From: Dactylosporangium sp. AC04546
Lineage (GTDB): Bacteria; Actinomycetota; Actinomycetes; Mycobacteriales; Micromonosporaceae
Direction: 5' to 3'
NCBI RefSeq assembly: GCF_022095675.1
Contig: NZ_JAHYSG010000038.1
Location: 33,802-97,801, forward strand
DNA length: 64,000 bases
A program made the translations under genes and the position numbers. Shown here in pieces: positions 1 to 64,000 of this stretch. The notes under the pieces are model-generated. The model was not told where the DNA came from. It worked only from the letters and a program-made list of their open reading frames with translations, and did no database searches. The first letter of the stretch is position 1. Each line of letters starts with the position of its first letter.

Positions 1-110
1 GCACGCCGACGGACGTGGCCTCGGCGGTGCTGTACCTGGGCTCGGCCGCGAACGGCCACATCAACGCGGAGACGCTGTCGGTGGCGGGCGGCCGGCACCT
101 GACGAGGTGA
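1..110 (+). CDS. C-terminal end of an SDR-family oxidoreductase (partial)
   Basis: Open from the window edge, in frame 3, to TGA at 108-110. The visible 35 residues read TPTDVASAVLYLGSAANGHI and end AGGRHLTR. The pattern 'DVA.AVLYL.S..N.HI....L.VAGG' is the usual C-terminal end of classical short-chain dehydrogenases/reductases (last helix, then the VDGG-like strand). Substrate and cofactor preference cannot be told because the Rossmann motif and the YxxxK catalytic pair lie outside the window. Confidence 0.75.
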   Translation, partial: TPTDVASAVLYLGSAANGHINAETLSVAGGRHLTR

Positions 111-160
111 GCGCCGCCCCGAATTGGGTATCCCTCCGTGGAGAACGGAGGAGGTTGACG

Positions 161-328
161 ATGCGCAGAGCGTTCGGACGGTGGGCGGTCGCCGCCGTCG
201 CGATCCCGCTCGCCGTGGCCGGGGCGCGGAAGGTCAGTGAGCGGATCGAGGCCCGGCGCGGCTCGACGCGGGCGTCGCGGCTGCTGCGGCAGGGCACGAC
301 CCTCGCGGAGCGGCTGACGGGGCGGTAG
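161..328 (+). CDS. Small single-pass membrane protein
   Basis: A 55-residue protein with one hydrophobic segment (residues about 8-20, WAVAAVAIPLAVAGA) followed by a very basic tail (RKVSERIEARR..., LLRQG). The ATG start was chosen because a strong ribosome binding site, GGAGGAGG, ends about 8 bases upstream; longer readings from 107 start inside the stop region of the SDR gene without such a site. A charged C-terminus after one helix suggests an N-in membrane anchor. The family is not recognised and no function is assigned. Confidence 0.6.
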   Translation: MRRAFGRWAVAAVAIPLAVAGARKVSERIEARRGSTRASRLLRQGTTLAERLTGR

Positions 329-355
329 GAAGCGCCGGTTCGGCTGGTAGGAAAG

Positions 356-388
356 GCGGGCCCGGAGGACGGTTGCCTCCGGGCCCGC
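356..388. terminator. Bidirectional hairpin between convergent genes
   Basis: Perfect 13-bp inverted repeat: GCGGGCCCGGAGG (356-368) pairs with CCTCCGGGCCCGC (376-388) across a 7-nt loop. It sits between the small membrane-protein gene (+) and the Tat-exported protein (-), so it can end both transcripts. Confidence 0.75.
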
Positions 389-394
389 ACCGGT

Positions 395-1075
395 TCAGAC
401 CTCCAGCAGCCACCAGGCGACCGGCACGCCGCCGGCCGGGGCGGCCGCGTTGAGGTACACGCGGAGCTGGCCGGTGCCCGAGTTCGGGACGGCGGCCTTC
501 ACCCAGACGGCGGTGTTGCGCTGGGCCACCGCGAGGGCGTGGGTCGAGGTGTACACCTGCAACCCCGCCACCGTCGCGCTCGTCGCGCCGGCGGGCACCG
601 TCACGACGCCGCTGCGGGCGAAGCGGACCTGGCCCCGCACGTCGAGGGCCGTCTTGCTGAACTCGTCCGGCGCCGACGCCACCACGCCGATGCCGCCGAG
701 GTCGGACGCCGTGCCGACCACGCCGTAGCCGATGTCGCTGCGGCCGACGAGGCCGTTGCCGTTCGAACTGAAGCCCACCACGCCGGCGTCAAAGCCGGAC
801 GCGTCGACGCCCACGTCGGCCGACGCCTTGACGCCGACCGCGCCGCCCACCCCGACGGCGTTGCGGACCTCGAGGGTCGCGCCGCCCGCGGTCGAGCGCA
901 GGATCGTGCCGGCGCCGCCGGCGTCGTTGTCGGCGCCCTGGACGACCGGGTCACCCGGCGCCGCACCGGCCGGTGTCGCGCTCAGCGCGAGCACGCCCGC
1001 GCCGGCCGCCGCCGCGCCGAGGCCGGTGAGCATCCCCCGCCGGCCGATCCGCTTCGCTGACTCCTGCTGTGTCAT
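395..1075 (-). CDS. Tat-exported protein of unknown function
   Basis: 226 residues. The N-terminus carries a twin-arginine signal (GRRGMLTGLGAAAAGAGVLA) and an AGAAPG cleavage region near residue 40. The mature part is rich in Gly, Val and Ala with short repeating motifs (GVVGFSSNGNGLVGRS, GYGVVGTASDLGGIGVVA), which look like the beta-solenoid or tail-spike-like surface proteins common in actinomycetes. The last 70 residues form a compact domain ending PVAWWLLEV. Folding before export is implied by the Tat signal. No enzyme motif is visible. It converges with the upstream small gene on a shared terminator. Confidence 0.7.
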   Translation of the reverse strand: MTQQESAKRIGRRGMLTGLGAAAAGAGVLALSATPAGAAPGDPVVQGADNDAGGAGTILRSTAGGATLEVRNAVGVGGAVGVKASADVGVDASGFDAGVVGFSSNGNGLVGRSDIGYGVVGTASDLGGIGVVASAPDEFSKTALDVRGQVRFARSGVVTVPAGATSATVAGLQVYTSTHALAVAQRNTAVWVKAAVPNSGTGQLRVYLNAAAPAGGVPVAWWLLEV

Positions 1076-1205
1076 CAGACCATCCCTCCCGCTGGTTACT
1101 CACAAGGAGAGCCGGCCCCACGGGGAGATACCGCGGGGCCGAGCAAGGAATCCGTCATCGATTCGGACCGATGCGCGGTTGCGCCGCGCCGGCCCGGCAC
1201 CGTGG

Positions 1206-2657
1206 CTACAGGCCGATGTTCGACTGCGGCCCGGAGTACGTGCGCAGCAGCGACGGCACGTCCGCCGCCGCGTCGAGCGTGTACGAGTAGAAGCTCGACG
1301 GGGTGAACGCCGAGCCGTTGGTCTGCTGCTTGCCCGTGCAGTTGACGACGATGCTGCCGCTCTGGCGCAGCTGCGCCGCGGACGTGTCGTTGTAGTACGG
1401 GTTCGCGACCTTCTCGAAGTAGCTGTTCTCCAGCACCATCTTCGTGGCGCCGCGCGACAGGTTGCCGTACGACGTGATGTTCTGCAGGTAGTTGTTGTAG
1501 AGGTGCGCGTAGGCGACGTTGTCGGTGCTCGGGTTGCGCTGGTTCGTGTCGTGGATCCAGTTGTGGTGGATCGTCATGCGCGCGGTCACGTTGTCGGTCC
1601 AGCCGATGCCGAACGCCTTGTTCGTGTAGCCGAGGTTGTTCCACGACACCGTCAGGTTCGTGGTGTCCTTGCGGCTGTCGATGAGCCCGTCGTTGGTGCG
1701 GCTGATCGTGTTGTGGTCGATCCAGACGTGGTCGGCGGTGTCCATCTGGATGCCGTCGTAGTCGAAGTCCTTGTCGTCCGGGTCGTCGGAGGCGACGAGC
1801 GTGTCGCCGATGGTGAGGTTGCGGATGATGACGTTGCGGGTGCCGGCGCTGAGGTTGAACCCGCCGTTGAAGATCCGGCCGCTCTTGCCGACGCCGATGA
1901 TGGTCTTGTCGGACGTCACCGGGATCTCGTAGCCGTACGGCGTGACGGTCACGGTGGCATTGACCCGGATCACGTACTTGCCACTCATCGCCGCGTATCG
2001 CTTGAGATCGGCGAAGTTCGACACGGTGACGGTGGTGCCGCCGGCGCCGCCGGTGGTCCCGGCCGCGAAGCCGTCGGCGGTGTCCGACCACGTGCGCCCC
2101 GAAGAGGTCGTCGGCGCGGTCCCCACCTGGTTGAACGCGAACTGCATCCGGGCGACGTCGGAACAGGTCTCCTGGACGATCGGGTTGTTCCCGGCCGTGG
2201 AGCCGTCCTTGTCGCTGACACACAGCCCGGTGGCGACGTTCTTGATCAGGTACTTCCCGGCCGCCGCGGAGGACGCGGTGAACGTCCACTGCTGGTTCGT
2301 CTTGGTGCCGTCGCCGCAGCCCCACTGCTGCAGCTGCAGCCCGGAGGTCGTGGCACTGTTGGGGACATCGACGCACCTCGTGCTGCCGACATTCACCAAG
2401 GTGTACTGCGAGGAGCCCGCGACCTTCCATTGCTGGCGAGTCGCGCCGGACGCGCACGCCGCCTGCTGCAGCAGCGCGCCGTTGTCGGCCGACCCACCGG
2501 CCACCTCGACACACTTCCCGCTGGCACCCGGCACGACCGTGTAGACACCACCGGCGACCGGGGTGGTGGCGGCCTCGGCGGAGGGCAGCATCACCACCGC
2601 GACCACACCGGCGGGCACCGCCACCGCGGCGGCGAGGAGCACTCTCTTCAGACGCAT
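1206..2657 (-). CDS. Secreted pectate lyase (PL1) with N-terminal ricin-type lectin domain
   Basis: 483 residues from ATG at 2657, preceded by GGGAG; an in-frame ATG 12 nt earlier overlaps that site and is less likely. A signal peptide (residues 1-26, ending SAEA) leads into a ricin B-type beta-trefoil domain (CBM13, about 28-170, with repeated Q-x-W-like motifs such as QLQQWGC and RQQWKVA). The C-terminal parallel beta-helix has PL1 landmarks: DHVWIDHNTISRTNDGLID, VSWNNL and AHLYNNYLQN. The enzyme should cleave polygalacturonate by calcium-dependent beta-elimination outside the cell, on substrate demethylated by the upstream pectinesterase. The two genes are 14 bp apart and probably translationally coupled. 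Confidence 0.92.
   Translation of the reverse strand: MRLKRVLLAAAVAVPAGVVAVVMLPSAEAATTPVAGGVYTVVPGASGKCVEVAGGSADNGALLQQAACASGATRQQWKVAGSSQYTLVNVGSTRCVDVPNSATTSGLQLQQWGCGDGTKTNQQWTFTASSAAAGKYLIKNVATGLCVSDKDGSTAGNNPIVQETCSDVARMQFAFNQVGTAPTTSSGRTWSDTADGFAAGTTGGAGGTTVTVSNFADLKRYAAMSGKYVIRVNATVTVTPYGYEIPVTSDKTIIGVGKSGRIFNGGFNLSAGTRNVIIRNLTIGDTLVASDDPDDKDFDYDGIQMDTADHVWIDHNTISRTNDGLIDSRKDTTNLTVSWNNLGYTNKAFGIGWTDNVTARMTIHHNWIHDTNQRNPSTDNVAYAHLYNNYLQNITSYGNLSRGATKMVLENSYFEKVANPYYNDTSAAQLRQSGSIVVNCTGKQQTNGSAFTPSSFYSYTLDAAADVPSLLRTYSGPQSNIGL
2150..2580 (-). repeat. Ricin-domain coding segment, copy 1 of 2 (copy 2 about 3600-4040)
   Basis: The stretches coding for the lectin domains of the pectate lyase and the pectinesterase are near-identical at protein level (for example VPGASGKCVEVAGGSADNGA in both) and visibly similar base for base. 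A recent in-cis domain duplication or ongoing gene conversion would explain this. Boundaries are approximate. Confidence 0.8.
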
Positions 2658-2671
2658 CGAAACTCCCATGG

Positions 2672-4135
2672 TTAGAGCGGGTCCCAGCCGTCCGTGCCGG
2701 CCAGGTACTTCTGCGGGGTGTAGTTGGCCGCCTGCGCGTCGCTGAGCTGGGGCCGGTTGCTGTTGGTCCCGGCGCCGGCGCCGGTGTTGCGGTACTCCAG
2801 GAAGCGCGCGTTCTTCCACGAGTTCGACGACATGTCGGTCCACGGCTGCGCGGTGCGGATCGTCGCGCTGAGGCTCGACTCGCGGTACAGCACCTGGGCG
2901 GCGGGACCCCACGGCCGGCCGAGCGTGGTCACGTTGTTCGCGGCGCCGGTGATCGTGCACTGGTAGAAGAGGATCCCGTAGGTCTTGCTCGCGTCGGTGT
3001 TGGCCGCGGTGATGGGGCCGCCGCTCGATCGCTTCTCATAGATCGTGCTCGACCGGAACACGACGGTCGCGCCGCCGAAGATGAAGTCGACGGTGCCCTC
3101 GACGTAGGAGTTCACGATGTACGCGCGGTAGTTGTTCACCAGCAGGGTGTCCTGGTTGCCGAGGAACCGCACGCCGTCGAAGACCGAGCGGTCGGCGTTG
3201 AGGTTCGCGGCCACGGCCTGGCTGCCCTCGCCGTAGTCGTTGGACATGGTGAGGTTCTTGGCGACGAAGTCGTGGCCGTTGACGAACACCGTCGCGCTGC
3301 CCGACGTGCCGTAGCCGCCGGCCGAGCTGTGGTTGTTGACGATGACCACGTTCGACGGCCCGGAACCGAGGCCCTGCAGCGTCACGTACGGCTTGTTCGA
3401 CGGGATCGTCACGATCTCCCGGTACGTGCCGGCCTTGATGGTGATGACCCGCCGCGTCGTGTTGTTCGCCGGTACCGCGTCGATCGCCGCCTGCACCGTG
3501 CGGTAGGTGCCCGAGCCGTCGGCGGCGACGGTCGGTGTGGCGCCGTTCGTGGTCGTCGGCGTGGTCGGGGTGGTGCCGCCGACCTGGTTGAACGCGAACT
3601 GCATGCGGGCGACGTCGGCGCAGGTCTCCTGCACGATCGGGTTGTTCCCGGCGGTCGAGCCGTCCTTGTCGCTCACGCACAGCCCGGTGGCGACGCTCTT
3701 GATCAGATACTTCCCCGAGGCGGCCGACGACGCCGTGAACGTCCACAGCTGGTTCGTCTTGGTCCCGTCACCGCAGCCCCACTGCTGCAGCTGCAGCCCG
3801 GAGGTCGCGGCACTGTTGGGGACATCGACGCACCTCGTACTGGAGATATTGACCAACGTGTACGGCGAGGAGCCCGCGACGCGAAACTGCTGGCGAGTCG
3901 CGCCGGAGGCACACGCCGCCTGCTGCAGCAGCGCGCCATTGTCGGCCGACCCACCGGCCACCTCGACACACTTCCCGCTGGCACCGGGCACGATCGTGTA
4001 GACGCCGCCGGCGACGGGCGTGGTGGCGGCCTCGGCGGAAGGCATCACCACCGCGACCACGGCGACGGTGGCGGGCACCGCGACGCCGAGGACGGCGAGC
4101 AGCAAATGTCGGCCGAGCCGACGCTGTCTGGGCAT
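2672..4135 (-). CDS. Secreted pectinesterase (CE8) with N-terminal ricin-type lectin domain
   Basis: 487 residues. A signal peptide (1-36) is followed by a ricin-type beta-trefoil almost identical to that of the downstream pectate lyase, a Thr/Pro linker (TTPTTPTTT) near residue 190, and a pectin methylesterase beta-helix. Catalytic signatures are present: GNQDTLL (first Asp), YVEGTVDFIFGGATVVF (nucleophile Asp) and LGRPWG (Arg). It removes methyl groups from homogalacturonan, making substrate for PL1 lyases. The start ATG has GAAAGGA upstream. It is first gene of the minus-strand operon and divergent, across 269 bp, from the sigma-lyase fusion gene. Confidence 0.93.
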   Translation of the reverse strand: MPRQRRLGRHLLLAVLGVAVPATVAVVAVVMPSAEAATTPVAGGVYTIVPGASGKCVEVAGGSADNGALLQQAACASGATRQQFRVAGSSPYTLVNISSTRCVDVPNSAATSGLQLQQWGCGDGTKTNQLWTFTASSAASGKYLIKSVATGLCVSDKDGSTAGNNPIVQETCADVARMQFAFNQVGGTTPTTPTTTNGATPTVAADGSGTYRTVQAAIDAVPANNTTRRVITIKAGTYREIVTIPSNKPYVTLQGLGSGPSNVVIVNNHSSAGGYGTSGSATVFVNGHDFVAKNLTMSNDYGEGSQAVAANLNADRSVFDGVRFLGNQDTLLVNNYRAYIVNSYVEGTVDFIFGGATVVFRSSTIYEKRSSGGPITAANTDASKTYGILFYQCTITGAANNVTTLGRPWGPAAQVLYRESSLSATIRTAQPWTDMSSNSWKNARFLEYRNTGAGAGTNSNRPQLSDAQAANYTPQKYLAGTDGWDPL

Positions 4136-4164
4136 GGAACGGTCCTTTCGTCACGCACAGCTAC

Positions 4165-4193
4165 GGTGCCGCCAGGGGCGGACCGGCGGCACC
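4165..4193. promoter_or_regulatory. Inverted repeat in leader of pectin operon
   Basis: GGTGCCGCC (4165-4173) and GGCGGCACC (4185-4193) form a perfect 9-bp inverted repeat with an 11-nt centre, 30 bp upstream of the pectinesterase start. It could be an operator or an RNA hairpin in the 5' leader. The rest of the 269-bp divergent region holds an AT-rich patch (4220-4233) and an AAGATCTT palindrome near 4256; no ECF promoter could be assigned by eye. Confidence 0.45.
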
Positions 4194-4404
4194 CTGGTAG
4201 ATGCATCGGCCGTGGGAGCGATAACAAAAATTCGCGGCCGTCCTGGAAGATCTTGGAAGGCAGCGGCGGCCGTCGCTGCTTTACAGCCCGGACGTGCCGT
4301 GCAACCATGCGGGGCGCGATTTCCGCCCGGCGGCCACGAGCAGGACGGCTGGTGACCGCCGGCGCGGAGCCGGGCCGCAGAGCACGTCCGGAGGAGACCA
4401 CACC

Positions 4405-6555
4405 GTGACGGAGAGTAGGACCGCGCCGAAGACCGCCGGGACCACGATCGAGGACCCGGTCGCGCTCGTGCGGGCCGCCCAGGCCGGCGACGACCGGGCG
4501 CTCGAGCGGCTCGCCGCCGCGTTCCTGCCGCTGGTGTACAACGTCATCGGCCGCGCGCTCGACGGGCACGCCGACGTGGACGACCTCGTCCAGGAGACGA
4601 TGATCCAATTCGTGCGGGGGCTGCCGGACCTGCGGGAGCCGGAGCGGTTCCGAGCCTGGTTGATCGCCATCGCGTACCGCCAGGTCCAGCTGCACCTGCG
4701 CAACCGGCAGCGCAACCAGCGCCGGCGGCAGGAGGGGCCGGTGGAGCTCGCCGACCCGCGCGGCGACTTCGTCGACCGGACGGTCACCGAGCTCGTCCTC
4801 ACCGGCCAGCGCCGCGAGCTGGCCGACGCCACCCGCTGGCTCGACGAGCGCGACCGGCACCTGCTCGCCCTGTGGTGGCAGGAGGCGTCGGGCACGCTCT
4901 CCCGGGCCGAGCTCGCCGCCGCCCTCGGGGTGGCGCCGGCCCACGCCGCCGTCCGGGTCCAGCGGATGCGCGCCCAGCTGGAGGTGGCCCGGTCGGTCGT
5001 GCGGGCACTGCGGGCCGAGCCGCGCTGTGCCGAGCTCGACGCCCTGGTGCGTCCCTGGCACGGCACCGCCGACGGCCTGTGGCGCAAGCGCCTGGCCCGG
5101 CACGTGCGCGGCTGCCCGGCCTGCGGCGCGCAGCGGACCGGCCTGGTCGCGCCGGAGCAGCTGCTGCGGGGCCTGGCGGCGGTACCGCTGCCGCTCGCGC
5201 TGGAAACACTGCGCGTCACGAGCCTCGGATCCGGCGCGGCCACCACACCGATCGCGGGCGCGGTCGCTGGCACGGGGCTGCTCGCGCACCTCCAGCACGC
5301 CGCCGGCACGAAGCTGGCCGCCGCCGGGGCCGTCGTGCTGATCGCCGGCGGCGGGATCGCGTTCGCGGTGTACGAGACGCCGCTCACCGACGGTGGCGGC
5401 CCGGTCGCCGCCCCGCCGCCCGCGGCCACCGCCACGGTGCCGCCGCCACCCACCGCGACCGGACCGTCCGGACCGGTGAGCGCCGCGCCGTCGGCGTCGG
5501 CGGCCGTCCCGCCGCCCGGCGGCACCGGTGTAACTTTCGCCGACATCTACGTCGCCCCCGGCGGGTCCGACACCGCCGACGGCACCGCGCAGCGGCCGTT
5601 CGCCACGCTCGGCAAGGCCGTCGCCGTGGTGCGGCCCGGCCAGACCATCGCGCTGCGCGGCGGGACGTACCGGCCGGCCGCCCCGGTGACGATCGGCACC
5701 AGCGGCGACGCGGAGCACCACATCACGCTCAGCGCCTACGGCGACGAGAAGCCCGTCATCGACGCCGCCGGCATCCCGTCGGACAAGTACCTGGTCACGC
5801 AGCGGGCCTCGTACTGGACTGTGCAGGGGATCGAGGTCCGCAACGCGCCCAGCCACGCCTGGGTGTGCTTCTCCTGCCGGTACAACACCTTCCAACGCAT
5901 GACGATGCGCGACAACGCGTCGTCCGGCCTCACCCTGCGTGATCCCGGCACCGTCGGCAACCAGGTCCTGAACAGCGACTTCCTCGGCCGCGCCGGGATC
6001 GGGCTGGGCATCAAGTTCGGCGACGGCGAGGGCAACGTCGTGCGCGGGTGCCGCATGAGCGGCGCGTCCGGCGACGGCGTCGACCTGGGCGAGTTCACCG
6101 GTGCGGTGACGCTGGAGTACAACTGGGCCTGGGGCAACGGCAAGAGCGGCTTCAACCTCGGCGGCGGCGACCCGCCGGCCGGCGCCGCGCACAAGCTGCG
6201 CCACAACGCCGCGTGGGACAACGCCCGCCACGGCTTCGCCGACGACGGCAACCCGGCCGCGCTGGAGCTGCAGAACAACACGGCGTTCCGCAACCGCGGC
6301 AACGGCTTCAACATGACCACCGCGGCGGCCGTCCTGCGCAGCAACGTCGCCGTCGGCAACGCCGCCCCCACCAGCACCGGCGCCGGGGTGCGCAGCAGCC
6401 GCAACACGTGGGACGAGGGCAGCTGGGACGCGACGATGTTCTCCTCGACCGACCCGGCCGTCGCGCAGGGCCCGCGCCGCGCCGACGGGACGATGACACC
6501 GACCGACTTCCTGCGCACCGGCAACGGCATGGGTGCGTCGATGTCGGGCGGCTAG
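4405..6555 (+). CDS. ECF sigma factor - zinc anti-sigma motif - TM - PL9-like beta-helix fusion
   Basis: 716 residues from GTG 4405 (GGAGGAGA upstream). Residues about 17-106 are sigma region 2 (DDLVQETMIQFV; FRAWLIAIAYRQV) and 136-195 region 4 (LGVAPAHAAVRVQRMRAQL). Then comes H233-x3-C237-x2-C240, the zinc anti-sigma (ZAS) signature; a TM helix at about 303-323; a Pro/Ala linker to 375; and a right-handed beta-helix (377-716) of PL9 type (KFGDGEGNVVRGCRMSGASG; GNGKSGFNLGGG). Known PL9 enzymes carry the catalytic Lys in a GFKLGG motif and calcium ligands in SDDGWDL; here these read GFNLGG (N584) and SGDGVDL, so the domain is probably a binding receptor, not an enzyme. Inferred role: a membrane-bound pectin sensor that controls the divergent pectinase operon. 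Confidence 0.88.
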   Translation: MTESRTAPKTAGTTIEDPVALVRAAQAGDDRALERLAAAFLPLVYNVIGRALDGHADVDDLVQETMIQFVRGLPDLREPERFRAWLIAIAYRQVQLHLRNRQRNQRRRQEGPVELADPRGDFVDRTVTELVLTGQRRELADATRWLDERDRHLLALWWQEASGTLSRAELAAALGVAPAHAAVRVQRMRAQLEVARSVVRALRAEPRCAELDALVRPWHGTADGLWRKRLARHVRGCPACGAQRTGLVAPEQLLRGLAAVPLPLALETLRVTSLGSGAATTPIAGAVAGTGLLAHLQHAAGTKLAAAGAVVLIAGGGIAFAVYETPLTDGGGPVAAPPPAATATVPPPPTATGPSGPVSAAPSASAAVPPPGGTGVTFADIYVAPGGSDTADGTAQRPFATLGKAVAVVRPGQTIALRGGTYRPAAPVTIGTSGDAEHHITLSAYGDEKPVIDAAGIPSDKYLVTQRASYWTVQGIEVRNAPSHAWVCFSCRYNTFQRMTMRDNASSGLTLRDPGTVGNQVLNSDFLGRAGIGLGIKFGDGEGNVVRGCRMSGASGDGVDLGEFTGAVTLEYNWAWGNGKSGFNLGGGDPPAGAAHKLRHNAAWDNARHGFADDGNPAALELQNNTAFRNRGNGFNMTTAAAVLRSNVAVGNAAPTSTGAGVRSSRNTWDEGSWDATMFSSTDPAVAQGPRRADGTMTPTDFLRTGNGMGASMSGG

Positions 6556-6574
6556 CAAGGCCCGCGACGCCAGA

Positions 6575-6712
6575 GTGCCGATCTTCGTGACCTCGGTCGT
6601 GCCGGCCGACACCGCCGGCATCCTCGGCGCGGTCCTCGTCGACCTCAGGGCGGTCGGCGCACTCGACGCCGACTGGGTTTCCGCCGACGCGCCGCAGGAC
6701 TGCCTGGCCTGA
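6575..6712 (+). pseudogene. Possible gene remnant or short ORF (45 codons)
   Basis: GTG 6575 to TGA 6710-6712 encodes a 45-residue peptide (VPIFVTSVVPADTAGILGAV... DWVSADAPQDCLA) with actinomycete-like codon use (GC at third positions). There is no ribosome binding site and no obvious family. It may be the decayed C-terminal end of a larger gene, or non-coding. Confidence 0.3.
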
Positions 6713-6732
6713 AGATCCTGTACCGTGCGCGG

Positions 6733-7743
6733 ATGTCTCGTGCGCGGCTGTTCATGGCCCTCACCGCCGTCGTGGTCGCGGTCCTGGGTCTGGCCACGCT
6801 GGTCTGGGCCACGCTCGCGGCCGTCCGCCCGGCCCGCGTCGAGCCGTACCTGGCGGTCGCCACCGAGGCGAACGCCCTCGTCCTGACGGTGCCCGCGGTG
6901 CTGTTCGGCTGCGCGCTGCTCGTGCTGGCCGCGCTGGTCCCGACCGGCCGCCCCGCCGCGCGCAGCGCGCTGGTGTGGGTGGCGAGCACCGGGACCGCCC
7001 TCGTGCTCTGGCTGTGCCTCGTCCACTACACGGCGGTGCACCCCACGGGGTACGACGTATGGCTCGTGCGCCCGTGGATCGGCGCCGTCGCCACGCCGGT
7101 GACCCTGCTCGCGCTGGTCGCCACGGCGGTGTGCGCCCGCCTCCCGGTCACGCGGCGGGCGCCGGCCGCTCCGGTGGGCGACACGACGGCCACAGTGGCA
7201 CCGGCGCCGCTGCGGCGCGCGGTGGGGTGGATCGTGGCCGGCAGCGTGGCCGGCATCGGCGCGTTCGCGCTGGCGGTGGCCCTCGACAGCACGGTCACGG
7301 TCGACCCGCTCTACGTGATGATGTACGTGGTCATCGGCGGCGCCCCGCTGCTCGCCGGCGCGGTGTGGGCGTCGGTCACCGCCGGCCTCGCCCGCTCCGG
7401 CCGGCTCATGTTCGCCCACCTGGCCCGGGCCGGCGCCGCGATCCTGCTTGCCGGCCTGTGGTTCGCCCTCGTCCAGGACGCGGAGGCCGCCGTCATCGCC
7501 GTGGGGCGCTACGCGGACGCCCGCCCGATCCCGCTGGCCGTGGGCGTGGGCCTGCTCCTGGCCGGCGCGGCCGCGATCGCCGCGACCGTCACCGGCCTGG
7601 CCGGGCTCGCCGATCCGCGGACCGAGCGGTACGTCCGCGACACCGAGGCCCGCGAGAACAACCCCTGGGCGGCATGGGAGCACCGGCCTGCACCGTCGCC
7701 GCTCACCGTCGTGGTCGCCGAGGAGTCGACCTGGACGTCCTAG
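6733..7743 (+). CDS. Polytopic membrane protein of unknown function
   Basis: 336 residues with about eight hydrophobic segments (roughly at 7-30, 50-68, 80-100, 112-132, 158-180, 192-215, 232-250 and 262-285), followed by a hydrophilic cytoplasmic tail (DPRTERYVRDTEARENNPWA) that ends in TWTS. No transporter or enzyme motif was recognised. ATG 6733 has no Shine-Dalgarno site, but a TACCGT hexamer lies 8 bases before it, which would give a leaderless transcript. The gene ends at a strong bidirectional hairpin shared with the convergent amidase. Confidence 0.65.
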   Translation: MSRARLFMALTAVVVAVLGLATLVWATLAAVRPARVEPYLAVATEANALVLTVPAVLFGCALLVLAALVPTGRPAARSALVWVASTGTALVLWLCLVHYTAVHPTGYDVWLVRPWIGAVATPVTLLALVATAVCARLPVTRRAPAAPVGDTTATVAPAPLRRAVGWIVAGSVAGIGAFALAVALDSTVTVDPLYVMMYVVIGGAPLLAGAVWASVTAGLARSGRLMFAHLARAGAAILLAGLWFALVQDAEAAVIAVGRYADARPIPLAVGVGLLLAGAAAIAATVTGLAGLADPRTERYVRDTEARENNPWAAWEHRPAPSPLTVVVAEESTWTS

Positions 7744-7801
7744 AGCCCCTTGGCGCCGTCGGTGGGCCGCATCAGCGCGCTCACGGTCACGACCGAAGGG
7801 A

Positions 7802-7827
7802 ATGGCCCGGCCGGGCGGCCGGGCCAT
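7802..7827. terminator. Bidirectional terminator hairpin
   Basis: ATGGCCCGGCCG (7802-7813) and CGGCCGGGCCAT (7816-7827) form a 12-bp inverted repeat lying between two convergent genes. Confidence 0.7.
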
Positions 7828-7835
7828 GAGCAGCC

Positions 7836-9434
7836 TCAGGCGGTGGTCGCGGCGACCTCCTCGGGGGTGAGGCGCGGCCGGACGGTCGCCGAGCGGGCGG
7901 CCGCCGCCGGTGGTGCCGGGTCCGCCGGGCGGCGGGTGTGCCAGTCCGTGACCGCCTGGTACGCCGCGCCGACCTCGAGCAGGCGGTCCTCCTCGTACGG
8001 GCCGGCGCCCAGGATCGCGCCGACCGGGACCGCCGGGTTCGCGCCCACCGGAGCGAAGCCGATCGGCAGGCCCAGCTCGGGCAGGCCCAGGATGTCGAAC
8101 GGCACCGGGCCGGTCTGCAGGAGCACGTCGCACGTGCTCAGGACGCCGTCGAGGACCTCGCGCAGCAGGTGGTGCTTGGCCCGCTGGCCGGTGATCCACT
8201 CGTCGCCCGACAGGAACAGGCCCTGCAGCCAGCTCAGCAGTGACACGCCGAACAGCTTCGGGTCCTGCTTGAGGTACGGCAGGAACGGCTCGGTCCGCTC
8301 GCTCAGGCGGATCGCGTTGAACGTGCCCGTCAGCAGACCCCAGTCGGCCGGATACGTCACGTCGACGAGCTTCGCGCCCGGGATCGCGGCGAGCGTGTCG
8401 AGGAGCGTCCGGCGCAGGGCGACCACCGCCGCGTTGCCGGTCAGGAAGTCCGGCGGGACGCCGATGGTCGTCGATCGCCGCAGTACCACCTTGCCCTTCT
8501 TCCGCACGGGCAGCGCGGCGGCGACGAGGTCGGGCACGGCGGGCAGGCCGAGGGTGCGCGCGTCGTTCGGGTCCGGGCCGGCCAGGACGGCGGTCATGAT
8601 GGCCGCGTCGAGCACGTCGCGGGCGAGCGGGCCGGAGTGGTCCCGGGTGTACGACAGGGGGATGATCCCGTAGATCGACGTGCGGCCCATCGTCGGCTTG
8701 AGGCCGGTGAGGTTCTGCTGGTTGGACGGGCCGACGATGCTGCCGCCGGTCTGGGTGCCGATCGACGAGCAGGCCAGGCGCCCGGCGACCGCCGTCGCGG
8801 GGCCGGTCGACGAGCCGCCGGGGTCGACCGACGGGTCCTGCGGCGTCCACGCGTTCACGGTGGTGACGGTGCCGTTGGGCAGGGTCGCCCGGGTGGTCGC
8901 CAGGGGGCCCATCTGGCCCTTGCCCACGACGATGCCGCCGGCGGCCTTGAGACGGGCGACGGCCGTCGCGTCGTACGGCGGCACGAAACCCTCGAACACG
9001 AACGAGTTGGCCGTGGTCTCGACGCCGGCCGTGAAGTAGTTGTCCTTGATGCACAGCGGGATCCCGGCCAGCGGCCCGCTGCGGCGCCGGTCGGCGGCCT
9101 TCGCGGCGTCCCGGGCGGCGTCGGCGGTGATCGCGTTGAACGCCTGGTACGTGGGCTCGAAGGCGGCGATCCGGGCCAGGTGCGCCTCGACGAGCTCGGT
9201 GGCGCTGGTCGCCCGGCGGCGCAGCAGCGTGACGGCCTCGGCGAGGGTGGCCTCGGTGAGGTCAGCGCGGGCCGCTGGCCGCACGTCGACGTCGGGCACC
9301 TCGACCGGGCGGCCCTGCTGGAACGCGGGCGCGGCGTGGGCCGCGGTCCACGGGATGGCGGTGGCGGCCACGGTACCGGCGGCGGCCGCGGCCGAGCCGG
9401 CCAGGAACACCCGGCGGTTCAGTCCCCGGCTCAC
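7836..9434 (-). CDS. Tat-exported amidase-signature family hydrolase
   Basis: 532 residues from GTG 9434, whose GTGA overlaps the stop of the upstream small gene. A Tat signal (NRRVFLAGSAAAAAGTVAAT) precedes an amidase-signature domain. The Ser-cisSer-Lys triad is visible as CIKDNYF (Lys), VDPGGSSTGPATAVA (cis-Ser region) and GTQTGGSIVGPS (nucleophile Ser). Such enzymes hydrolyse amide bonds in varied substrates; this one acts outside the membrane because of its Tat signal. The substrate is unknown. It forms a coupled two-gene operon with the 97-residue protein upstream. Confidence 0.88.
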   Translation of the reverse strand: MSRGLNRRVFLAGSAAAAAGTVAATAIPWTAAHAAPAFQQGRPVEVPDVDVRPAARADLTEATLAEAVTLLRRRATSATELVEAHLARIAAFEPTYQAFNAITADAARDAAKAADRRRSGPLAGIPLCIKDNYFTAGVETTANSFVFEGFVPPYDATAVARLKAAGGIVVGKGQMGPLATTRATLPNGTVTTVNAWTPQDPSVDPGGSSTGPATAVAGRLACSSIGTQTGGSIVGPSNQQNLTGLKPTMGRTSIYGIIPLSYTRDHSGPLARDVLDAAIMTAVLAGPDPNDARTLGLPAVPDLVAAALPVRKKGKVVLRRSTTIGVPPDFLTGNAAVVALRRTLLDTLAAIPGAKLVDVTYPADWGLLTGTFNAIRLSERTEPFLPYLKQDPKLFGVSLLSWLQGLFLSGDEWITGQRAKHHLLREVLDGVLSTCDVLLQTGPVPFDILGLPELGLPIGFAPVGANPAVPVGAILGAGPYEEDRLLEVGAAYQAVTDWHTRRPADPAPPAAAARSATVRPRLTPEEVAATTA

Positions 9435-9724
9435 CGCCCGCCCGCCTTTCCGGTCCACGCCTCGGTGATGGAGGGGTACTCCAGCGGCGCGGCGAGCTGC
9501 TGGCCGAGCGCGGCGTCGGCCGAGGGCCGCCAGCCGTTGACTGCGGCCGGGTTGGCAAGTAGGAACGACCGCAGCGACGCGAGGACCTGGGTCTGCGTGG
9601 GGACCCCGGTGGCGGGGTCGGGCTGGGCCGGCAGCAGGTTGAAGTCGATGCCGGAGATGGCGAGCCGGGCGACGATGAAGGCGTTGAGCTGATCGGTGGA
9701 CAATGAGGACGGGCCTACGGCCAT
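9431..9724 (-). CDS. Small protein coupled to the amidase
   Basis: 97 residues from ATG 9724, chosen because GGAGG lies 7 bases upstream; a longer reading from 9793 lacks this. The protein is soluble and largely helical (LSTDQLNAFIVARLAISGID, QTQVLASLRSFLLANPAAVN) with no signal peptide. Its TGA overlaps the GTG of the amidase, so translation is coupled and the two products probably work together. Its N-terminal part contains GIDFNLLP followed by a Pro-rich stretch. Small partners of this kind are often found with Tat-exported enzymes, but no family is recognised. Confidence 0.65.
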   Translation of the reverse strand: MAVGPSSLSTDQLNAFIVARLAISGIDFNLLPAQPDPATGVPTQTQVLASLRSFLLANPAAVNGWRPSADAALGQQLAAPLEYPSITEAWTGKAGGR

Positions 9725-9818
9725 GTTGGACCTCCGCGTGGTGGTGATGGCGGCGTTGAAGATCGCAACGCGCGGCCGTTTCCCGGCCACCACGCGGCCG
9801 TTACGATCCGGTTTCCCG

Positions 9819-10367
9819 TCAGTTCCCGGCGCGGCAGGTCCGATCGAAGTCGGCGTACCACGGGGTGCCGAACGACGGCACGGCGAGGGTCACCTTCGTC
9901 CACTGCCCGTTCCACGTGCCCGCCGACAGGTCGAGCGGCACGGCACCCACGTGCGCGTCCGAGCACGGTATCGTCGTGCTCACCGAGAACGAGACGCTCG
10001 CGCCCCGCTCGATCCGCTGCCTGGACCGGACCGTGAGGCCGGCGGCGTCCGGCGCGCCGGCGACCTCGACCGGCCGGGGCCCGCCGTTCGAGATCCAGAT
10101 CGTGCCGTCGATGGTCGCTCGGCCACCGCTGAACGTGCCGACGTCGAGGTCGGCGACGCCGGCGAAGAGCATGACCTCGCCCGCCTCCCGGGCGTCGTGC
10201 CGCGAGACCGTCAGGCGCCAGCCGGCGGCGGCGCCGGCCCCGGCGGCCAGCAGCGTCACCAGGACGACGACGAACAGCGGCACGCGCAGACCCGTCACGC
10301 GCCGCAGCCGGGGCAGGGGCAGCGACCGCCGGGGCGGCCGCGCGGGAGGCAGGTCGAGATCGATCAC
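9819..10367 (-). CDS. Membrane-anchored protein with extracytoplasmic beta domain
   Basis: 182 residues. A proline/arginine-rich cytoplasmic N-terminus (residues 1-28) is followed by one TM helix (29-50, VPLFVVVLVTLLAAGAGAAA) and a C-terminal domain predicted as beta sandwich (DGTIWISNGGPRPVEV... CSDAHVGAVPLDLS... DRTCRAGN) with two cysteines that could form a disulfide. It has no enzymatic motif. It is divergent from the secreted M15 peptidase gene. Confidence 0.6.
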   Translation of the reverse strand: MIDLDLPPARPPRRSLPLPRLRRVTGLRVPLFVVVLVTLLAAGAGAAAGWRLTVSRHDAREAGEVMLFAGVADLDVGTFSGGRATIDGTIWISNGGPRPVEVAGAPDAAGLTVRSRQRIERGASVSFSVSTTIPCSDAHVGAVPLDLSAGTWNGQWTKVTLAVPSFGTPWYADFDRTCRAGN

Positions 10368-10397
10368 CGCATCTGTCTACAGGATCGGCGCAAGTCA

Positions 10398-10426
10398 TTG
10401 TCAATAGATCGATAATTGCCCATACT
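10398..10426 (+). promoter_or_regulatory. Housekeeping-type promoter of the M15 peptidase gene
   Basis: TTGTCA (10398-10403), a 17-bp spacer and CATACT (10421-10426) match a -35/-10 pair. The GTG start at 10434 lies 7 bases after the -10 box, so the transcript should be leaderless; this decides the start codon against the upstream TTG at 10416. Confidence 0.65.
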
Positions 10427-10433
10427 TCGACGC

Positions 10434-11210
10434 GTGCACATCAGAATCGGCCGCCTGCTGGCCGCCGCCATGCTCACTCTCGGATGCACCGGCGTGACGC
10501 TCGTCGCGTCGGCGTCGCCCGCGCTCGCGGACGGCTGTTACACCTGGAGCGGCACGCTCTCGCAGGGCTCGTCCGGCGAGGCCGTCCGCCAGCTGCAGAT
10601 CCGCGTCGCCGGCTACCCCGGCTCCGGCGCGGTCCTCACCATCGACGGCGCGTTCGGCCCCGCGACCAAGGCCGCGGTGCAGCGCTTCCAGTCCGCCTAC
10701 GGCCTGACCGCCGACGGCGTCGCCGGCCCCGCGACGTTCAGCAAGATCTATGCGCTGCAGGACGACGACTGCACGCCGGTGAACTTCGCCTACGCCGAGC
10801 TGAACAACTGCAACAGCACCTGGGCCGGCGGCAATGTCAGCGCCGCGACGGCCAAGGCCAACGCGCTGGTCACGATGTGGAAGCTCCAGGCGCTCCGGCA
10901 CGCCCTGGGCGACCAGCCGATCCGCGTCACGAGCGGCTTCCGCAGCGCGGCCTGCAACAACGCCGTGGGCGGCGCGTCGAGCAGCCGGCACCTCTACGGC
11001 GACGCGGCCGACCTCGGCGCCGGCCCGCACAGCCTGTGCACCCTGGCCCAGGCCGCCCGCAACCACGGCTTCGCCGGCATCCTCGGCCCGGGGTACCCCG
11101 ACCACAACGACCACACGCACGTGGACGGCCGCCCGTCGCGGTTCTGGTCCGCCCCGAACTGCGGCGTGGCCAGCCTGACCGGTTCCCTCGACCCGCTCGG
11201 CGACAACTGA
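10434..11210 (+). CDS. Secreted D-Ala-D-Ala carboxypeptidase-like M15A metallopeptidase
   Basis: 258 residues. A signal peptide (to about residue 33, SPALADG) is followed by a peptidoglycan-binding domain type 1 (GSSGEAVRQLQIRVAG... FGPATKAAVQRFQ... ADGVAGPATF) and a peptidase M15A domain. The zinc-binding and catalytic residues are visible in SSRHLYGDAADL (His, Asp) and in DHNDHTHVDG (His). Two pairs of cysteines suggest disulfides, as in the Streptomyces albus G enzyme. It should trim peptide stems in the cell wall. It is a single gene, ending at a strong terminator. Confidence 0.9.
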   Translation: MHIRIGRLLAAAMLTLGCTGVTLVASASPALADGCYTWSGTLSQGSSGEAVRQLQIRVAGYPGSGAVLTIDGAFGPATKAAVQRFQSAYGLTADGVAGPATFSKIYALQDDDCTPVNFAYAELNNCNSTWAGGNVSAATAKANALVTMWKLQALRHALGDQPIRVTSGFRSAACNNAVGGASSSRHLYGDAADLGAGPHSLCTLAQAARNHGFAGILGPGYPDHNDHTHVDGRPSRFWSAPNCGVASLTGSLDPLGDN

Positions 11211-11220
11211 CGTTCCTCCG

Positions 11221-11250
11221 GCCGGGACGCGGTGGCGTCCGCGTCCCGGC
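11221..11250. terminator. Terminator between convergent genes
   Basis: Perfect 12-bp inverted repeat, GCCGGGACGCGG (11221-11232) and CCGCGTCCCGGC (11239-11250), with a 6-nt loop, 11 bases after the peptidase stop and facing the end of the ABC permease gene. Confidence 0.75.
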
Positions 11251-11284
11251 TACCCGTGCGCTCCGTGGAGGTCGGCCCGGGTGA

Positions 11285-13675
11285 CTACTCGGCGCGCAGT
11301 GCGGTCGAGGCGCGCGTGCGGCCGGCCCACGTGGCCGGGACCAGCGCGCCCAGCACCGCCAGTGCCACCCCGAGCAGGGCGCACACCGCCAGGACCGGCC
11401 AGCTGTAGACGTCGATGACGTCCGCCGGGATGCCGGTGCCGGCCGCGCCCGCGATCACCGGGAGCAGCCGGTGGTGCAGCAGGAGGCCGAGCGGCACCGC
11501 AAGCAGGCCGCCCACCAGGCCGACGACCGTCATCGACGCGATGACCATCAGCCGGACCTGGCCGGGGGTCATGCCGATCGACTTCAGCACGCCGATCTCG
11601 TGGACCCGGTCGCGGGTGTTGAGCACGACCGTGTTGAACACGCCCAGCGCGGCGACGGCGCTGAGCAGCGTCGCCAGCGTCACCACCAGGCCGATCATCA
11701 GGGTCAGCGTCTCGCTGCCGGACCCCTCGGCCGCCGCGACCGGGATCACCGCGTTCGAGCCGACGGCCTCGTCGAGCGTCTTGGCGTAGGCGTACGGGTC
11801 GGTGCCGGAGGTCAGGGCGACCTCGAAGCGGTTCGGGCCGGACGCCTTGATCAGGGTGCCGAGCGAGGCGCGGTCCATGATCAGCGTCGGGTCACCGGCG
11901 CGGCTGAACGCCTCGCCGACGATCTTCACGCGCAGCTGGCCCTGGTCGGTGCTGACGGTGATCGTGTCGCCGACCCGGGTGCCGGTGAGGCTCAGCATGC
12001 GCGAGCCGGCGACGGCCTCCCCCGCACCCGCATACCAGCGGCCGCTGATCAGCGGGTACCCCGTCCAGGTCGCGTCGCCGTCGTAGGCCTCGACCTCGAC
12101 CGGCTCCGCGAGGCCGGCCATCGTGACCTCGGTCCGCGTCAGCCCGACGACGCGGGCCGTGCCGGGCTGCGCCTCGATCGTCCGGCGCACCGCGGCGGGG
12201 TCGACCGGGTCGAGGGTCTCGCCCGGCTTCGGGCCGCCGGCCGGCATCATGACCCGCCCCTCGCCCTCCGGCGCGGCGCTGAGGACGTCGACGACGACCT
12301 GCACCGAGCCGGTCCGCGCGAAGTGCTCCTTGACGACGCCGAACGAGGTGGACAGCCCGATGGCGAGGACCACCGTCATCGCCCCTAGCAGCACGGCGAC
12401 GACCGTCATCGCCGAGCGGCCGGGCCGGGCGAACGGGGTGCCGAGGCCGAAGCTGACCGGCCGGGGCAGCGTCGTGGCGGCGAGCAGGCGGCGGATGCGG
12501 TACCCCCGGCCCGACCGCGGCGCCCGCCCGACCGCGACGGCCTGCGTGGCCGACAGCCGCCCGGCCCGCGTGGCCGGCACGACCGCGGCCAGCCCGACGA
12601 GCAGCGGCACGGCGACCAGCGCGGCGAGGCTCAGCCACAGCGGCACGATGCGGGCGCCCGGGATGCCGTACGCCTCCTCGGTCTGGGACAGCAGCGGCAG
12701 CGCCAGCAGGTTGCCGAGCAGCACCCCGAGCGCCGCCGCCGGCAGCCCGACGAGCATCGCCTGACCGGCGTAGACGGCGACGACCTGCCGGGGCGTGTAC
12801 CCGAGCGACTTGAGCACGCCGATCGTGCGGTACCCGGAGACGACCGCCCCGCCGACGACGTTGGCGACGATGAGCACCGACATGATCAGGCCGAGGACGG
12901 CGAACGCGACCACGAACGGGACCATCGTGGCGATGTTGCCGTTCACCTCCAGGCGCACGGCGTGATAGCGGGCGGAGCCCGTGACGGCGTCGGCCGGCAG
13001 GGAGGCGGTCGCGGTGGCCAGGGCGTCGCGTACCGCGTCGTCGGTGCCGGCGGACGCGAAGCGGTACAGCATCTGCCGCCCGGTCTCGGCCCCGGCCGCC
13101 TGGAGCACGTCGGTCTGGCTCGGCCACACCCACGCCTGGGCGGTCCCGGTCACCGAGGCGGCGAACCCGACGAGCCTCAGCTTGGGCTGGCTGGCACCGT
13201 TCGGGAGCACCCCGATGCCGACCTCGTCGCCGACCTTCAGCCGGGGGCTCCTGATCTGGGCGGACAGCACGATCTGCCCGGGGCCGGTCAGCCACCCGCC
13301 GTCGACGATCTCGAGCTTGTCGACGGCGGGAGTCGCCTCGGACCGCCCGGCGATGTCGACCTTCGGGCCGCGCCCGCCGTCGATGAGCACCGACGCCTTG
13401 ACCGTGTCGTAGGGGCCGGCGGCCGCGGTGACCCCGCTCGCGGTGGCCGTCCCCCGCAGCGCGTCGGCGGTGACCTTCGCCGGGTCGTAGGCGACCGCCG
13501 CGTGGGCGCCCTGCTGGCGGGCGAAGGCCCGGTCGAACGGGCCGGTGGAGGTGGCGATGAGCCCGGCGGCGAGGACGCCGGTGGCGCTGGCCAGCAGTAC
13601 CACCAGGCCGATGACGACGCTCTGGAGCCGGCGGCGGCGCACGGCGGCGGTCGCCGCGCGCACGACGGCCCTCAC
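11285..13675 (-). CDS. FtsX/MacB-type ABC transporter permease
   Basis: 796 residues from GTG 13675, which overlaps the stop of the ATPase gene by 4 bases (GTGA). It has the layout of large actinobacterial FtsX-like permeases: an N-terminal TM, a large extracellular domain, three TMs (about 258-380, including GYRTIGVLKSLGYTPRQVVA), a second TM and extracellular domain, and three final TMs with the matching motif VHEIGVLKSIGMTPGQVRL. It works with the adjacent ATPase to move or extract lipids, peptides or antibiotics at the membrane. Divergent placement next to a two-component system suggests induction by cell-envelope stress. Confidence 0.9.
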   Translation of the reverse strand: MRAVVRAATAAVRRRRLQSVVIGLVVLLASATGVLAAGLIATSTGPFDRAFARQQGAHAAVAYDPAKVTADALRGTATASGVTAAAGPYDTVKASVLIDGGRGPKVDIAGRSEATPAVDKLEIVDGGWLTGPGQIVLSAQIRSPRLKVGDEVGIGVLPNGASQPKLRLVGFAASVTGTAQAWVWPSQTDVLQAAGAETGRQMLYRFASAGTDDAVRDALATATASLPADAVTGSARYHAVRLEVNGNIATMVPFVVAFAVLGLIMSVLIVANVVGGAVVSGYRTIGVLKSLGYTPRQVVAVYAGQAMLVGLPAAALGVLLGNLLALPLLSQTEEAYGIPGARIVPLWLSLAALVAVPLLVGLAAVVPATRAGRLSATQAVAVGRAPRSGRGYRIRRLLAATTLPRPVSFGLGTPFARPGRSAMTVVAVLLGAMTVVLAIGLSTSFGVVKEHFARTGSVQVVVDVLSAAPEGEGRVMMPAGGPKPGETLDPVDPAAVRRTIEAQPGTARVVGLTRTEVTMAGLAEPVEVEAYDGDATWTGYPLISGRWYAGAGEAVAGSRMLSLTGTRVGDTITVSTDQGQLRVKIVGEAFSRAGDPTLIMDRASLGTLIKASGPNRFEVALTSGTDPYAYAKTLDEAVGSNAVIPVAAAEGSGSETLTLMIGLVVTLATLLSAVAALGVFNTVVLNTRDRVHEIGVLKSIGMTPGQVRLMVIASMTVVGLVGGLLAVPLGLLLHHRLLPVIAGAAGTGIPADVIDVYSWPVLAVCALLGVALAVLGALVPATWAGRTRASTALRAE

Positions 13676-14337
13676 GCCAGCTTCCCGTCGTGCAGCGTGA
13701 CCGTGCGGGTCGCGCAGTGGTCGGCGAGGGCGGCGTCGTGGGTGACCAGCAGCAGGGTCTGCCCGTCGTGGTTGAGCTCGCGCAGCAGCTCGGCGACGCG
13801 GGCGCCGGAGTCGGTGTCGACGGCCCCGGTCGGCTCATCGGCGAGCAGCAGCGGCGGCCGGTTGACCAGGGCGCGGGCAATCGCGACCCGCTGCCGCTCG
13901 CCCCCGGAGAGGCGGGCCGGGTACGCGTCGGCGCGGTGCGCGATGCCGAGCGCGTCGAGCAGCTCGCCGGCCCGGGCCAGGGCCGCCTTCCGGGGCATGC
14001 CGGCCAGCTGCGCCGGCAGCAGCACGTTGTCCCGCGCGGTGAGGTCGTCGAGGAGGTGGAAGAACTGGAACACGATCCCGATGTGCCGGCGGCGGAACCG
14101 GGCGAGCCCGGTCTCGGACAGCTTGCCCAGGTCGGTGCCGGCCACCTCGACCTTGCCCTCGGTCGGCCGGTCCAGGCCCGCGACCAGGTTCAGCAGGGTC
14201 GACTTGCCGCTGCCGGACGGCCCCATCACGGCGACCGCCTCCCCCGGCGCGATGTCGAGGTCGACCCCGTCGAGGGCCGGCAGCCCGGCCTGCTCGTAGC
14301 GCTTTCCGGCGGCCCGCAGCCGCACCACGTCAGTCAT
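13672..14337 (-). CDS. ABC transporter ATP-binding protein (MacB/LolD type)
   Basis: 221 residues from ATG 14337; 12 extra codons upstream are open but unlikely. Walker A GPSGSGKST, Q-loop IVFQFFHLLDDLT, signature LSGGERQRVAIARAL, Walker B LLLADEPTGAVD and the H-loop VTHD are all intact. It is the energy-coupling subunit for the FtsX-like permease encoded next, with a 4-base overlap. The intergenic 151 bp to the divergent kinase must hold both promoters. Confidence 0.95.
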   Translation of the reverse strand: MTDVVRLRAAGKRYEQAGLPALDGVDLDIAPGEAVAVMGPSGSGKSTLLNLVAGLDRPTEGKVEVAGTDLGKLSETGLARFRRRHIGIVFQFFHLLDDLTARDNVLLPAQLAGMPRKAALARAGELLDALGIAHRADAYPARLSGGERQRVAIARALVNRPPLLLADEPTGAVDTDSGARVAELLRELNHDGQTLLLVTHDAALADHCATRTVTLHDGKLA

Positions 14338-14488
14338 GCCGGGACCGTACGGAGCGCGGGCCGAACCGGACATCCGGCGCGAGATCGGTCCGCGGTACCT
14401 CGCTGCGATGACGCGCCGCGGATCTCATCCTCGCGATGTAGGTGGCGGGGCCGACGCCGCCGCCCGCGACAGCCAGCACAATGTGCTG

Positions 14489-15721
14489 ATGATGGACCGG
14501 CTCTCGCGCATCCGGTGGCCGGACGTCGCGCTGGCCGTCGTCCTCGCCGCCCTCTCCGTCTGGTGGACGGTCCACGCCAGCCGCGGCGACGTGCCGGCGA
14601 TGCCGTTCCAGGACTTCCACGACGGGCCGGTCCGGCCGGTCCCGCCCGGCGCGTTCATCGTCCAGGAGGACGACCAGAGCATCGGCCGCGAGATCGTGCT
14701 CAACCTGCTCATCACGCTCGCCGTCGTGCTGCGCAGGATCTGGCCGCTGTCGGTGGTGCTCGTGCAGTTCACCGCGATCCTGGCCTTCGAGAACGGCGCC
14801 GACCTGGTGACCACGGTCGCCACCCTCATCGGGGTGTACTCCGTGTGCCTCTACGGCCGGTCGACCGCGCTGTCGCTCGGGGTCCTGGCGGTGCTCGCGA
14901 CGATCACGACGCTCGCCTTCGACAACACCACCCCGCAGCTGCCCGACTGGGCCGGCGTCTTCGCCCTGGTCGCCCCGATCGGCCTGCTCGGCGTCACGGT
15001 CCGGGCCGCGCGGATCCGGGCCGAGACCGCCCACCAGCGGGCCGAGGCCCTCGAACGCGGCCAGGAGGCGGCCACCCGGCTGGCCGTCGCCCAGGAGCGC
15101 GCCCGCATCGCCCGGGAGCTGCACGACGTGGTCAGCCACCACGTGAGCGTGATGACGATCCAGGCCGGGGCGGCCGGGAAGGTCATCGACACGCGGCCCG
15201 AGCTGGCCCGGGACGCGCTGACGGCGATCGAGGCGAGCGGCCGCGAGACGATGACCGAGCTGCGCCACCTGCTCGGCGTGCTGAGCCCCGGTCCGGACGA
15301 CGACCTGCTGCACCCGCAGCCGGGCCTCGACCAGCTCGACGCCCTCGTCGACAACGTGCGGCGGGCCGGCCAGCCGGTGCAGGTGCACCGCGAGCCGGTG
15401 ACGCTGCCGCGCGGCACCGACCTGACCGCGTACCGGGTCGTGCAGGAGGCCCTCACCAACGCGCTGCGGCACGCGCCCGGCGCCCGGACGGAGATCACGA
15501 TCGACGTGGTGGACACGACGGTGGACATCGAGGTGCGCAACGATCCGCCGCCGCCCGGGGTGACCCCGGCCTCGACGGGCAGCGGCACGGGCCTGGTCGG
15601 GCTGGCCGAGCGGCTGCGGCTCTACGGCGGGACGCTGGAGGCCGGCCCCCGCCCCACGGGCGGCTTCCGGGTCCGCGCCAGCATCCCGCTCGACGCGAAC
15701 CTCCCGGCAGGTGCGGCATGA
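14489..15721 (+). CDS. Sensor histidine kinase (HisKA_3 family)
   Basis: About 410 residues; ATG 14489 or 14492 was preferred, while ATG 14408 would add 27 polar residues. Two clusters of TM helices at the N-terminus (DVALAVVLAALSVWW, and four helices at about 60-170) carry a short loop, so the sensor is intramembrane or small extracellular. A HisKA_3 dimerisation helix follows (RARIARELHDVVSHHVSVM, phospho-His) and a HATPase domain (YRVVQEALTNALRHAPG; GSGTGLVGLAERLRLYGG). It pairs with the next-gene regulator. Linkage to the divergent FtsX-type exporter fits antibiotic or cell-wall stress sensing. Confidence 0.9.
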   Translation: MMDRLSRIRWPDVALAVVLAALSVWWTVHASRGDVPAMPFQDFHDGPVRPVPPGAFIVQEDDQSIGREIVLNLLITLAVVLRRIWPLSVVLVQFTAILAFENGADLVTTVATLIGVYSVCLYGRSTALSLGVLAVLATITTLAFDNTTPQLPDWAGVFALVAPIGLLGVTVRAARIRAETAHQRAEALERGQEAATRLAVAQERARIARELHDVVSHHVSVMTIQAGAAGKVIDTRPELARDALTAIEASGRETMTELRHLLGVLSPGPDDDLLHPQPGLDQLDALVDNVRRAGQPVQVHREPVTLPRGTDLTAYRVVQEALTNALRHAPGARTEITIDVVDTTVDIEVRNDPPPPGVTPASTGSGTGLVGLAERLRLYGGTLEAGPRPTGGFRVRASIPLDANLPAGAA

Positions 15722-15804
15722 CCGGTTCGGAGCGAAGCGGAGAGGCCGGTCATCATGGGCTCAGTTTGGAAGGCATGCGGCCGGAGCGAAGCGGAGGCCG
15801 CATG
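15718..15804 (+). repeat. Two tandem REP-like hairpins at the kinase/regulator junction
   Basis: Hairpin 1: ATGACCGG (15718-15725) pairs with CCGGTCAT (15746-15753). Hairpin 2: CATGCGGCC (15774-15782) pairs with GGCCGCATG (15796-15804). Both loops contain the same core, GGAGCGAAGCGGAG (15729-15742 and 15783-15796). The first stem starts in the kinase stop codon; the second ends with the regulator start codon. Confidence 0.75.
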
Positions 15805-16482
15805 ACGCGGGTGGTCATTGCCGATGACCAGGCGCTCGTCCGCACCGGGTTCACGATGATCCTGGTCGCGGCCGGGATCGAGGTCGTCGGCGAGGCGTCG
15901 GACGGCGAGGAGGCGATCTCAGCGGTACGGCGGGAGCGCCCGGACGTCGTCCTGATGGACATCCGCATGCCCCGCCTCGACGGCCTGGAGGCCACCCGCC
16001 GCCTCCTGGAGGACCGCCCCACGACGACCGCCGGGCAGCCCACGCGGGTGCTCATCCTGACGACGTTCGATCTCGACCAGTACGTCTACGCCGCCCTCAC
16101 CGCCGGGGCCAGCGGCTTCCTGCTCAAGGACGTCACCCCCGACCACCTCGTCCACGCCGTCCGGCTGGTGCGCGACGGCGACGCCCTGCTCGCCCCGACG
16201 ATCACGCGCCGCCTGGTCGAGCGCTTCGCCCGCGCCGGCACCGAGGCGTCGGCCCTGCACCGCGACCTGGCCGCGCTGACCCCGCGCGAGGTCGAGGTGC
16301 TGACCCTGCTCGGCCGCGGCCTGAGCAACCCGGAGCTGGCGGCGGCGCTGCAGCTCAGCGAGGCCACGGTGAAGACCCACGTGACGCACATCCTGACCAA
16401 GCTGCACCTGCGCGACCGCGTCCAGGCGGTCGTCGTCGCTTACGAGACCGGCCTGATCACCCCCAACAGCCGTCCTGACTAG
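15802..16482 (+). CDS. NarL/LuxR-family response regulator
   Basis: 226 residues. Receiver domain 1-120: acidic pocket ADDQ, phospho-acceptor Asp in PDVVLMDIRMPRLDG, Thr in LTTFD and Lys in FLLKD. The C-terminal LuxR-type HTH (about 160-220) reads LTPREVEVLTLLGRGLSNPE and VKTHVTHILTKL. It is the partner of the kinase just upstream and is likely to control the divergent ABC exporter. The start ATG is the last codon base of a hairpin stem, so its translation may depend on melting of that structure. Confidence 0.93.
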   Translation: MTRVVIADDQALVRTGFTMILVAAGIEVVGEASDGEEAISAVRRERPDVVLMDIRMPRLDGLEATRRLLEDRPTTTAGQPTRVLILTTFDLDQYVYAALTAGASGFLLKDVTPDHLVHAVRLVRDGDALLAPTITRRLVERFARAGTEASALHRDLAALTPREVEVLTLLGRGLSNPELAAALQLSEATVKTHVTHILTKLHLRDRVQAVVVAYETGLITPNSRPD

Positions 16483-16540
16483 GTCTTTCGTCCCGTCGCG
16501 GGCGGGGCGTCGGACCGTGTCCGGGCGGGATGTGCGGCCG

Positions 16541-16546
16541 TAGCGT
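16541..16546 (+). promoter_or_regulatory. -10 box for a leaderless transcript
   Basis: TAGCGT lies 8 bases before the GTG start at 16555, and no Shine-Dalgarno sequence is present; this is the actinobacterial TANNNT arrangement for leaderless mRNA. Confidence 0.45.
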
Positions 16547-16554
16547 CACCAGCC

Positions 16555-17265
16555 GTGGGGACTCGACGGGTGCGCCAGTGGTTGCCGCCGCAGCACGGTG
16601 CCTGGGCGATGCTGCTGGTCCCGTTCGCCGCCGGGCTGCTCACCGCCGGCTTCCGGTGGCTCGACCTGCCGCTGCTGGGCGCCTGGCTGGCCGGCTACCT
16701 CTGCTCGTACTTCGCCCTGCTCGCGGTCAAGACCCGCCGCCCGCGCCGCCAGGTGGCCGTCTACGGGGCGCTCACCGCGGCCCTCGCCGCGCCGGTCCTG
16801 CTCGCCCGGCCCGACCTGCTGCGCTTCGCCGCCGTCTACGCCCCGCTCATCGCGGTCAACGTCGTCTACGCCGCCCGCCGGCGGGAACGGGCGCTCGTCA
16901 ACGACCTGGCGTCGGTCGCCCAGAGCTGCGTGATGGTCTTCGTCGTCGCCGCGGTGGCCTCGGTACCCCTGCAGCAGGTGGCCGTCCCGTTCCTCGTCGT
17001 CCTCGCGTACTTCACGGGGACCGTCCTCTACGTCAAGACCATGATCCGGGAGCGGGGCAGCCGCGGGTACCGGATCGCGTCGGTCGCCTGCCACGTGCTG
17101 GCCCTCGCCGGCGCAGTCGTCCTCGGCCCGCTCTCGGCGGCGGTCTTCGCGCTGCTGCTGGCCCGGGCCTGGCTGCTGCCCGGCCGCCGGCTGACCCCGA
17201 AGCAGGTCGGCCTGGCCGAGATCGCGGCGAGCGCGCTGGTCCTCACGACGGCCGCGTTGGCCTGA
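16555..17265 (+). CDS. YwiC-like integral membrane protein
   Basis: 236 residues with about eight TM segments. The opening motif LPPQHGAWAMLLVPFAAG is the hallmark of the YwiC-like family (PF14256), which also resembles UbiA-type prenyltransferase folds. KTRRPRRQVAVYG and AARRRERALVNDLASVAQS mark cytoplasmic loops, and GTVLYVKTMIRERGS a later one. The family has no proven function; in Bacillus ywiC lies near nitrate/respiration genes. It follows the response-regulator gene by 72 bp with its own probable -10 box. Confidence 0.85.
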   Translation: MGTRRVRQWLPPQHGAWAMLLVPFAAGLLTAGFRWLDLPLLGAWLAGYLCSYFALLAVKTRRPRRQVAVYGALTAALAAPVLLARPDLLRFAAVYAPLIAVNVVYAARRRERALVNDLASVAQSCVMVFVVAAVASVPLQQVAVPFLVVLAYFTGTVLYVKTMIRERGSRGYRIASVACHVLALAGAVVLGPLSAAVFALLLARAWLLPGRRLTPKQVGLAEIAASALVLTTAALA

Positions 17266-17373
17266 CCTCGCCTGGGCGCCCGGGTCACGATTTCGGGGCA
17301 GTGCCGCGTGCCCCGCGGCCGTATTCTGCCGGTGCACCCGCGTCGCGGGTCGCATCCATCACGGGAGGAACCC

Positions 17374-18999
17374 TTGACACCCCTGCGACAGCGCAGGTTC
17401 CTTACGGCTGCGTTCACATCCGTGGCCACCGTCATGGCCACCGTCGTGGCCACCGCCGGACCGGCCGCGGCCGCGCCGGCCACCGCCGATCGGTCGGCGA
17501 TCACCCTCGCCTCGCTCGGCTTCGCGGCGGACACCGTCGACGCGACGGGCGACGCCACCGGCATCGGCCTGACCTGGACGATCGTCGACCAGGACAGCGC
17601 CGCCACCACCATCGGCGGCAGCGTCGAGCTGCGGCTCTTCGCCGGCGACCGGGCCGTCGGCCCGGCACGGACCTACACCTGGGACCTGCAGCCGAACGGC
17701 GTCGCGGACGTCTTCGCCGACGACTGGTGGCAGGCCACCGCGCAGCGTTCGTCGTACACGTTGAACTTCGTCGTGCCGCAGTACGGTCCGGCCGAGCACG
17801 TCACCTGGCGGGTCACCGGGCTGACCGCTCGCGACGACCACGGCAACAGCCGCTCCTTCGACCGCGCCGCACTCGCCCGGTTCGACAGCTCGGTCGCCGT
17901 CACCGAGCTCGTCGACACCGCCAACCCCACGCTCGAGGCCCTGGCCCGCGGCTGGAACCAGCTGCCGGAGATCTACGACAACGGCGGCCCGATCACCCTG
18001 GGGTACAGCCTCGGCATCACCGAGCAGGCCGGCTTCTGGAAAGGCAGGCTCAAGTTGGCCGGCCCGGGCGGCGCCCACGCCACCGCGTCCTTTGAGTTGG
18101 TCAAACTCAACTCGTACATCTGGATGTGCGGCGACGCCCAGAACTATGACAACCAGCTGGTGAACTGCGACATCTCCGTCACGCTGCCGACGCGTTCGCC
18201 GGCCGGCGTCTGGCGTGTGGCGAGCGTCGAGCTGACCGACACCGTCGGCCACACGCTGACCGCCACGGGCAGCTCGTCGTCGGACGTGCGCACCACCCGC
18301 AACCGGCCGCTGAGCGCCGGCGGCTTCGCGCTCAGCGCGACCGAGGTCGACAACTGGCGCAGCGAGCAGATCGTGCGCATCAGCATGACGCCCGCGGGCG
18401 CGCAGGGCGGCGTCACGTCGGTGCGGCTGGACTCCAGCTGCTGGCAGCGCGACACCACCCCGATTCCCGGTCCCGACGGCACGATCGCGATCGAGATGGT
18501 AGTGCCGGTGTTCCTCGGCCGCTGCGCCGTCGACGGCATCGCGCTGCAGGACGCCAAGGGCAACCTGGCCCTCTACGGGACCCGCTACCACAACGCCGAC
18601 CTCGGCCTGGTCGTCACCCGACAGCCCGACACGGTGCCCCCGGTCGCGCTGTCGGCGGTCCTGCGCAAGCCCGTCTGGACCCAGACGGAGCTGCAGGAGG
18701 CGTGGGGCATCGCCGTCGATGTGACGGTGGACACCAGCTCCCCGGCGCCCGTCACCGGCTTCAGCACGACGATCTACGACGCCGGTGGCATCTCGACCGG
18801 CGGCGGCTCGGGCGGCATCCAGGAGGCCGACGGCTACCTGGGCCTCTCGGCCCACGCGAACTGGCTCCCGCCCGGGCAGTACACGATCGGTTTCACTCTC
18901 ACCGACGCGGCCGGCAACTTCACGCAATACGGCTACCCGAACGGCGTCGGCAACCCCGTGCCGGGCGGCCCGCTGATCCTGACGGTCGTCGCCGGCTGA
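17374..18999 (+). CDS. Large secreted protein with Ig-like beta domains
   Basis: 541 residues from TTG 17374, chosen because GGGAGG sits 6 bases upstream and the sequence then gives a signal peptide (FLTAAFTSVATVMATVVATA, cleavage after PAAAA near 37). The mature protein is all-beta with several repeated modules bearing Cys pairs (YIWMCGDAQNYDNQLVNCDI; SSCWQRDTT; GRCAVDGI) and phrases such as LTDTVGHTLTATG and LTDAAGNFTQYG, typical of bacterial Ig-like folds. No catalytic motif is visible; it could be an adhesin or stalk protein. A strong terminator follows. Confidence 0.75.
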   Translation: MTPLRQRRFLTAAFTSVATVMATVVATAGPAAAAPATADRSAITLASLGFAADTVDATGDATGIGLTWTIVDQDSAATTIGGSVELRLFAGDRAVGPARTYTWDLQPNGVADVFADDWWQATAQRSSYTLNFVVPQYGPAEHVTWRVTGLTARDDHGNSRSFDRAALARFDSSVAVTELVDTANPTLEALARGWNQLPEIYDNGGPITLGYSLGITEQAGFWKGRLKLAGPGGAHATASFELVKLNSYIWMCGDAQNYDNQLVNCDISVTLPTRSPAGVWRVASVELTDTVGHTLTATGSSSSDVRTTRNRPLSAGGFALSATEVDNWRSEQIVRISMTPAGAQGGVTSVRLDSSCWQRDTTPIPGPDGTIAIEMVVPVFLGRCAVDGIALQDAKGNLALYGTRYHNADLGLVVTRQPDTVPPVALSAVLRKPVWTQTELQEAWGIAVDVTVDTSSPAPVTGFSTTIYDAGGISTGGGSGGIQEADGYLGLSAHANWLPPGQYTIGFTLTDAAGNFTQYGYPNGVGNPVPGGPLILTVVAG

Positions 19000-19006
19000 C
19001 GCCGGC

Positions 19007-19043
19007 CTGCGGTGCCCGGCAGCCACGCCGCTGGGCACCGCAG
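19007..19043. terminator. Bidirectional terminator
   Basis: CTGCGGTGCCC (19007-19017) and GGGCACCGCAG (19033-19043), a perfect 11-bp inverted repeat between convergent genes. Confidence 0.7.
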
Positions 19044-19048
19044 CCGTA

Positions 19049-19411
19049 TCACCACTCGTTCTTGTCGCCGTAGACGGTGTCGCGGTACGCCTGCTGGTAG
19101 TCCTGCTCGGCGGCCCACTGGCTGTAGGTCTGGCCGGTCCCGGTCTCGGAGGGCTCGCTCGTCGTCTCCTGGGTCGGCTCCTGGGTCTGTTCCTCGGCCG
19201 ACCCGGTCTCACCCGCGTAGCCCCCGATGTCCTCGGGCGACACGAACGCGTCCGCCTCCCCGTCCCCGTCCTCGTCGTAGGCGGCCACGTCGCCGTACCC
19301 GTCCCCGTCCAGGTCGGCGACCACGGAGGTGCTGCCGTCGCTATATTCGGTGACCTCGACGAGGTCGAGGTCACCGTCCCCATCCACGTCGTATTCGAAG
19401 ATCTCGCTCAT
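19049..19411 (-). CDS. Acidic protein with calcium-binding DxDGDG repeats
   Basis: 120 residues. The first half contains three consecutive DxDxDG-type loops (YDVDGDGDLDLVEV, DLDGDGYGDVAAY, DEDGDGEADAF), the pattern of EF-hand or dockerin/thrombospondin-3 calcium loops. The second half is a Glu/Thr/Gln-rich low-complexity segment (EEQTQEPTQETTSEPSE) ending in a polar helix. There is no signal peptide or TM, so it is either cytosolic or exported by a non-classical route. Such short proteins are frequent in Actinoplanes-like genomes with no assigned role. It is divergent from a response-regulator gene. Confidence 0.7.
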   Translation of the reverse strand: MSEIFEYDVDGDGDLDLVEVTEYSDGSTSVVADLDGDGYGDVAAYDEDGDGEADAFVSPEDIGGYAGETGSAEEQTQEPTQETTSEPSETGTGQTYSQWAAEQDYQQAYRDTVYGDKNEW

Positions 19412-19485
19412 GCGCCGACGCTAGGACACCGCTCCCCGCCAAGGCTTGCATCTGTCGGACCGACGTCTCCCAGGCAACCTGGCGA

Positions 19486-19491
19486 TAGGGT
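19486..19491 (+). promoter_or_regulatory. -10 box for a leaderless transcript
   Basis: TAGGGT is placed 6 bases before ATG 19498, and there is no ribosome binding site, so the mRNA probably starts at the start codon. Confidence 0.45.
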
Positions 19492-19497
19492 GGCCCG

Positions 19498-20142
19498 ATG
19501 CGAGTCGTCGTGGCGGAGGATCTGGCCCTGCTGCGCGACGGGCTCATACGGCTCCTCGAAGCGCACGGGTTCGAGGTCGTCGCCGCCGTCGGCACCGGGC
19601 CGGAGCTGCTGCGGGCGCTGCTCGACCAGCGGCCCGACGTGGCCGTGGTCGACGTGCGGCTGCCGCCGACCCACACCGACGAGGGGCTGCGGGCGGCGCT
19701 CGCCGCGCGGGCCGAGGTGCCGGGGCTGCCGGTGCTCGTGCTGTCGCAGTACGTGGAGCGCCTCTACGCCCGCGAGCTGCTCGCCGACGGGCGGGGCGGC
19801 ATCGGCTACCTGCTCAAGGACCGGGTGTCCGACGTCGGGGACTTCGTCGAGGCGGTGCGGCGGGTCGCCGGTGGCGGCACCGCGCTCGACCCCACCGTCG
19901 TGGCGAAGCTGCTCGACAACCGCGAGCGGGTGCTCCCGCTCGACCGGCTCACCGCCCGCGAGCGCGAGGTGCTCGCCCACATGGCCCAGGGGCGCTCCAA
20001 CGCGGCCATCGGCACCGCCCTGTTCATCACCGAGAAGGCGGTCGCCAAGCACACCAACAACATCTTCGCCAAGCTCGACCTGCAGTCGTCGGAGGACGAC
20101 AACCGCCGCGTCCTGGCGGTGCTCGCCTACCTCGGCGCATAG
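19498..20142 (+). CDS. NarL/LuxR-family response regulator
   Basis: 214 residues. Receiver: AEDLALLRDGL acidic pocket, phospho-Asp in RPDVAVVDVRLPPTHTDEG (the THTDEG form is typical of one actinobacterial NarL subgroup), Lys in YLLKD. LuxR HTH: LTAREREVLAHMAQGRSNAA and VAKHTNNIFAKLDL. Its kinase partner is most likely the one at 21363-22340, separated only by a DUF418 gene on the same strand, giving the order regulator, membrane protein, kinase. The DUF418 protein may then be the regulated target or an accessory sensor. Confidence 0.93.
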   Translation: MRVVVAEDLALLRDGLIRLLEAHGFEVVAAVGTGPELLRALLDQRPDVAVVDVRLPPTHTDEGLRAALAARAEVPGLPVLVLSQYVERLYARELLADGRGGIGYLLKDRVSDVGDFVEAVRRVAGGGTALDPTVVAKLLDNRERVLPLDRLTAREREVLAHMAQGRSNAAIGTALFITEKAVAKHTNNIFAKLDLQSSEDDNRRVLAVLAYLGA

Positions 20143-20214
20143 GGGTGGTAGTACCCCCACGGCTGGGGTTCCACGCTCCTCGAAGCGGGCCGCCCGAACC
20201 GCGACGCTGGGCGC

Positions 20215-21366
20215 ATGACAACGACGCTCACCACCACGTCGACCGGACCGGGGCCGGTGCGCCGCACCGAGCGGGCCCTCGCACCCGACCTCGCCCGCGG
20301 CGCGATGCTGCTGTTCATCGCCCTCGCCAACGCCGCGAACTTCGCGTTCGCCGGCCAGCCCGGGCTCGACCCCACCCCGCACGGCCTCGAACGCGTCGTC
20401 AACTTCCTCATGGCGACGTTCGTCGACAGCCGGGCCTACCCGGTCTTCGCCGTCATGTTCGGCTACGGCCTGGTCCAGATCGCCCGCCGGCAGGGCGATG
20501 CGGCCCGGCGGGTGCTGCTGCGCCGCAACACCGCGCTGATCTGCTTCGGCCTGGTGCACGCGACACTGCTGTACTTCGGCGACTTCCTCGGCGCGTACGG
20601 CATCGTCGGCATCCTCGCCACCGTGCTGCTGCTCAGGCGGAGCGACCGCTTCCACCGCATCGTGCTGTGGCTGTGGGGCATCCAGACGGTGTCCGCCACG
20701 GTGATCGGCGTGGTCGCCTTCACCGGAATGCGTGGCGGTGACGCCGGGCTGACGAACACGCCGAACGGTTCGCTCGCGGCCACGTCGTACTGGCAGTCGA
20801 TGCTGGACCGGCTGACCGAGTGGCCCGTCCACACCGCCACCGTCGTGCCGTTCATCGTCATCGTCTGGCTCGGCATCTGGGCCGCCCGGCACCGCATCCT
20901 GGAGGACCCGGCCGCGCACCGCACGCTGCTGCGCTGGACCGCCGGCGTCAGCCTGGGCATCGCGATCCTCGGCGGCCTGCCGTACGCGCTGGTGGCGGCC
21001 GGTGCCGTCACGTTCGATGCCGGTACCGTCGAGGCCATGGCAAGCCTGCACGCGATCACCGGCGAGTACGGCGGCCCCGGCTACGTGGCCCTGTTCGGGC
21101 TGCTCGCGCTGCGGCTGCGCGGCAAGCGCCACGTGGCGCCGGTGGTGGCCCTGGGGCAGCGGTCGCTGAGCGGATACCTGCTGCAGTCGGTGGCCTGGCT
21201 GGCGCTGTTCTCGCCGTGGGCCCTGGGGCTCGACGGCACGCTCGTGGCGGCCGGTGCCGCGATCGGCGTGTGGCTGCTGTCGGTCGCCGCGGCGCAGGCG
21301 CTGGGCGGGCGGCGGGGGCCGGCCGAGGCGCTGCTGCGGCGGATCACGTACCGGACGGGCCGATGA
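20215..21366 (+). CDS. DUF418 family membrane protein
   Basis: 383 residues, with about ten TM helices. N-terminal RTERALAPDLARGAMLLFIALANAAN, the loop FVDSRAYPVFAVMFGYGLVQIARR and the C-terminal GQRSLSGYLLQS region match the DUF418/YeiB-like group, a branch of acyltransferase-3-like membrane proteins. The RSLSGYLLQS segment near residue 320 is the most conserved. It may modify or move cell-envelope components. Its stop overlaps the kinase start (ATGA), so it is translated together with the two-component kinase. Confidence 0.85.
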   Translation: MTTTLTTTSTGPGPVRRTERALAPDLARGAMLLFIALANAANFAFAGQPGLDPTPHGLERVVNFLMATFVDSRAYPVFAVMFGYGLVQIARRQGDAARRVLLRRNTALICFGLVHATLLYFGDFLGAYGIVGILATVLLLRRSDRFHRIVLWLWGIQTVSATVIGVVAFTGMRGGDAGLTNTPNGSLAATSYWQSMLDRLTEWPVHTATVVPFIVIVWLGIWAARHRILEDPAAHRTLLRWTAGVSLGIAILGGLPYALVAAGAVTFDAGTVEAMASLHAITGEYGGPGYVALFGLLALRLRGKRHVAPVVALGQRSLSGYLLQSVAWLALFSPWALGLDGTLVAAGAAIGVWLLSVAAAQALGGRRGPAEALLRRITYRTGR

Positions 21367-22340
21367 ACGGCGTCGCCCGCAGCCTGGCCGTGGCCGTGGC
21401 GCTGAGCGCCGCGGCCACGGCCGCTTGGCTGGTCACCGGCCGCGGCGAGTTCTGGCCCCGCTGGGTCGCGTTCGCGGCCGGCGTGGTCCTGCTCGGCGAG
21501 GCACTGCTGCGCCGGGCGCTGCGGCGGCCGCCCGGCCCGCGCCGCTGGCTGGCCGTCGACGCCGCCGTGTGCGGCCTGATCGCCACCGCCGACCTGGCGG
21601 TCTACGTGCTCACGGGCGGCGGCTACTTCTGGCCGGCCTGGACGATCCTCGGCCTGTCCGGGATCGTCGCGCTGCACGCGTGGGCGGCCACCCGGGAGAA
21701 CGCCCTCGCGACCCGGGTCGCGGCCCTGACCAGCTCCCGCCGTACCGCCGTCGACCGGCAGGCGGCCGAGCTCAAGCGGGTCGAGCGCGACCTGCACGAC
21801 GGGGCGCAGGCCCGGCTGGTGTCGCTCGCGCTCACCCTGGGCCTGGCCAAGGACCTGGTCGGCCGCGACGCCGGGGGCGCGGTCCAACTGGTCGAGGAGG
21901 CCCGGCAGGCGGCGGTCGCCGCGCTCGACGACCTGCGCACGGTGATGCACAGCATCCACCCGGCGGTGCTGGCCGACCGCGGCCTCGGCGACGCCGTCCG
22001 GGCCCTGGCGCTCGACCTGGCGGTCCCGGCCACGGTGACCGGCGACCCACCGGCGGGCCTGTCCCCGGCGACGGAGACGGCGGTCTACTTCGCGGTCGCC
22101 GAGGCCCTCGCCAACGTCGTGAAGCACAGCGGCGCGACCCACGCGGAGGTGGCCTTCACCACGACCAGGACCACGCTGCGCGTCGAGATCCGCGACGACG
22201 GCACGGGCGGCGCCGACCCGGCGGCCGGCTCGGGTCTGCGCGGCATCACCGACCGCCTCGACGCGGTCGACGCCCGCCTGACGGTCTCCAGCCCGCCGGG
22301 CGGCCCGACCCTGGTCACGCTGACGGTGCCGCTGAGCTGA
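21363..22340 (+). CDS. Sensor histidine kinase (HisKA_3 family)
   Basis: 325 residues. Four TM helices lie in the first 105 residues with very short outer loops; then a coiled linker (RRTAVDRQAAELKRVERDLH) and the phospho-His motif ERDLHDGAQARLVSLALTLG. The HATPase domain shows FAVAEALANVVKHSGA (N-box) and GSGLRGITDRLDAV (G-box). It is the partner of the regulator at 19498. The start overlaps the DUF418 stop. The 3' end overlaps the convergent GNAT gene by 26 bp. Confidence 0.92.
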   Translation: MNGVARSLAVAVALSAAATAAWLVTGRGEFWPRWVAFAAGVVLLGEALLRRALRRPPGPRRWLAVDAAVCGLIATADLAVYVLTGGGYFWPAWTILGLSGIVALHAWAATRENALATRVAALTSSRRTAVDRQAAELKRVERDLHDGAQARLVSLALTLGLAKDLVGRDAGGAVQLVEEARQAAVAALDDLRTVMHSIHPAVLADRGLGDAVRALALDLAVPATVTGDPPAGLSPATETAVYFAVAEALANVVKHSGATHAEVAFTTTRTTLRVEIRDDGTGGADPAAGSGLRGITDRLDAVDARLTVSSPPGGPTLVTLTVPLS

Positions 22341-22968
22341 TGAGCACGTCGGCGACGCCCCGCCAGCCGAGCGTCGCGTACAGCCGCTGCCCCTCCTCGC
22401 TCGCGACGAGCAGCCCACGGGTGGCGCCCCGCGCGACGGCCGCCGAGGCGAGCGCGCCCATGAGCGCACTGCCCAGACCGCGGCGCTGGTGGGCGGGAAA
22501 CGTCTCGATGCGGTCGGCGACCGCATCGGCGCCGCTCACCGCGATCGTGCCGCGCGCACCGACCTCCCCGGCCAGGTTCCGCACGGTCGCCGTGACGACG
22601 GCGCCGCCGGAGAGCTCGAGCCGGTAGCCGGAGGCCGGTGCCCGCCGCGGATGGGCTTCCAGGTCCACCGCCATCAGCAACTCCGAGCGGCGCAGCAGGA
22701 CGAGCCCGGCACCGGACAGGGCCGCGCCCGCCGCGCCGGGATCGGTGGTCGGCACGGTCAGCCAGGCGACCTCGTCCTCCTCGGCGACCAGCCGGGCCAG
22801 CCGCGCAAGAGAGGCGGGCGAAGCGTCCAGGACCACGTACTCGACCTCACGGCCCGGCTGCCGGCACACCACCCGCAGCCCGCCGCCGACGTCGTCGGCA
22901 TCGGGCAGCCCGCGGGCCGCCCCCCAGCCCCGCTGCCACCGGACGACCACTTCACGCAGCTCACTCAC
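22315..22968 (-). CDS. GNAT-family N-acetyltransferase
   Basis: 217 residues. The N-terminal half (1-100) is divergent; the C-terminal half has the GNAT core, with the acetyl-CoA motif A as FPAHQRRGLGSALMGAL (Q/RxxGxG/A) and motif B as ASEEGQRLYATLGW. It transfers an acetyl group from acetyl-CoA to an unknown amine. Its 3' end runs 26 bp into the end of the histidine kinase gene on the other strand. Confidence 0.88.
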   Translation of the reverse strand: MSELREVVVRWQRGWGAARGLPDADDVGGGLRVVCRQPGREVEYVVLDASPASLARLARLVAEEDEVAWLTVPTTDPGAAGAALSGAGLVLLRRSELLMAVDLEAHPRRAPASGYRLELSGGAVVTATVRNLAGEVGARGTIAVSGADAVADRIETFPAHQRRGLGSALMGALASAAVARGATRGLLVASEEGQRLYATLGWRGVADVLISSAAPSA

Positions 22969-23019
22969 CCGGTCCAGTAGATCACGGTGCCGACTTCAGC
23001 GAACCGGCGGGCACCGATC

Positions 23020-23025
23020 TATGGT
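23020..23025 (+). promoter_or_regulatory. -10 box for a leaderless transcript
   Basis: TATGGT ends 7 bases before ATG 23033; there is no Shine-Dalgarno site. This favours ATG 23033 over ATG 23021, which lies inside the box. Confidence 0.45.
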
Positions 23026-23032
23026 GGTTTGT

Positions 23033-23734
23033 ATGGTTCGCGACGCTCGATCGACCGCAATCGTCGTCCTGACCGTGTTTGCGCTGGTGGGCTGCGCGAA
23101 CCGCGGCCCGTCCACGGCGGCACCGACCGGCGCCCGGTCGCCGTCCGCCGCCGCGTCGGCGGCGCCGTCGGCCACCGCGAGCGTGCCCAGCGTCATCCCC
23201 GGTGCGGCGCTGCTGCAGCCGGCCGACCTCGACGGCGCGAGGTTCACGCCCATGGCCGAGGGTGACAGCGCGCACCTGCGGCCGCTGCGGCCGTGCGGGG
23301 CGCGGTATCCGAGCGACGCCACCCGCACCGCGGCCGTCGCCGTGCAGGCGCACGTCGTGGACACGCCGGGCGAGACACCGCGCGTGCTCATGCAGTACGT
23401 CGGGCTGCATCCCGGTACCGCGGCCGAAGCCTTCCAGCAGATCGCGGCGGCCGTGCGCGCGTGCCCCGGCAGCCTCGACCCCGGGCAGCTGCGCTGGGAG
23501 GTCGCCGGGACGGCCGACGCCGGGGACGAGTCGCTGTTCGTGCGGGTCAGCCGGCGGTTCAGCTACGGCGACCCGGACAACGTCGTCACCCCGGTCACGC
23601 CCGCGGTGCTGCTGCGCGTCGGCGACCGGGTCACGGTCGTCGCCGACCTGGGCTGGGAGGCCTCCGGCGGCGACGAGGCCTGGGTCCTGCGCCTGGCCAA
23701 GACCGCCGCCGAGCGGCTGCGCGCGACCGCCTGA
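23033..23734 (+). CDS. Secreted lipoprotein of unknown function
   Basis: 233 residues. The signal peptide ends in a lipobox (FALVGC, Cys at about 20), followed by an Ala/Ser/Pro/Thr linker (about 25-60) and a soluble domain of about 170 residues. The domain contains LLQPADLDGARFTPM and ends AKTAAERLRATA; its pattern resembles the sensor-like domains (PknH sensor type) of mycobacterial lipoproteins, but the similarity is weak. Two conserved Cys (RPCGARYP, RACPGSL) may pair. It should be anchored on the outer face of the membrane. Confidence 0.75.
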   Translation: MVRDARSTAIVVLTVFALVGCANRGPSTAAPTGARSPSAAASAAPSATASVPSVIPGAALLQPADLDGARFTPMAEGDSAHLRPLRPCGARYPSDATRTAAVAVQAHVVDTPGETPRVLMQYVGLHPGTAAEAFQQIAAAVRACPGSLDPGQLRWEVAGTADAGDESLFVRVSRRFSYGDPDNVVTPVTPAVLLRVGDRVTVVADLGWEASGGDEAWVLRLAKTAAERLRATA

Positions 23735-23772
23735 CAACAAAGACCGATCGTCAAACCGGCCAGGGGGCGCCC

Positions 23773-24462
23773 CTATTGCCGCCGCAGCCGGTCCAGGGTC
23801 TGCTCCAGCTCGTCACGCAGCGCCCGCACCGCGCCGTCGGCGTCGCCGGCGGCAACCGCCGCGACCAGCGCGGCGTGCGTGTCGGCGCCGGGGTTGGGGT
23901 GCTCGGCGCGCAGGCCGAGCAGCTGCACCATGTCGACCAGGCCCTCGCGCAGCACCGGCAGGAAGTCGGCGAACAGCCGGCTCAGCACCGGGTTGTGTGC
24001 GGCGTCGACGAGCGCCACGTGCAGCGCGACGTCGGCGTCGACGAACTCGGTGTCGCCCTCGGTGGCGGCCGCCGTGCGCCGGCGCAGGGCGTCCTCGATG
24101 CGGGCGAGCTCCTTCGGCGTGCGCCGGGCGGCGGCCAGCCGGACCGCCTCCACCTCCACCGCCACGCGCACCTCGTAGACGTCGGTGACGGCGGCGCGGC
24201 GCAGCTGTGCGGCCCAGTCCTCGCTGGGCTCGCGGGCGATGACGAACACGCCCGCGCCCTGGCGGGCCTGCACCAGCCCGGCGCCGGCGAGAGCCCGCAG
24301 CGCCTCCCGGACCGTGGAGCGCCCGACGCCCAGCGTCGCGGCGAGCGCGGTCTCGCTGGGCAGCTTGGCCCCGACGTCCCAGTGCCCGCCGGCGATCTGC
24401 TGCCGCAGCCGGTCGGTGGCCTGCTCGACCAGCGGGGACGGGCGCAGGGGCTGCAACGCCAT
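23773..24462 (-). CDS. FadR-type GntR transcriptional regulator
   Basis: 229 residues from ATG 24462. N-terminal winged HTH: VEQATDRLRQQIAGGHWDVG, KLPSETALAATLGVGRSTVR, EALRALAGAGLVQARQGAGV. C-terminal FCD effector domain (about 90-225), all-helical, with metal-binding residues of the D-x3-H, H and H type (DADVALHVALVDAAHNPVL; GADTHAALVAAV). It is divergent from the MFS exporter and almost certainly represses it through the inverted repeat in between. The ligand is probably a small carboxylate, judged by family. Confidence 0.93.
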   Translation of the reverse strand: MALQPLRPSPLVEQATDRLRQQIAGGHWDVGAKLPSETALAATLGVGRSTVREALRALAGAGLVQARQGAGVFVIAREPSEDWAAQLRRAAVTDVYEVRVAVEVEAVRLAAARRTPKELARIEDALRRRTAAATEGDTEFVDADVALHVALVDAAHNPVLSRLFADFLPVLREGLVDMVQLLGLRAEHPNPGADTHAALVAAVAAGDADGAVRALRDELEQTLDRLRRQ

Positions 24463-24487
24463 CGCGGAACACGCCTCACTTATCGGG

Positions 24488-24538
24488 TTGTCTGAGGAGT
24501 TCGGATCACCTAGTGTACTGCTCGCCCAACTCCTCAGA
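24488..24538 (+). promoter_or_regulatory. MFS promoter with GntR-type operator
   Basis: TTGTCT (24488-24493), 17 bp and TAGTGT (24511-24516) form a promoter. A perfect 11-bp inverted repeat surrounds it: TCTGAGGAGTT (24491-24501) and AACTCCTCAGA (24528-24538). The left arm covers the -35 box, and the right arm overlaps the ribosome binding site of the GTG at 24550. Confidence 0.7.
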
Positions 24539-24549
24539 GGAGCAGACAA

Positions 24550-25731
24550 GTGCACAAGGCACGACTCGCGTTACTCACCGGGACGCACCTGGTGAACGAC
24601 CTGTACCAAGGGGTGATCCCCGCCATGCTGCCGTTCCTGATGACGGAGCGGCACTACGGATACGCCGCGGTCTCCGGCCTCGCGTTCGCGGCCAGCGGCG
24701 TCTCCAGCCTCTTCCAGCCGCTGTTCGGCATCGTCGCCGACCGGGGGAACCGCTCCTGGCTGGTGCCGGCCGGCTTCTGCACGGCGGCGTCCGGCGTCGT
24801 CGCCGCCGGCCTGGCCACCTCGTACCCGCTGACCTGGCTGTGGCTGGCCGTCGCCGGCATCGGCATCGCCGCCTTCCACCCGCCGGCGACCAGCCAGGCC
24901 CGGCTCGCCGGCGGCACCTCCCAGCGCGCCATGAGCGTGTTCTCGGTCGGCGGCACGCTCGGCGGGGCGCTCGCGCCCGGCCTGGTGACGCTCGTCATCG
25001 GCCGGCTGGGCTTCGGCGGCAGCCCGCTGCTGGCCGTCCCCGCCGCGGTCATGGCCGTGATCTGGCTGCTGCGGCGCCGGACCCCGGGCGGCGCACCCGG
25101 CACCGCCCAGAAGACCGCCGCCGCGGCGCCCGCCCGCGCGGACGACTGGCGGGCGTTCGGCCGGCTCGTCGTGGTCATCATCGGCTGGTCGATCCCGTTC
25201 GTCACCGTGACGTCGCTGATCTCCCTGCACGCCCAGCGCGACCTCGGGCGATCGACCGCGGCCTCGGCCGCCGTGCTCACCTGCTTCACCGCGGCCGGCG
25301 CGGCCGGCACCCTGCTCGGCGGCTGGGCCGGCGACCGCTACGGCCGGCTGGTCGCGCTGCGGACCGGCTTCCTCGTGTCGCTGCCGGCCCTGGCCGCGGT
25401 CGCCTGGGCACCCACGTACGTGGTGCTGGCCGTGGCCGCGACGGTCCTCGGCACCGGCATGTTCCTGCCGTTCGCGGCCCAGGTGACCCTCGCGCAGGAC
25501 TACCTGCCGAGCCGCCCCGGCACGGCCAGCGGCCTGACCCTGGGCCTGGCGATGGCGGCCGGCGGGCTGTGCGCGCCGCTGTTCGGCCGACTCGCCGACG
25601 CCGGCGGCCTGCGGACCACGTTCTGGGTGCTCGTCGCCGTGTTCGCCGGCTGCGTGGTCCTCGCGCTGCGCCTGGCCGACCCGCTGCGCGCGACGCCGGC
25701 CCCGCACGAGGTCCTAGCCGCGCAGCGCTGA
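24550..25731 (+). CDS. MFS transporter, fosmidomycin-resistance (Fsr) type
   Basis: 393 residues with 12 TM helices. The start GTG 24550 follows GAGGAG. The opening GTHLVNDLYQGVIPAMLPFL is the signature of the Fsr branch of the major facilitator family (HLxxDxxxxxxPxLLP). The motif-A-like loop ADRGNRSWLVPAG lies between TM2 and TM3, and GDRYGRLVALRTG between TM8 and TM9. It probably exports a drug or metabolite by proton antiport. Control is by the divergent FadR-type regulator. The 3' end overlaps the convergent DUF916 gene by 18 bp. Confidence 0.9.
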   Translation: MHKARLALLTGTHLVNDLYQGVIPAMLPFLMTERHYGYAAVSGLAFAASGVSSLFQPLFGIVADRGNRSWLVPAGFCTAASGVVAAGLATSYPLTWLWLAVAGIGIAAFHPPATSQARLAGGTSQRAMSVFSVGGTLGGALAPGLVTLVIGRLGFGGSPLLAVPAAVMAVIWLLRRRTPGGAPGTAQKTAAAAPARADDWRAFGRLVVVIIGWSIPFVTVTSLISLHAQRDLGRSTAASAAVLTCFTAAGAAGTLLGGWAGDRYGRLVALRTGFLVSLPALAAVAWAPTYVVLAVAATVLGTGMFLPFAAQVTLAQDYLPSRPGTASGLTLGLAMAAGGLCAPLFGRLADAGGLRTTFWVLVAVFAGCVVLALRLADPLRATPAPHEVLAAQR

Positions 25732-26694
25732 CTCGCGGCCCTCGGCGCGGGCGTGGTCGAGCATCGCGTCGAGGCGGCGCCGGCGGGTCCGGCGCTGGTT
25801 GCGCAGCGCGAACACCAGGCCTACGAGCGCGGCCAGGAGCAGCAGCTGCGACCACGGCAGGGCCCACGCGGTCGCGGTCGTGGTGACGGTGTTCGCGGCG
25901 ACCGGGCCGGCGCCGGTGTCGCCGAGCACGACCGGGGTGAGCGTCACCGTCGTGCGCACGCGGCCGAAGGGCCACACTCCACCGACCCGCACGTCGGCCT
26001 GGTGGGTGCCCTTCGGCAGCAGCTCCCCCACGTCCGCCGTGGCCGAGCCGCCGCCGGCCGACACCCGGCCCTGCCCGGAGAGCCACACGTTGCCGGTGTT
26101 CGTGACGGTGTACGTGACGTGGGCGCGGCCCGGGCGGAACGGGTTCCAGGAGCGCTCGTAGCTCGTGGTCAGGCCGGTCACCGACAGCGTCGCGGCCGGG
26201 GTGCCGCTGGCTCGCAGCATGAGCCGGAAGCCGACCCGGCTCTCGACGTTGACCTGGCCGCCGGCCGACGTGACCGTCGCCGCGATCCCGGCCGGGTGGT
26301 CGCCCGGCGTGGCGCCGGCCGGGGCGGTGATGGTGAACGGGACGACGACCGTCTCCTTCGCGCCGACCCGCACGGTCGGCTGGACGGCGACCCAGGTACC
26401 GCCGTCGACCGACGCGCGGTCGGACGGCAGCATGTTGAACCGGCCCTTGTCGGTGAGGTACCCGTCGGCCGCCTTCAGCGCGAAGACCGCGGTGGTGTCG
26501 CCGAAGTTGCGCACCGCCAGGTGCTCGGTCACCGCCTGGCCCGGGTCGAGCGTGCGCTCGATCCAGCGGCGGCCGTCGGGCCCGCCCGGGGTGGCCGGCT
26601 GGACGGTCCAGGTGACGGTGTCCTCGGGCGCGGCGTGGGCCGGGGCGGCCGGCACCAGTACGAGCACGGCGACGAGGGCGAGCAGGCGGCGCAT
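25714..26694 (-). CDS. DUF916-like (WxL-interacting-type) surface protein
   Basis: 326 residues. It has a signal peptide (1-21), two tandem Ig-like beta domains (about 25-155: NFGDTTAVFALKAADGYLT... VPFTITAPAGATPGDHPAGI; and 160-265: YTVTNTGNVWLSGQGRVSAG), one TM helix (about 277-297) and a basic cytoplasmic tail (RNQRRTRRRRLD). This is the architecture of the DUF916 proteins, which in Firmicutes hold WxL proteins at the cell surface. It is the last gene of the glycoside hydrolase operon and follows a WxL-like gene by 51 bp. Confidence 0.8.
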   Translation of the reverse strand: MRRLLALVAVLVLVPAAPAHAAPEDTVTWTVQPATPGGPDGRRWIERTLDPGQAVTEHLAVRNFGDTTAVFALKAADGYLTDKGRFNMLPSDRASVDGGTWVAVQPTVRVGAKETVVVPFTITAPAGATPGDHPAGIAATVTSAGGQVNVESRVGFRLMLRASGTPAATLSVTGLTTSYERSWNPFRPGRAHVTYTVTNTGNVWLSGQGRVSAGGGSATADVGELLPKGTHQADVRVGGVWPFGRVRTTVTLTPVVLGDTGAGPVAANTVTTTATAWALPWSQLLLLAALVGLVFALRNQRRTRRRRLDAMLDHARAEGRESALRG

Positions 26695-26745
26695 GGCGGT
26701 GAACCTTTCCGCGGAGGGGGCCGGTCGCCCGGCCCCCGTTGACGG

Positions 26746-27372
26746 TTACTCGAAGAGGGACAGGGTGAGGGTGGCGGTGTACTGGCCCGCGGCCACGTCG
26801 GCCGGGGTGCGCAGGTACAGGTCGGCGTTGACCGCGTACGAGTCGCCGGCGACCGCCGCCGAGTCGAACGTGGAGACGAGCAGCTCCTGGTCGGTGAGGC
26901 CGACGTTGTTGCCGGGCTGGGTCGGGTCGTCCAGGACGGTGACGACCTCTTCGCCCTCGGTGACCAGGCCGCCGCTCTCGCCACCGTCGACGAGGTGCGG
27001 CTTCCAGCCGAGGTGGTCGGCGGTGATCGGGGCCTGCCCGGCCGAGCCGGTGAAGTTCGTCGAGCTGCCCAGCACCGCCCAACTGGCGCCGGGCGGCACC
27101 TCCTCTGCGGTGCGGGTGTCGGTGACGGTCACCGTCGGCAGGGTGCCGGTGAACTGGCGCACCAGCAGGGTCGAGCCGTTCTCGGCCAGCGCGACGGCGT
27201 TGCCGGCGACGCTGAGGGCGAGGACGCCGGGTTCGTGGATCTCGGCGATGTCGACGGTGACCTGCACGCCGGCGGAGTCACCGTCCTCGGCGTGGGCGGC
27301 CGCCGGGAAGACGGCCACACTCGCCAGGACGGCACCGGCGGTCACCAGATGCAGTCGGGTACGGGCGTTCAT
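26746..27372 (-). CDS. WxL-like secreted cell-surface protein
   Basis: 208 residues. A signal peptide (1-28, PAAAHAE) precedes a beta-rich domain: VQVTVDIAEIHEPGVLALSV, VTVTDTRTAEEVPPGASWAVLG, and at the end ADLYLRTPADVAAGQYTATL. The overall layout and the closing 'P.D.aaG.Yta.Lt.sl' strand match WxL-domain proteins of low-GC Gram-positives, but no WxL tripeptide pair is present, so binding would differ. Together with the downstream DUF916 protein it forms a presumptive surface pair. It sits 18 bp after the GH43 gene in one operon. Confidence 0.65.
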   Translation of the reverse strand: MNARTRLHLVTAGAVLASVAVFPAAAHAEDGDSAGVQVTVDIAEIHEPGVLALSVAGNAVALAENGSTLLVRQFTGTLPTVTVTDTRTAEEVPPGASWAVLGSSTNFTGSAGQAPITADHLGWKPHLVDGGESGGLVTEGEEVVTVLDDPTQPGNNVGLTDQELLVSTFDSAAVAGDSYAVNADLYLRTPADVAAGQYTATLTLSLFE

Positions 27373-27390
27373 TGCGGGGGATCTCCTTAC

Positions 27391-30300
27391 CTAGGCGCAG
27401 CTCTGCACGGTGTACGAGGCGGTGCTGGTCGTGGTGACGGTGGTACCGCCGACGACGCCGGTGGCCCGGACGGTCACCGACCCGGCCGGCACCGTGGCCG
27501 CCCGCACCGCGAACGACTGGTAGGCGACGGCGCCGGGGGCGACGGCGGTGAAGGACCGGTTGCCGTAGGGGGTCTCGAGGTCGACGCCGATCGCCGCGTC
27601 GTGGTCGTTGCGGGCCTGCACGGCCAGGAACACCTTCCCGGCGATGCAGCGGGGCTGGACGGTGACGGTGACCGGCACGACCGCCGGGCTGGTGCCGGGG
27701 TCGTCGGCGAAGACCCGCCACTCGGTGATCGCGACCGCCGAGTACGTGGTGCCGTTGCCGTTGGCCCGGACGGTGGCCCGCAGCCGCGAGGTGGTGACCG
27801 GGGTGAACGTGACGGTGTTGAACGCGGTGGTGCTGGTGCCGTACGCCGAGGCTCCCGCGACGTCGAGCCACGCGGTGCCGTCCCAGTACTGCAGCGACCA
27901 GCCGTCGGGCTCGGCGACGCCGTCGCCGGTCCCCCGGTTCGAGTCGCGCCAGAACTTCAGCTCGGCGCCGGTGAGCCGGATCGGCCGCGACCACTCGTAC
28001 TGCACCCACTGGGTGGCCGGGCGGGTGCCCGACCAGGTGCCCCAGATCTGGGCCTGGCTCGGGTTGGCCGGGTCGGCGTTGTCGTTGAGCGCGCCGACGC
28101 TGTTCCAGCCGGCGGTGTACGACGCGGTCGGGGTCGCGATCGGCCCCACGTTGCCCGACAGCGGCCCGGACAGGTCGGCCGGGATCGTGACCGTCCTGGC
28201 GGTCTCCAGGTTGCCGGCGTTGTCGAGGGCCCGGAACGTCACGGTGTGCTTGTTCGCGTCGGGCGCGGCGACGGGGCCGGTGTAGGTGGTCCACGCCCCG
28301 GTGTCGACGGCGTACTCGATCCGGGCCACGCCGGAGGTGGCGTCGGTCGCGGCCACCGTGACGGAGCGCCCGTCGACCGTGGCCGAGCTCACCGGTACCG
28401 TGGCATCGATGCGCACCGGAAGACTCACCGGTGCCGACGTGTTCCCGGCCCGGTCGGTGGCCGTCGCGCTCACGGTGTGCTGCCCGTCCCCGGAGACGGT
28501 GACATCGGTGTACCGCACCGGCGACGCGCTCACCGCCGTCCCGCTGTCCACAGTGGACGTGAGGGTCAGCCGGCCGCCGCGGTCGTCGACGCCGGCGACC
28601 CGCACCTTGACCGCCGAGCGGTACCAGCCGCCCGTGCCGGCGCTGCCGTTCGGCGTGAGCGTCAGGGTCGGCGCGGTGACGTCACCGGCGGTGTCGCCGG
28701 GCGAGATGACGGTGACCGTGGCGGACACCCGGCCGGCGGCGTAGCCGAGGACGCCGCCCTGGACCGTGAACGACCCGGGTGCGGCGACCTGCGCGGCGGT
28801 GACGGCGTCCCAGTACACCGGCAGCTGCAGGGTCTCCGGACCGAACGTCACCGGCAGGGTGGCCGGCAGCTCGGTCTCGCCGACCTCGACCGTGATCCCC
28901 GGCGCGGCGACCGGCTGCGACGGCTGAGCGGCGAGGACCTTCCACTCCTCGACGGCGACCGCCGAGTACGTGCTGCCGTTCGTCGAGGCGTTGAACACCG
29001 CGCGGACCTGCGTGGTGGTCACCGCGTCGAACGTGGTGTTCTGGTAGCCCGACGTCGACGTCGGGTAGCCGCTCGGGTTGGGCACGTCGGCCCACTGACC
29101 GGTCGCGAGGTTCCAGTACTGCAGCTTCCAGCTGGCCGGGGCCGCGACACCGACACCGGTGCCCTGCGGCTGGTCGTTCCAGAAGTCGATCTGCGAGCCG
29201 CTGACCCGCACCGGCTGGTCCCAGGTGTACTGCGCCCACTGCTGCGGCGGGTTGCTCCCGGTCCAGGTGCCCCACATGTCCGGCGGCAGCGGGTTGGCCC
29301 GCACGATCTCGTCGTTGAGGGACTTCACCCAGTACTGCGTGGGCACCGGCTCGTTCGAGACGGTCACCTTCGCCTCCTGGGCGATGTTCGCCCGCGGCGT
29401 GCGGTCGCGCTCCTTCTTCGGCGTCTGGGCGACCAGCTTCATCCGCGGCGGGGTGAGCGTGTCGTCCCACTCGACCGTGTCGATCGCCACCGACCGGCGG
29501 AAGTGCCCGCCGCCGACCGCGTCCGCGGTGTGGTAGACGATCCACCACTTGCCCTGGTACTCGAGGATGCCGGGGTGGCTGGTGGTCGAGGAGACCGGCG
29601 CGAGGACGGTGCCCCGGTAGGTCCACGGCCCCTCGGGCGCGGCGGCGGTCGCGTAGGCGATGCAGGCGTGGTAGTTCGCCGGGGTGCACGCCGACGTCGG
29701 GCCGGCGTTGTTGCCGGCGTAGGCCAGGTAGTACGTGGCGCCGCGCTTGAAGATCCAGGGCGCCTCGAAGTAGCCGGTGAGGCCGGTGACGGTCCGCTGG
29801 GTGCCGACCGGCGTCTTCATGTCGGCCTGGAACTCCTGCATGCGCAGGTTGCTGAACGAGCCCCACCAGACGAAGACCCGCTGGCCCTCGACGAGGATCG
29901 TCGGGTCGATGTTGTGGATGGTGTTCGCGACCGGCACCCGCTGCGAGATGATCGGCCCGCCGGCGTGGTCGGTCCACGGCCCGGTCGGGCTGTCGGACAC
30001 GGCGACGCCGATGGCGAACTTGTCCGACGCCGGGCTGTCACGCTCGTTGATCGGGACGTACCAGTAGTAGCGGCCGTCGACGCCCTTGACGACCTGGCCG
30101 GCGTAGGCGCGCCCGGCGGTGGCCCAGGCGAAGACGGTCTCGGGGCGCATGAGCGACGGGTAGTGGGTCCACTGCCCCGACGCCACGTCGCCGGTGCGCA
30201 GCGCGCCCCACTCGTTCATGACGAAGTCGTTGGTGGTGGGGCCGGCCTCGTCGTGGCCGGTGTAGATGTACAGGTCGTCGCCGGCGACGAGTGGCGCCGG

Positions 30301-30450
30301 GTCGGCGGTGTAGTAGCTGCCGTCGGCGAGGATCGGGTTGCCGGCGTGGGTGAAGGTGTACGAGTCGGCGGCGTGGGCCGGCGCGGCGGGCGCGACCAGC
30401 AACCCGGCCGCGACGAGCCCGGCGACGGCCGCTCTCCTCAAGCTGTTCAA
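27391..30450 (-). CDS. Secreted multidomain glycoside hydrolase family 43 enzyme
   Basis: 1019 residues from TTG 30450, chosen for its GAGGAG site. Signal peptide to about 28. Five-bladed beta-propeller GH43 domain (about 30-345), catalytic residues visible: Asp50 (TADPAPL, base), Asp182 (NIDPTI, pKa modulator), Glu229 (GYFEAPWIF, acid). Then a discoidin-like module with WGTW and SWKLQYW motifs (about 355-500), a bacterial Ig (BIG_4-like), an OmpL47-like domain (SGVARIEYAVDTGAWTTYTG), a second discoidin-like module, and a C-terminal beta domain bracketed by two cysteines. GH43 enzymes release L-arabinose or D-xylose from plant arabinan or xylan. Second hydrolase of the operon. Confidence 0.88.
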   Translation of the reverse strand: MNSLRRAAVAGLVAAGLLVAPAAPAHAADSYTFTHAGNPILADGSYYTADPAPLVAGDDLYIYTGHDEAGPTTNDFVMNEWGALRTGDVASGQWTHYPSLMRPETVFAWATAGRAYAGQVVKGVDGRYYWYVPINERDSPASDKFAIGVAVSDSPTGPWTDHAGGPIISQRVPVANTIHNIDPTILVEGQRVFVWWGSFSNLRMQEFQADMKTPVGTQRTVTGLTGYFEAPWIFKRGATYYLAYAGNNAGPTSACTPANYHACIAYATAAAPEGPWTYRGTVLAPVSSTTSHPGILEYQGKWWIVYHTADAVGGGHFRRSVAIDTVEWDDTLTPPRMKLVAQTPKKERDRTPRANIAQEAKVTVSNEPVPTQYWVKSLNDEIVRANPLPPDMWGTWTGSNPPQQWAQYTWDQPVRVSGSQIDFWNDQPQGTGVGVAAPASWKLQYWNLATGQWADVPNPSGYPTSTSGYQNTTFDAVTTTQVRAVFNASTNGSTYSAVAVEEWKVLAAQPSQPVAAPGITVEVGETELPATLPVTFGPETLQLPVYWDAVTAAQVAAPGSFTVQGGVLGYAAGRVSATVTVISPGDTAGDVTAPTLTLTPNGSAGTGGWYRSAVKVRVAGVDDRGGRLTLTSTVDSGTAVSASPVRYTDVTVSGDGQHTVSATATDRAGNTSAPVSLPVRIDATVPVSSATVDGRSVTVAATDATSGVARIEYAVDTGAWTTYTGPVAAPDANKHTVTFRALDNAGNLETARTVTIPADLSGPLSGNVGPIATPTASYTAGWNSVGALNDNADPANPSQAQIWGTWSGTRPATQWVQYEWSRPIRLTGAELKFWRDSNRGTGDGVAEPDGWSLQYWDGTAWLDVAGASAYGTSTTAFNTVTFTPVTTSRLRATVRANGNGTTYSAVAITEWRVFADDPGTSPAVVPVTVTVQPRCIAGKVFLAVQARNDHDAAIGVDLETPYGNRSFTAVAPGAVAYQSFAVRAATVPAGSVTVRATGVVGGTTVTTTSTASYTVQSCA

Positions 30451-30509
30451 GGTGCTCCTCGATGAAGGGGCGGCGGCGCCCAGCCCCGGGCGCCGCCGCT
30501 GCTCAACCA

Positions 30510-33500
30510 CTAACCGCAGCTCAACGCGGTGTACGGGGCGGTGATCTCGGCCGTCACCGGCTGACCGTTGACGGTGCCGGTGACCTTCACCGTCACCGTC
30601 CCGGCCGGCACCGTCGCGCCGCGGGTGTTGAACGCCTGGTAGGCGACCTTGCCCGGGGCGACCCCGGTCACCGTCCGCGACCCGAACGGCGTGACCAGCT
30701 CGATGGTGAGCGGCACGTCGTCGGCGTTGCGGGCGTTGACCGACACGTAGGCGTTGGTCCCGATGCACTGGGTGCGGGCCTGGACCTCGACGTCGAACTG
30801 CGGGGCCGGCTGGCCGGGGACGTCGTAGACCTCCCACTCCTGCACGCCGGGCGCGCCCTTGCCCTCCTCGGTGCCGCTCGCGGTGAGCAGCGCCCGCAGC
30901 TTCGTCGTCGTGACCTTCGTGAACGTGACGGTGTTCCACGCGGTGGCGCTGGTGCCGTACGCCGAGGCGCCGGTCACGTCCTTCCACGCGCTGCCGTCCC
31001 AGTACTGCAGCTTCCAGCTGCTGGGCGGGGCCACCCCGGCGCCGGACTCGTCGAGGTCCTGGGTGAACCAGATCCGGGTCCGGTCGACGGTGACGGGCGC
31101 GCTCCAGTCGAGCTGGATCCACTGCTCGCCGACCTGCGGCCAGGTGTTCCAGACGTCGGTGTTCGGCCCGACCGGCCCGCTCGGCTGCACGCCGTCGGCG
31201 ATGTTGTCGGCGGTGAGCCAGGCCGGCGTGTACGACGCGGACGCCGTCGCCGTGCGGGCGACGTTGACCGGCGCCTGACCCTCGGGCACCTGGACGGAGC
31301 CGGTGGCCGAGGTGTTGCCGGCCTTGTCGACCGAGCGGTAGTCGACGGTCGTGGCCGCCGAGCCGATCGGCACCGGCCCGGCCGCGGCCGTCCAGTCCTG
31401 CGTCACCACACCGCCGACGGTCAGCCGGTACTGCAGCGCCGCGATCCCGGACAGTGCGTCCGTGCCGGTGATCGTCACCGTCCGGCCGGCCTGGTCGAAC
31501 GTGGCCGCCGCCGTCGGGGCGGTGCGGTCGATGCCGACGGTCAGCTCACTGACCGGCGAGACGTTGCCGGCCGCGTCCCGGGCCCGGGCCTTGACGGCGG
31601 TGGCGCCCTCGGCGGACACCGTGACCGGCCCGGTGTAGGCCTGCCACGCCCCGCTGCCGACGGCGACCTCGATCACCGGCGACGCGTCGCGGTTGTCGGT
31701 CGCGGTGACCGTCACCGTGACGTTCGACGACGTCCAGCCGCTCGGCAGGGCCGGGTCGGTGGCGACGACCACGACCGGCGGTGCGGTGTCCTGCGGGCCG
31801 CCGGCCCCGACCACGACGGTCGCCGTGGCGGTCTTGTCGGTGCCGGCCACCTGGCCGCTCACCTCGAAGGTGCCCGCGGCGGCGTACTTCGCGGGGTCGA
31901 TCGCCGCCCAGGTCACGGCGATGCCACTCTGCCGCGAGCCGTCGTTGTAGCCGACCGTGACACCGGCGGGCAGTACCGGAGCCACACCCACCTTCGTCGT
32001 GACCGTGACCGGGTCGACGGTGTTGATCTGCACCGGGTCGCTCCCGCGGACCCACACGTGGGCGGTCGCGGTGAGCGTGGTGCCGGCGACGAAGCCCGAG
32101 ACGGTGAAGTCACCGACCGCGGCCACCTTCGCGGGGTCGATCGCGCCCCACGCCACGGCCACCGGGAGCCGGGTGCCGTCGGCGTACGTGACGTCCACAG
32201 TGGACGGCAGCGTCGGTACGACACCCACCTGGGTCCGGGCGTCGACACCCTGGATGGCGCTCGCGGCGGCCGCGAACACCCGCCACTCGGAGACGCCGAC
32301 CGCCGAGTAGGCGGTGCCGGCCGCGTTCGGCAGCGCGTTGAACGTCGCCCGCAGCCGCGTCGTGGTGACCGGGTCGAACGAGACCTGGTTGGTCCGCCCG
32401 CGCACGGCCGGGTCGAACCCGGTCGCGCCGGTCACGTCGACGAAGGCGGTGCCGTTCCAGTACTGCAGCTTCCACGACTTCGGCACGGCCACGCCGCTGC
32501 CGCCGGTGGTGCTGTCCGACCAGAAGTCGATCGACGCCTTGTCGACCCGGACCGCCTGCGGGAAGTCGTACTGCAGCCACCGGGTGGCCGGCTCACTGCC
32601 GGTCCAGGTGCCCCACAGGTCGGTCTGCGCGCCGCCGGTGAACAGCGACGGCTTGCCGTCGTTGACCGCGTTGACGTTGTTCCAGCCGGCCGTGAAGCTG
32701 GCCGACGCGGTGGCGGTGGAGGCCACGTTGATCTCGCCCTCGGTCAGCGCGGTGGCGTTGACGACGACGTCCTTCGTGGAGGTCCCGACCGTCAGCCGCA
32801 GCGTGTACCGCCCCGACTTGGTGAACCGGGCGACCGTGGTCGGCGCGTCGGCCGGGTCGAAGGCGACCGAGCCGCCGTCCGGCGCGTCGACGACCGTCCA
32901 GGCCGCGGTGAGCGGGTTGCCGGGGTTGCCGTCGTCCTGGGCGAGCCCGATCAGCCGGGCCGAGCCGGCCTGGCTGTAGGACGAGTCGACCCAGGCGTCG
33001 GCGAGCGGGGCGGCGTTGGTGGCGGCCGGCGCGGCGACGCCGGTGCCGAACGCCTGGACCTCCTTGATGCCGGTCTTCGCGCCGGGGGCGTGCTGCACGG
33101 TGATGCGCAGCTTCTTCGCGGTCACCTGCGGGAAGCGGACCTGGTTCAAGTTGCCCCGCGGGTAGGCCGGGAACCGGCTCTGGTTCGCGACCGTCTTCCA
33201 GCCGCTGCCGTCGTCGTACTGGACCGTGAACTGCGCCGGTGGGGCGTAGCCCTGGACCGTCGCGGTGCTCGACGTGTTGTAGAAGTACACCCGCACGTCG
33301 TCGATCTGCTTGTCGCCCTGCAGGTCGATCTCCATCGAGTCCTGGGCGTTGGGCGAGCCGGCGGTACCCCAGAACGGCTCGTTGATCGTCGTGCCGTTCA
33401 GCGCGCCGGACGGGCCGCGGCCGCTCGCCGAGAACGTCGCGGTGGCCGGGCGGCCCTGGGCGATGTTCGCGGTGCCGGTGCTGGCCGGGGCGATGTCGGC

Positions 33501-36011
33501 GCCGGCCTTGGCCATGACGTCGACGATGCGGGCGTTGGCCGGGAACGTGACGTCCTGCGGCGCCTTGACCGACTGCGAGGTCTGGGTCAGCACGGTGATG
33601 CCGGCCGCCGCCTCGACGGTGCCCGTGGCCGGGTCGTAGACGACCTTGCCGAGCTTGTCGGTGGTGAACGCGAGCTGCCCGTCGAGGTACACGGAGTAGC
33701 CCTCGGGGACGCCCGCCCCGTAGTACTTCGTGCCGCCGGGCGCGTCCCAGACGACCGTCAGGTCACGGTCGCGGTAGCGGATGTTGTTGGCGGTGAAGTG
33801 GTCCCAGCCGATGTTGATCGGGTCGAGCTCCACCTTCGCGTCGGAGCGGGGGCGCAGGCCCATCGCGTCCTCGATGACGGTGAAGTTGGTCGCGCCGAGG
33901 ATCGTGTGGTGGATCCAGGAGCGGTAGCCGATGCTCTGGCCGGTCGCGGAGCCGTCGGCCCAGAACTCGTTCTGGTCCGGGTACCGGTTGTCGCCGTTGT
34001 TCTGGTAGTGCGCCCAGGCGTTCCAGTACAGCAGCTTCTTGTACCACTCGGCGTCGATGTACGCCGTCGGGTAGTTGCGCAGCACCTGCGAGAGCATCCG
34101 GAACGTCACGGTCGAGTTGATGACCGAGAAGTTGTTGCTGCCGGGGTCGCCCTGCGCGGCGGCGGCCGCCTTGTCGGCCTGGTTGGCCGTGGTGAAGGGG
34201 AAGATGGGGTACTGCGCGGCGTCGGCGAACAGCCGCAGCGCCTCCACGTAGGGCTGCGTGTAGTCGGCGTCGCCGGGCTTCGGCATCAGGCCGACCGCGA
34301 ACGGGTAGTAGTTGTTGATCTCCTTCCACGGCACCAGCGTGTTGGACGACACGTGCCGGTGCTTGAGGAGGTTGCCGTTCAGGCCCATCTCGTCGGGCGT
34401 GGCGCGGGCCGGCTCCCAGAGGTACTGCAGGACCGCCGCCTTGATCTGCGCGGCGAACGCCTCCATCTCGTCCGCCTTCGACGTGTTGCCGGCGGCGCGG
34501 TAGGCCGCGGCGGCCGCCTTGGCGTTGGAGTAGAGGTACGCGTTCTCGGTGCGGTCCATGTACCCCGAGCGCCAGTCGAACGACACCGCGTCGGCGTCGT
34601 TGCCGGTCATGGCGCCCCAGTTGTACTCGATGAGGCCGTTGCCGTCGAAGTCGTAGGCGTCCTGGAGGCCCTTGACGTCGTACTCCGCGTACTCGGCGAG
34701 GTTCTCGGCGATCGCCTTCGGGCCGCCGTGCAGCTGGTAGGAGCGCCAGGCCGCCTCGGAGATGTACTCGGTGTAGCTGTTGGACCAGTTCGCCGGGTCG
34801 CCGGGGTTGTCGACGTACTTCGAGCTCTTCGACACCTCACCCGCCGACACCCACGGGCCGTACGAGTAGACCGGGTCGCGGAAGTACTTCAGGTCGTCGA
34901 CGAACATGCCGACCGTGAGCACGATCGCGTTGTTGTAGCCGAGCACGCCCTCCATCGACGTCGGGAACTGGTAGTCGTTGCCCGGGATGTCGGCGTCGAG
35001 GAAGTTGTACCGCATGAGCCACCAGCGGTAGAACAGCGTCTTGTCGATGTTGTTCTCGGGCGTGTCCAGGTAGGGCACGTTGTCCGCCCACCACTGGTTG
35101 TACGCCTTGACGTGCTCGGTGTAGGCGGCCGTCGGTGCTATGCCCTTGTAGTGCTGGTAGTCCGTCAGCGAGGCCGGGTTCTCCTTGGTGACGAAGCCAA
35201 GCTGCACCTTCGTCTTCACGGAGCCGCTCGCCGGCACGCTGACCGCCTGCCGGAGCGTCCCGTCGACCGGGGCGAAGCCGTCGCCGGAGAAGCGCGGGAA
35301 CAGGTTGGTGAGGCGGTTGAACGCCCGCACCGCGCCGGTCAGCTCGCCGCTGGCCTCCGCCGTCTTGGCGAAGGCGGAGTTCGCGGTGAGCGTCACGGTG
35401 TTGGCCGCGCCGTTGGTGCTGGACAGCTCGAGGTTGGTGACGACCACGTTGGCGTCGGTGATGAACTTGGTCTCGACGATCCGCAGCCCGTTGGCGCTGT
35501 TGGTGAAGACACCGCGCCAGTAGCTCGGGGTCTGCTTGCGCTGGGCGGCGTCCTCGGCGAGCGTGACGTCGGTGCCGTTGAGGGAGACGGTGATGGTGTA
35601 CGCGCCCTGGCCGCCGGCGATCGACTCGACGTAGGCGACCTCGCCGCCGAAGCCGAGCGTGGCGGGCTGGTGGGTCTTCATGAAGACGGCGCGGCCGCGG
35701 CTGAAGAGGTATTGGTTGGCGTCGCCGTTCGAGCCGCCCGGCGCGTTGCCGGTGCGGGCGAGCATGCGGTCGATCCAGAAGTCGTTGTCGGTGGCGGAGC
35801 CGGCGCCCGCGGCCAGGTCGGCGTCGAAGATCGCCTGGAGCTGGTTGCGGACGTGGTAGCCGGTGCGCTCGTCCGGCACCGGGTCGGCGGCGCCGGTGAA
35901 GACGGGGTACGGGGTGTTGGCGTTGGGCGGTGCCGCGTTGGCCGGCACGGTGACGAGGAAGGTCACCGCCAGCCCGGCGAGGGCGGCTTTCGCCGCGGTT
36001 CGTGGTCTCAT
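30510..36011 (-). CDS. Giant secreted MGH1-like glycoside hydrolase with carbohydrate-binding modules
   Basis: 1833 residues from ATG 36011 (GGAG upstream). A signal peptide (1-27) and a beta-sandwich domain (about 100-290) precede an (alpha/alpha)6 barrel (about 315-760), with KTLFYRWWLMRYNFLD, ISEAAWRSYQLHGGP, SFDWRSGYMDRTENAYLYS and SSNTLVPWKEINNYYPFAVG. This resembles MGH1/GH63-like hydrolases; the exact GH family is uncertain. Then follow a discoidin module (848-1015), a PKD-like domain, a WGTW module (1116-1255), two BIG_4 domains (1260-1415), OmpL47/Ig domains (1420-1590), a third discoidin module and the same two-cysteine C-terminal domain as the GH43 enzyme. It probably cuts a plant side-chain polymer together with that GH43. 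Confidence 0.8.
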   Translation of the reverse strand: MRPRTAAKAALAGLAVTFLVTVPANAAPPNANTPYPVFTGAADPVPDERTGYHVRNQLQAIFDADLAAGAGSATDNDFWIDRMLARTGNAPGGSNGDANQYLFSRGRAVFMKTHQPATLGFGGEVAYVESIAGGQGAYTITVSLNGTDVTLAEDAAQRKQTPSYWRGVFTNSANGLRIVETKFITDANVVVTNLELSSTNGAANTVTLTANSAFAKTAEASGELTGAVRAFNRLTNLFPRFSGDGFAPVDGTLRQAVSVPASGSVKTKVQLGFVTKENPASLTDYQHYKGIAPTAAYTEHVKAYNQWWADNVPYLDTPENNIDKTLFYRWWLMRYNFLDADIPGNDYQFPTSMEGVLGYNNAIVLTVGMFVDDLKYFRDPVYSYGPWVSAGEVSKSSKYVDNPGDPANWSNSYTEYISEAAWRSYQLHGGPKAIAENLAEYAEYDVKGLQDAYDFDGNGLIEYNWGAMTGNDADAVSFDWRSGYMDRTENAYLYSNAKAAAAAYRAAGNTSKADEMEAFAAQIKAAVLQYLWEPARATPDEMGLNGNLLKHRHVSSNTLVPWKEINNYYPFAVGLMPKPGDADYTQPYVEALRLFADAAQYPIFPFTTANQADKAAAAAQGDPGSNNFSVINSTVTFRMLSQVLRNYPTAYIDAEWYKKLLYWNAWAHYQNNGDNRYPDQNEFWADGSATGQSIGYRSWIHHTILGATNFTVIEDAMGLRPRSDAKVELDPINIGWDHFTANNIRYRDRDLTVVWDAPGGTKYYGAGVPEGYSVYLDGQLAFTTDKLGKVVYDPATGTVEAAAGITVLTQTSQSVKAPQDVTFPANARIVDVMAKAGADIAPASTGTANIAQGRPATATFSASGRGPSGALNGTTINEPFWGTAGSPNAQDSMEIDLQGDKQIDDVRVYFYNTSSTATVQGYAPPAQFTVQYDDGSGWKTVANQSRFPAYPRGNLNQVRFPQVTAKKLRITVQHAPGAKTGIKEVQAFGTGVAAPAATNAAPLADAWVDSSYSQAGSARLIGLAQDDGNPGNPLTAAWTVVDAPDGGSVAFDPADAPTTVARFTKSGRYTLRLTVGTSTKDVVVNATALTEGEINVASTATASASFTAGWNNVNAVNDGKPSLFTGGAQTDLWGTWTGSEPATRWLQYDFPQAVRVDKASIDFWSDSTTGGSGVAVPKSWKLQYWNGTAFVDVTGATGFDPAVRGRTNQVSFDPVTTTRLRATFNALPNAAGTAYSAVGVSEWRVFAAAASAIQGVDARTQVGVVPTLPSTVDVTYADGTRLPVAVAWGAIDPAKVAAVGDFTVSGFVAGTTLTATAHVWVRGSDPVQINTVDPVTVTTKVGVAPVLPAGVTVGYNDGSRQSGIAVTWAAIDPAKYAAAGTFEVSGQVAGTDKTATATVVVGAGGPQDTAPPVVVVATDPALPSGWTSSNVTVTVTATDNRDASPVIEVAVGSGAWQAYTGPVTVSAEGATAVKARARDAAGNVSPVSELTVGIDRTAPTAAATFDQAGRTVTITGTDALSGIAALQYRLTVGGVVTQDWTAAAGPVPIGSAATTVDYRSVDKAGNTSATGSVQVPEGQAPVNVARTATASASYTPAWLTADNIADGVQPSGPVGPNTDVWNTWPQVGEQWIQLDWSAPVTVDRTRIWFTQDLDESGAGVAPPSSWKLQYWDGSAWKDVTGASAYGTSATAWNTVTFTKVTTTKLRALLTASGTEEGKGAPGVQEWEVYDVPGQPAPQFDVEVQARTQCIGTNAYVSVNARNADDVPLTIELVTPFGSRTVTGVAPGKVAYQAFNTRGATVPAGTVTVKVTGTVNGQPVTAEITAPYTALSCG

Positions 36012-36094
36012 TGCTCCGTTCCTGGTGGTGCGTTGTTCCCGGTGAGGGCGGGCGTCCTGGTGAGGCGGCTTTTCTGGCGGGGCGAAATCGATCA

Positions 36095-36107
36095 CAAAGG
36101 TTTTCGG
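36095..36107. promoter_or_regulatory. Candidate operator upstream of the MGH1-like gene
   Basis: CAAAGGTTTTCGG shares AAAGGTTTTC with 36904-36919, upstream of the sugar-binding protein gene. The same element in front of two genes of one locus suggests a sugar-responsive LacI-type regulator or a shared promoter element. Confidence 0.35.
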
Positions 36108-36113
36108 ACTGCG

Positions 36114-36713
36114 TCAGAGGTCGTCTCGGGCCATCGGGTCGCCGTTGCGGGCCAGGACGTGCACCTGGGCCTCGTCCGACAGCAGCCAGTACAGGAAGTT
36201 CCAGGCCTGGTCGGCCTTCTTGGAGTCGCGGGAGATGCCGACCGCGTCCCCGCCCTGCGGCTGGACCACGAACGGCAGGACGTGCCTGGCGCCGCTGGTG
36301 GTGCCGGCCTCCAGGTGTGCGGGGTTGATCCGGGCGGCGAACGGCAGCCGGTCGATGCGGCCGGTGACGTCCTGGTAGAGCCCGCGCCGGGTCCACCCCG
36401 GCACGTCGGCGACGGCGCCGGCGAACAGGTCGGGCAACGCGTTGCGGCCGGCCGCCGCGTCGACCCGGGCCGGGTAGTCGGCCGCTGGCACGAGCGCCAG
36501 CTCGACCTGGTTGGTGTGGGTGGCGTTGTAGGCGTCGGCGAGCAGCGTGGCCTGCACCTCGAGCGCGGCGGGCGCCCACAGCAGCAGCCGCCCGCCACTG
36601 TCGGCACCGTCGACCGGCGGCGGTGCCGGCTTCGGCGTCGGCGTCGCGGTGCACGCGACGAGCGCGAGCCCGGCCGCGGCGACCGCCAGCGCGCGAAGGA
36701 TGCGGGATGTCAT
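36114..36713 (-). pseudogene. Internally deleted sugar ABC transporter substrate-binding lipoprotein
   Basis: 199 residues in one open frame from ATG 36713. It has a lipobox (LALVAC, Cys 21) and the start of a family 1 solute-binding protein (LLLWAPAALEVQATLLADAYN... LPDLFAGAVADVPGW), then jumps from RHVLPFVVQ straight to PQGGDAVGISRDSKKADQAW and FLYWLLSDEAQVHVLARNGD. Full-length relatives are over 400 residues; the middle (both hinge-flanking lobes) and the last 50-60 residues are missing. No ABC permease lies nearby. It is probably a relic that kept its frame, or a lipoprotein with a new role. It heads the hydrolase operon. Confidence 0.7.
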
Positions 36714-36903
36714 AGGGCGTCTCCCAGCGGCGCCCGCGCACGACCGAGCCCGTCCGCCGGGGTTTCGGAATGGGTTTCGGCGGCGTGCTCGTGAAGCGGT
36801 GCTCGGAGCCAGGGTCGGTTGGGGTGTCGTTGGGGGTACAACGTGCGGCGGAACTGGCATTCCCGGTCTCGGCCGCCCCCCGCCGGCGGACCCGAAACAG
36901 GAC

Positions 36904-36919
36904 CGAAAAGGTTTTCAGG
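36904..36919. promoter_or_regulatory. Candidate palindromic operator upstream of the hydrolase operon
   Basis: CGAAAAGGTTTTCAGG contains GAAAA-GG-TTTTC, a near-perfect palindrome like LacI-family sugar operators. It lies 190 bp upstream of the solute-binding gene. The remaining 280 bp between the divergent genes also has a GGGTTTCGG direct repeat (36760-36768, 36772-36780). Confidence 0.4.
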
Positions 36920-36982
36920 AATGTACTGCGACCCGCTGACCCCGTCAAGGTTGCGAGCGTTCCGCCTCAGGTCGGACGGACG

Positions 36983-36988
36983 TAGGCT
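36983..36988 (+). promoter_or_regulatory. -10 box for a leaderless transcript
   Basis: TAGGCT lies 6 bases before GTG 36995, with no ribosome binding site. Confidence 0.45.
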
Positions 36989-36994
36989 CACCCG

Positions 36995-37141
36995 GTGACA
37001 CTCGCCCCTTACCTCGCCGCCGGCGATGTCGTGCAGGCGGACCATCCGGCCGTGCATGCGACGGCATCCGCGCTGCGCACGACCACGAACGTCCTGGCGC
37101 TGCGCACGGCGGGCCTCCCGGCCGAGCTGGCCCGGCCGTGA
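36995..37141 (+). CDS. 48-residue ORF resembling the N-terminus of transglutaminase-like proteins
   Basis: GTG 36995 to TGA 37139-37141. The peptide begins VTLAPYLAAGDVVQADHPAV and continues HATASALR; the pattern 'L.pYLa....id..HPaV...A..L' is the start of actinobacterial transglutaminase-like domain proteins, but the Cys-His-Asp core never follows. Its stop overlaps the GTG of the next gene (GTGA), so it is either a translated relic that drives downstream translation or a shortened leader peptide. It is too short for catalysis. Confidence 0.45.
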   Translation: MTLAPYLAAGDVVQADHPAVHATASALRTTTNVLALRTAGLPAELARP

Positions 37142-37911
37142 CCGTCACGGAACTGGTGCGGGAGGCTCGGGTCCAGCTGCGCGTGCACCACGACCGGGAA
37201 CGGGCGCTCGAGCTCGTGACGGCGGCGGACGCGATGCTCGCCGACGCGACGGTGCCCGCCGAGGTCCACGCGTCCCTGGCATCGCTGTGGCTGGACCTCG
37301 GCGACGAGCGGCGCAGCGAGGAGCGCATCCGCCAGGCGATCGAGGCGGAGTCCCATCCCGTGCTGCTGGGCACGCACAAGCTGTTCTACGCGAAGCTGCT
37401 GCACGCCCAGCAGCGCCACGGCGAGGCGGCCCGCCACGCCCGCGAGGGACTCGCGATCTACGAGCAGGGCGTGGCGCCGGACTACCCCGAGCTGCCGCGG
37501 CTGTGGGCCGACCTCGCGCCGATCCTGCGGCACCCGCCGGGCGCCGGCGAGCTGCGGGCGATGAGCGAGCGGCTGTGCGCGGTGGCGACCGGCGGCAAGG
37601 AGGAGATCCGCCGCGCGTTCGGCACCCCGACCATCCCGCCGCCGCTGGTGACGGCCGGCGAGCTGTCGCGGGCGAGCGTCGAGCTGCACTTCGAGGCGCT
37701 CGCGCCGACCCGGCGCGAGCTCGACGAGACGTTCGGCCCGGCCGACGTGCTGCCCCGCACCGGGGCGTTCGCCTCGCACGTCCTCGCCTACGGCGTCCGG
37801 GTCCCCGGCGCACCGGCGCGCGTCACCCTCTACGCACGCTTCGCGACGGCACCCGAGCCCGGCACCAGCCCGCAGAGCGTCCTGCTCCGCATCGACCCGG
37901 CGCCGGGGTGA
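37138..37911 (+). CDS. TPR-like helical protein of unknown function
   Basis: 257 residues from GTG 37138. The first 130 residues are paired helices in a TPR-like pattern (ALELVTAADAMLADATVPAE; ASLWLDLGDERRSEERIRQA; HAREGLAIYEQGVAP). The C-terminal half (SVELHFEALAPTRRELDETF... YGVRVPGAPARVTLYARFAT) is a mixed alpha/beta domain. No motif for binding or catalysis was recognised. Translation is coupled to the transglutaminase-like ORF by a 4-base overlap. The gene ends 92 bp before the trehalose-phosphate synthase gene. Confidence 0.65.
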   Translation: MTVTELVREARVQLRVHHDRERALELVTAADAMLADATVPAEVHASLASLWLDLGDERRSEERIRQAIEAESHPVLLGTHKLFYAKLLHAQQRHGEAARHAREGLAIYEQGVAPDYPELPRLWADLAPILRHPPGAGELRAMSERLCAVATGGKEEIRRAFGTPTIPPPLVTAGELSRASVELHFEALAPTRRELDETFGPADVLPRTGAFASHVLAYGVRVPGAPARVTLYARFATAPEPGTSPQSVLLRIDPAPG

Positions 37912-38002
37912 ACGCCCAGGTGGACAGCTCCCCCGTTGCGGAGTTCCGGAGCGACCCGCGTGCCCGCTGATACAGCAGGCACGCGGAGGGTACAGACAAC
38001 TC

Positions 38003-39397
38003 GTGGACTACCGCTTCGTCGTGGTCGCGAACCGGCTGCCGGTCGACCGGGCCGATGACGGCACATGGGCACGGAGCCCGGGCGGGCTGGTCAGCGCGCT
38101 CGAGCCGATCGCGCACAACTCCGGCGGGGCCTGGGTCGGCTGGACCGGAGCCGTCGACGACGACACCGGCCCGTTCAAGGACGACGGGGTGTACCTGCGG
38201 CCGGTCCCGCTGAGCGCCGAGGACGTCGACCGCTACTACGAGGGTGAGTCGAACTCGACGATCTGGCCGCTGTTCCACGACGCCGTCGAGCAGCCGGTGC
38301 ACAAGCGGATCTGGCGCCGCGCCTACGAGGCCGTCAACCGCCGCTTCGCCGAGGCCGCCGCCGAGGTGGCCGGCGACGGCGCCACCGTGTGGATCCACGA
38401 CTACCAGCTCATGCTCGTGCCGGCGATGCTCCGCGCGGCCCGGCCCGACCTGCGCATCGGCTACTTCCTGCACATCCCGTTCCCGCCCGTCGAGCTGTTC
38501 ATGCAGCTGCCAGGCCGCAACGACATCCTGCGCGGGCTGCTCGGCGCCGACCTGGTGGGCTTCCAGCGGCCCCTCGCGGCGGAGAACTTCCTGCAGCTGT
38601 CCTCGCGACTCGCCGGCCTGCGCCCGCGCGGCGAGACGGTGGCCCACGAGGGGCGCACGGTCACCGCCCGGGCGTTCCCGATCTCGATCGACGTCGCCGG
38701 GAGTGAGCGGATGGCGGGGGATCCGGCGGTACTGCTGGAGCGTCAACGGCTGCAGGAAGACCTCGGTGGCGACCGGCGGATCCTGCTCGGTGTCGACCGC
38801 CTCGACTACACGAAAGGCATCGAGCAACGGATCGAGGCCTACGGCGAGCTGCTGGCCGAGGGCGCCCTGTCCGCCGACGAGGTGGTCCTGATCCAGCTGG
38901 CCACACCGAGCCGGATGCGGGTGGCGCAGTACCAGCAGCTGCGGGAGCGCGTCGAGCGCGAGGTCGGCCGGATCAACGGCGAGTTCGGCGAGGTGGGCCG
39001 GGTGCCGGTGCACTACCTCTTCCAGTCACGCTCACCGGAGGCGTTGCAGGCGCTGTACCTCGCCGCGGACGTCATGCTGGTCACCCCGCTGCGCGACGGC
39101 ATGAACCTGGTCGCGAAGGAGTACGTCGCCGCCCGCCAGGACGAGGGCGGCGCCCTGGTGCTGAGCGAGTTCACCGGCGCCGCGGCCGAACTGGACGACG
39201 CGTTCCTGGTCAACCCCTACGACGTCGACGACCTCAAACGGGGCATCACGGCCGCGCTGCGCGCGACCCCTTCCGACCTGCGCGAGCGGATGCGCCGGAT
39301 GCGAGCCCATCTGCGCGAGCACGACGTGGACCACTGGGCCCGCACGTTCCTCGACGCCCTGGGCGGCGTCAGGCTCGACCCTCCATCTCCTCGATGA
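38003..39397 (+). CDS. otsA: Trehalose-6-phosphate synthase (GT20)
   Basis: 464 residues from GTG 38003. It transfers glucose from a nucleotide sugar to glucose-6-phosphate, the first step of OtsAB trehalose synthesis in the cytosol. Family landmarks are all present: VVANRLPV and SPGGLVSAL (N-terminal loop), [32 protein letters not shown], and [16 protein letters not shown] with LSEFTGAA at the nucleotide-sugar site. Length fits the family. There is a TACAGA hexamer 6 bases before GTG and a GGAGGG 12 bases before it. No otsB phosphatase lies next to it. Its end overlaps the convergent TetR gene by 29 bp. Confidence 0.96.
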
Positions 39398-39953
39398 GGT
39401 CGCCGAACCGCCGCAGCGCCGTCCGCACCCGCTCGGACCAGTCCGGGTCACCGAGCAGGATGAGCGCCTCCCCGCCGATGAACGCGACGGCGACCAGCGT
39501 GGCGACGTCCTCGGCGGTGAACGGCCCGAGGGTCCCGAACCGCTCCTCGGCCTCCCTGGCCACGGTCACCAGCAGGTCGGTCCAGCCACGCAGCATCGCG
39601 AGCACCTGGTCGGCGACGGCGCGCTCGGTCCAGCCGGCGGCGATGGCCTCCTGGAGAATCCGGACATAGCCGGACGTGATATCGATGTCGAGGAAGTCGC
39701 AGGCCTGACGGTACCGCTTGGAGAGCGGGACGTGGGTGGCGTACATCTGCCGCTGCCGGGCGACGAGACGCTGGTTCTCGTGGGCGAGCGTGGCCAGGAC
39801 CATGTTCTCTTTGCTGCCGAAGTGGTAGTGGATCTGGCTCACCGGCACGCCGGCGGTGCGGGCGACGGTGCGGGTGGACAGGTTCGCGTACCCCTCGGCG
39901 AGCAGACACGCACGGGTCGCATCCATGATCCGGTCCGGAACCTCTGTCGGCAC
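39369..39953 (-). CDS. TetR-family transcriptional regulator
   Basis: 194 residues from GTG 39953, chosen for GAGGAG 7 bases upstream; a longer frame runs through the operators and is unlikely to be translated. HTH (about 8-55): RIMDATRACLLAEGYANLST, TVARTAGVPVSQIHYHFGSK. The C-terminal ligand domain (60-190) is all-helical (YRQACDFLDIDITSGYVRIL). The first of nine palindromic operators lies 16 bp upstream of its start, so it should repress itself and the hydrolase-glycosyltransferase gene on the far side of the array. The inducing ligand is unknown. Confidence 0.93.
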   Translation of the reverse strand: MPTEVPDRIMDATRACLLAEGYANLSTRTVARTAGVPVSQIHYHFGSKENMVLATLAHENQRLVARQRQMYATHVPLSKRYRQACDFLDIDITSGYVRILQEAIAAGWTERAVADQVLAMLRGWTDLLVTVAREAEERFGTLGPFTAEDVATLVAVAFIGGEALILLGDPDWSERVRTALRRFGDLIEEMEGRA

Positions 39954-39968
39954 GACGACACTCCTCAA

Positions 39969-40557
39969 TTCGGTCGAACGACCGAACAGTAACGTACGGA
40001 GAGTCGGTCGGTCGACCGACCGAATTTCTGGTGACGCTGCGCGTGCTGAAGGTGACACACTGAGCCGGCAGGCAAAGCGTCAAGCACAGAGCAACGGCAA
40101 GCGCACCAGCCCGACGACCTCGACCGGGCCCGATCCCCAACTCCATGATCGATGGCGCGTTCTGGTCGCTCTGGCAGCCAAAACTCTCCATGGATCATGG
40201 CCCGCCGAAGCGGCTGGGGCCTGAGCCTCGACGGACAGCACGTTCGGTCGGTCGACTGACCGAACTCGCACAGCCCACACGCTCAGCTCACCGCACCGAC
40301 GACCAACGCGCCTGAAAATTCGGTCGGTCGACCGACCGAGAAAGACAAACCCAATCCGATTCGGTCGAACGACCGACCAAGAGAAGCACCACTCCGAGGC
40401 AGTTCGGTCGGTCGACCGACCGAACGAGCGCGGCCCAGCGGACGGACCGAGGAAGGTGCGGTGCGACTTGCTGGTCGGTCGGTCGACCGACCGAGGGCTC
40501 AGGTGGGTCGGTCGGCCGACCGAGGGTCAGGCAAGTTCGGTCGGTCGATCGACCGAC
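39969..40557. promoter_or_regulatory. Array of nine palindromic TetR-type operators
   Basis: Sites: 39969-39986, 40004-40023, 40243-40264, 40320-40339, 40360-40376, 40403-40424, 40475-40494, 40508-40523, 40540-40557. The long form has core TCGGTCGGTCGACCGACCGA (sites 2, 4, 6, 7; site 3 with one change). The short form has half-sites TCGGTCG/CGACCGA separated by 2 bp (sites 1, 5, 8, 9; centres AA, AA, GC, AT). All lie between the TetR gene and the divergent fusion gene, mostly 31-76 bp apart, with one 240-bp gap. The region has no other recognisable gene. Confidence 0.9.
40143..40200. repeat. Long imperfect hairpin, REP-like intergenic element
   Basis: CCATGATC (40143-40150) pairs with GATCATGG (40193-40200), and inside these CGATGGCGCGTTCTGG matches the reverse complement of CCAAAACTCTCCATGG at 12 of 16 positions. 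It fills the large gap in the operator array and resembles dispersed palindromic repeats of actinomycete genomes. Confidence 0.5.
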
Positions 40558-40623
40558 ATTGGAGGCAGCACCAGCAGCGCCAACAGCAGAGCAGCGCCGA
40601 CAGCAGAGCAGAGGAGCAGCAGC

Positions 40624-42750
40624 ATGCGAGCCAGGACAGCCGACACCGAAGGCCACATCGAGCACCATGGCGTCAAGGTTCACTACGAGGTGCACGGCGA
40701 CGGAGCACCCACGCTGCTGCTCATGCCCGCCTGGACCATCGTCCACAAGCGGTTCTGGAAAGCGCAGCTCCCCTACCTGGCCCGCCACCACCGCGTCGTC
40801 ACGTACGACGGGCCGGGCAACGGCGGGTCCGACCGGCCCCTCGAACCGGGGGCCTACGACCAGGAGGCGCAGGTCGCGTACGCCCGCGCCGTGCTCGACG
40901 CCACCGGCACCGACAAGGCCGTCCTCGTCGCTCTGTCGAAGGCCGCCAACTGGGCCCTCGACCTCGCCGCCAACCACCAGGACCGCGTGCTCGGCACCGT
41001 CCTGATCGGCGCGTCCGTCGACTACGCCGATCCCGGCCGGTCGCGGTACACGGACCGCAGCGGGCTGAGCCCCTCGCGGGTCCCGTTCGTCGAGGAGGAC
41101 CCGCCCGAGCACTGGGCGAAGTACCACCACGACCAGTGGACCACCGACCTCGACGACTTCCTCTGGTTCTTCTTCGGCCAGTGCTTCCCCGAGCCCCACT
41201 CCACGAAGCAGATCGAGGACGCGGTCGGCTGGGGCCGCGAGACGTCCGGCGCGGTGCTCGTCGCGGAGAGCCTCGCCGGGCGGCCGGACCGGCGGACCCT
41301 CGAGGAGTGGTGCGCCCGCATCACGACGCCCGTGCTGCTGCTGCACGGCGACGACGATCGGGTCAGCCCCGTCAAGCGCAGCGAGATGATCGCCGAGCGC
41401 ACCGGCGGCGAGCTGGTGACGCTGCGCGGTGCCGGGCACATCCCGCTCGCCCGCGATCCGGTGGCGGTGAACCTGCGCATCCACGAGTTCGCCCGGCGGC
41501 TGGCGCCGCCGCCGAAGACATCGACGACGTGGTCGCGGTGGGCGAGCAGGCAGCGGAAGGTGTTGTACCTCTCGTCGCCGATCGGGCTGGGCCACACCCG
41601 CCGCGACGTGGCGATCGCGAAAGCGCTGCGGGAGCGGCACCCGGACGTGCGGATCGACTGGCTGGCGCAGCACCCGGTGACCCGGGTCCTCGAGGCGGCC
41701 GGCGAGCGGGTCCACCCGGCGAGCCGGTGGCTGGTCAGCGAGTCGGCGCACATCGAGGACGAGGCGGGCGAGCACGACCTGCACTGTTTCGAGGCGCTGC
41801 GGCGGATGGACGAGATCCTCGTCGCCAACTTCATGGTCTTCCACGACGTGGTGCGCGACGGCGGGTACGACCTCGTGGTCGGCGACGAGGCGTGGGACGT
41901 CGACCACTTCCTGCACGAGAACCCGGAGCTGAAGCGGTACGCGTACGCGTGGCTCACCGACTTCGTCGGCAACCTGCCGATGCCCGACGGCGACCCCCGC
42001 GAGGCGCTGGTGACCGCCGACTACAACGCCGAGATGATCGAGCACATCGCCCGGTTCCCGAGGGTGCGCGACCGGGCCGTGTTCGTCGGCAACCCGGGCG
42101 ACGTGGTCGACGCGTCGTTCGGGCCGGGGCTGCCGGGCATCCGCGAGTGGACGGCCGAGCACTACTCGTTCGCCGGGTACGTCACCGGGTTCGACCCGGC
42201 CGCGCTCCCGGACCGGGCGGCGCTGCGGGCGGAGCTCGGGTTCGGGCCGGACGAGCGGGTGTGCGTGGTGACGGTCGGCGGTTCGGGGGTCGGCGGGCAC
42301 CTGCTGCGCCGGGTCGTGGCCGCGTTCGGCCCGGCCGCGCGGCTGGTGCCGGGGCTGCGGATGGTCGTCGTCACCGGCCCGCGCATCGACCCGGCCGAGT
42401 TCCCGGCGCGACCGGGCCTGGAGGTGCACCCGTTCGTCCCGGACCTGTACCGGACGCTCGCCGCGAGCGACCTCGCGATCGTGCAGGGCGGCCTGAGCAC
42501 CTGCATGGAGCTGACCGCGCTGGGCCGCCCGTTCCTGTACGTGCCGCTGCGCCACCACTTCGAGCAGCAGTTCCACGTCACGCACCGGCTGCGGCAGTAC
42601 GGCGCCGGTCGCCGGCTGGCCTACGCGGACCTGACCCCCGACGTCCTGGCCGAGGCGATCGCCGCCGAGATCGGCCGGGAGACCGCCTACCGACCCGTCG
42701 AGACCGACGGGGCCGCCGAGGCGGCGGCCCTGCTGGCCGACCTGCTGTGA
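40624..42750 (+). CDS. Alpha/beta-hydrolase - GT-B glycosyltransferase fusion protein
   Basis: 708 residues from ATG 40624 (GAGGAG 9 bases upstream). Residues 10-293 are an alpha/beta hydrolase: oxyanion region MPAWTIV, nucleophile elbow VALSKAANWA (Ser105; the usual GxSxG glycines are Ala), Asp243/244 in HGDDDRVSP, His272 in GAGHIPL. After a basic linker (295-310), residues 311-705 form a MurG/UGT-like glycosyltransferase: SSPIGLGHTRRDVAIAKALR, GDEAWDVDHFLHENP, VTVGGSGVGGHLLRRVV, and the donor-site segment QGGLSTCMELTALGRPFLYV. The enzyme may glycosylate and hydrolyse the same small molecule; both domains are cytosolic. Expression is under the nine-operator TetR array. Confidence 0.85.
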   Translation: MRARTADTEGHIEHHGVKVHYEVHGDGAPTLLLMPAWTIVHKRFWKAQLPYLARHHRVVTYDGPGNGGSDRPLEPGAYDQEAQVAYARAVLDATGTDKAVLVALSKAANWALDLAANHQDRVLGTVLIGASVDYADPGRSRYTDRSGLSPSRVPFVEEDPPEHWAKYHHDQWTTDLDDFLWFFFGQCFPEPHSTKQIEDAVGWGRETSGAVLVAESLAGRPDRRTLEEWCARITTPVLLLHGDDDRVSPVKRSEMIAERTGGELVTLRGAGHIPLARDPVAVNLRIHEFARRLAPPPKTSTTWSRWASRQRKVLYLSSPIGLGHTRRDVAIAKALRERHPDVRIDWLAQHPVTRVLEAAGERVHPASRWLVSESAHIEDEAGEHDLHCFEALRRMDEILVANFMVFHDVVRDGGYDLVVGDEAWDVDHFLHENPELKRYAYAWLTDFVGNLPMPDGDPREALVTADYNAEMIEHIARFPRVRDRAVFVGNPGDVVDASFGPGLPGIREWTAEHYSFAGYVTGFDPAALPDRAALRAELGFGPDERVCVVTVGGSGVGGHLLRRVVAAFGPAARLVPGLRMVVVTGPRIDPAEFPARPGLEVHPFVPDLYRTLAASDLAIVQGGLSTCMELTALGRPFLYVPLRHHFEQQFHVTHRLRQYGAGRRLAYADLTPDVLAEAIAAEIGRETAYRPVETDGAAEAAALLADLL

Positions 42751-42762
42751 GAGGAGACCGCC

Positions 42763-42783
42763 ATGGGCAACTGCCTGATCTGA
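42763..42783 (+). CDS. Possible hexapeptide ORF (MGNCLI)
   Basis: ATG GGC AAC TGC CTG ATC TGA, 12 bases after the fusion gene stop. An excellent ribosome binding site (GAGAGGAG) lies 6-8 bases upstream, which is better than for many full genes here. It is too short for homology. It may be a genuine minigene whose peptide is used (as in microcin C-type systems), or the stub of a lost gene. Coding status is uncertain. Confidence 0.35.
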   Translation: MGNCLI

Positions 42784-42799
42784 CCCATCCGGTACCGCG

Positions 42800-42830
42800 G
42801 CACCCCGGCCCTCAACGCGGGTCGGGGTGC
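42800..42830. terminator. Hairpin between convergent transcripts
   Basis: GCACCCCG (42800-42807) and CGGGGTGC (42823-42830) form an 8-bp stem; the stop of the serine hydrolase gene (42812) lies in the loop. Confidence 0.55.
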
Positions 42831-44056
42831 TGGGTGCGCTCGCCCAGCACCGTGCGGTACAGCGCCTCGCGCAGGGCCAGCTCGCGCGGGTCGTCCCAGA
42901 GATGGAAGCCGGCCCGGTTCATGGCGTAGGCGAAGCCGATGCCGGTCTGAGGGTCGGCGAAGCCGAACGAGCCGCCCGCGCCCGGGGTACCGAAGGCCTG
43001 GTTGCCCGCGGCGCCGAAGCGGAACCTCGGGAATGGCTTCACGTAGCCCAGGGAGAAGATGGAGTCGACCCGCAGGACCACGTCGTGCAGGCCGCCCGCC
43101 GGCGGCTCGGCCGGGCGGATCAGGGCGTCGAGGGTCGCCGGGGTGAGGCCCAGCACCGCGCCGCCGGTCGCGGCGTCGGCGTAGGCGCGGGCGATCGCGC
43201 GCACCTCGCCGGTACCGTTGGCGGCCGGCAACTCGAGGCGGCGCACCTCCGGCAGGTTGTAGTTGCCGGTCTCCGACAGCACCTTCGGGTTGGCGAACGA
43301 CCGGGCGGTCACGCTGCGCGGGTTGAGGAAGCCGAGCACGAACCCGCGGGGCATCGTGCCCATGTGCAGCAGCATCTCGGCCGGGCGGAAGCCGTGGATG
43401 TGCGCGATGCGGTCCGGGTCGACGGTGTCCGGCACGCCGATGTGGAACTCGGCGCCGAGCGGGGCGGCGACCTCGTCGGCGAAGAACCGGCCGAGCGAGC
43501 GGCCCTTCGGGTCGACCCGGCGGATGAGCTCGCCCTCATACCAGCCGAGGGAGATGGCATGGTACCCGTGGCGAGTCCCCGGTTCCCAGGCCGGACGCTG
43601 CGCGGCCAGTGCGGCGGCGACCACGTCGAGGTCGGCCAGGTCGGCGACGCTGAGCGGGCGGTCGATGGCGGCGAGCCCGCCCTGGTGCGACAGCACCTGC
43701 CGGACCGTCATCGCCGCCTTGCCCTCGGCGGCGAACTCCGGCCAGTACGTCGCCACGGTGGCGTCGTAGTCGAGCAGGCCGCGCGCGTTGGCGACGGCGA
43801 CCGCCAGCCCCGAGACGCCCTTCGTGGTGGAGAAGACGGTGACGAGCGTGTCCTCCCGCCAGGGCGCGCGGGAGCGGCCGTCGCGGTAGCCGCCCCACAG
43901 ATCGACCACCTTGCGCCCGTCGCGGTAGACGCAGCAGGCCGCGCCCACCTCGCCGCGCTCGGCGAAGTTGCGGCGGAACGCGTCGGCGACCGGGCCGTAG
44001 CCCTCGTCCGCGTCGCCCTGGACGAGCTCCGGCGGCACGTCGACCTTGAACACCAT
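42812..44056 (-). CDS. Serine beta-lactamase/esterase-family hydrolase (class C fold)
   Basis: 414 residues from ATG 44056, preceded by GGGGAGG. Family hallmark SxxK is in VFSTTKGVSGLAVA (residue about 60). The second motif, usually YxN, reads YHAISLGWYEGEL, and GAGGSFGFADP is at the place of the third. The N-terminal VPPELVQGDADEGYGPVADAF and RDGRKVVDLWGGYRDG are typical of EstB/LpqK-like carboxylesterases. It has no signal peptide, so it is probably a cytosolic esterase and not a resistance enzyme. It converges on the hydrolase-glycosyltransferase gene. Confidence 0.88.
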   Translation of the reverse strand: MVFKVDVPPELVQGDADEGYGPVADAFRRNFAERGEVGAACCVYRDGRKVVDLWGGYRDGRSRAPWREDTLVTVFSTTKGVSGLAVAVANARGLLDYDATVATYWPEFAAEGKAAMTVRQVLSHQGGLAAIDRPLSVADLADLDVVAAALAAQRPAWEPGTRHGYHAISLGWYEGELIRRVDPKGRSLGRFFADEVAAPLGAEFHIGVPDTVDPDRIAHIHGFRPAEMLLHMGTMPRGFVLGFLNPRSVTARSFANPKVLSETGNYNLPEVRRLELPAANGTGEVRAIARAYADAATGGAVLGLTPATLDALIRPAEPPAGGLHDVVLRVDSIFSLGYVKPFPRFRFGAAGNQAFGTPGAGGSFGFADPQTGIGFAYAMNRAGFHLWDDPRELALREALYRTVLGERTQHPDPR

Positions 44057-44242
44057 GGCGGCCTCCCCTGGCGAGTGCGGCCGACCATACACCTGCCAGG
44101 ATCAATGTGCACTCGTCCTGCAGGATCTTTTCCGCGGCCGGACCGACGGGCCGGATGTGCTCAGGTCCCGGCCCGTCCGGCCGAACCAACCTGGGTGTGG
44201 CAGAGGCCGGCCCGGTGGCGGCGCGCCGCGTCGTGCGGGCCG

Positions 44243-45367
44243 GTGCTGCCCGCCCGCGACCGGCGCACGGCCGCGCGTTCGGTGTCGTGGTTCTTCGCCG
44301 TCGGCGGGAGCGTCGTGGGCGGCTGCGCGCTGCTCGTGCCCGGGTTCGCCGGCGGCACCACGGCCGGCGTCGTCACCACGGTCCTGACCGCGACCGCGAT
44401 GGTCGCGGCCGCCGTCGTGCTGCGCGCGTTGCCCGAGCGGATCCCGGACGCGTTCTGGGTCGGGGTGCCGTTCGTCGCGCTCGGCATCATCGGCAGCCTC
44501 AACCTCGTCACCCACGACGTGAGCGTGAGCGCCCACCTCTACTACCTCTGGCCGCTGCTCTACGCGGCGACGCTGCTGCGGTACGACGTGGCCTATCTGC
44601 TGCTCGCGTCGGCCTGCGCGGCCGACGCGGCGGTCACGTTCGCGCTCCAGCCGTTCGACGTGGGCGTCACCGACGTGGCGGCGCTGCTCACGGCGTACGT
44701 CGTGTCCACCGTCGTGGTCACCAGCCTGCGCCGCCGGGCCGACACGCTCGTGGCCCGGCTGGAGGAGCAGGCCCTCACCGACCCGCTGACCGGGCTGCCG
44801 AACCGGCGCGCGTTCGACCACGACCTGGCCCGCGCGCTGGGCGCGAGCCGGCGCGGCGGGACGGAGCACTGCCTGCTCATCGTCGACGTCGACCACTTCA
44901 AGACGATCAACGACACCTGGGGGCACGCCACCGGCGACGAGGTGCTCGTGGCCGTCGCCGCGGCGCTGCGGCGCACCGCCCACCCGGCGGAGACGGTCGC
45001 CCGGCTGGGCGGCGACGAGTTCGCGATGCTCGTCGCCGGCGACGTCGCCCGGGCCCGCCGGCACGCCGCCGCGCTGCGCCTGGCCGTGGCCCGCGGGTCG
45101 GCGCTGCCGGGCGGGCCGCCGACGCTGAGCATCGGCGTCGCCTCGACGGCGGCCGGCGCGACGACGGCCGAGGCGCTGCTCGCCGCGGCCGATCGGGCGT
45201 TGTACCGCGCGAAGCTCGACGGACGCGACCGTGTCGCGCTGGAGACACCGGCAGCCGGCCCGGCCCGGCAGAATCGGGCCCATGAGACGGTGGGCGGCGG
45301 TAGCCGTGGTGCTGGTCGTGGCGCTGGCGGGGGGCTGCACCACCGACCCGAAGAAGGCCACGCGTAA
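44243..45367 (+). CDS. Membrane-bound diguanylate cyclase (GGDEF)
   Basis: About 374 residues from GTG 44243; GTG 44195 and ATG 44105 are in frame and remain possible. Six TM helices (about 15-175) form an intramembrane sensor of the kind found in actinomycete GGDEF proteins. A short coiled coil leads to the cyclase: LTDPLTGLPNRRAFDHDLAR, DVDHFKTINDTWGH and LGGDEFAMLV (active site intact). The RxxD inhibitory site expected before GGDEF reads HPAE, so product inhibition is unlikely. It makes cyclic di-GMP from two GTP. The last 86 bases overlap the next gene in another frame. Confidence 0.88.
   Translation: MLPARDRRTAARSVSWFFAVGGSVVGGCALLVPGFAGGTTAGVVTTVLTATAMVAAAVVLRALPERIPDAFWVGVPFVALGIIGSLNLVTHDVSVSAHLYYLWPLLYAATLLRYDVAYLLLASACAADAAVTFALQPFDVGVTDVAALLTAYVVSTVVVTSLRRRADTLVARLEEQALTDPLTGLPNRRAFDHDLARALGASRRGGTEHCLLIVDVDHFKTINDTWGHATGDEVLVAVAAALRRTAHPAETVARLGGDEFAMLVAGDVARARRHAAALRLAVARGSALPGGPPTLSIGVASTAAGATTAEALLAAADRALYRAKLDGRDRVALETPAAGPARQNRAHETVGGGSRGAGRGAGGGLHHRPEEGHA
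45269..45274 (+). promoter_or_regulatory. -10 box for a leaderless transcript
   Basis: CAGAAT ends 7 bases before ATG 45282; no ribosome binding site is present. Confidence 0.4.
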
Positions 45368-45734
45368 GGTCGACGACGCGATCGCCACCGCCCTGGGCAT
45401 CCCGGTCGCCGAGCTGCCCGCCGCCGGCGTGCGCTCCGACCCCGGCTCGATGCCGATCGCGTGCCTCGACGCCTGCCCGTGGGCTGAGGTGGAGCTGCCC
45501 GCCCGCGGCGGTGACCGGCCCGACTGGCTGCCGCTGCCGGTGCTGGAGCGACTGGTCGCCGCCGGGTACGCGGTCGACACCACCCAGGAGGCGTCCGCCG
45601 CGCCGGCGCCCGCCGACCTGGCCACCTGCCGGCGGGTGCTGCCCGCCGGCGGATCGTGCACCCTGCGCAAGCAGGTGCCGATCCGCCTGCAGGTCTACGG
45701 CGACACGTTCGGCATCCGCGCCGACGGAGCCTGA
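45282..45734 (+). CDS. Small lipoprotein of unknown function
   Basis: 150 residues. The signal peptide ends with a lipobox (VALAGGC, Cys at 19). The mature part has four further cysteines, in MPIACLDACPW, LATCRRVLP and GGSCTLRK, consistent with two disulfides, and ends VYGDTFGIRADGA. It starts inside the 3' end of the GGDEF gene in a different frame, with a probable promoter of its own. No homologous family was recognised. Confidence 0.7.
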   Translation: MRRWAAVAVVLVVALAGGCTTDPKKATRKVDDAIATALGIPVAELPAAGVRSDPGSMPIACLDACPWAEVELPARGGDRPDWLPLPVLERLVAAGYAVDTTQEASAAPAPADLATCRRVLPAGGSCTLRKQVPIRLQVYGDTFGIRADGA

Positions 45735-45761
45735 GCGGCTCGCGCGGCCTACCCGCGCGGC

Positions 45762-46222
45762 CTATCGGGACAGGAACTCGGCGATCGCCGACGTCTGGCC
45801 GAGCACGGCGTGGCCGGCCTCGGGCAGATACCGGACGGTGACGCCCGGCACGAGCGCCTCCAGCCGCCGCCGGGTGCCGGCGGCGTCGAGCATGCGGTCG
45901 CGGCCGCCGAGCACGGTGAGCAGCGGGGCCCGGATGCCCGGCAGCGCCTCGTCGCCGAACACCGGCAGCACCTCCCGCCGGGGACGGAAGGCGGCCTGCA
46001 GGCGCAGGAAGTAGTCCATGAACGAGCCGGGCAGCGCCGCGCCGAGCGCCCGCCCGACCGCGACGCGGCGGCCCGGGCGGCCGAACGGCAGCAGCGCGAC
46101 CGACAGCAGGACCACACCCCACTTCTGCCGACCGACGCCGCCCGGGTTGAGCAGCGCCAGCCGGTCGACGCGCCCGGGCCGGCGGATCGCGTGGTCGAGG
46201 GCGAGCCAGCCGCCGAGCGAGA
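45762..46222 (-). pseudogene. Alpha/beta hydrolase truncated at the nucleophile elbow
   Basis: The reading frame gives the C-terminal two-thirds of an alpha/beta hydrolase: FSLGGWLALDHAIRRPGRVD, the acid Asp in VLGGRDRML and the His in PEAGHAVL. The expected GxSLGG elbow begins exactly at the point where homology stops (ELF-SLGGW), and about 90-100 N-terminal residues are absent. Upstream the frame stays open but runs through the AT-richer MMPL promoter region and then antisense to MMPL, so no start gives a full enzyme. It was probably cut by a deletion or by arrival of the MMPL gene. Confidence 0.7.
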
Positions 46223-46241
46223 ATAGTTCACCTAACAACTG

Positions 46242-46292
46242 TTGCGTCGAAACTTGCGTCGTTCTCTGGACAGGTGTTTCGATCGTGGAAAC
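46242..46292 (+). promoter_or_regulatory. Promoter/operator region of the MMPL gene
   Basis: An AT-richer patch (about 46222-46310) contains the direct repeat TTGCGTCG (46242-46249 and 46254-46261) and the inverted repeat GTTTC-N7-GAAAC (46276-46280, 46288-46292). It lies just before the ribosome binding site of the MMPL start. Confidence 0.45.
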
Positions 46293-46310
46293 TTCGGAGA
46301 AGGGCAACTC

Positions 46311-48383
46311 GTGGGAACTCGCGTGGCGGCCGTGGTCACCAGCCGGGCCGGGGCCATCGTCGTGCTGCTCGTCGCGGTCGCGCTGACCGCCCTGGTGTTC
46401 CTCACCTCGCCGGCCCAGCCGGCCGCCGACCCCGCCGACGGCCTGCCCGCGGGCGCGCAGTCGACGCGGGTCACCGAGCTCGCCGACCGGTTCCCGAGCG
46501 GCCGCACCGCCACGGTGATCGTGGTGTTCGAGCGCGCCGGCGGGCCGCTCACCGACGCCGACCGCGAGGCGATCGGGTCGGCCGTCGAGGGACGCGCGGT
46601 CCTCTCCGACGACGGCCGGGCGGCGCTCGTGCCGGTGTCCCTCACCGACTCGCCGGACGAGCAGGTCGTGCGCGACCAGGTCGACCAGCTGCGCGCCGAC
46701 GTCCGCGACGCCGGGCTGCCGGCCGGGCTCACCGCCCAGGTCACGGGCGGCCCCGCCGTCGGCCGCGACTTCGGCGCCGCGTTCGAGGGCGCCGACGTGC
46801 GGCTGCTCGTCGCCACCGCGAGCGTCGTGGCCGTGCTGCTGCTCCTGACGTACCGCAGCCCCTTCCTGTGGATCGTCCCGCTCGCCGTCATCGGCACGGG
46901 TGACCAGGTGGTGGCGAAGCTGCTGCCCTGGGTGGCCCGGCTGGTCGGCGAGCGCACCGACGCCTCCGTCGCGGGCATCGTCTCGGTGCTCGTCTTCGGC
47001 GCCGGCACCGACTACGCCCTGCTCCTCGTCTCCCGGTACCGCGAGGAGCTGCGCCACACCGACGACCGCCGCGGTGCGATGGCCGCTGCGGTGCGCGGCG
47101 CCGCCCCCGCCGTCGTCGCCAGCGCCGGCACGGTCGTCCTGGCCCTGCTCACGCTCCTCGCGGCCGTGCTCACCAGCAACCGCACGCTCGGCGTCGCGGC
47201 CGCCATCGGCGTCACCGTCGCCCTGCTGTTCGGCCTGGTCGTCCTGCCGGCCGCCCTGGTCAGCCTGCCCCGAGGCGTCTTCTGGCCATTTGTACCGCGG
47301 GTCGGCAGCGCGGACCCGACCGAGCGCGGCGTCTGGTCCCGCGTGGCCCGCGCCGTCGGCCGCCGCCCAGCGCTCGTGCTGACCGCCGCCGCGGTCGCCC
47401 TCGCCGGCCTGTCCCTGGGCCTCACCGGTACCTCGATCGGCCTCGCCCAGACCGAGCAGTTCCGCACCCGGGTCGAGTCGGTCGCCGGCCAGGAGGCCCT
47501 GGCGAGACATTTCCCGGCCGGCTCGGCACAGCCGGCGACGGTGGTGCTCCCCGCGGCCGCGGACCGCCTGGTCGCCGCGCTCGACGACGTCGACGGCGTC
47601 GCCTCGGCAGGCCGCCCGGAGCGCTCCGACGACGGCACGCTGGTGAAGGTCAGCGTCGACCTGACCGCCGGCTCCGGCACGCCCGAGGCCGACGCGGCGG
47701 TCCGCGCCCTGCGGGCGGTCGACCCCGCCCTCCTGGTCGGCGGCCCGCCGGCGGCCGACCTGGACAAGCGCGAGGCCAACCTCCACGACGACCGCGTGGT
47801 CGTGCCGCTCGTGCTGGCCGTGGTGCTGTTCGTGCTGGTCGTCCTGCTGCGGTCGCTGCTGGCCCCGCTGCTGCTCCTGCTCACCGTGGTCGTCAGCTAC
47901 GCGGCCAGCCTGGGCGCCGCGAGCCTGGTCCTGACCCAGCTCCTGGACATCCCGGCGCTGGACGCGAACGTGCCGCTGCTGAGCTTCCTGTTCCTGGTGG
48001 CGCTGGGCGTGGACTACAACATCTTCCTGGTCACCCGCGCCCGCGAGGAGACGTCCCGGCGCGGCGACACCCGCTCCGGCACGGTCCGCGCCCTGGCCGC
48101 GACGGGCGGCGTGATCACGTCGGCGGGCATCCTGCTGGCCGCGGTGTTCGCGGTCCTGGGCGTCCTGCCGGTCATCGTCCTGACCCAGATCGGCGTCATC
48201 GTCGGCATCGGCGTGGTCCTGGACACCCTGGTCGTCCGCACGGTGGTGGTACCGGCGATAGCCCTGCTCCTGGGCGAACGCTTCTGGTGGCCGGCCCGCC
48301 CGGCGTCACACCCGTCCCACGCCCGCCCGACGGCAGGCGCCCACACGGCAGCGGCCCGCGACCACCACGACGCCCTGCACTGA
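46311..48383 (+). CDS. MMPL-family RND-type membrane transporter
   Basis: 690 residues from GTG 46311, after GGAGAAGGG. It has two repeats of one TM, an extracellular loop and five TMs, the MmpL/RND-like layout. Conserved TM motifs are GTDYALLLVSRYREEL in the first half and GVDYNIFLVTRAREETSRRG in the second; these Asp-Tyr pairs carry proton-motive coupling in MmpL3-like proteins. It probably exports a lipid or lipopeptide. The start was chosen against an upstream ATG at 46242 because of the ribosome binding site. The C-terminus is His/Ala-rich (HPSHARPTAGAHTAAARDHH). Confidence 0.88.
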   Translation: MGTRVAAVVTSRAGAIVVLLVAVALTALVFLTSPAQPAADPADGLPAGAQSTRVTELADRFPSGRTATVIVVFERAGGPLTDADREAIGSAVEGRAVLSDDGRAALVPVSLTDSPDEQVVRDQVDQLRADVRDAGLPAGLTAQVTGGPAVGRDFGAAFEGADVRLLVATASVVAVLLLLTYRSPFLWIVPLAVIGTGDQVVAKLLPWVARLVGERTDASVAGIVSVLVFGAGTDYALLLVSRYREELRHTDDRRGAMAAAVRGAAPAVVASAGTVVLALLTLLAAVLTSNRTLGVAAAIGVTVALLFGLVVLPAALVSLPRGVFWPFVPRVGSADPTERGVWSRVARAVGRRPALVLTAAAVALAGLSLGLTGTSIGLAQTEQFRTRVESVAGQEALARHFPAGSAQPATVVLPAAADRLVAALDDVDGVASAGRPERSDDGTLVKVSVDLTAGSGTPEADAAVRALRAVDPALLVGGPPAADLDKREANLHDDRVVVPLVLAVVLFVLVVLLRSLLAPLLLLLTVVVSYAASLGAASLVLTQLLDIPALDANVPLLSFLFLVALGVDYNIFLVTRAREETSRRGDTRSGTVRALAATGGVITSAGILLAAVFAVLGVLPVIVLTQIGVIVGIGVVLDTLVVRTVVVPAIALLLGERFWWPARPASHPSHARPTAGAHTAAARDHHDALH

Positions 48384-48384
48384 C

Positions 48385-48545
48385 TCAGCGACGCACCGTC
48401 GCGACGGCCACTCGCATGGCGGCGTAGGCGAGCAGGGCCACGCCGGTCCCCGCGCCGGCCACCAGGCCCGGCGCGACCGCCGTGGCGAGGCCGGTGATCA
48501 GGGCGGCGAGCGCGACCGCGACGCCTCCCCCGGTAAGCCGATGAT
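48385..48545 (-). pseudogene. C-terminal fragment of a small membrane protein
   Basis: Reading backward from TGA at 48387-48385 gives about 52 residues, with two hydrophobic segments (VAVALAALITGLATAVAPGL, GVALLAYAAMRVAVATV) and a final RR, before an in-frame stop near 48545. No start codon with a ribosome binding site precedes it except an internal ATG near the end. It looks like the tail of a lost membrane protein gene next to MMPL. Confidence 0.35.
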
Positions 48546-48583
48546 CTTACGACCCGCGGCTGCTCACCCCCGGCTCGGCGTTG

Positions 48584-48589
48584 TAGGTT
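48584..48589 (+). promoter_or_regulatory. -10 box for a leaderless transcript
   Basis: TAGGTT ends 7 bases before ATG 48597; no Shine-Dalgarno site. This favours ATG 48597 over the TTG at 48588. Confidence 0.45.
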
Positions 48590-48596
48590 GCCCGCC

Positions 48597-49784
48597 ATGG
48601 CTGGATCCGGCTTTCTCGCTGTGGTGACAGGTGTCGTACTGCTGGCGTCGCCGACGCCCGCCGTGAGCGCGCCGGTGGACGCGGTCGTGCCGTGCCCGTA
48701 CGCCTCCATCGCCACGATCCCGCCCACCCCGGCCTCGCCACCTCGGGACACGTCGAAGGCCCCCGTCGGCGGGGAGCTCCTCGGTACCACCGGACTCGCC
48801 GTCCCCGGCGGCGCACCGGCCCCGCCGACGCTCTCGGCCATGTCGTGGGTCGTCGCCGACCTCGACACCGGCGAGGTGCTCGGCGCCTGCGCCCCGCACC
48901 TGCGGCGGCGGCCCGCGAGCGTGCAGAAGCTGCTGCTCGCCGCGACCGCGCTGCCCAAGCTCGACCCGAACCTGGTCGTCGAGGCGACCGCCGAGGACCT
49001 GGCGCTGCCGGCGGACAGCTCGGCGGTCGGGATGATCGTCGGCGGGAAGTACCCGGTGTCGACGCTGTGGTACGGGCTGCTGCTGCAATCGGGCAACGAC
49101 ACCGCGAACGCGCTCGCGCGGATGGCCGGTGGGGACGGCGGGGTGCCGGCGACGATCGCGGCCATGAACGCGGAGGCCCGCCGGCTCGGGGCCGACGACA
49201 CGCACGCCGTGACGCCGTCCGGGCTGGACGCCCCCGACCAGCTCACCAGCGCCTACGACCTGGCCCTCATCGCGCGGGTCGACCTCGACCGGCCCGACTT
49301 CCTGCAGTACGACACCAGGCCGACGTTCCAGTGGCCCGCGCAGCCGCCGAAGGACCCGAAGGGCTTCCAGATCCAGAACGAGAACAAGCTGCTCACCAAC
49401 TACCCGGGCGCGCTCGGCGGCAAGACGGGCTTCACGGACGAGGCCCGGCACACCTACGTCGGCGCCGCCCAGCGCGACGGCCGCCGGCTCGTCGTGACGC
49501 TCATGGGCGCCGAGATCGTGCCCGGGCGCACCTGGAAGCAGGCCTCGATGCTGCTCGACTGGGGGTTCGCGGTGCCGAAGGGCTCGCCGGTCGGGCACCT
49601 GGTCACCCCGGCCGAGGCGGAGGAGCTGCACCGCACTCCCCCGTCCGCGAGCGCACAGGCCCAGGCCGAGCAGGCCAAGCGGGTGCGGTCGTCGTCGCAG
49701 CACTACGGTCTGCTCGGGCTGCTCGGCGGCCTCGCCCTGCTCATCATCGTGGGCGCGGTCGTGGCGGTACGCCGGCTCCGATAA
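48597..49784 (+). CDS. D-alanyl-D-alanine carboxypeptidase (peptidase S11, DacA/PBP5 type)
   Basis: 395 residues. A signal peptide (1-24) and a Pro-rich linker (30-75) precede a penicillin-binding domain with all three active-site motifs: SxxK in RRPASVQKLLLA, SGN in LLQSGNDTANALARM, and KTG in LGGKTGFTDEA. A polar Ser/Gln linker follows, then a C-terminal TM helix (about 370-390) and VRRLR, which fix it to the membrane. It removes the terminal D-Ala from peptidoglycan pentapeptides and so limits cross-linking. It is followed by an aldo/keto reductase gene after 7 bases. Confidence 0.92.
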   Translation: MAGSGFLAVVTGVVLLASPTPAVSAPVDAVVPCPYASIATIPPTPASPPRDTSKAPVGGELLGTTGLAVPGGAPAPPTLSAMSWVVADLDTGEVLGACAPHLRRRPASVQKLLLAATALPKLDPNLVVEATAEDLALPADSSAVGMIVGGKYPVSTLWYGLLLQSGNDTANALARMAGGDGGVPATIAAMNAEARRLGADDTHAVTPSGLDAPDQLTSAYDLALIARVDLDRPDFLQYDTRPTFQWPAQPPKDPKGFQIQNENKLLTNYPGALGGKTGFTDEARHTYVGAAQRDGRRLVVTLMGAEIVPGRTWKQASMLLDWGFAVPKGSPVGHLVTPAEAEELHRTPPSASAQAQAEQAKRVRSSSQHYGLLGLLGGLALLIIVGAVVAVRRLR

Positions 49785-49791
49785 TGGAGGC

Positions 49792-50685
49792 ATGGCGCTC
49801 GACCGGCTCGACCTCAGCGTTCCCGTGCGGCGGATCGGGCTCGGCCTGGCCGCCGTCGGCCGCCCCGGCTACATCAACCTCGGCCGCGACCACGACCTGC
49901 CGCCCGACCGCTCGGTCGAGGCGCTGCGCCGCCGCAGCCACGAGCTGCTCGACGCCGCCTACGCCGCGGGCGTCCGCTACGTCGACGTGGCCCGGTCGTA
50001 CGGGTTGGCGGAGGAGTTCGTCGCCGGCTGGCTCGACGGACATGACGACGTCGTGGTGGGCTCCAAGTGGGGGTATACCTACGTGGCCGGCTGGCAGGTC
50101 GACGCGCCCGTCCACGAGACCAAGGACCACAGCCCGGCGACGTTCGAGCGGCAGCTGGCCGAGACCCGCGGCCTGCTGGGCACGCGCCTCGACGTGTACC
50201 ACATCCACTCCGTGACCCCGCAGAGCCCGGCCCTCACCGACCGTGCCCTCCACGACCGCCTCGCCGGCCTGGCCGCCGAGGGCGTGACGATCGGCCTGTC
50301 GACCAGCGGCCCGCACCAGGCCGACGCCATCCGCACCGCGTTACGCGTCGAGGTCGACGGCGCCCCGCTGTTCCGCAGTGTCCAGGCGACGTGGAACCCG
50401 CTGGAGCCGTCCGCGGGCCCGGCACTGGCCGACGCCCACGCCGAGGGCTGCCACGTCATCGTCAAGGAGGCCCTGGCCAACGGCCGCCTCGCCGACCGCG
50501 ACGACGAGGCGATCGCGGCGGCGCTCCGCCAGCCCTGGGCCTCGACGGTCCTGTCGGGCGCGGCCACGGTGGCCCAGCTGGCCGCCAACCTGCGCGCCCT
50601 GGACGTCACCGGTGACCCCGCGCGGGTGACCCCGGAAGCGCCCGACGTGTACTGGCAGCACCGCGCCGCCCTGGCCTGGTCCTGA
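49792..50685 (+). CDS. Aldo/keto reductase family protein
   Basis: 297 residues; GGAGG lies 5 bases before the ATG. The TIM-barrel catalytic set is visible: Asp-x3-Tyr in YVDVARSYGL, Lys in VVGSKWGY and His in DVYHIHSVT. The C-terminal NADPH-binding part (TVLSGAATVAQLAANLRA) is present though shortened. It reduces carbonyl substrates with NADPH; the specific substrate is unknown. It is 7 bp downstream of the carboxypeptidase gene and 1 bp upstream of the DUF4265-like gene. Confidence 0.88.
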   Translation: MALDRLDLSVPVRRIGLGLAAVGRPGYINLGRDHDLPPDRSVEALRRRSHELLDAAYAAGVRYVDVARSYGLAEEFVAGWLDGHDDVVVGSKWGYTYVAGWQVDAPVHETKDHSPATFERQLAETRGLLGTRLDVYHIHSVTPQSPALTDRALHDRLAGLAAEGVTIGLSTSGPHQADAIRTALRVEVDGAPLFRSVQATWNPLEPSAGPALADAHAEGCHVIVKEALANGRLADRDDEAIAAALRQPWASTVLSGAATVAQLAANLRALDVTGDPARVTPEAPDVYWQHRAALAWS

Positions 50686-50686
50686 G

Positions 50687-51169
50687 GTGGAACCGGACGA
50701 GGAGTTCGTGAAGGTCGTCTTCGAACTGCCGGTCGACGACGACGGATGGCCGCCCGTGGCCAGCGAGGGCCTGTGGGCCGCACAGGTCACGGCGGACACG
50801 GTCCGGCTGGCCAACACGCCGTGGTTCGCGCTCAACGTGGCGAGCGGCGACGTGTTCCGGGTCCGCCGAAGTGACGACGGCCAGCTGTACGCCGCCGAGC
50901 GGCTGGAGTGGTCCGGGCACTGCACGATCCGGATCATCCCGCTCCCCGAGGGCCCGCTGGCCGGCTCGCGCCAGCGTGTCCTCGACGCGTTCGCGCCGCT
51001 CGGAGTCGACGGGGAGGGCGTCGAGCAGTTCGGCATGGTGGCCCTCGACGTGCCACCGGAGGCCGACCTGCCGACGGTCAAGCGGCTACTGGTCGAGGGC
51101 ACCCGCGACGGCTGGTGGGAGTACGAGGAAAGCTGTGTCGGCGACGCCTGGGAGGCCGCCGAGTGCTAG
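50687..51169 (+). CDS. DUF4265-like protein
   Basis: 160 residues from GTG 50687, one base after the reductase stop. The sequence FVKVVFELPVDDDGWPPVAS, EGLWAA, LANTPWFALNVASGDVFRVR and the closing WWEYEES match the DUF4265 pattern (small cytosolic alpha/beta proteins). The function is unknown; homologues are scattered in actinomycetes and often stand alone. It forms part of a likely operon with the reductase and the next gene. Confidence 0.75.
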   Translation: MEPDEEFVKVVFELPVDDDGWPPVASEGLWAAQVTADTVRLANTPWFALNVASGDVFRVRRSDDGQLYAAERLEWSGHCTIRIIPLPEGPLAGSRQRVLDAFAPLGVDGEGVEQFGMVALDVPPEADLPTVKRLLVEGTRDGWWEYEESCVGDAWEAAEC

Positions 51170-51182
51170 GAAGGCGACGGCC

Positions 51183-51848
51183 GTGCGGGTGCAGGTGACG
51201 GTCCACGAGCTCGGCGGGAGCACCAGGCTGCGGCGGGTGCTGACGCCCGCCGATCCGCTGCGGCGGACGCATCAGAGCCGGCTGCTGTGGGCGCACACCG
51301 GGGCGCTCATCGGGTCGCGGGCCGACCTGCTGCGGCTCGGGGCGCTCGTGCGGCTCGCCGCGGTCAGCCCCCACAGTGCGCTCTACCTGCCGCTGCGGGG
51401 CAACCCGCGCAGCGCCTACGCCGAGCAGTGGAAGCTCGCCGACCTCGTCGTCGTGCGCGGTGACGTGCCGCTGCGGCGGTCGGCCTGGCCCGCCGTCCGG
51501 TCGCGCCTGCGCCACGGCCGGGCGCGGACCGTGGACACCCCGGCGCCCCGCGACGAGGCCCGCCCCGACGACTGGCGGCGGGACCGGCGCGCCCTCGGCG
51601 TCACCGAGTTCGCCGACACCGTGTTTCTCGCCGGTACCGCCGAGGCGCTCCTGGAGGCCGGCGACGAGCTCACCCGGTGCGGCAACCAGGTGGCCGTCAA
51701 CCCCGACATCCACCGCTCCGGCGGCCCGGCCCTGCTGTCGCAGTTCGACGGGCCCGACCGCCACGCCGGCCCGCGCCGCGACGAGGGGTGGGAGTGCATG
51801 GTGCTCGCCGAGGACGAGCTGTTCAAGCGGCCTCAGGCCGGCGGCTGA
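51183..51848 (+). CDS. Hypothetical cytosolic protein
   Basis: 221 residues from GTG 51183 (GGAAGG 8 bases upstream). It is Arg- and Leu-rich with no signal or TM segment. Recognisable features are YLPLRGNPRSAYAEQWKLAD followed by LVVVRGDVPLRRSAWPAV, and a C-terminal ECMVLAEDELFKRP. The family was not identified. The gene follows the DUF4265-like gene by 13 bp and converges on the RtcB-like gene with only 18 bp between their ends. Confidence 0.6.
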   Translation: MRVQVTVHELGGSTRLRRVLTPADPLRRTHQSRLLWAHTGALIGSRADLLRLGALVRLAAVSPHSALYLPLRGNPRSAYAEQWKLADLVVVRGDVPLRRSAWPAVRSRLRHGRARTVDTPAPRDEARPDDWRRDRRALGVTEFADTVFLAGTAEALLEAGDELTRCGNQVAVNPDIHRSGGPALLSQFDGPDRHAGPRRDEGWECMVLAEDELFKRPQAGG

Positions 51849-51866
51849 GGACGATGGCCTGCGACG

Positions 51867-52943
51867 TCAGCGCCGCCGGGCCGGGGCGGCGTCGGCGACC
51901 TTGTAGGTGACGACGGGCGCGGTCGTGACGACCGGGGTGGCGAGCTTGTGGTCGACGAGGTCGGCGATCACCTGCTCGATGCGCTTGTACGCGGTCGGCG
52001 CCTCCTCGAACAGCAGCTGCCGGTCCCCGCAGACCACGACCGAGCCGAGCGGGGTGCGGCGCAGCTCCTCGACCGTGTGCTTGGCCTTGCCGCGGCGCAG
52101 CGCGTCGGCCCGGGACATCTTGCGGCCGGCGCCGTGGGCGACCGAGTAGTTCGCGTCGGGGCCGGCGTGGGCGGCGACGAGGTACGAGTGGGTGCCGCGG
52201 GTGCCGGCGATGAGCACGTCATTGCCGTCGCCGGGCGCCGCGCCCTTGCGGTGCAGGTACTCGCCGTCGCGGAGCTCGACCAGGTTGTGGCACTGGTCGA
52301 CGATCGGCTCGCTCACCCCGGCGCCGAGCGCATCGGCGACCCGCGCGGCCAGCAGCCGGCGGTTCAGCGAGCCCCAGCGGACGGCGTCGTCGTGCTGGGC
52401 GAGATACGCGGCTGGGTCGGCAGCCCGGCCGGCGCCGTGGACCTCGGTGTGGGCGCGCAGGATCCGCTCGCCGAAGCCGCGCGAGCCGCTGTGCACGACA
52501 AGGACGAGGTCGCCGGCGGCGAGCCCGAGCCGGTCCGCGTGTCCGACGTCGAGCACGCCGTCGACCCGCGCCAGCTCGACGAAGTGGTTGCCCCGGCCGA
52601 CCGTGCCGAGGCTCTCGGTGTGGCCGCCGGGGATGTCCTCGTCGACCATGGACGGGTCGAGCGGCGCGTCGAGGTCGGGGAAGCGGGCGGCGAGGCGCTG
52701 CGGGTCGGGTCGCTTGAGCCGGATCGGGAACACGGCGATGCCGCAGCCGATGTCGGAGCCGACCAGGAACGGATACAGCACGGACGAGGCCATCGCCGCG
52801 CCGATCGGGGCACCCTTGCCCGGGTGCAGGTCGGGCATCGCGGCAACGTGGCGCATGCCGTCGAGCGCGGCCACCTGGTGGCACTGCGCGACGGCGTCGG
52901 ACTCGATCCAGCTGGACGAGCCGGCGAAGACGGTGACAGACAC
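51867..52943 (-). CDS. RtcB-family RNA ligase-like protein
   Basis: 358 residues from GTG 52943. It shows the RtcB metal and GMP-site motifs: MPDLHPGKGAPIGAAM, VGSDIGCGIAVFPIR (Cys metal ligand), TVGRGNHFVEL, VVHSGSRGFGE and, for the guanylated histidine, SVAHGAGRKMSRADA. RtcB joins RNA 3'-phosphate or 2',3'-cyclic phosphate to 5'-OH ends with GTP and manganese. The length is nearer the short form called release-factor-H-coupled RctB than the 400-480-residue canonical enzyme, but no prfH gene is adjacent. A cytosolic RNA-repair role is inferred. Confidence 0.9.
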   Translation of the reverse strand: MSVTVFAGSSSWIESDAVAQCHQVAALDGMRHVAAMPDLHPGKGAPIGAAMASSVLYPFLVGSDIGCGIAVFPIRLKRPDPQRLAARFPDLDAPLDPSMVDEDIPGGHTESLGTVGRGNHFVELARVDGVLDVGHADRLGLAAGDLVLVVHSGSRGFGERILRAHTEVHGAGRAADPAAYLAQHDDAVRWGSLNRRLLAARVADALGAGVSEPIVDQCHNLVELRDGEYLHRKGAAPGDGNDVLIAGTRGTHSYLVAAHAGPDANYSVAHGAGRKMSRADALRRGKAKHTVEELRRTPLGSVVVCGDRQLLFEEAPTAYKRIEQVIADLVDHKLATPVVTTAPVVTYKVADAAPARRR

Positions 52944-53048
52944 GGACGCTCTCTCTTGGACGATGCAGGGGCAGGTCGGCAGGGGCGTCAGCGCGTCATG
53001 AAGATGACCTTCCCGCAATCCCGGCGGCGCGGCAACCCAATAACCGGA

Positions 53049-53076
53049 CGCGGCGGCCACCGTCCTCGCCGCCGCG
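53049..53076. terminator. Terminator of the DUF2855 gene
   Basis: CGCGGCGGC (53049-53057) and GCCGCCGCG (53068-53076), a 9-bp perfect inverted repeat with a 10-nt loop, 18 bases after the DUF2855 stop. The remaining 100 bp to the RtcB start shows nothing more. Confidence 0.55.
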
Positions 53077-53093
53077 CCCAGGTACTTGCCGAC

Positions 53094-54122
53094 TCAGAGG
53101 GCGATGACGTGCCCGACCCGGGGATCCGTGCGGCCCTGGAGGACCTCCAGCCAGGCGTCGCGCAGCCCCTCCGGGCCGTGGCTGACGACCACGTCGAGGT
53201 GCTGTGCCACCACCGGGGCGAAGCGGTCCCAGGCGGCGGTGAACCGGGCGTCGAGCCCCTCGCGGCCCCAGTCGGCGGTCCGCTTGCGGATCTGGTCCGG
53301 CGCGAAGAACACACTGCCGGCGGCGAACGCGTTGGGGACCTGGCTGGTCAGGCCGACGGCGACGTCGCCGACCAGGCGATGGCGCTCCCGCAGCGCCGCG
53401 CGGATGTCGGGCCGGCCGGACACGTCGACGTACAGCGTCGGCCGGTCCGGGTCGAGCGCGTCGAGGCCGCCGTACGGCAGCACCTCGTCGTAGCAGCCGA
53501 GCTCCTCGGTGAACCGGACGTTGCCCGGCGAGGTGAGCCCGACCAGCCGCACGCCGGCGTCGCGCAGCTCGAACGCGGCCGCGTAGGCGGTCTTGCTCGA
53601 CGCCGAGGACAGCACGACCGCCTCGGCGCCGTGGAAGGCGTTGTCGACGAGGAAGTCGGCGAGCATGAACGAGGTGAAGAACAGGGGGCGGAGCAGGATC
53701 TGCAGGTCGTCGACGGGGATCGCCAGATAGGTGTTGTACGCCGAGGGCAGCTCGGCGCGGTGCGGGCTGGCGTCACGGAAGCGGCCGTCGGTGACCCGGT
53801 CCGGCCGGACGACGAGGTGGCTCGCCGGCGGCAGGTACCCGTAGTAGCGCCGGCCCTCCGGCACGCCGTCCACGGTGGACGCCGCCACCTCGGCGAAGCC
53901 CCACACCGGCACCAGCCCGCGGCCGCCCGGTGCGGCCGGGAAGAACTCCCAGTAGCGGAAGGCGTCGCCGAGCACGCCGTAGGTGACGTTGTTGGCGGTC
54001 ATCCCGACGCGCTCGACGCGCAGCAGCACCTCCCCGTCGGTGAGGGCGGGCACCGGCGTCTCGGCGACGGCGGCGTCGGCGAGGTCGTCGCGGGCGACGG
54101 ACAGGCTCCACGATGCGGTCAT
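53094..54122 (-). CDS. DUF2855 family, MDR-like protein
   Basis: 342 residues from ATG 54122. The N-terminal half (DGEVLLRVERVGMTANNVTY, YWEFFPAAPGGRGLVPVWGF) resembles the GroES-like part of medium-chain dehydrogenases, and the C-terminal half holds a Rossmann-like core (AVVLSSASSKTAYAAAFELR; RLVGLTSPGNVRF). The zinc-binding residues of alcohol dehydrogenases are missing, as usual for DUF2855. It is probably an NADPH-linked oxidoreductase of unknown substrate. It is divergent from the lipase gene. Confidence 0.85.
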   Translation of the reverse strand: MTASWSLSVARDDLADAAVAETPVPALTDGEVLLRVERVGMTANNVTYGVLGDAFRYWEFFPAAPGGRGLVPVWGFAEVAASTVDGVPEGRRYYGYLPPASHLVVRPDRVTDGRFRDASPHRAELPSAYNTYLAIPVDDLQILLRPLFFTSFMLADFLVDNAFHGAEAVVLSSASSKTAYAAAFELRDAGVRLVGLTSPGNVRFTEELGCYDEVLPYGGLDALDPDRPTLYVDVSGRPDIRAALRERHRLVGDVAVGLTSQVPNAFAAGSVFFAPDQIRKRTADWGREGLDARFTAAWDRFAPVVAQHLDVVVSHGPEGLRDAWLEVLQGRTDPRVGHVIAL

Positions 54123-54247
54123 GGCGGCGACGGTACCGCCGGTCCCGCCTCCGGCACAGACCGGCGATTTCGCCGATGCCCGCCCGTCGGCGCCGTCCGG
54201 AGACTGGCTCCACGCTGCACACCCCGTCCCCTGTGGAGGCATCCAAG

Positions 54248-54922
54248 ATGCGCATGCGCACCCGTCTCTCCGTCCTCGGGGCCGCCCTGGTCGCCGCGGT
54301 CGGCCTGGCGGTGACCCCGGCGAACCCCGCCGCCGCGGCCACCAGCACGCCGGTGATCTTCGTGCACGGATTCATCGGCAACGGATCGAACTGGTCCACC
54401 GCCCTGTCGGTGTTCCGGGCCGGCGGCTTCACCCGGCTCTACACGTACGACTACAATTGGGCCGGCTCGAACACGATCAGCGCGGCCGGCCTGCGCGACC
54501 GGGTCAACCAGGTCAAGGCCCAGACCGGCGCGTCGAAGGTCGCCATCGTGAACCACTCGATGGGCGGCCTGGTCACGCGGTACTACCTGGAGGAGCTGGG
54601 CGGCTCGTCCTCGGTGAGCCACGTGGCCTCGATCGCGGGCGCCAACCACGGCACGACCTACGCCGGCGCCTGCCTGATCTACGCGAGCTGCATCGAGATG
54701 TACCCCGGCTCGGTGTTCCTGCTCAACCTCGCGGCGGGCGACGAGACCCCGGGCAGCGCCAAGTACCGCACGTGGTACTCGGCCTGCGACGGCATCATCA
54801 TCCCGTACACGAGCACCCGCCTGGACGGCGCCACGAACACGAACGTGGCGTGCGAGACGCACCTCGGCTTCCTCACGAACACGACCGTCATGACCCAGAT
54901 CAGGCAGTTCATCGCGAGCTGA
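54248..54922 (+). CDS. Secreted lipase/esterase (alpha/beta hydrolase, LipA-like)
   Basis: 224 residues from ATG 54248 (GGAGG 8 bases upstream). A signal peptide (1-30, NPAAAAT) precedes a compact lipase fold: oxyanion HG in VIFVHGFIGNGSNW, nucleophile in IVNHSMGGLVTRYYLEEL, acid Asp in SACDGIIIPYTST and His in CETHLGFL. Four cysteines (GACLIYASC; SAC...ACE) suggest two disulfides, as in the small Streptomyces and Bacillus LipA-like lipases. It should hydrolyse lipid esters outside the cell. Confidence 0.9.
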   Translation: MRMRTRLSVLGAALVAAVGLAVTPANPAAAATSTPVIFVHGFIGNGSNWSTALSVFRAGGFTRLYTYDYNWAGSNTISAAGLRDRVNQVKAQTGASKVAIVNHSMGGLVTRYYLEELGGSSSVSHVASIAGANHGTTYAGACLIYASCIEMYPGSVFLLNLAAGDETPGSAKYRTWYSACDGIIIPYTSTRLDGATNTNVACETHLGFLTNTTVMTQIRQFIAS

Positions 54923-54949
54923 GCCCAACACGGAACCGCGGCGGCGCTC

Positions 54950-55669
54950 TCAGCCACTGAAGGCGGGGGCGCCGCCGGCGCGCTCGGCCGCTTCGCGCTC
55001 CAGCACGGCGATCATCATCTTGAGCACGCCGGGGAACGCGGACTCGGCCATCGCCGGCAGCTGATCACGGACGGCGTGCACGTTCGGATAGTCGCCGGCC
55101 GGCAGCCCTCTCGCGGCGTCGAGCCAGGTCTCCCAGTCGGCCCGTTCCTGCTCCGGGGACACGTCGCTGACGTCGAGGGCGGCCAGCGCGAACGCGGTGT
55201 CGATGAAGTCGCGGTAGTGACGCACGGCGTCGGCGGGTGCGAACCCGGCCCGCAGCAGCAGGCCGATGCCCATGTCGACGACCTGGAGCTCGTGTGGGCC
55301 GGCGATGAACCGGTGGGCCCGCAGCTGGGCCAGCCTCGGGTGGGCCCGCATCGAGCGGTAGATGCGCCCGGCGAGGTCGCGCAGGGACGCGCCGAGGTCG
55401 GGTCCGGGCACGAACCCCGCGGTGGCCTCGCCGATCAGCCGGTCCGCCACCGCCAGCAGGATGGCGTCCAGGCTGCGGAAGTAGCGGTAGATGGCCGTCG
55501 GGTCGGCGCCCAGCGCCGCGCCGACCCGGCGCACGCTGAGCTTGTCGCCCGCCGGGCCGTCGATGAGGCGCAGGACCGTGTCGACGATCAGTTCGGTGCT
55601 GAGCACCACGCCGGCCCGGGTGGGTCGCCGCCGCGCCCGGACCGCCGAAACCCGCCGCGAGCTGTCCAT
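54950..55669 (-). CDS. TetR-family transcriptional regulator
   Basis: 239 residues from ATG 55669 (GAGAGG upstream; a GTG 6 bases earlier is possible). The N-terminal Arg-rich stretch (RRVSAVRARRRPTRAG) is followed by an HTH: LSTELIVDTVLRLIDG, KLSVRRVGAALGADPTAIYR, YFRSLDAILLAVADRLIGE. The C-terminal domain (80-235) is of the TetR_C type (SLRDLAGRIYRSMRAHPRLA). It is divergent from the FAD oxidoreductase gene, and a palindrome at 55690-55703 lies between them, so it probably controls that gene and itself. Confidence 0.92.
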   Translation of the reverse strand: MDSSRRVSAVRARRRPTRAGVVLSTELIVDTVLRLIDGPAGDKLSVRRVGAALGADPTAIYRYFRSLDAILLAVADRLIGEATAGFVPGPDLGASLRDLAGRIYRSMRAHPRLAQLRAHRFIAGPHELQVVDMGIGLLLRAGFAPADAVRHYRDFIDTAFALAALDVSDVSPEQERADWETWLDAARGLPAGDYPNVHAVRDQLPAMAESAFPGVLKMMIAVLEREAAERAGGAPAFSG

Positions 55670-55689
55670 GATCACCTCTCCGCTCTTAT

Positions 55690-55703
55690 GTCAACGCATT
55701 GAC
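55690..55703. promoter_or_regulatory. Operator for the divergent TetR regulator
   Basis: GTCAA-CGCA-TTGAC is a perfect 5-bp inverted repeat 21 bp from the regulator start. Its arms contain TTGAC in both directions, so it also covers possible -35 boxes of both divergent promoters. Confidence 0.55.
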
Positions 55704-55772
55704 TTTAGCGGGGTGCGCGACGTTCCATCGATGTGGGGGGCGCGTTCCCCCGCGAGCCGAAGGGAACTTCTC

Positions 55773-57194
55773 ATGCAGGTCCGGCCTGCCTACGACGCCG
55801 ACATCCGTACCGACGCCGCACGCATCCGCCGGGCGCTGGCGGATGCGGTCCCGCGGTCGTTCTGGCTGGAGGATCCCGGCCGACCGGCGACCGAGGCGCC
55901 CATGGCCGGAGACATCGAGACGGACCTGCTCGTCGTCGGCGGCGGCTACTGCGGCCTGTGGACCGCGCTGATGGCGAAGGAGGCCGATCCGGGACGCGAC
56001 GTCGTCCTGGTCGAGGGCGAGGAGGTCGGCTGGGCGGCCAGCGGACGCAACGGCGGCTTCGTGGACGCGAGCCTCACGCACGGGCCGGAGAACGGGCGGC
56101 GCCACTTCGCGGACGAGCTCGCGGCCCTCACCAGTCTGGGCGCCGAGAACTTCGCGGGCTTCGCGCGGGCGCTGCTGGACCACGACATCGACGCGGAGTT
56201 CGAGGCCGGCGGCTTCCTGGCCGTGGCCACGGAGCCGCACCAGGTCGCGGCGCTGCGGGCGCAGGCGGGCGAGAACGCGGTGTTCTACGAGGGCGACGCG
56301 CTCGCCTCGATGGTGCGCTCACCGTTGCTGCGGGCCGGCCTGTTCAGCCGCGAGCGTCAGGGCTTGGCCCACCCCGCCAAGCTCGCCTGGGGCCTCAAGC
56401 GGGCGTGCCTGCGCCTCGGGGTCCGCGTGTTCGAGCACACCGCGGCGACCGGCGTGCACGATGACGGCGGCGCCGTGCGGGTGCTGACACCGGCCGGCCG
56501 GATCCGGGCATGCAGCGTCGCGCTCGCCACCAACGGGTTCCCGTCGCTGCTGCGGCGCAACCGCCTGATGACGCTGCCGGTCTACGACTACGTGCTGATG
56601 ACCGAACCGTTGAGCGCGGCGCAGCTCAGCGACATCGGCTGGACCGGACGCTTCGGCATCTCCGACGCCGGCCGCCAGTTCCACTACTACCGCAAGAGCG
56701 CCGACAACCGGATCCTCTGGGGTGGCTACGACGCCGTCTACCACCGCGGCGGGGCCATCCGGCCCGAGTACGACCAGCGCCCGGAGACCTTCGCCCGCCT
56801 CGCCGACCACTTCCTGCGGACCTTCCCGCAGCTGGAGGACGTCCGCTTCACGCACGCCTGGGGCGGCATGATCGACATGTCGACCCGGCTCAACGCGTTC
56901 CACGGCACGGCGATGGGCGGCAAGCTCGCCTACAGCAGCGGCTTCACCGGCCTCGGCGTGGCCGCCACCCGGTTCGCGGCCGCGGTGATGATCGATCTGC
57001 TCGCCGGCGCCGACACGCCGCGCACCCGCCTGCGGATGGTGCGCCGCAAACCGCTGCCGATCCCGCCGGAGCCGTTGCGCTTCCCGGCGGTACAGCTGAT
57101 CCGGAGCGCCATCGCCCGAGCCGACCGCAACGGTGGCCGGGACGGGCTGGTCCTCAAGGCGGCGAACGCCTTCGGCTTCTCATTCGACTCCTGA
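55773..57194 (+). CDS. FAD-dependent amine/amino-acid oxidase (DAO family)
   Basis: 473 residues from ATG 55773 (AAGGGA upstream). N-terminal FAD-binding motif: DLLVVGGGYCGLWTALMAKE (GxGxxG with Gly-Gly-Gly-Tyr-Cys-Gly), then EGEEVGWAASGRNGGF, the typical segment of gamma-glutamylputrescine oxidase-like enzymes. The rest of the DAO fold follows (VALATNGFPSLLRR, RILWGGYDAVYHRGG) and the FAD-closing motif YSSGFTGLGVAATRFAA. It oxidises an amine or N-substituted amino acid with O2. It is probably repressed by the divergent TetR protein. Confidence 0.9.
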   Translation: MQVRPAYDADIRTDAARIRRALADAVPRSFWLEDPGRPATEAPMAGDIETDLLVVGGGYCGLWTALMAKEADPGRDVVLVEGEEVGWAASGRNGGFVDASLTHGPENGRRHFADELAALTSLGAENFAGFARALLDHDIDAEFEAGGFLAVATEPHQVAALRAQAGENAVFYEGDALASMVRSPLLRAGLFSRERQGLAHPAKLAWGLKRACLRLGVRVFEHTAATGVHDDGGAVRVLTPAGRIRACSVALATNGFPSLLRRNRLMTLPVYDYVLMTEPLSAAQLSDIGWTGRFGISDAGRQFHYYRKSADNRILWGGYDAVYHRGGAIRPEYDQRPETFARLADHFLRTFPQLEDVRFTHAWGGMIDMSTRLNAFHGTAMGGKLAYSSGFTGLGVAATRFAAAVMIDLLAGADTPRTRLRMVRRKPLPIPPEPLRFPAVQLIRSAIARADRNGGRDGLVLKAANAFGFSFDS

Positions 57195-57237
57195 TCGACG
57201 GCCCAGGGGGCGCCGCCGGCGCGTCCGTACATCCCGT

Positions 57238-57281
57238 GTTCATGTGGAGTTTGAACGCTGTTCACAGGTTGCTCTGAGGTT
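57238..57281 (+). promoter_or_regulatory. Four 11-bp direct repeats, PhoP-box-like
   Basis: Contiguous 11-bp units: GTTCATGTGGA (57238), GTTTGAACGCT (57249), GTTCACAGGTT (57260) and GCTCTGAGGTT (57271). Units 1 and 3 begin with GTTCA; 2 and 4 are weaker. Streptomyces PhoP boxes are tandem 11-bp units starting GTTCA. The array lies 54 bp upstream of the VTC-domain gene. Confidence 0.5.
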
Positions 57282-57334
57282 CGGCTGATTGTGTCCCACT
57301 TCGTCCCCTGCTGTCCCGCAGATTGGCGAAGACC

Positions 57335-58237
57335 ATGCGATGGCCGTTCCGACGACGCACCGTGCCGCCGGACCGCTCCCCCGGCACCGTCCCGGCTCCG
57401 CCGGGCGCCGCCCGCAGCGATGACCACGGCGGTCACGCGCTGCGGGCGCCGAGCAAGCTGCACGCGTTCAACCGGTACGAGATCAAGTATCTGATGCCGG
57501 GCACCGCCATCCCGGCGCTGCGTGCGGAGCTCGACCGGCGCCTCGACCGGGACAGCCACGGGGCCGACGGCGGCTACGGCGTGTGGAGCGTCTACTACGA
57601 CACCCGTGACCTGCGCTTCTACTGGGAGAAGATCGAGGGCCTGCGGTTCCGGCGCAAGCTGCGCGTCCGCCACTACGGTGACCGGTTCACCGTCGACGAC
57701 GACACGAACGTGTTCGTCGAGATCAAGCAGCGGGTCAACCGGGTCACCCAGAAGCGCCGGGTCGCGCTGCCGTACCGGCTGGCCCGCGAGCTGTGCGACG
57801 GCCGGGCGATGGTCGAGCACGAGCCGGCCCAGCGGGCGTTCCTCGAAGAGGTCCTGGAGCTGGTCAGCCGGCTCGACCTGCGGCCGGTGGCGATGACCGG
57901 CTACCAGCGCGAGGCGTTCGTCGGCCGCGGCGCCGAGTCCGGGCTGCGAGTCACCGTCGACCAGCGGCTGCGCGGGCGGGACCGCGACTTCCACCTCGGC
58001 GCCGACGCCGAGAACCGGCTCATCGTCCCGGCCCGGCTCGCCGTCGTGGAGTTCAAGGCCAACGAGCGGGTGCCGTACTGGCTCACCGACCTCGCCGCCG
58101 AGCTGAACCTCTCCGTGGTGCGCATCTCCAAGTACTGCCAGAGCGTCGAGGCCTTCGGCCGCGCGCCGCGCTCGATCTTTCACGTCCCGGACACCGACCC
58201 CGCCGCTGCGCCGGCTGCCACCCGAAACGAGGCCTGA
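57335..58237 (+). CDS. VTC-domain (polyphosphate polymerase-like) protein
   Basis: 300 residues from ATG 57335 (TTG 57323 is possible). After a basic, Pro-rich N-terminus (1-42) comes a VTC domain: NRYEIKYLM, SVYYDTRDLRFYWEK, LRFRRKLRVRHYG, FVEIKQRVN, VVEFKANERVPYWL and SKYCQ. These charged strands line the tunnel in which the yeast VTC4 catalytic core makes polyphosphate from ATP; key Arg and Lys (RRKLRVR, EIKQR, EFK) and Glu are kept. It is the first gene of a tight operon with DUF4956 and CotH genes (3 bp to the next). Confidence 0.88.
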   Translation: MRWPFRRRTVPPDRSPGTVPAPPGAARSDDHGGHALRAPSKLHAFNRYEIKYLMPGTAIPALRAELDRRLDRDSHGADGGYGVWSVYYDTRDLRFYWEKIEGLRFRRKLRVRHYGDRFTVDDDTNVFVEIKQRVNRVTQKRRVALPYRLARELCDGRAMVEHEPAQRAFLEEVLELVSRLDLRPVAMTGYQREAFVGRGAESGLRVTVDQRLRGRDRDFHLGADAENRLIVPARLAVVEFKANERVPYWLTDLAAELNLSVVRISKYCQSVEAFGRAPRSIFHVPDTDPAAAPAATRNEA

Positions 58238-58240
58238 GCC

Positions 58241-58918
58241 ATGCCGTTCGACGTCCAAGACCTCTCCGGCACCTTCAGCGTCGGCGACATCGCCATCGCG
58301 CTGTCGCTGTCATTCGTGCTCAGCGCCGCCGTCGGCTGGGTCTACCGGTTCACGCACCGCAACGTGTCCTACAGCCAGTCCTACGTGCAGACGCTGGTCA
58401 TCCTCGGCATGCTGATCTCGCTCATCATGCTCGTCGTCGGCTCCAACATCGCCCGCGCGTTCGCGCTCGTCGGGGCGCTGTCGGTGGTGCGCTTCCGCAA
58501 CGCCATCAAGGAGACCCGCGACGTCGGCTTCATCTTCCTGGTCATGGGCGTGGGCATGGCCGCCGGCACCCGGTTCTACACCCTGGCCGTCGTCGCCACC
58601 GTCGCCATCAGCCTGGTGATCATGGTGATGTACCGCTTCAACTGGTTCGCGTCCAGCGTCCAGCGGCAGGTCGTCAAGGTCCAGGTCCCGCCGGACGGCA
58701 ACTACACCGAACACATCCAGGACGTGCTCATCGCGCACACGAGCGAGTTCGAACTGGTCAGCATCGAGTCGATCCGCGGCGGCGCGCTCACCGAGCTGAT
58801 GTACACCGTCCGGCTCAAGAAGGGCCACGAGCCCGGGCAGCTCATCACCGCGCTCGGTGAGCGCACCGGCGGCCAGCGCGTCACGGTCCTCACCGGTTAC
58901 GACCAGACGGACCTGTGA
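58241..58918 (+). CDS. DUF4956 membrane protein
   Basis: 225 residues. There are four TM helices (about 17-35, 48-66, 70-90 with SNIARAFALVGALSVVRFRN, 103-130) and a C-terminal cytosolic domain (about 140-225, VVKVQVPPDGNYTEHIQDVL, ending TGYDQTDL) of ferredoxin-like pattern. The segment ALVGALSVVRFRNAIKETRD is the DUF4956 signature, also seen in MgtC-like proteins. It is regularly found next to VTC and CotH genes. It may anchor or gate the polyphosphate polymerase at the membrane (inference). Its TGA overlaps the CotH start (TGATG). Confidence 0.87.
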   Translation: MPFDVQDLSGTFSVGDIAIALSLSFVLSAAVGWVYRFTHRNVSYSQSYVQTLVILGMLISLIMLVVGSNIARAFALVGALSVVRFRNAIKETRDVGFIFLVMGVGMAAGTRFYTLAVVATVAISLVIMVMYRFNWFASSVQRQVVKVQVPPDGNYTEHIQDVLIAHTSEFELVSIESIRGGALTELMYTVRLKKGHEPGQLITALGERTGGQRVTVLTGYDQTDL

Positions 58919-60537
58919 TGCCGCCCCGGAGGCTGCTGCACCGCATCCCGATGCGGGTACGGCACTACTGGAAGCTGCTCGCCGTCTGCGCCGCCTTCGT
59001 CGTCGCCTGTGCGGTGGTGTTCAGCACCGTGCGGGTCACGCCGCTGGTCACCAGCGCCAGCGACGCCGACGGCGACCAGGTCACCGAGAACGTCGCCGGC
59101 ACCACGGACCTGTTCGACGCGACCGTGGCGCACCGGATCACGCTGACCTTCCGCGACAGCGACTACCAGCGGCTGCTCGACGAGTTCTGGAAGGAGGGCG
59201 AAAAGAGCTTCCTCGATGCCGACCTCACCATCGACGGCACCGCCATCCCGAGCGTCGGCATCCGGCTCAAGGGCAACTCCACGCTGATGGGCCTGACCCG
59301 CAACGGCCAGGCCCGCCAGGGCGGGTTCGGCCAGGGCGGCGCGGGAGCGCAGCGCAACGGCTTCCCGGGCGGTGGACTCCCGGGCGGTGCCCCCGGAGGT
59401 GCCCCCGGAGGTGCCCCCGGCGGCGCTCCCGCAGGCGGCGGTGCGGGCGCACCGGGCGGGTTCGGCCGGGCCTCGCTCAAGGCCGAGGAGCCCGAGAGCC
59501 TGCCATGGCTGATCCGCTTCGACGAGTTCGTCGACGGCCGCCGCTACCAGGGCCACCGCGAGATCGCCGTCCGCGTGGCCGGCATGGGCGGCGGCACCAC
59601 GGTCCTCAACGAGGCCGTCTCGCTCGACGTGCTGGCCGCGGCGGGGCAGACCGCCCAGCGGTACGCCTACTCCAGCTTCACCGTCAACGACCGGCCCACC
59701 ACCGCCCGGCTCGTCGTCGAGCACCCCGACGAGGGCTTCGCCGGCACGCTCGGCGACTCGGGTGTGCTGTACAAGAGCCTGGCCACCAGCCAGTTCACCG
59801 ACCAGGGCGACGACCAGACCGAGTACGCCGACGACTTCAAGCAGATCACCAAGAAGGGAAGCCAGGACCTCCAGCCCGTCATCGACCTCGTCCGGTGGGT
59901 GAACACCAGCAGCGACAGCGAGTTCGACCGGCGTCTCGCCGACCACGTCGACGTCCAGGCGTTCGCCCGCTACCTTGCGGTCCAGAACCTGCTGCTGAAC
60001 TCCGACGACATGGCCGGCCCCGGCCGCAACTACTACCTCTGGTACGACCTGAGGACCGGACGGTTCACCGTCGTCGGGTGGGACTACAACCTGTCGTTCT
60101 CCGGCAGCGCCACCCAGGGCCCGCACGACAGCACCGCCATGGGCGGCGGCCGCTTCGGGGGCAACGGCGGCGCACCGCCGCAGGACTTCCAGCCACCGGC
60201 CGGCGTGCAGCTGCCCGACAACATGCAGCCACCCGGCGGGCAGGGTGCTCAGGGCGGGCGCGGCGGCTTCGGCGGGCTGGGCGGGCACAAGCTCAAGGAG
60301 CGCTTCCTGGCCAGCACCGCGTTCAAGACGGCCTACGAGGACGCCTACCGGCAGCTGTACCGCAAGATCTACGCCGGCGCCGACGCCCTGAACACCCTCG
60401 ACGCCATCACGAAGGTCCTCGCCACCGTCGGCGGCAACGACGCGCAGAAGACCGCCGACGACGCCGAACAGCTGCGCAACGTCATCCTGGAACGCACCGA
60501 CCACCTCGCCACCGACAGCGTCGTCACGAGCGGATAG
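58918..60537 (+). CDS. CotH kinase family secreted/membrane-anchored protein
   Basis: 539 residues from ATG 58918 (GTG 58915 also possible). One N-terminal TM anchor (about 18-40) places the rest outside the cell. The CotH kinase fold shows IRLKGNSTLMGL, DSGVLYKSLATSQF, the catalytic NLLLNSDDMAGPGRNYYLWY and VVGWDYNLSFSG (Asp metal site). A Gly/Pro insert, a GGAPGGAPGGAP-type repeat (about 150-180), and a second Gly/Pro-rich loop (about 400-455) are unusual insertions. CotH kinases phosphorylate spore-coat proteins in Bacillus; here the target may be surface or spore-wall proteins. Last gene of the VTC operon. Confidence 0.87.
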   Translation: MPPRRLLHRIPMRVRHYWKLLAVCAAFVVACAVVFSTVRVTPLVTSASDADGDQVTENVAGTTDLFDATVAHRITLTFRDSDYQRLLDEFWKEGEKSFLDADLTIDGTAIPSVGIRLKGNSTLMGLTRNGQARQGGFGQGGAGAQRNGFPGGGLPGGAPGGAPGGAPGGAPAGGGAGAPGGFGRASLKAEEPESLPWLIRFDEFVDGRRYQGHREIAVRVAGMGGGTTVLNEAVSLDVLAAAGQTAQRYAYSSFTVNDRPTTARLVVEHPDEGFAGTLGDSGVLYKSLATSQFTDQGDDQTEYADDFKQITKKGSQDLQPVIDLVRWVNTSSDSEFDRRLADHVDVQAFARYLAVQNLLLNSDDMAGPGRNYYLWYDLRTGRFTVVGWDYNLSFSGSATQGPHDSTAMGGGRFGGNGGAPPQDFQPPAGVQLPDNMQPPGGQGAQGGRGGFGGLGGHKLKERFLASTAFKTAYEDAYRQLYRKIYAGADALNTLDAITKVLATVGGNDAQKTADDAEQLRNVILERTDHLATDSVVTSG

Positions 60538-61012
60538 CGGCCTCGTCGTGGGGCGCGAACGTGTCCCCGCCGGCCGGCACGACCAGCAGGGTCAGGCGCC
60601 CGTCCCGCCACACGGGACGGGCGCCGTCCAGCGGCCCGACCAGACCGCCGGGCGGCACCGCTCCCGCGCCGAGCACCGCGACCCGGTCGATCGCGGTCGA
60701 CGCCACCACCGCCCCGGCCGTCATCGTCCCGGACAGCGCCCCGCTCCCGCGGAAGCACACCGCGCGCCCGCACCGGCCGGCGGCGTGCCCCGCCGCCGCG
60801 CGCGCCGCCACGCCGGCGCACTCCGGGCGGATCGGCGGCAGTTCCAGCGCCGTCCCGCCAGGCACCGCGAACGTCACCGCCACGTGCGCATCGGCACCGG
60901 GCTCCCGGAAGGTGCACACCTCGGCACCGGCCGGCACACCGAAGCCCCGAATCCATCGCTCCGCCTGCCCCTCGCTGACATGTCCGAGGCAGACGGCGAA
61001 GTACCGCATCAT
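60524..61012 (-). CDS. Hypothetical protein
   Basis: 162 residues from ATG 61012 (or 61009). It starts MMRYFAVCLGHVSEGQAERW and has two beta-rich halves; AVTFAVPGGTALELPPIR and LTLLVVPAGGDTFAPHDEAA are the most regular segments. Five cysteines occur, with no clear metal motif. There is no signal peptide or TM. The family is not recognised. Its 3' end overlaps the CotH gene by 14 bp on the other strand. Confidence 0.55.
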   Translation of the reverse strand: MMRYFAVCLGHVSEGQAERWIRGFGVPAGAEVCTFREPGADAHVAVTFAVPGGTALELPPIRPECAGVAARAAAGHAAGRCGRAVCFRGSGALSGTMTAGAVVASTAIDRVAVLGAGAVPPGGLVGPLDGARPVWRDGRLTLLVVPAGGDTFAPHDEAAIRS

Positions 61013-61106
61013 CGGGCCACGGTCCCGGAGCCGGCCTACCGGCGCGTGAACCAGCCCTGGCCGGGAAGTGACCACGATGCGTCCGGCCCCGCGGGGCCGG
61101 ACGTGG

Positions 61107-61112
61107 CAGACT
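61107..61112 (+). promoter_or_regulatory. -10 box for a leaderless transcript
   Basis: CAGACT ends 7 bases before ATG 61120; no ribosome binding site. Confidence 0.4.
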
Positions 61113-61119
61113 CGGCGGC

Positions 61120-61557
61120 ATGGCCGAGGACACGATCCGGGCCGCGACCGTGGAAGACGTGCACGAGCTCGCGCTCGCGATGCCGTTCGTCACCGTCGAG
61201 CACGGCAGCGGCGGGAACCCGGTGTACCAGATCGGTGGGAAGTCCTTCGTGTTCTTCCGCAACCCGCGGCCCGACGCGGTCGATCCGGTGAGCGGGGAGC
61301 GGTATCCCGACGTCATCGTGTTCTGGGTCGAGTCCGAGGACGACAAGCTCGCCCTGGTGCAGGACGACGGGTCGCCGTTCTTCACCACCGCGCACTTCGA
61401 CGGGCATCCGTCGGTGCTCGTGCGCGCGAGCCGGCTCGGCGAGCTCACCCGGGCCGAGGTGGCCGAGGTCGTCCAGGACGCCTGGCTGGCCCGGGCCTCG
61501 CCGCGCCGGGCGCGCGCGTGGCTGGATCAGGCGCGGTTGAGCAGCGGCGGGGCGTAG
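61120..61557 (+). CDS. MmcQ/YjbR family protein
   Basis: 145 residues. The fold of MmcQ/YjbR DNA-binding-like proteins is visible: TVEDVHELALAMPFVTVEHG, PVYQIGGKSFVFFRNPR, EDDKLALVQDD, FFTTAHFDGHPSVLVR and the C-terminal helix LTRAEVAEVVQDAWLARASP. The family is small, cytosolic and of uncertain function (CyaY-like double wing fold). Its last 31 bases overlap the convergent aldo/keto reductase gene. Confidence 0.88.
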   Translation: MAEDTIRAATVEDVHELALAMPFVTVEHGSGGNPVYQIGGKSFVFFRNPRPDAVDPVSGERYPDVIVFWVESEDDKLALVQDDGSPFFTTAHFDGHPSVLVRASRLGELTRAEVAEVVQDAWLARASPRRARAWLDQARLSSGGA

Positions 61558-62594
61558 CCGGCCGGCTTGTCGCCGATCGAGAGCCCGGGACTCACGATCC
61601 AGCTCTGGTACCGCGAGGTGAACATCGAGTACGGCGCCTGCACGCCCGGGTCGCTGGCCTCGTCGAGCTGCCGGCGCGCGTCGGCCGGCAGCTCGAAGTC
61701 GAGGGCGGCCAGGTTGGTGTCCAGCTGGGCCGGGCTGCTCGCGCCGACGATCACCGCGCCGATGCCGGGCTGGGTCGCCGCCCAGTTGACCGCCACCTGT
61801 GCCATCGGCCGGCCGAGGTCGGCCGCCACCGCCGCGACGGCGTCGATGACGCGCCACTGCTGGTCGGTGACCTGGCCGTCGCCGAGCCGGCCGTCTCCCT
61901 CGATGCCGCCGCCGGCGCCGCGGCGGTACTTCCCGGTCAGCAGGCCGCCGCCGATCGGGCTCCAGGCGGTCAGCCCGATGCCCAGCTCGCGGGCCAGCGC
62001 CGGGTACTCGGCCTCGATCGTGCGGTTCACCAGCGAGTACGGTAGCTGCAGGCTGACCATCGGGGCCATCCCGTGCGCCTCGGCGAGGCTCTGCGCGCGG
62101 GCCGCGTACCAGGCCGGCACGTCCGACAGGCCCGCGTAGCGGATCTTGCCGGCCCGCACCAGGTCGTCGAGGGTGCGCACGACCTCCTCGACGGGGGTGA
62201 TGCGGTCCCACGTATGCAGCAGGTACAGGTCGAGGTAGTCGGTGCCGAGCCGGCGCAGCGAGTCCTCCAGCGCGCGGATCATGTGCTTGCGGCCGTTGCC
62301 GCCGGCGTTCGGGTCGGCCGGGTCGACCGTGTTGGTGAACTTGCTGGTGAGCACGAGCCGGTCACGGGTCTTGCGGGCGAGCCGGCCGACGATCCGCTCC
62401 GACTCGCCAGCGGTGTAGAAGTCGGCGGTGTCGATGAAGTTGCCGCCCGCCTCGACGTAGCGGTGGAAGATCGCGGCCGACTCGTCCTCGGACCTGCCGT
62501 AGGACGCGTGGAACCCGGCGATGCCGAAGTTCATGGTGCCGAGCGCCAGGCGGCTGACCCGCAGCCCGGAGCGGCCGAGGAGAAAATATTCCAC
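61527..62594 (-). CDS. Aldo/keto reductase (YajO/Tas-like)
   Basis: 355 residues from GTG 62594. Typical opening FLLGRSGLRVSRLALGTMNF; catalytic residues Asp-x4-Tyr in FIDTADFYTAGESE, Lys in VLTSKFTN and His in YLLHTWDRI; the NADPH loop reads VIVGASSPAQLDTNLAALDF. A glycine-rich stretch (RRGAGGGIEGDGRLGDG) lies in a surface loop. It reduces aldehydes or ketones with NADPH. Two tandem operators lie directly upstream, so expression is tightly repressed until an inducer arrives; no regulator gene is adjacent in the window. Confidence 0.9.
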   Translation of the reverse strand: MEYFLLGRSGLRVSRLALGTMNFGIAGFHASYGRSEDESAAIFHRYVEAGGNFIDTADFYTAGESERIVGRLARKTRDRLVLTSKFTNTVDPADPNAGGNGRKHMIRALEDSLRRLGTDYLDLYLLHTWDRITPVEEVVRTLDDLVRAGKIRYAGLSDVPAWYAARAQSLAEAHGMAPMVSLQLPYSLVNRTIEAEYPALARELGIGLTAWSPIGGGLLTGKYRRGAGGGIEGDGRLGDGQVTDQQWRVIDAVAAVAADLGRPMAQVAVNWAATQPGIGAVIVGASSPAQLDTNLAALDFELPADARRQLDEASDPGVQAPYSMFTSRYQSWIVSPGLSIGDKPAGYAPPLLNRA

Positions 62595-62608
62595 GATGGT
62601 GTACCCCT

Positions 62609-62640
62609 GGGAGAGTTGGACTGTTCGGTCCAACTCTCCC
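62609..62640. promoter_or_regulatory. Operator A upstream of aldo/keto reductase
   Basis: GGGAGAGTTGGAC (62609-62621) and GTCCAACTCTCCC (62628-62640) form a perfect 13-bp inverted repeat with a 6-bp centre, 14 bp before the start codon. The core is TTGGAC-N6-GTCCAA. Confidence 0.75.
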
Positions 62641-62647
62641 CTGTGAT

Positions 62648-62669
62648 TTCTGGACCTGCAAGTCCAGAA
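62648..62669. promoter_or_regulatory. Operator B upstream of aldo/keto reductase
   Basis: TTCTGGAC (62648-62655) and GTCCAGAA (62662-62669) with a 6-bp centre. It shares TGGAC-N6-GTCCA with operator A, 8 bp away, so the same dimeric regulator probably binds both. Confidence 0.7.
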
Positions 62670-62693
62670 TCGGTGCCGAGGATCACCGGCGGG

Positions 62694-64000
62694 TCAGGTG
62701 CGCGGCGGGTGGTCCCGCTCCGGCGCCCCGACGCGCAGCGCCACCCGGTCGAGGTAGGCCAGTTGCGCCGCGACCACCGCGAGCACGAGCAGGACCAGCG
62801 CCCAGATCGGCAGCACGGCCGCGAACGGCACGTCGAACCGGGCGTTGTAGGCGGCCTCGACGAGCGACACCACCAGCACGTTCTGGGCGTCCACGCGGTC
62901 CTGGCCCCCGATGAGCAGGCCCCACAGCAGGTCCTGGGCGGCGACGACCCACGTCACGAGGTACGCCAGCAGCACCATCGGCAGCACGGGCAGGATCGTG
63001 CGGGCCCAGGACGCCGGCCGCCCCTCCTGCAGTGCGGTCTCACGGCGCATGGCCTGGCCGCGCAGCAACAGCGCCAGGATGAGCAGCGCCGGTATCGCCA
63101 CCCGGCCCGGCGGGACCAGGCCGAGGAACTTGTCGATCATGCCGGCGTCGCGGGCCGCGGCGAACTCCCGCACGGCCAGCGGCCCCACGCCGACGAAGAG
63201 GAACAGCCCGAACGGCACCAGCAGCCACTCGCTGCGCGTCCCGAGCGGGCGCAGGCCGCTGATGCCGAACGCCGCGAGCGCCGCGACGGTGACGCCGACC
63301 GCCGCCGAGATGAGCGGGGGCACCCACGTGTTCACGCCGACCTGGTTCGCCCGCCCGGGCAGTTCGCCCGCGTCGGTGATGTGGGTGAGCCAGTCGCCCA
63401 CGCCGAGCCACCACAGCCCCAGCACGAGCACCACGAGCACGCCGGTACCGGCGAGCCAGCCCGCCGTGGCGCCCGCCCGGGCGGCTGGCGGCGGCGTGTC
63501 GTCGAACTCGAGCCGCGCCCGCGACAGCACCAGCAGCAGGGTCACGCCGAGCCCCAGCAGCATGAGGATCAGCAGGAGCACCGTCGCCACGGCCGCCGCC
63601 GTGCCGACCCGGAACATGCCGAACCCGTACTCGTACATCAGCAGCAGCGGCGTTCGCGAGTCGGCCTTGCGCCCCCACGCGCCGGACACGAAGGGCACCG
63701 TGAAGCTCTGCAACGCGAGCGCCAGCACGGTCGCCCCGGCCACCGCTCCGGCCACGAGCAGCGCCGGCACCGGATTGCGCCCGGCCTCCCGCCGTCGCAG
63801 CGCCGCCAGGTAGATGGTGACACCGAGCGCGGCGGCGAGCCCGAACCCGGTCAGCCAGTACGTGACCGTCGTCGACGGCGGGTCGTACTCCCGGCTCGAC
63901 GCCTGGTCCGGCATCTGCAGCCCGATGGCAGCCGCGGTCGGCGCGTAGGCGGCGACGGGCAGCGCAAGGACGCCCCGCGCCGCCCACCGCCCGGCCGTCC
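62694..64000 (-). CDS. Polytopic membrane protein (partial, runs off the window)
   Basis: At least 435 residues. The frame stays open from an internal ATG at 63914 to the window edge and keeps hydrophobic sequence (GVLALPVAAYAPTAAAIGLQ), so the real start is outside. About eleven TM helices are visible. A cytoplasmic loop (RGQAMRRETALQEGRPASWA) and the segment LIGGQDRVDAQNVLVVSLVE near the end recall the coupling region of binding-protein-dependent ABC permeases (sugar type), but an ATPase is not in the window, so the assignment is open. The C-terminal tail is RVGAPERDHPPRT. Confidence 0.6.
   Translation of the reverse strand, partial: TAGRWAARGVLALPVAAYAPTAAAIGLQMPDQASSREYDPPSTTVTYWLTGFGLAAALGVTIYLAALRRREAGRNPVPALLVAGAVAGATVLALALQSFTVPFVSGAWGRKADSRTPLLLMYEYGFGMFRVGTAAAVATVLLLILMLLGLGVTLLLVLSRARLEFDDTPPPAARAGATAGWLAGTGVLVVLVLGLWWLGVGDWLTHITDAGELPGRANQVGVNTWVPPLISAAVGVTVAALAAFGISGLRPLGTRSEWLLVPFGLFLFVGVGPLAVREFAAARDAGMIDKFLGLVPPGRVAIPALLILALLLRGQAMRRETALQEGRPASWARTILPVLPMVLLAYLVTWVVAAQDLLWGLLIGGQDRVDAQNVLVVSLVEAAYNARFDVPFAAVLPIWALVLLVLAVVAAQLAYLDRVALRVGAPERDHPPRT

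What the first reader, a model, noticed from the sequence alone, without database searches (positions are those of the whole stretch)
4136..6555. A one-polypeptide pectin sensor: ECF sigma + ZAS zinc motif + TM + PL9-like beta-helix
The sequence shows, in one 716-residue frame, sigma regions 2 and 4, an Hx3Cx2C zinc anti-sigma motif, a TM helix, a Pro/Ala linker and an extracellular PL9-like beta-helix. The gene is divergent from a pectinesterase-pectate lyase operon. Sigma, anti-sigma and receptor are normally separate proteins. ECF groups with membrane-bound C-terminal carbohydrate-binding extensions have been described in Actinobacteria (recalled, ECF52/53-like); a lyase-type receptor next to its own pectinase operon would make a complete substrate-induced circuit. 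Release of the sigma part by proteolysis is an inference.
Basis: partly seen in the sequence, partly recalled or inferred. Interest (0 to 1): 0.92.

Follow-up and report, generated by a model that had tools for sequence, protein, structure and literature searches.

The report
One-protein pectin sensor and sigma switch
A soil actinobacterium encodes, in one membrane protein, a gene switch fused to a pectin-lyase-like outer domain that has lost its catalytic lysine, and comparison across many relatives suggests that it turns on pectin-digesting genes through a promoter sequence that can now be named and tested.

Summary
In detail: window 4405-6552 encodes 716 uninterrupted residues (ECF sigma domain, Hx3Cx2C module, one hydrophobic TM-like segment, Pro/Ala linker, PL9-like beta-helix), divergent from a CE8-PL1 pectinase operon. 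New here: (1) 51 of 54 related named loci are sigma-PL9 fusions; 41 of 51 have a pectinase gene within 4.5 kb, against 0 of 40 loci of sister ECF genes with other outer domains (CE8/PL1/PL9 seeds). (2) The fused beta-helix is mostly a pseudoenzyme: Pel9A's catalytic lysine is lost in 48 of 51 (Asn in the window); 16 of 16 readable unfused PL9 domains keep all five active-site residues. (3) A bipartite promoter-like element, TGTTRTC-N14/15-GCATCTAC, faces the pectinases. In 300 family genomes it occurs 60 times, against 2 for the reversed pattern. Away from receptor loci it faces pectin or arabinan genes in 33 of 33 cases in receptor-bearing genomes, and in 0 of 2 where no receptor was detected. 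The layout is that described for ECF52/53: a new variant of a known kind. Pectin binding, proteolysis and promoter use are inferred, not shown; some receptor genomes lack an exact element.

The parts
4405..6555 (+). receptor-sigma gene, 716 aa, GTG start
4450..4986 (+). ECF sigma domain (about residues 16-194)
   Evidence: Sigma70_r2, TIGR02937, model
5014..5178 (+). ZAS-type anti-sigma module (about residues 204-258); Hx3Cx2C at 5101-5124
   Evidence: H233, C237, C240 invariant in 45 receptors; helices in model
5308..5376 (+). single transmembrane segment (about residues 302-324)
   Evidence: hydropathy; not confidently modelled
5377..5538 (+). Pro/Ala-rich linker
   Evidence: sequence; pLDDT < 50 to residue 371
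5539..6552 (+). extracellular PL9-like beta-helix; Pel9A K273 replaced by Asn, D209 by Ile, D233 by Gly; D234 and D237 kept
4196..4231 (-). promoter-like element facing the pectinase operon: -35 box ATTTTTGTTATC (4220-4231), 15-base spacer, -10 box GCATCTACC (4196-4204)
2672..4135 (-). pectinesterase CE8 with ricin-type lectin domain, first gene of the divergent operon
   Evidence: Pfam Pectinesterase E 1.4e-55
1206..2669 (-). pectate lyase PL1 with ricin-type lectin domain, second gene (ATG at 2669 or 2657)
   Evidence: Pfam Pectate_lyase_4 E 3.8e-18

Best explanation
The gene encodes a one-polypeptide pectin receptor and sigma factor. The outer, in this protein non-catalytic-looking, PL9-like beta-helix binds pectate or oligogalacturonide. 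The ZAS module holds the fused sigma domain inactive at the membrane. Ligand binding leads to release or unmasking of the sigma domain, probably by regulated proteolysis near the TM segment. The sigma domain then directs RNA polymerase to TGTTRTC-N14/15-GCATCTAC promoters in front of pectin-degrading genes: the divergent CE8-PL1 operon and, in this genome, probably also a PL11 rhamnogalacturonan lyase on contig C21. Shown by computation: the architecture, its conservation, the lost active-site residues, the genetic linkage, the element and its genome-wide company. Inferred: the ligand, inhibition by the ZAS module, proteolysis, and that this sigma reads this element.
For: Architecture. Linkage: CE8 or PL1 near the receptor in 38 of 51 fused named loci, plus an unfused PL9 (L118, L122) or a PL3-PL9 pair (L148) in 3 more, so 41 of 51; 0 of 40 sister-ECF loci and 0 of 11 unfused-PL9 loci have CE8 or PL1 (Fisher for 38/51 vs 0/40, 8e-15). 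Gene order varies. Lost catalysis; tree. Element: it faces an enzyme gene in 34 of 51 loci by script, 35 with L151, whose gap is 1146 bases; in the 8 fused loci whose operon is not divergent it faces the operon in 6 (L100, L102, L107, L117, L130, L151). 0 hits above score 20 in 0.9 Mb of triplet-shuffled sequence. Exact pattern in 300 family genomes: 60 matches in 39 genomes against 2 for the reversed pattern. Of 73 genomes searched for both: together 31, receptor only 6, element only 3, neither 33 (Fisher 2.7e-11). 33 of 33 off-locus sites in receptor-bearing genomes face pectin or arabinan genes. In the window's genome the only perfect copy faces CE8-PL1 and the only one-mismatch copy (N15 form) faces PL11 with the same lectin domain. 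Four sister ECF genes carry a related element with -10 CGTCTCC or GGTCTCC reading towards themselves.
Against: No binding, expression or proteolysis data. 10 of 51 receptors have no pectinase nearby; 8 of them are an Actinoplanes group at a dinB-like locus. L131 and L132 (operon not divergent) have no element facing it; L125 has CE8-PL1 but no element above 20; L135's only element faces the receptor; L105, L109, L110, L119 and L121 keep the element with no pectinase there. Receptor-bearing genomes without an exact element: 6 of 37, 3 of 8 (G005, G015, G022), and 7 of 18 named genomes, whose elements differ at a few bases or were not seen. The element is not seen facing the receptor gene, so typical ECF autoregulation is absent. 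Two sister-ECF loci (L077, L095) carry like elements reading away from the sigma gene. Counts are not corrected for kinship, and the element was first derived upstream of receptor genes. K273 is kept in Catellatospora-type receptors.
Confidence: 0.8

Rival explanations
1. The fused beta-helix is a membrane-anchored working pectate lyase that happens to share a chain with a sigma factor; its catalysis makes the signal or is its main role.
For: L047, L123, L124 and L127 (and L046, the same gene as L123) keep all five active-site residues; fold matches Pel9A.
Against: 48 of 51 fused named loci lost K273, the window too (N), and the window also lost D209 and D233, whereas 16 of 16 readable unfused domains keep all five.
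Confidence: 0.08
2. The bipartite element is read by another factor (a LacI-type repressor, or a different sigma), and the receptor acts elsewhere.
For: The window's -35 box overlaps TGGGAGCGATAACA, which looks like a LacI-family operator (recalled, not tested). LacI-family proteins are among the neighbours of some AbfB-type sister ECF genes (4 of 36 scanned).
Against: The GGGAGCG part is absent in many loci (present in 27 of 52 upstream regions) while both boxes and their spacing stay. Element and receptor go together in the 73 genomes searched for both. Four sister ECF genes carry a like element reading towards themselves.
Confidence: 0.12
3. The receptor reports something other than pectin, such as cell-wall stress, and the pectinase link is coincidence.
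For: 10 of 51 loci have no pectinase nearby. Sister ECF genes with a GH catalytic-core domain show no carbohydrate hydrolase or lyase among the 25 listed families of 29 neighbours scanned.
Against: 41 of 51 loci linked, in several gene orders; 33 of 33 off-locus elements in receptor-bearing genomes face pectin or arabinan genes.
Confidence: 0.04

Closest known systems
ECF52 (SCO4117 of Streptomyces coelicolor) and ECF53 sigma factors
   Same: One polypeptide with ECF sigma, zinc-finger anti-sigma part and TM helix or helices; for SCO4117 also a proline-rich stretch and an outer carbohydrate-binding domain; proteolytic activation proposed (passages of PMC5826349, PMC8999054, PMC10766802)
   Different: Outer domain here is a PL9-like, mostly non-catalytic beta-helix with a narrow pectin-gene company; SCO4117 is described as pleiotropic, its binding motif as different in form, and it is suggested to autoregulate (passages).
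SigI/RsgI systems of Clostridium thermocellum
   Same: Sigma activity under an outer polysaccharide sensor; sensors include CBM42, PA14 (pectin) and GH10; the sigmaI3 regulon is mainly pectin-degrading (passages of PMC12203970 and PMC6056542; rgl11A is named there among tested promoters)
   Different: There sigma and anti-sigma are two proteins and sigmaI is not an ECF factor; here all is one chain and the sensor is PL9-like
IutY (ECF243) of Pseudomonas putida
   Same: Anti-sigma part fused to the sigma factor; activated by regulated proteolysis through Prc and RseP (passage of PMC8999054)
   Different: Part of an iron-starvation system that responds to the siderophore aerobactin; no carbohydrate domain mentioned in that passage
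PL9 pectate lyases (Pel9A, 1ru4)
   Same: Fold and sequence of the outer domain
   Different: Catalytic lysine and two of four calcium ligands replaced in the window protein

Membership tests
ECF sigma factor | sigma region 2 and ECF-wide profile | tested here: met
   Sigma70_r2 49.7 bits vs cut-off 24; TIGR02937 70.7 vs 42.9
ECF sigma factor | region 4 by its own Pfam profile | tested here: inconclusive
   no Pfam region-4 hit; sub-threshold HTH at 146-189; TIGR02937 spans to 194; helices in model
ZAS-type anti-sigma module | Hx3Cx2C after the sigma domain, before the TM | tested here: met
   H233/C237/C240 invariant in 45 aligned receptors; no Pfam zinc-finger family was hit
ZAS-type anti-sigma module | zinc binding and inhibition of sigma | not testable with these tools
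   needs biochemistry
ECF52/ECF53-type one-polypeptide sigma factor | sigma + zinc finger + TM + outer carbohydrate-related domain in one chain | tested here: met
   definition from passages
ECF52/ECF53-type one-polypeptide sigma factor | membership by ECF group HMM or phylogeny with named ECF52/53 members | not tested
   group HMMs and the SCO4117 and WP_030276194.1 sequences were not at hand; three defining papers were not held
PL9 pectate lyase | right-handed beta-helix related to Pel9A | tested here: met
   E 2.4e-21; TM-score 0.71 on target
PL9 pectate lyase | catalytic Lys273 and calcium ligands D209, D233, D234, D237 (positions recalled; a passage of PMC6796002 confirms a lysine base) | tested here: not met
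   window has N, I, G, D, D: not filed as a PL9 enzyme

The most novel reading that the evidence does not exclude
A pectate lyase was captured once onto a membrane sigma factor, lost its catalysis, and became the dedicated receptor of a pectin regulon in several actinobacterial genera. Receptor, anti-sigma and sigma in one chain and one stringent promoter form a complete, portable substrate-to-gene circuit. It belongs to a wider family in which the same sigma/ZAS/TM core carries exchangeable outer domains (AbfB, ricin-type, GH core, CAP, DUF4185), an independent one-chain counterpart of SigI/RsgI.
Probability: 0.65. Interest if true: 0.82.

Novelty: new variant of a known kind. Interest (0 to 1): 0.74.

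Why it matters
For membrane-bound one-polypeptide ECF factors the passages seen here describe signal and target promoter as predicted or unsettled. Here all three parts of a circuit can be named and tested: a pectate-lyase-derived receptor, a 29-30-base promoter element and a short list of pectin genes. If true it is a clear case of an enzyme turned into a receptor, a possible one-gene pectin biosensor, and a model for how sigma factors acquire new inputs by swapping outer domains.

Tried and rejected
Considered and dropped: (a) that the fusion is a frameshift or misassembly: rejected by intact homologues in many genomes. (b) That the outer domain is a working lyase: see rival 1. (c) That the element is the receptor's own promoter: rejected, since in 6 of the 8 fused loci with a non-divergent operon a copy faces that operon (L100, L102, L107, L117, L130, L151; four of these copies score only 21-27, not far above the cut-off of 20; not so in L131 and L132), and only L135 and, weakly, L132 have a copy facing the receptor. 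L100 and L102 also keep a copy upstream of the receptor that faces away from it. (d) That every outer-domain type predicts its neighbours: AbfB-type sister genes (17 loci sorted by eye, Pfam run on L063 only) sit beside GH62, GH43, GH10, GH54 and GH127 genes (36 of 58 listed neighbours scanned; no matched control), but GH-core-type ones (11 loci sorted by eye, Pfam run on L059 only) do not (29 of 33 listed neighbours scanned: MFS, luciferase-like, Tex). (e) AbfB-type loci do not carry the same element facing their neighbours: a regular-expression scan gave 2 hits in 17 loci, nearly alike in sequence, whose surroundings I did not examine. (f) A looser form of the element (12 fixed bases) gave 11 hits in 9 genomes against 7 for the reversed pattern; four of these (L154, L155, L156, L163, of which L156 is in the window's genome) face no seed gene and are taken as chance; the two-mismatch search in the window's genome gave 5 hits against 7 reversed. 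Only exact or one-mismatch matches to the full pattern are used.

Rows dropped or special: L112 (receptor at contig edge, sigma not readable), L150 and L152 (unfused) are not in the 51. L149 is counted as fused but its reading frame is split, so it is out of the tree and of A3. L127 is identical to L124 over its whole length and stays in the counts, so 51 loci are 50 different ones. L058, a fragment, could not be read at the active site, so the unfused count is 16 readable of 17. The script counts 42 of 51 loci with an enzyme nearby because it takes a piece of L149's own split receptor for one; I report 41. Sister-ECF loci differ in length (5.6-19 kb), some cut by contig ends. In the genome count G269 stands as 'no receptor', as one search gave it, although one search finds one there (L134); its one off-locus site (L183) is counted with receptor-bearing genomes, as is that of G259 (L199), whose receptor match covers residues 2-345 only. 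Of the 300 genomes, the receptor was sought in these 73 and in the 37 family genomes (8 with receptor, 5 of these with element; 29 without receptor, none with element); the other genomes were not searched for it.

Literature: eight search listings and passages of six papers (PMC8999054, PMC5826349, PMC10766802, PMC6796002, PMC6056542, PMC12203970). Three key papers (Huang 2015, Casas-Pastor 2021, Pinto 2019) were not held. In those eight listings I saw no title or abstract start about a sigma factor fused to a pectate-lyase domain; I did not read the listed papers in full and most subscription papers are not covered, so this is no proof of absence.
Full report
What is there. Window 4405-6555 is one intact gene of 716 codons plus stop. 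Its product reads, in order: ECF sigma domain (Sigma70_r2 37-103; TIGR02937 32-194), a helical module with Hx3Cx2C (H233, C237, C240), one hydrophobic segment at about 302-324, a Pro/Ala-rich linker, and a beta-helix matching pectate lyase Pel9A (1ru4, E 2.4e-21). An AlphaFold model from a 45-sequence alignment (A3) has pLDDT above 90 for most of the sigma/ZAS part and of the beta-helix and below 50 for 258-371; pTM is 0.54, so the domains' mutual placing is unknown. Foldseek's best solved match is 1ru4, then a rhamnogalacturonan lyase; sigmaE and AlgU chains appear lower for the N-terminal part. Divergent on the minus strand lie a pectinesterase (2672-4135) and a pectate lyase (1206 to about 2669), both with ricin-type (CBM13-like) lectin domains. 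The host is probably a Dactylosporangium: the best named match is D. sucinum, 90% in the outer domain.

Who else has it. In 61 genomes (own and 60 relatives), nine genes in eight genomes match over the full length. A scan of genome contigs with the outer-domain alignment gave 54 loci: 51 are fused to the sigma domain, L150 and L152 are not, and L112 is cut by the contig end. They come from Dactylosporangium, Rugosimonospora, Actinoplanes and kin, Micromonospora, Virgisporangium, Catellatospora, Streptomyces, Kitasatospora, Kineosporia, Parafrankia and one Actinomycetales MAG. L124 and L127 are identical. The scan used only two peptide patterns, so it is not a full census.

Linkage. CE8 or PL1 genes lie near the receptor in 38 of 51 fused loci; L118 and L122 have an unfused PL9 and L148 a PL3-PL9 pair instead, so 41 of 51 within 4.5 kb (less L149). 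The order varies: divergent in most, downstream on the same strand in L100, L102, L130, L131 and L151, convergent in L107 and L132, upstream on the same strand in L117. Controls: none of 40 loci of sister ECF genes with other outer domains, and none of 11 loci around unfused PL9 genes, has CE8 or PL1 by the same seeds. Of the ten exceptions, eight are an Actinoplanes group beside a dinB-like polymerase, where a sister (L137) has CE8; identical element sequences show that the genomes of L119 and L121 (G035, G275) have a CE8-PL1 operon behind an element elsewhere (L204, L214) and that of L110 (G279) a PL11 (L196). L138 is near a contig end and its element points that way; L142 is from a MAG.

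Lost catalysis. Pel9A uses a lysine base (passage of PMC6796002); the residue numbers K273 and calcium ligands D209, D233, D234, D237 are recalled and fit the 1ru4 chain. K273 is replaced in 48 of 51 fused named loci (N, T, S, A, V, H, L or R); L123, L124 and L127 keep it, as does L047 of the first set. All 14 unfused PL9 domains read, and the unfused L150 and L152, keep all five; one more, the fragment L058, could not be read. In a tree of 68 rows the fused receptors form one clade (100/96); the lysine is kept in L047, L123 and L124 and lost on the branch to 47 receptors (98/96); L142 (V) groups with the keepers (93/69), which would make a second loss, but its branch is long and the programme warns of long branches. 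A Cx2C pair (C488, C491 in the window) is invariant in the 45 aligned receptors; five unfused PL9s have it too.

The promoter-like element. Conserved words upstream of the receptor resolve into a bipartite element that, read towards the pectinase operon, is TTTCTGTTRTC-N14/15-GCATCTACC. In the window it is at 4196-4231 on the minus strand, 61 bases before the CE8 start codon. A two-box matrix built from 35 such sites finds it above score 20 in 44 of 51 fused loci and nowhere in 0.9 Mb of shuffled sequence. It faces an enzyme gene in 34 of 51 by a fixed rule, and in L151 with a slightly longer gap. In the 8 loci with a non-divergent operon, 6 have a copy facing the operon (L100 21.2, L102 27.0, L107 22.8, L117 34.2, L130 22.5, L151 34.6) and 2 (L131, L132) do not. 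This argues for its direction. Against a simple picture: L105, L109, L110, L119 and L121 keep the element with no pectinase there; L100 and L102 keep a second copy upstream of the receptor; L125 has the operon without an element above 20; L135's copy faces the receptor. Sister ECF loci show hits in 6 of 40: four read towards their own sigma gene with -10 CGTCTCC or GGTCTCC (L072, L085, L091, L097), two (L077, L095) read away from it; unfused-PL9 loci show none of 11.

Genome-wide company. The window's genome has one perfect copy, at this promoter, and one with a single mismatch, on contig C21, which faces a PL11 rhamnogalacturonan lyase with the same lectin domain. Looser searches are at chance level. 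In 18 named receptor-bearing genomes the exact pattern gave 17 matches in 11 genomes and none in 7; the reversed pattern none. In 300 family genomes it occurs 60 times in 39 genomes; the reversed pattern twice. 25 of the 60 are at receptor loci. The other 35 were all examined: 33 lie in receptor-bearing genomes and all 33 face pectin or arabinan genes on the same strand: 15 CE8-PL1 operons, one operon of a CBM2 gene and CE8 (the first gene resembles the PL1-like gene of L117, which is below Pfam's cut-off), ten PL11 (L183 by BLAST likeness, 82%), one CE8, two PL1, one PL9, two GH43 and one GH54. The two in genomes where no receptor was detected (L193, L215) face none of the seed families. For 73 genomes searched for both, receptor and element occur together in 31, receptor alone in 6, element alone in 3, neither in 33 (Fisher 2.7e-11); one of the three (G269) does hold a receptor. 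In the 37 family genomes the figures are 5, 3, 0 and 29. These counts are not corrected for kinship.

How it probably works. Shown by comparison: architecture, lost active-site residues, linkage, element and its company. Inferred: that the beta-helix binds galacturonan; that the ZAS module silences the fused sigma domain; that binding triggers release, most simply by regulated intramembrane proteolysis as described for IutY and RsgI and expected or proposed for ECF52/53 (passages); that the freed sigma domain reads the element. An alternative to release is a conformational change with the sigma domain still at the membrane.

Place among known things. The layout is that described for ECF52/53 (passages); a review notes that some of these have predicted glycosyl hydrolase and carbohydrate-binding domains, not yet validated (PMC10766802 passage). 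Membership in a numbered ECF group was not tested. In function the nearest counterpart is SigI/RsgI of clostridia, with varied outer sensors, among them CBM42, GH10 and a pectin-recognising PA14, and a mainly pectin-degrading sigmaI3 regulon (passages). One representative each of the sister genes here shows AbfB, ricin-type, GH catalytic core, CAP and DUF4185 outer domains, and two (L074, L095) no Pfam family. The AbfB type sits beside arabinofuranosidase and xylanase families; the GH-core type shows none in the families listed. Hence: a new variant of a known kind, with an unusually complete and testable circuit.

Noticed in passing
window 4165-4193: Perfect inverted repeat GGTGCCGCC-N11-GGCGGCACC in the predicted leader of the CE8-PL1 mRNA, just after the -10 box; by eye a like stretch is present in several Actinoplanes-type loci. 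It may stabilise or attenuate the transcript.
   Followed up: no
window 4213-4226: TGGGAGCGATAACA overlaps the -35 box and looks like a LacI-family operator (recalled resemblance); GGGAGCG occurs in 27 of 52 upstream regions, so a second, repressing input is possible.
   Followed up: partly
L105, L109, L110, L111, L114, L119, L121, L137, L149: In one Actinoplanes group the receptor sits beside a dinB-like polymerase gene, without CE8 or PL1 except in L137; in at least the genomes of L119 and L121 a CE8-PL1 operon with the element lies elsewhere.
   Followed up: partly
L060-L093 (17 AbfB-type sister genes): ECF-ZAS-TM-AbfB proteins sit beside GH62, GH43, GH10, GH54 and GH127 genes: possibly arabinofuranose-sensing one-polypeptide sigma factors.
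   Followed up: partly
L059, L062, L064, L067, L072, L076, L080, L086, L091, L092, L096: Sister ECF genes end in a glycosyl hydrolase catalytic-core domain (Pfam run on L059 only, the rest by likeness); no carbohydrate enzyme among the listed families of their scanned neighbours.
   Followed up: partly
G000: The genome shows 144 sigma region 2 matches, many in long open frames; its contamination estimate is 11.5%.
   Followed up: no
L149 8714-11207: The receptor of Actinoplanes liguriensis appears split over two reading frames within the beta-helix; described only.
   Followed up: no
window 6733-7743: A 336-aa protein without a confident Pfam family lies downstream of the receptor and has a homologue at the same place in D. 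sucinum.
   Followed up: no
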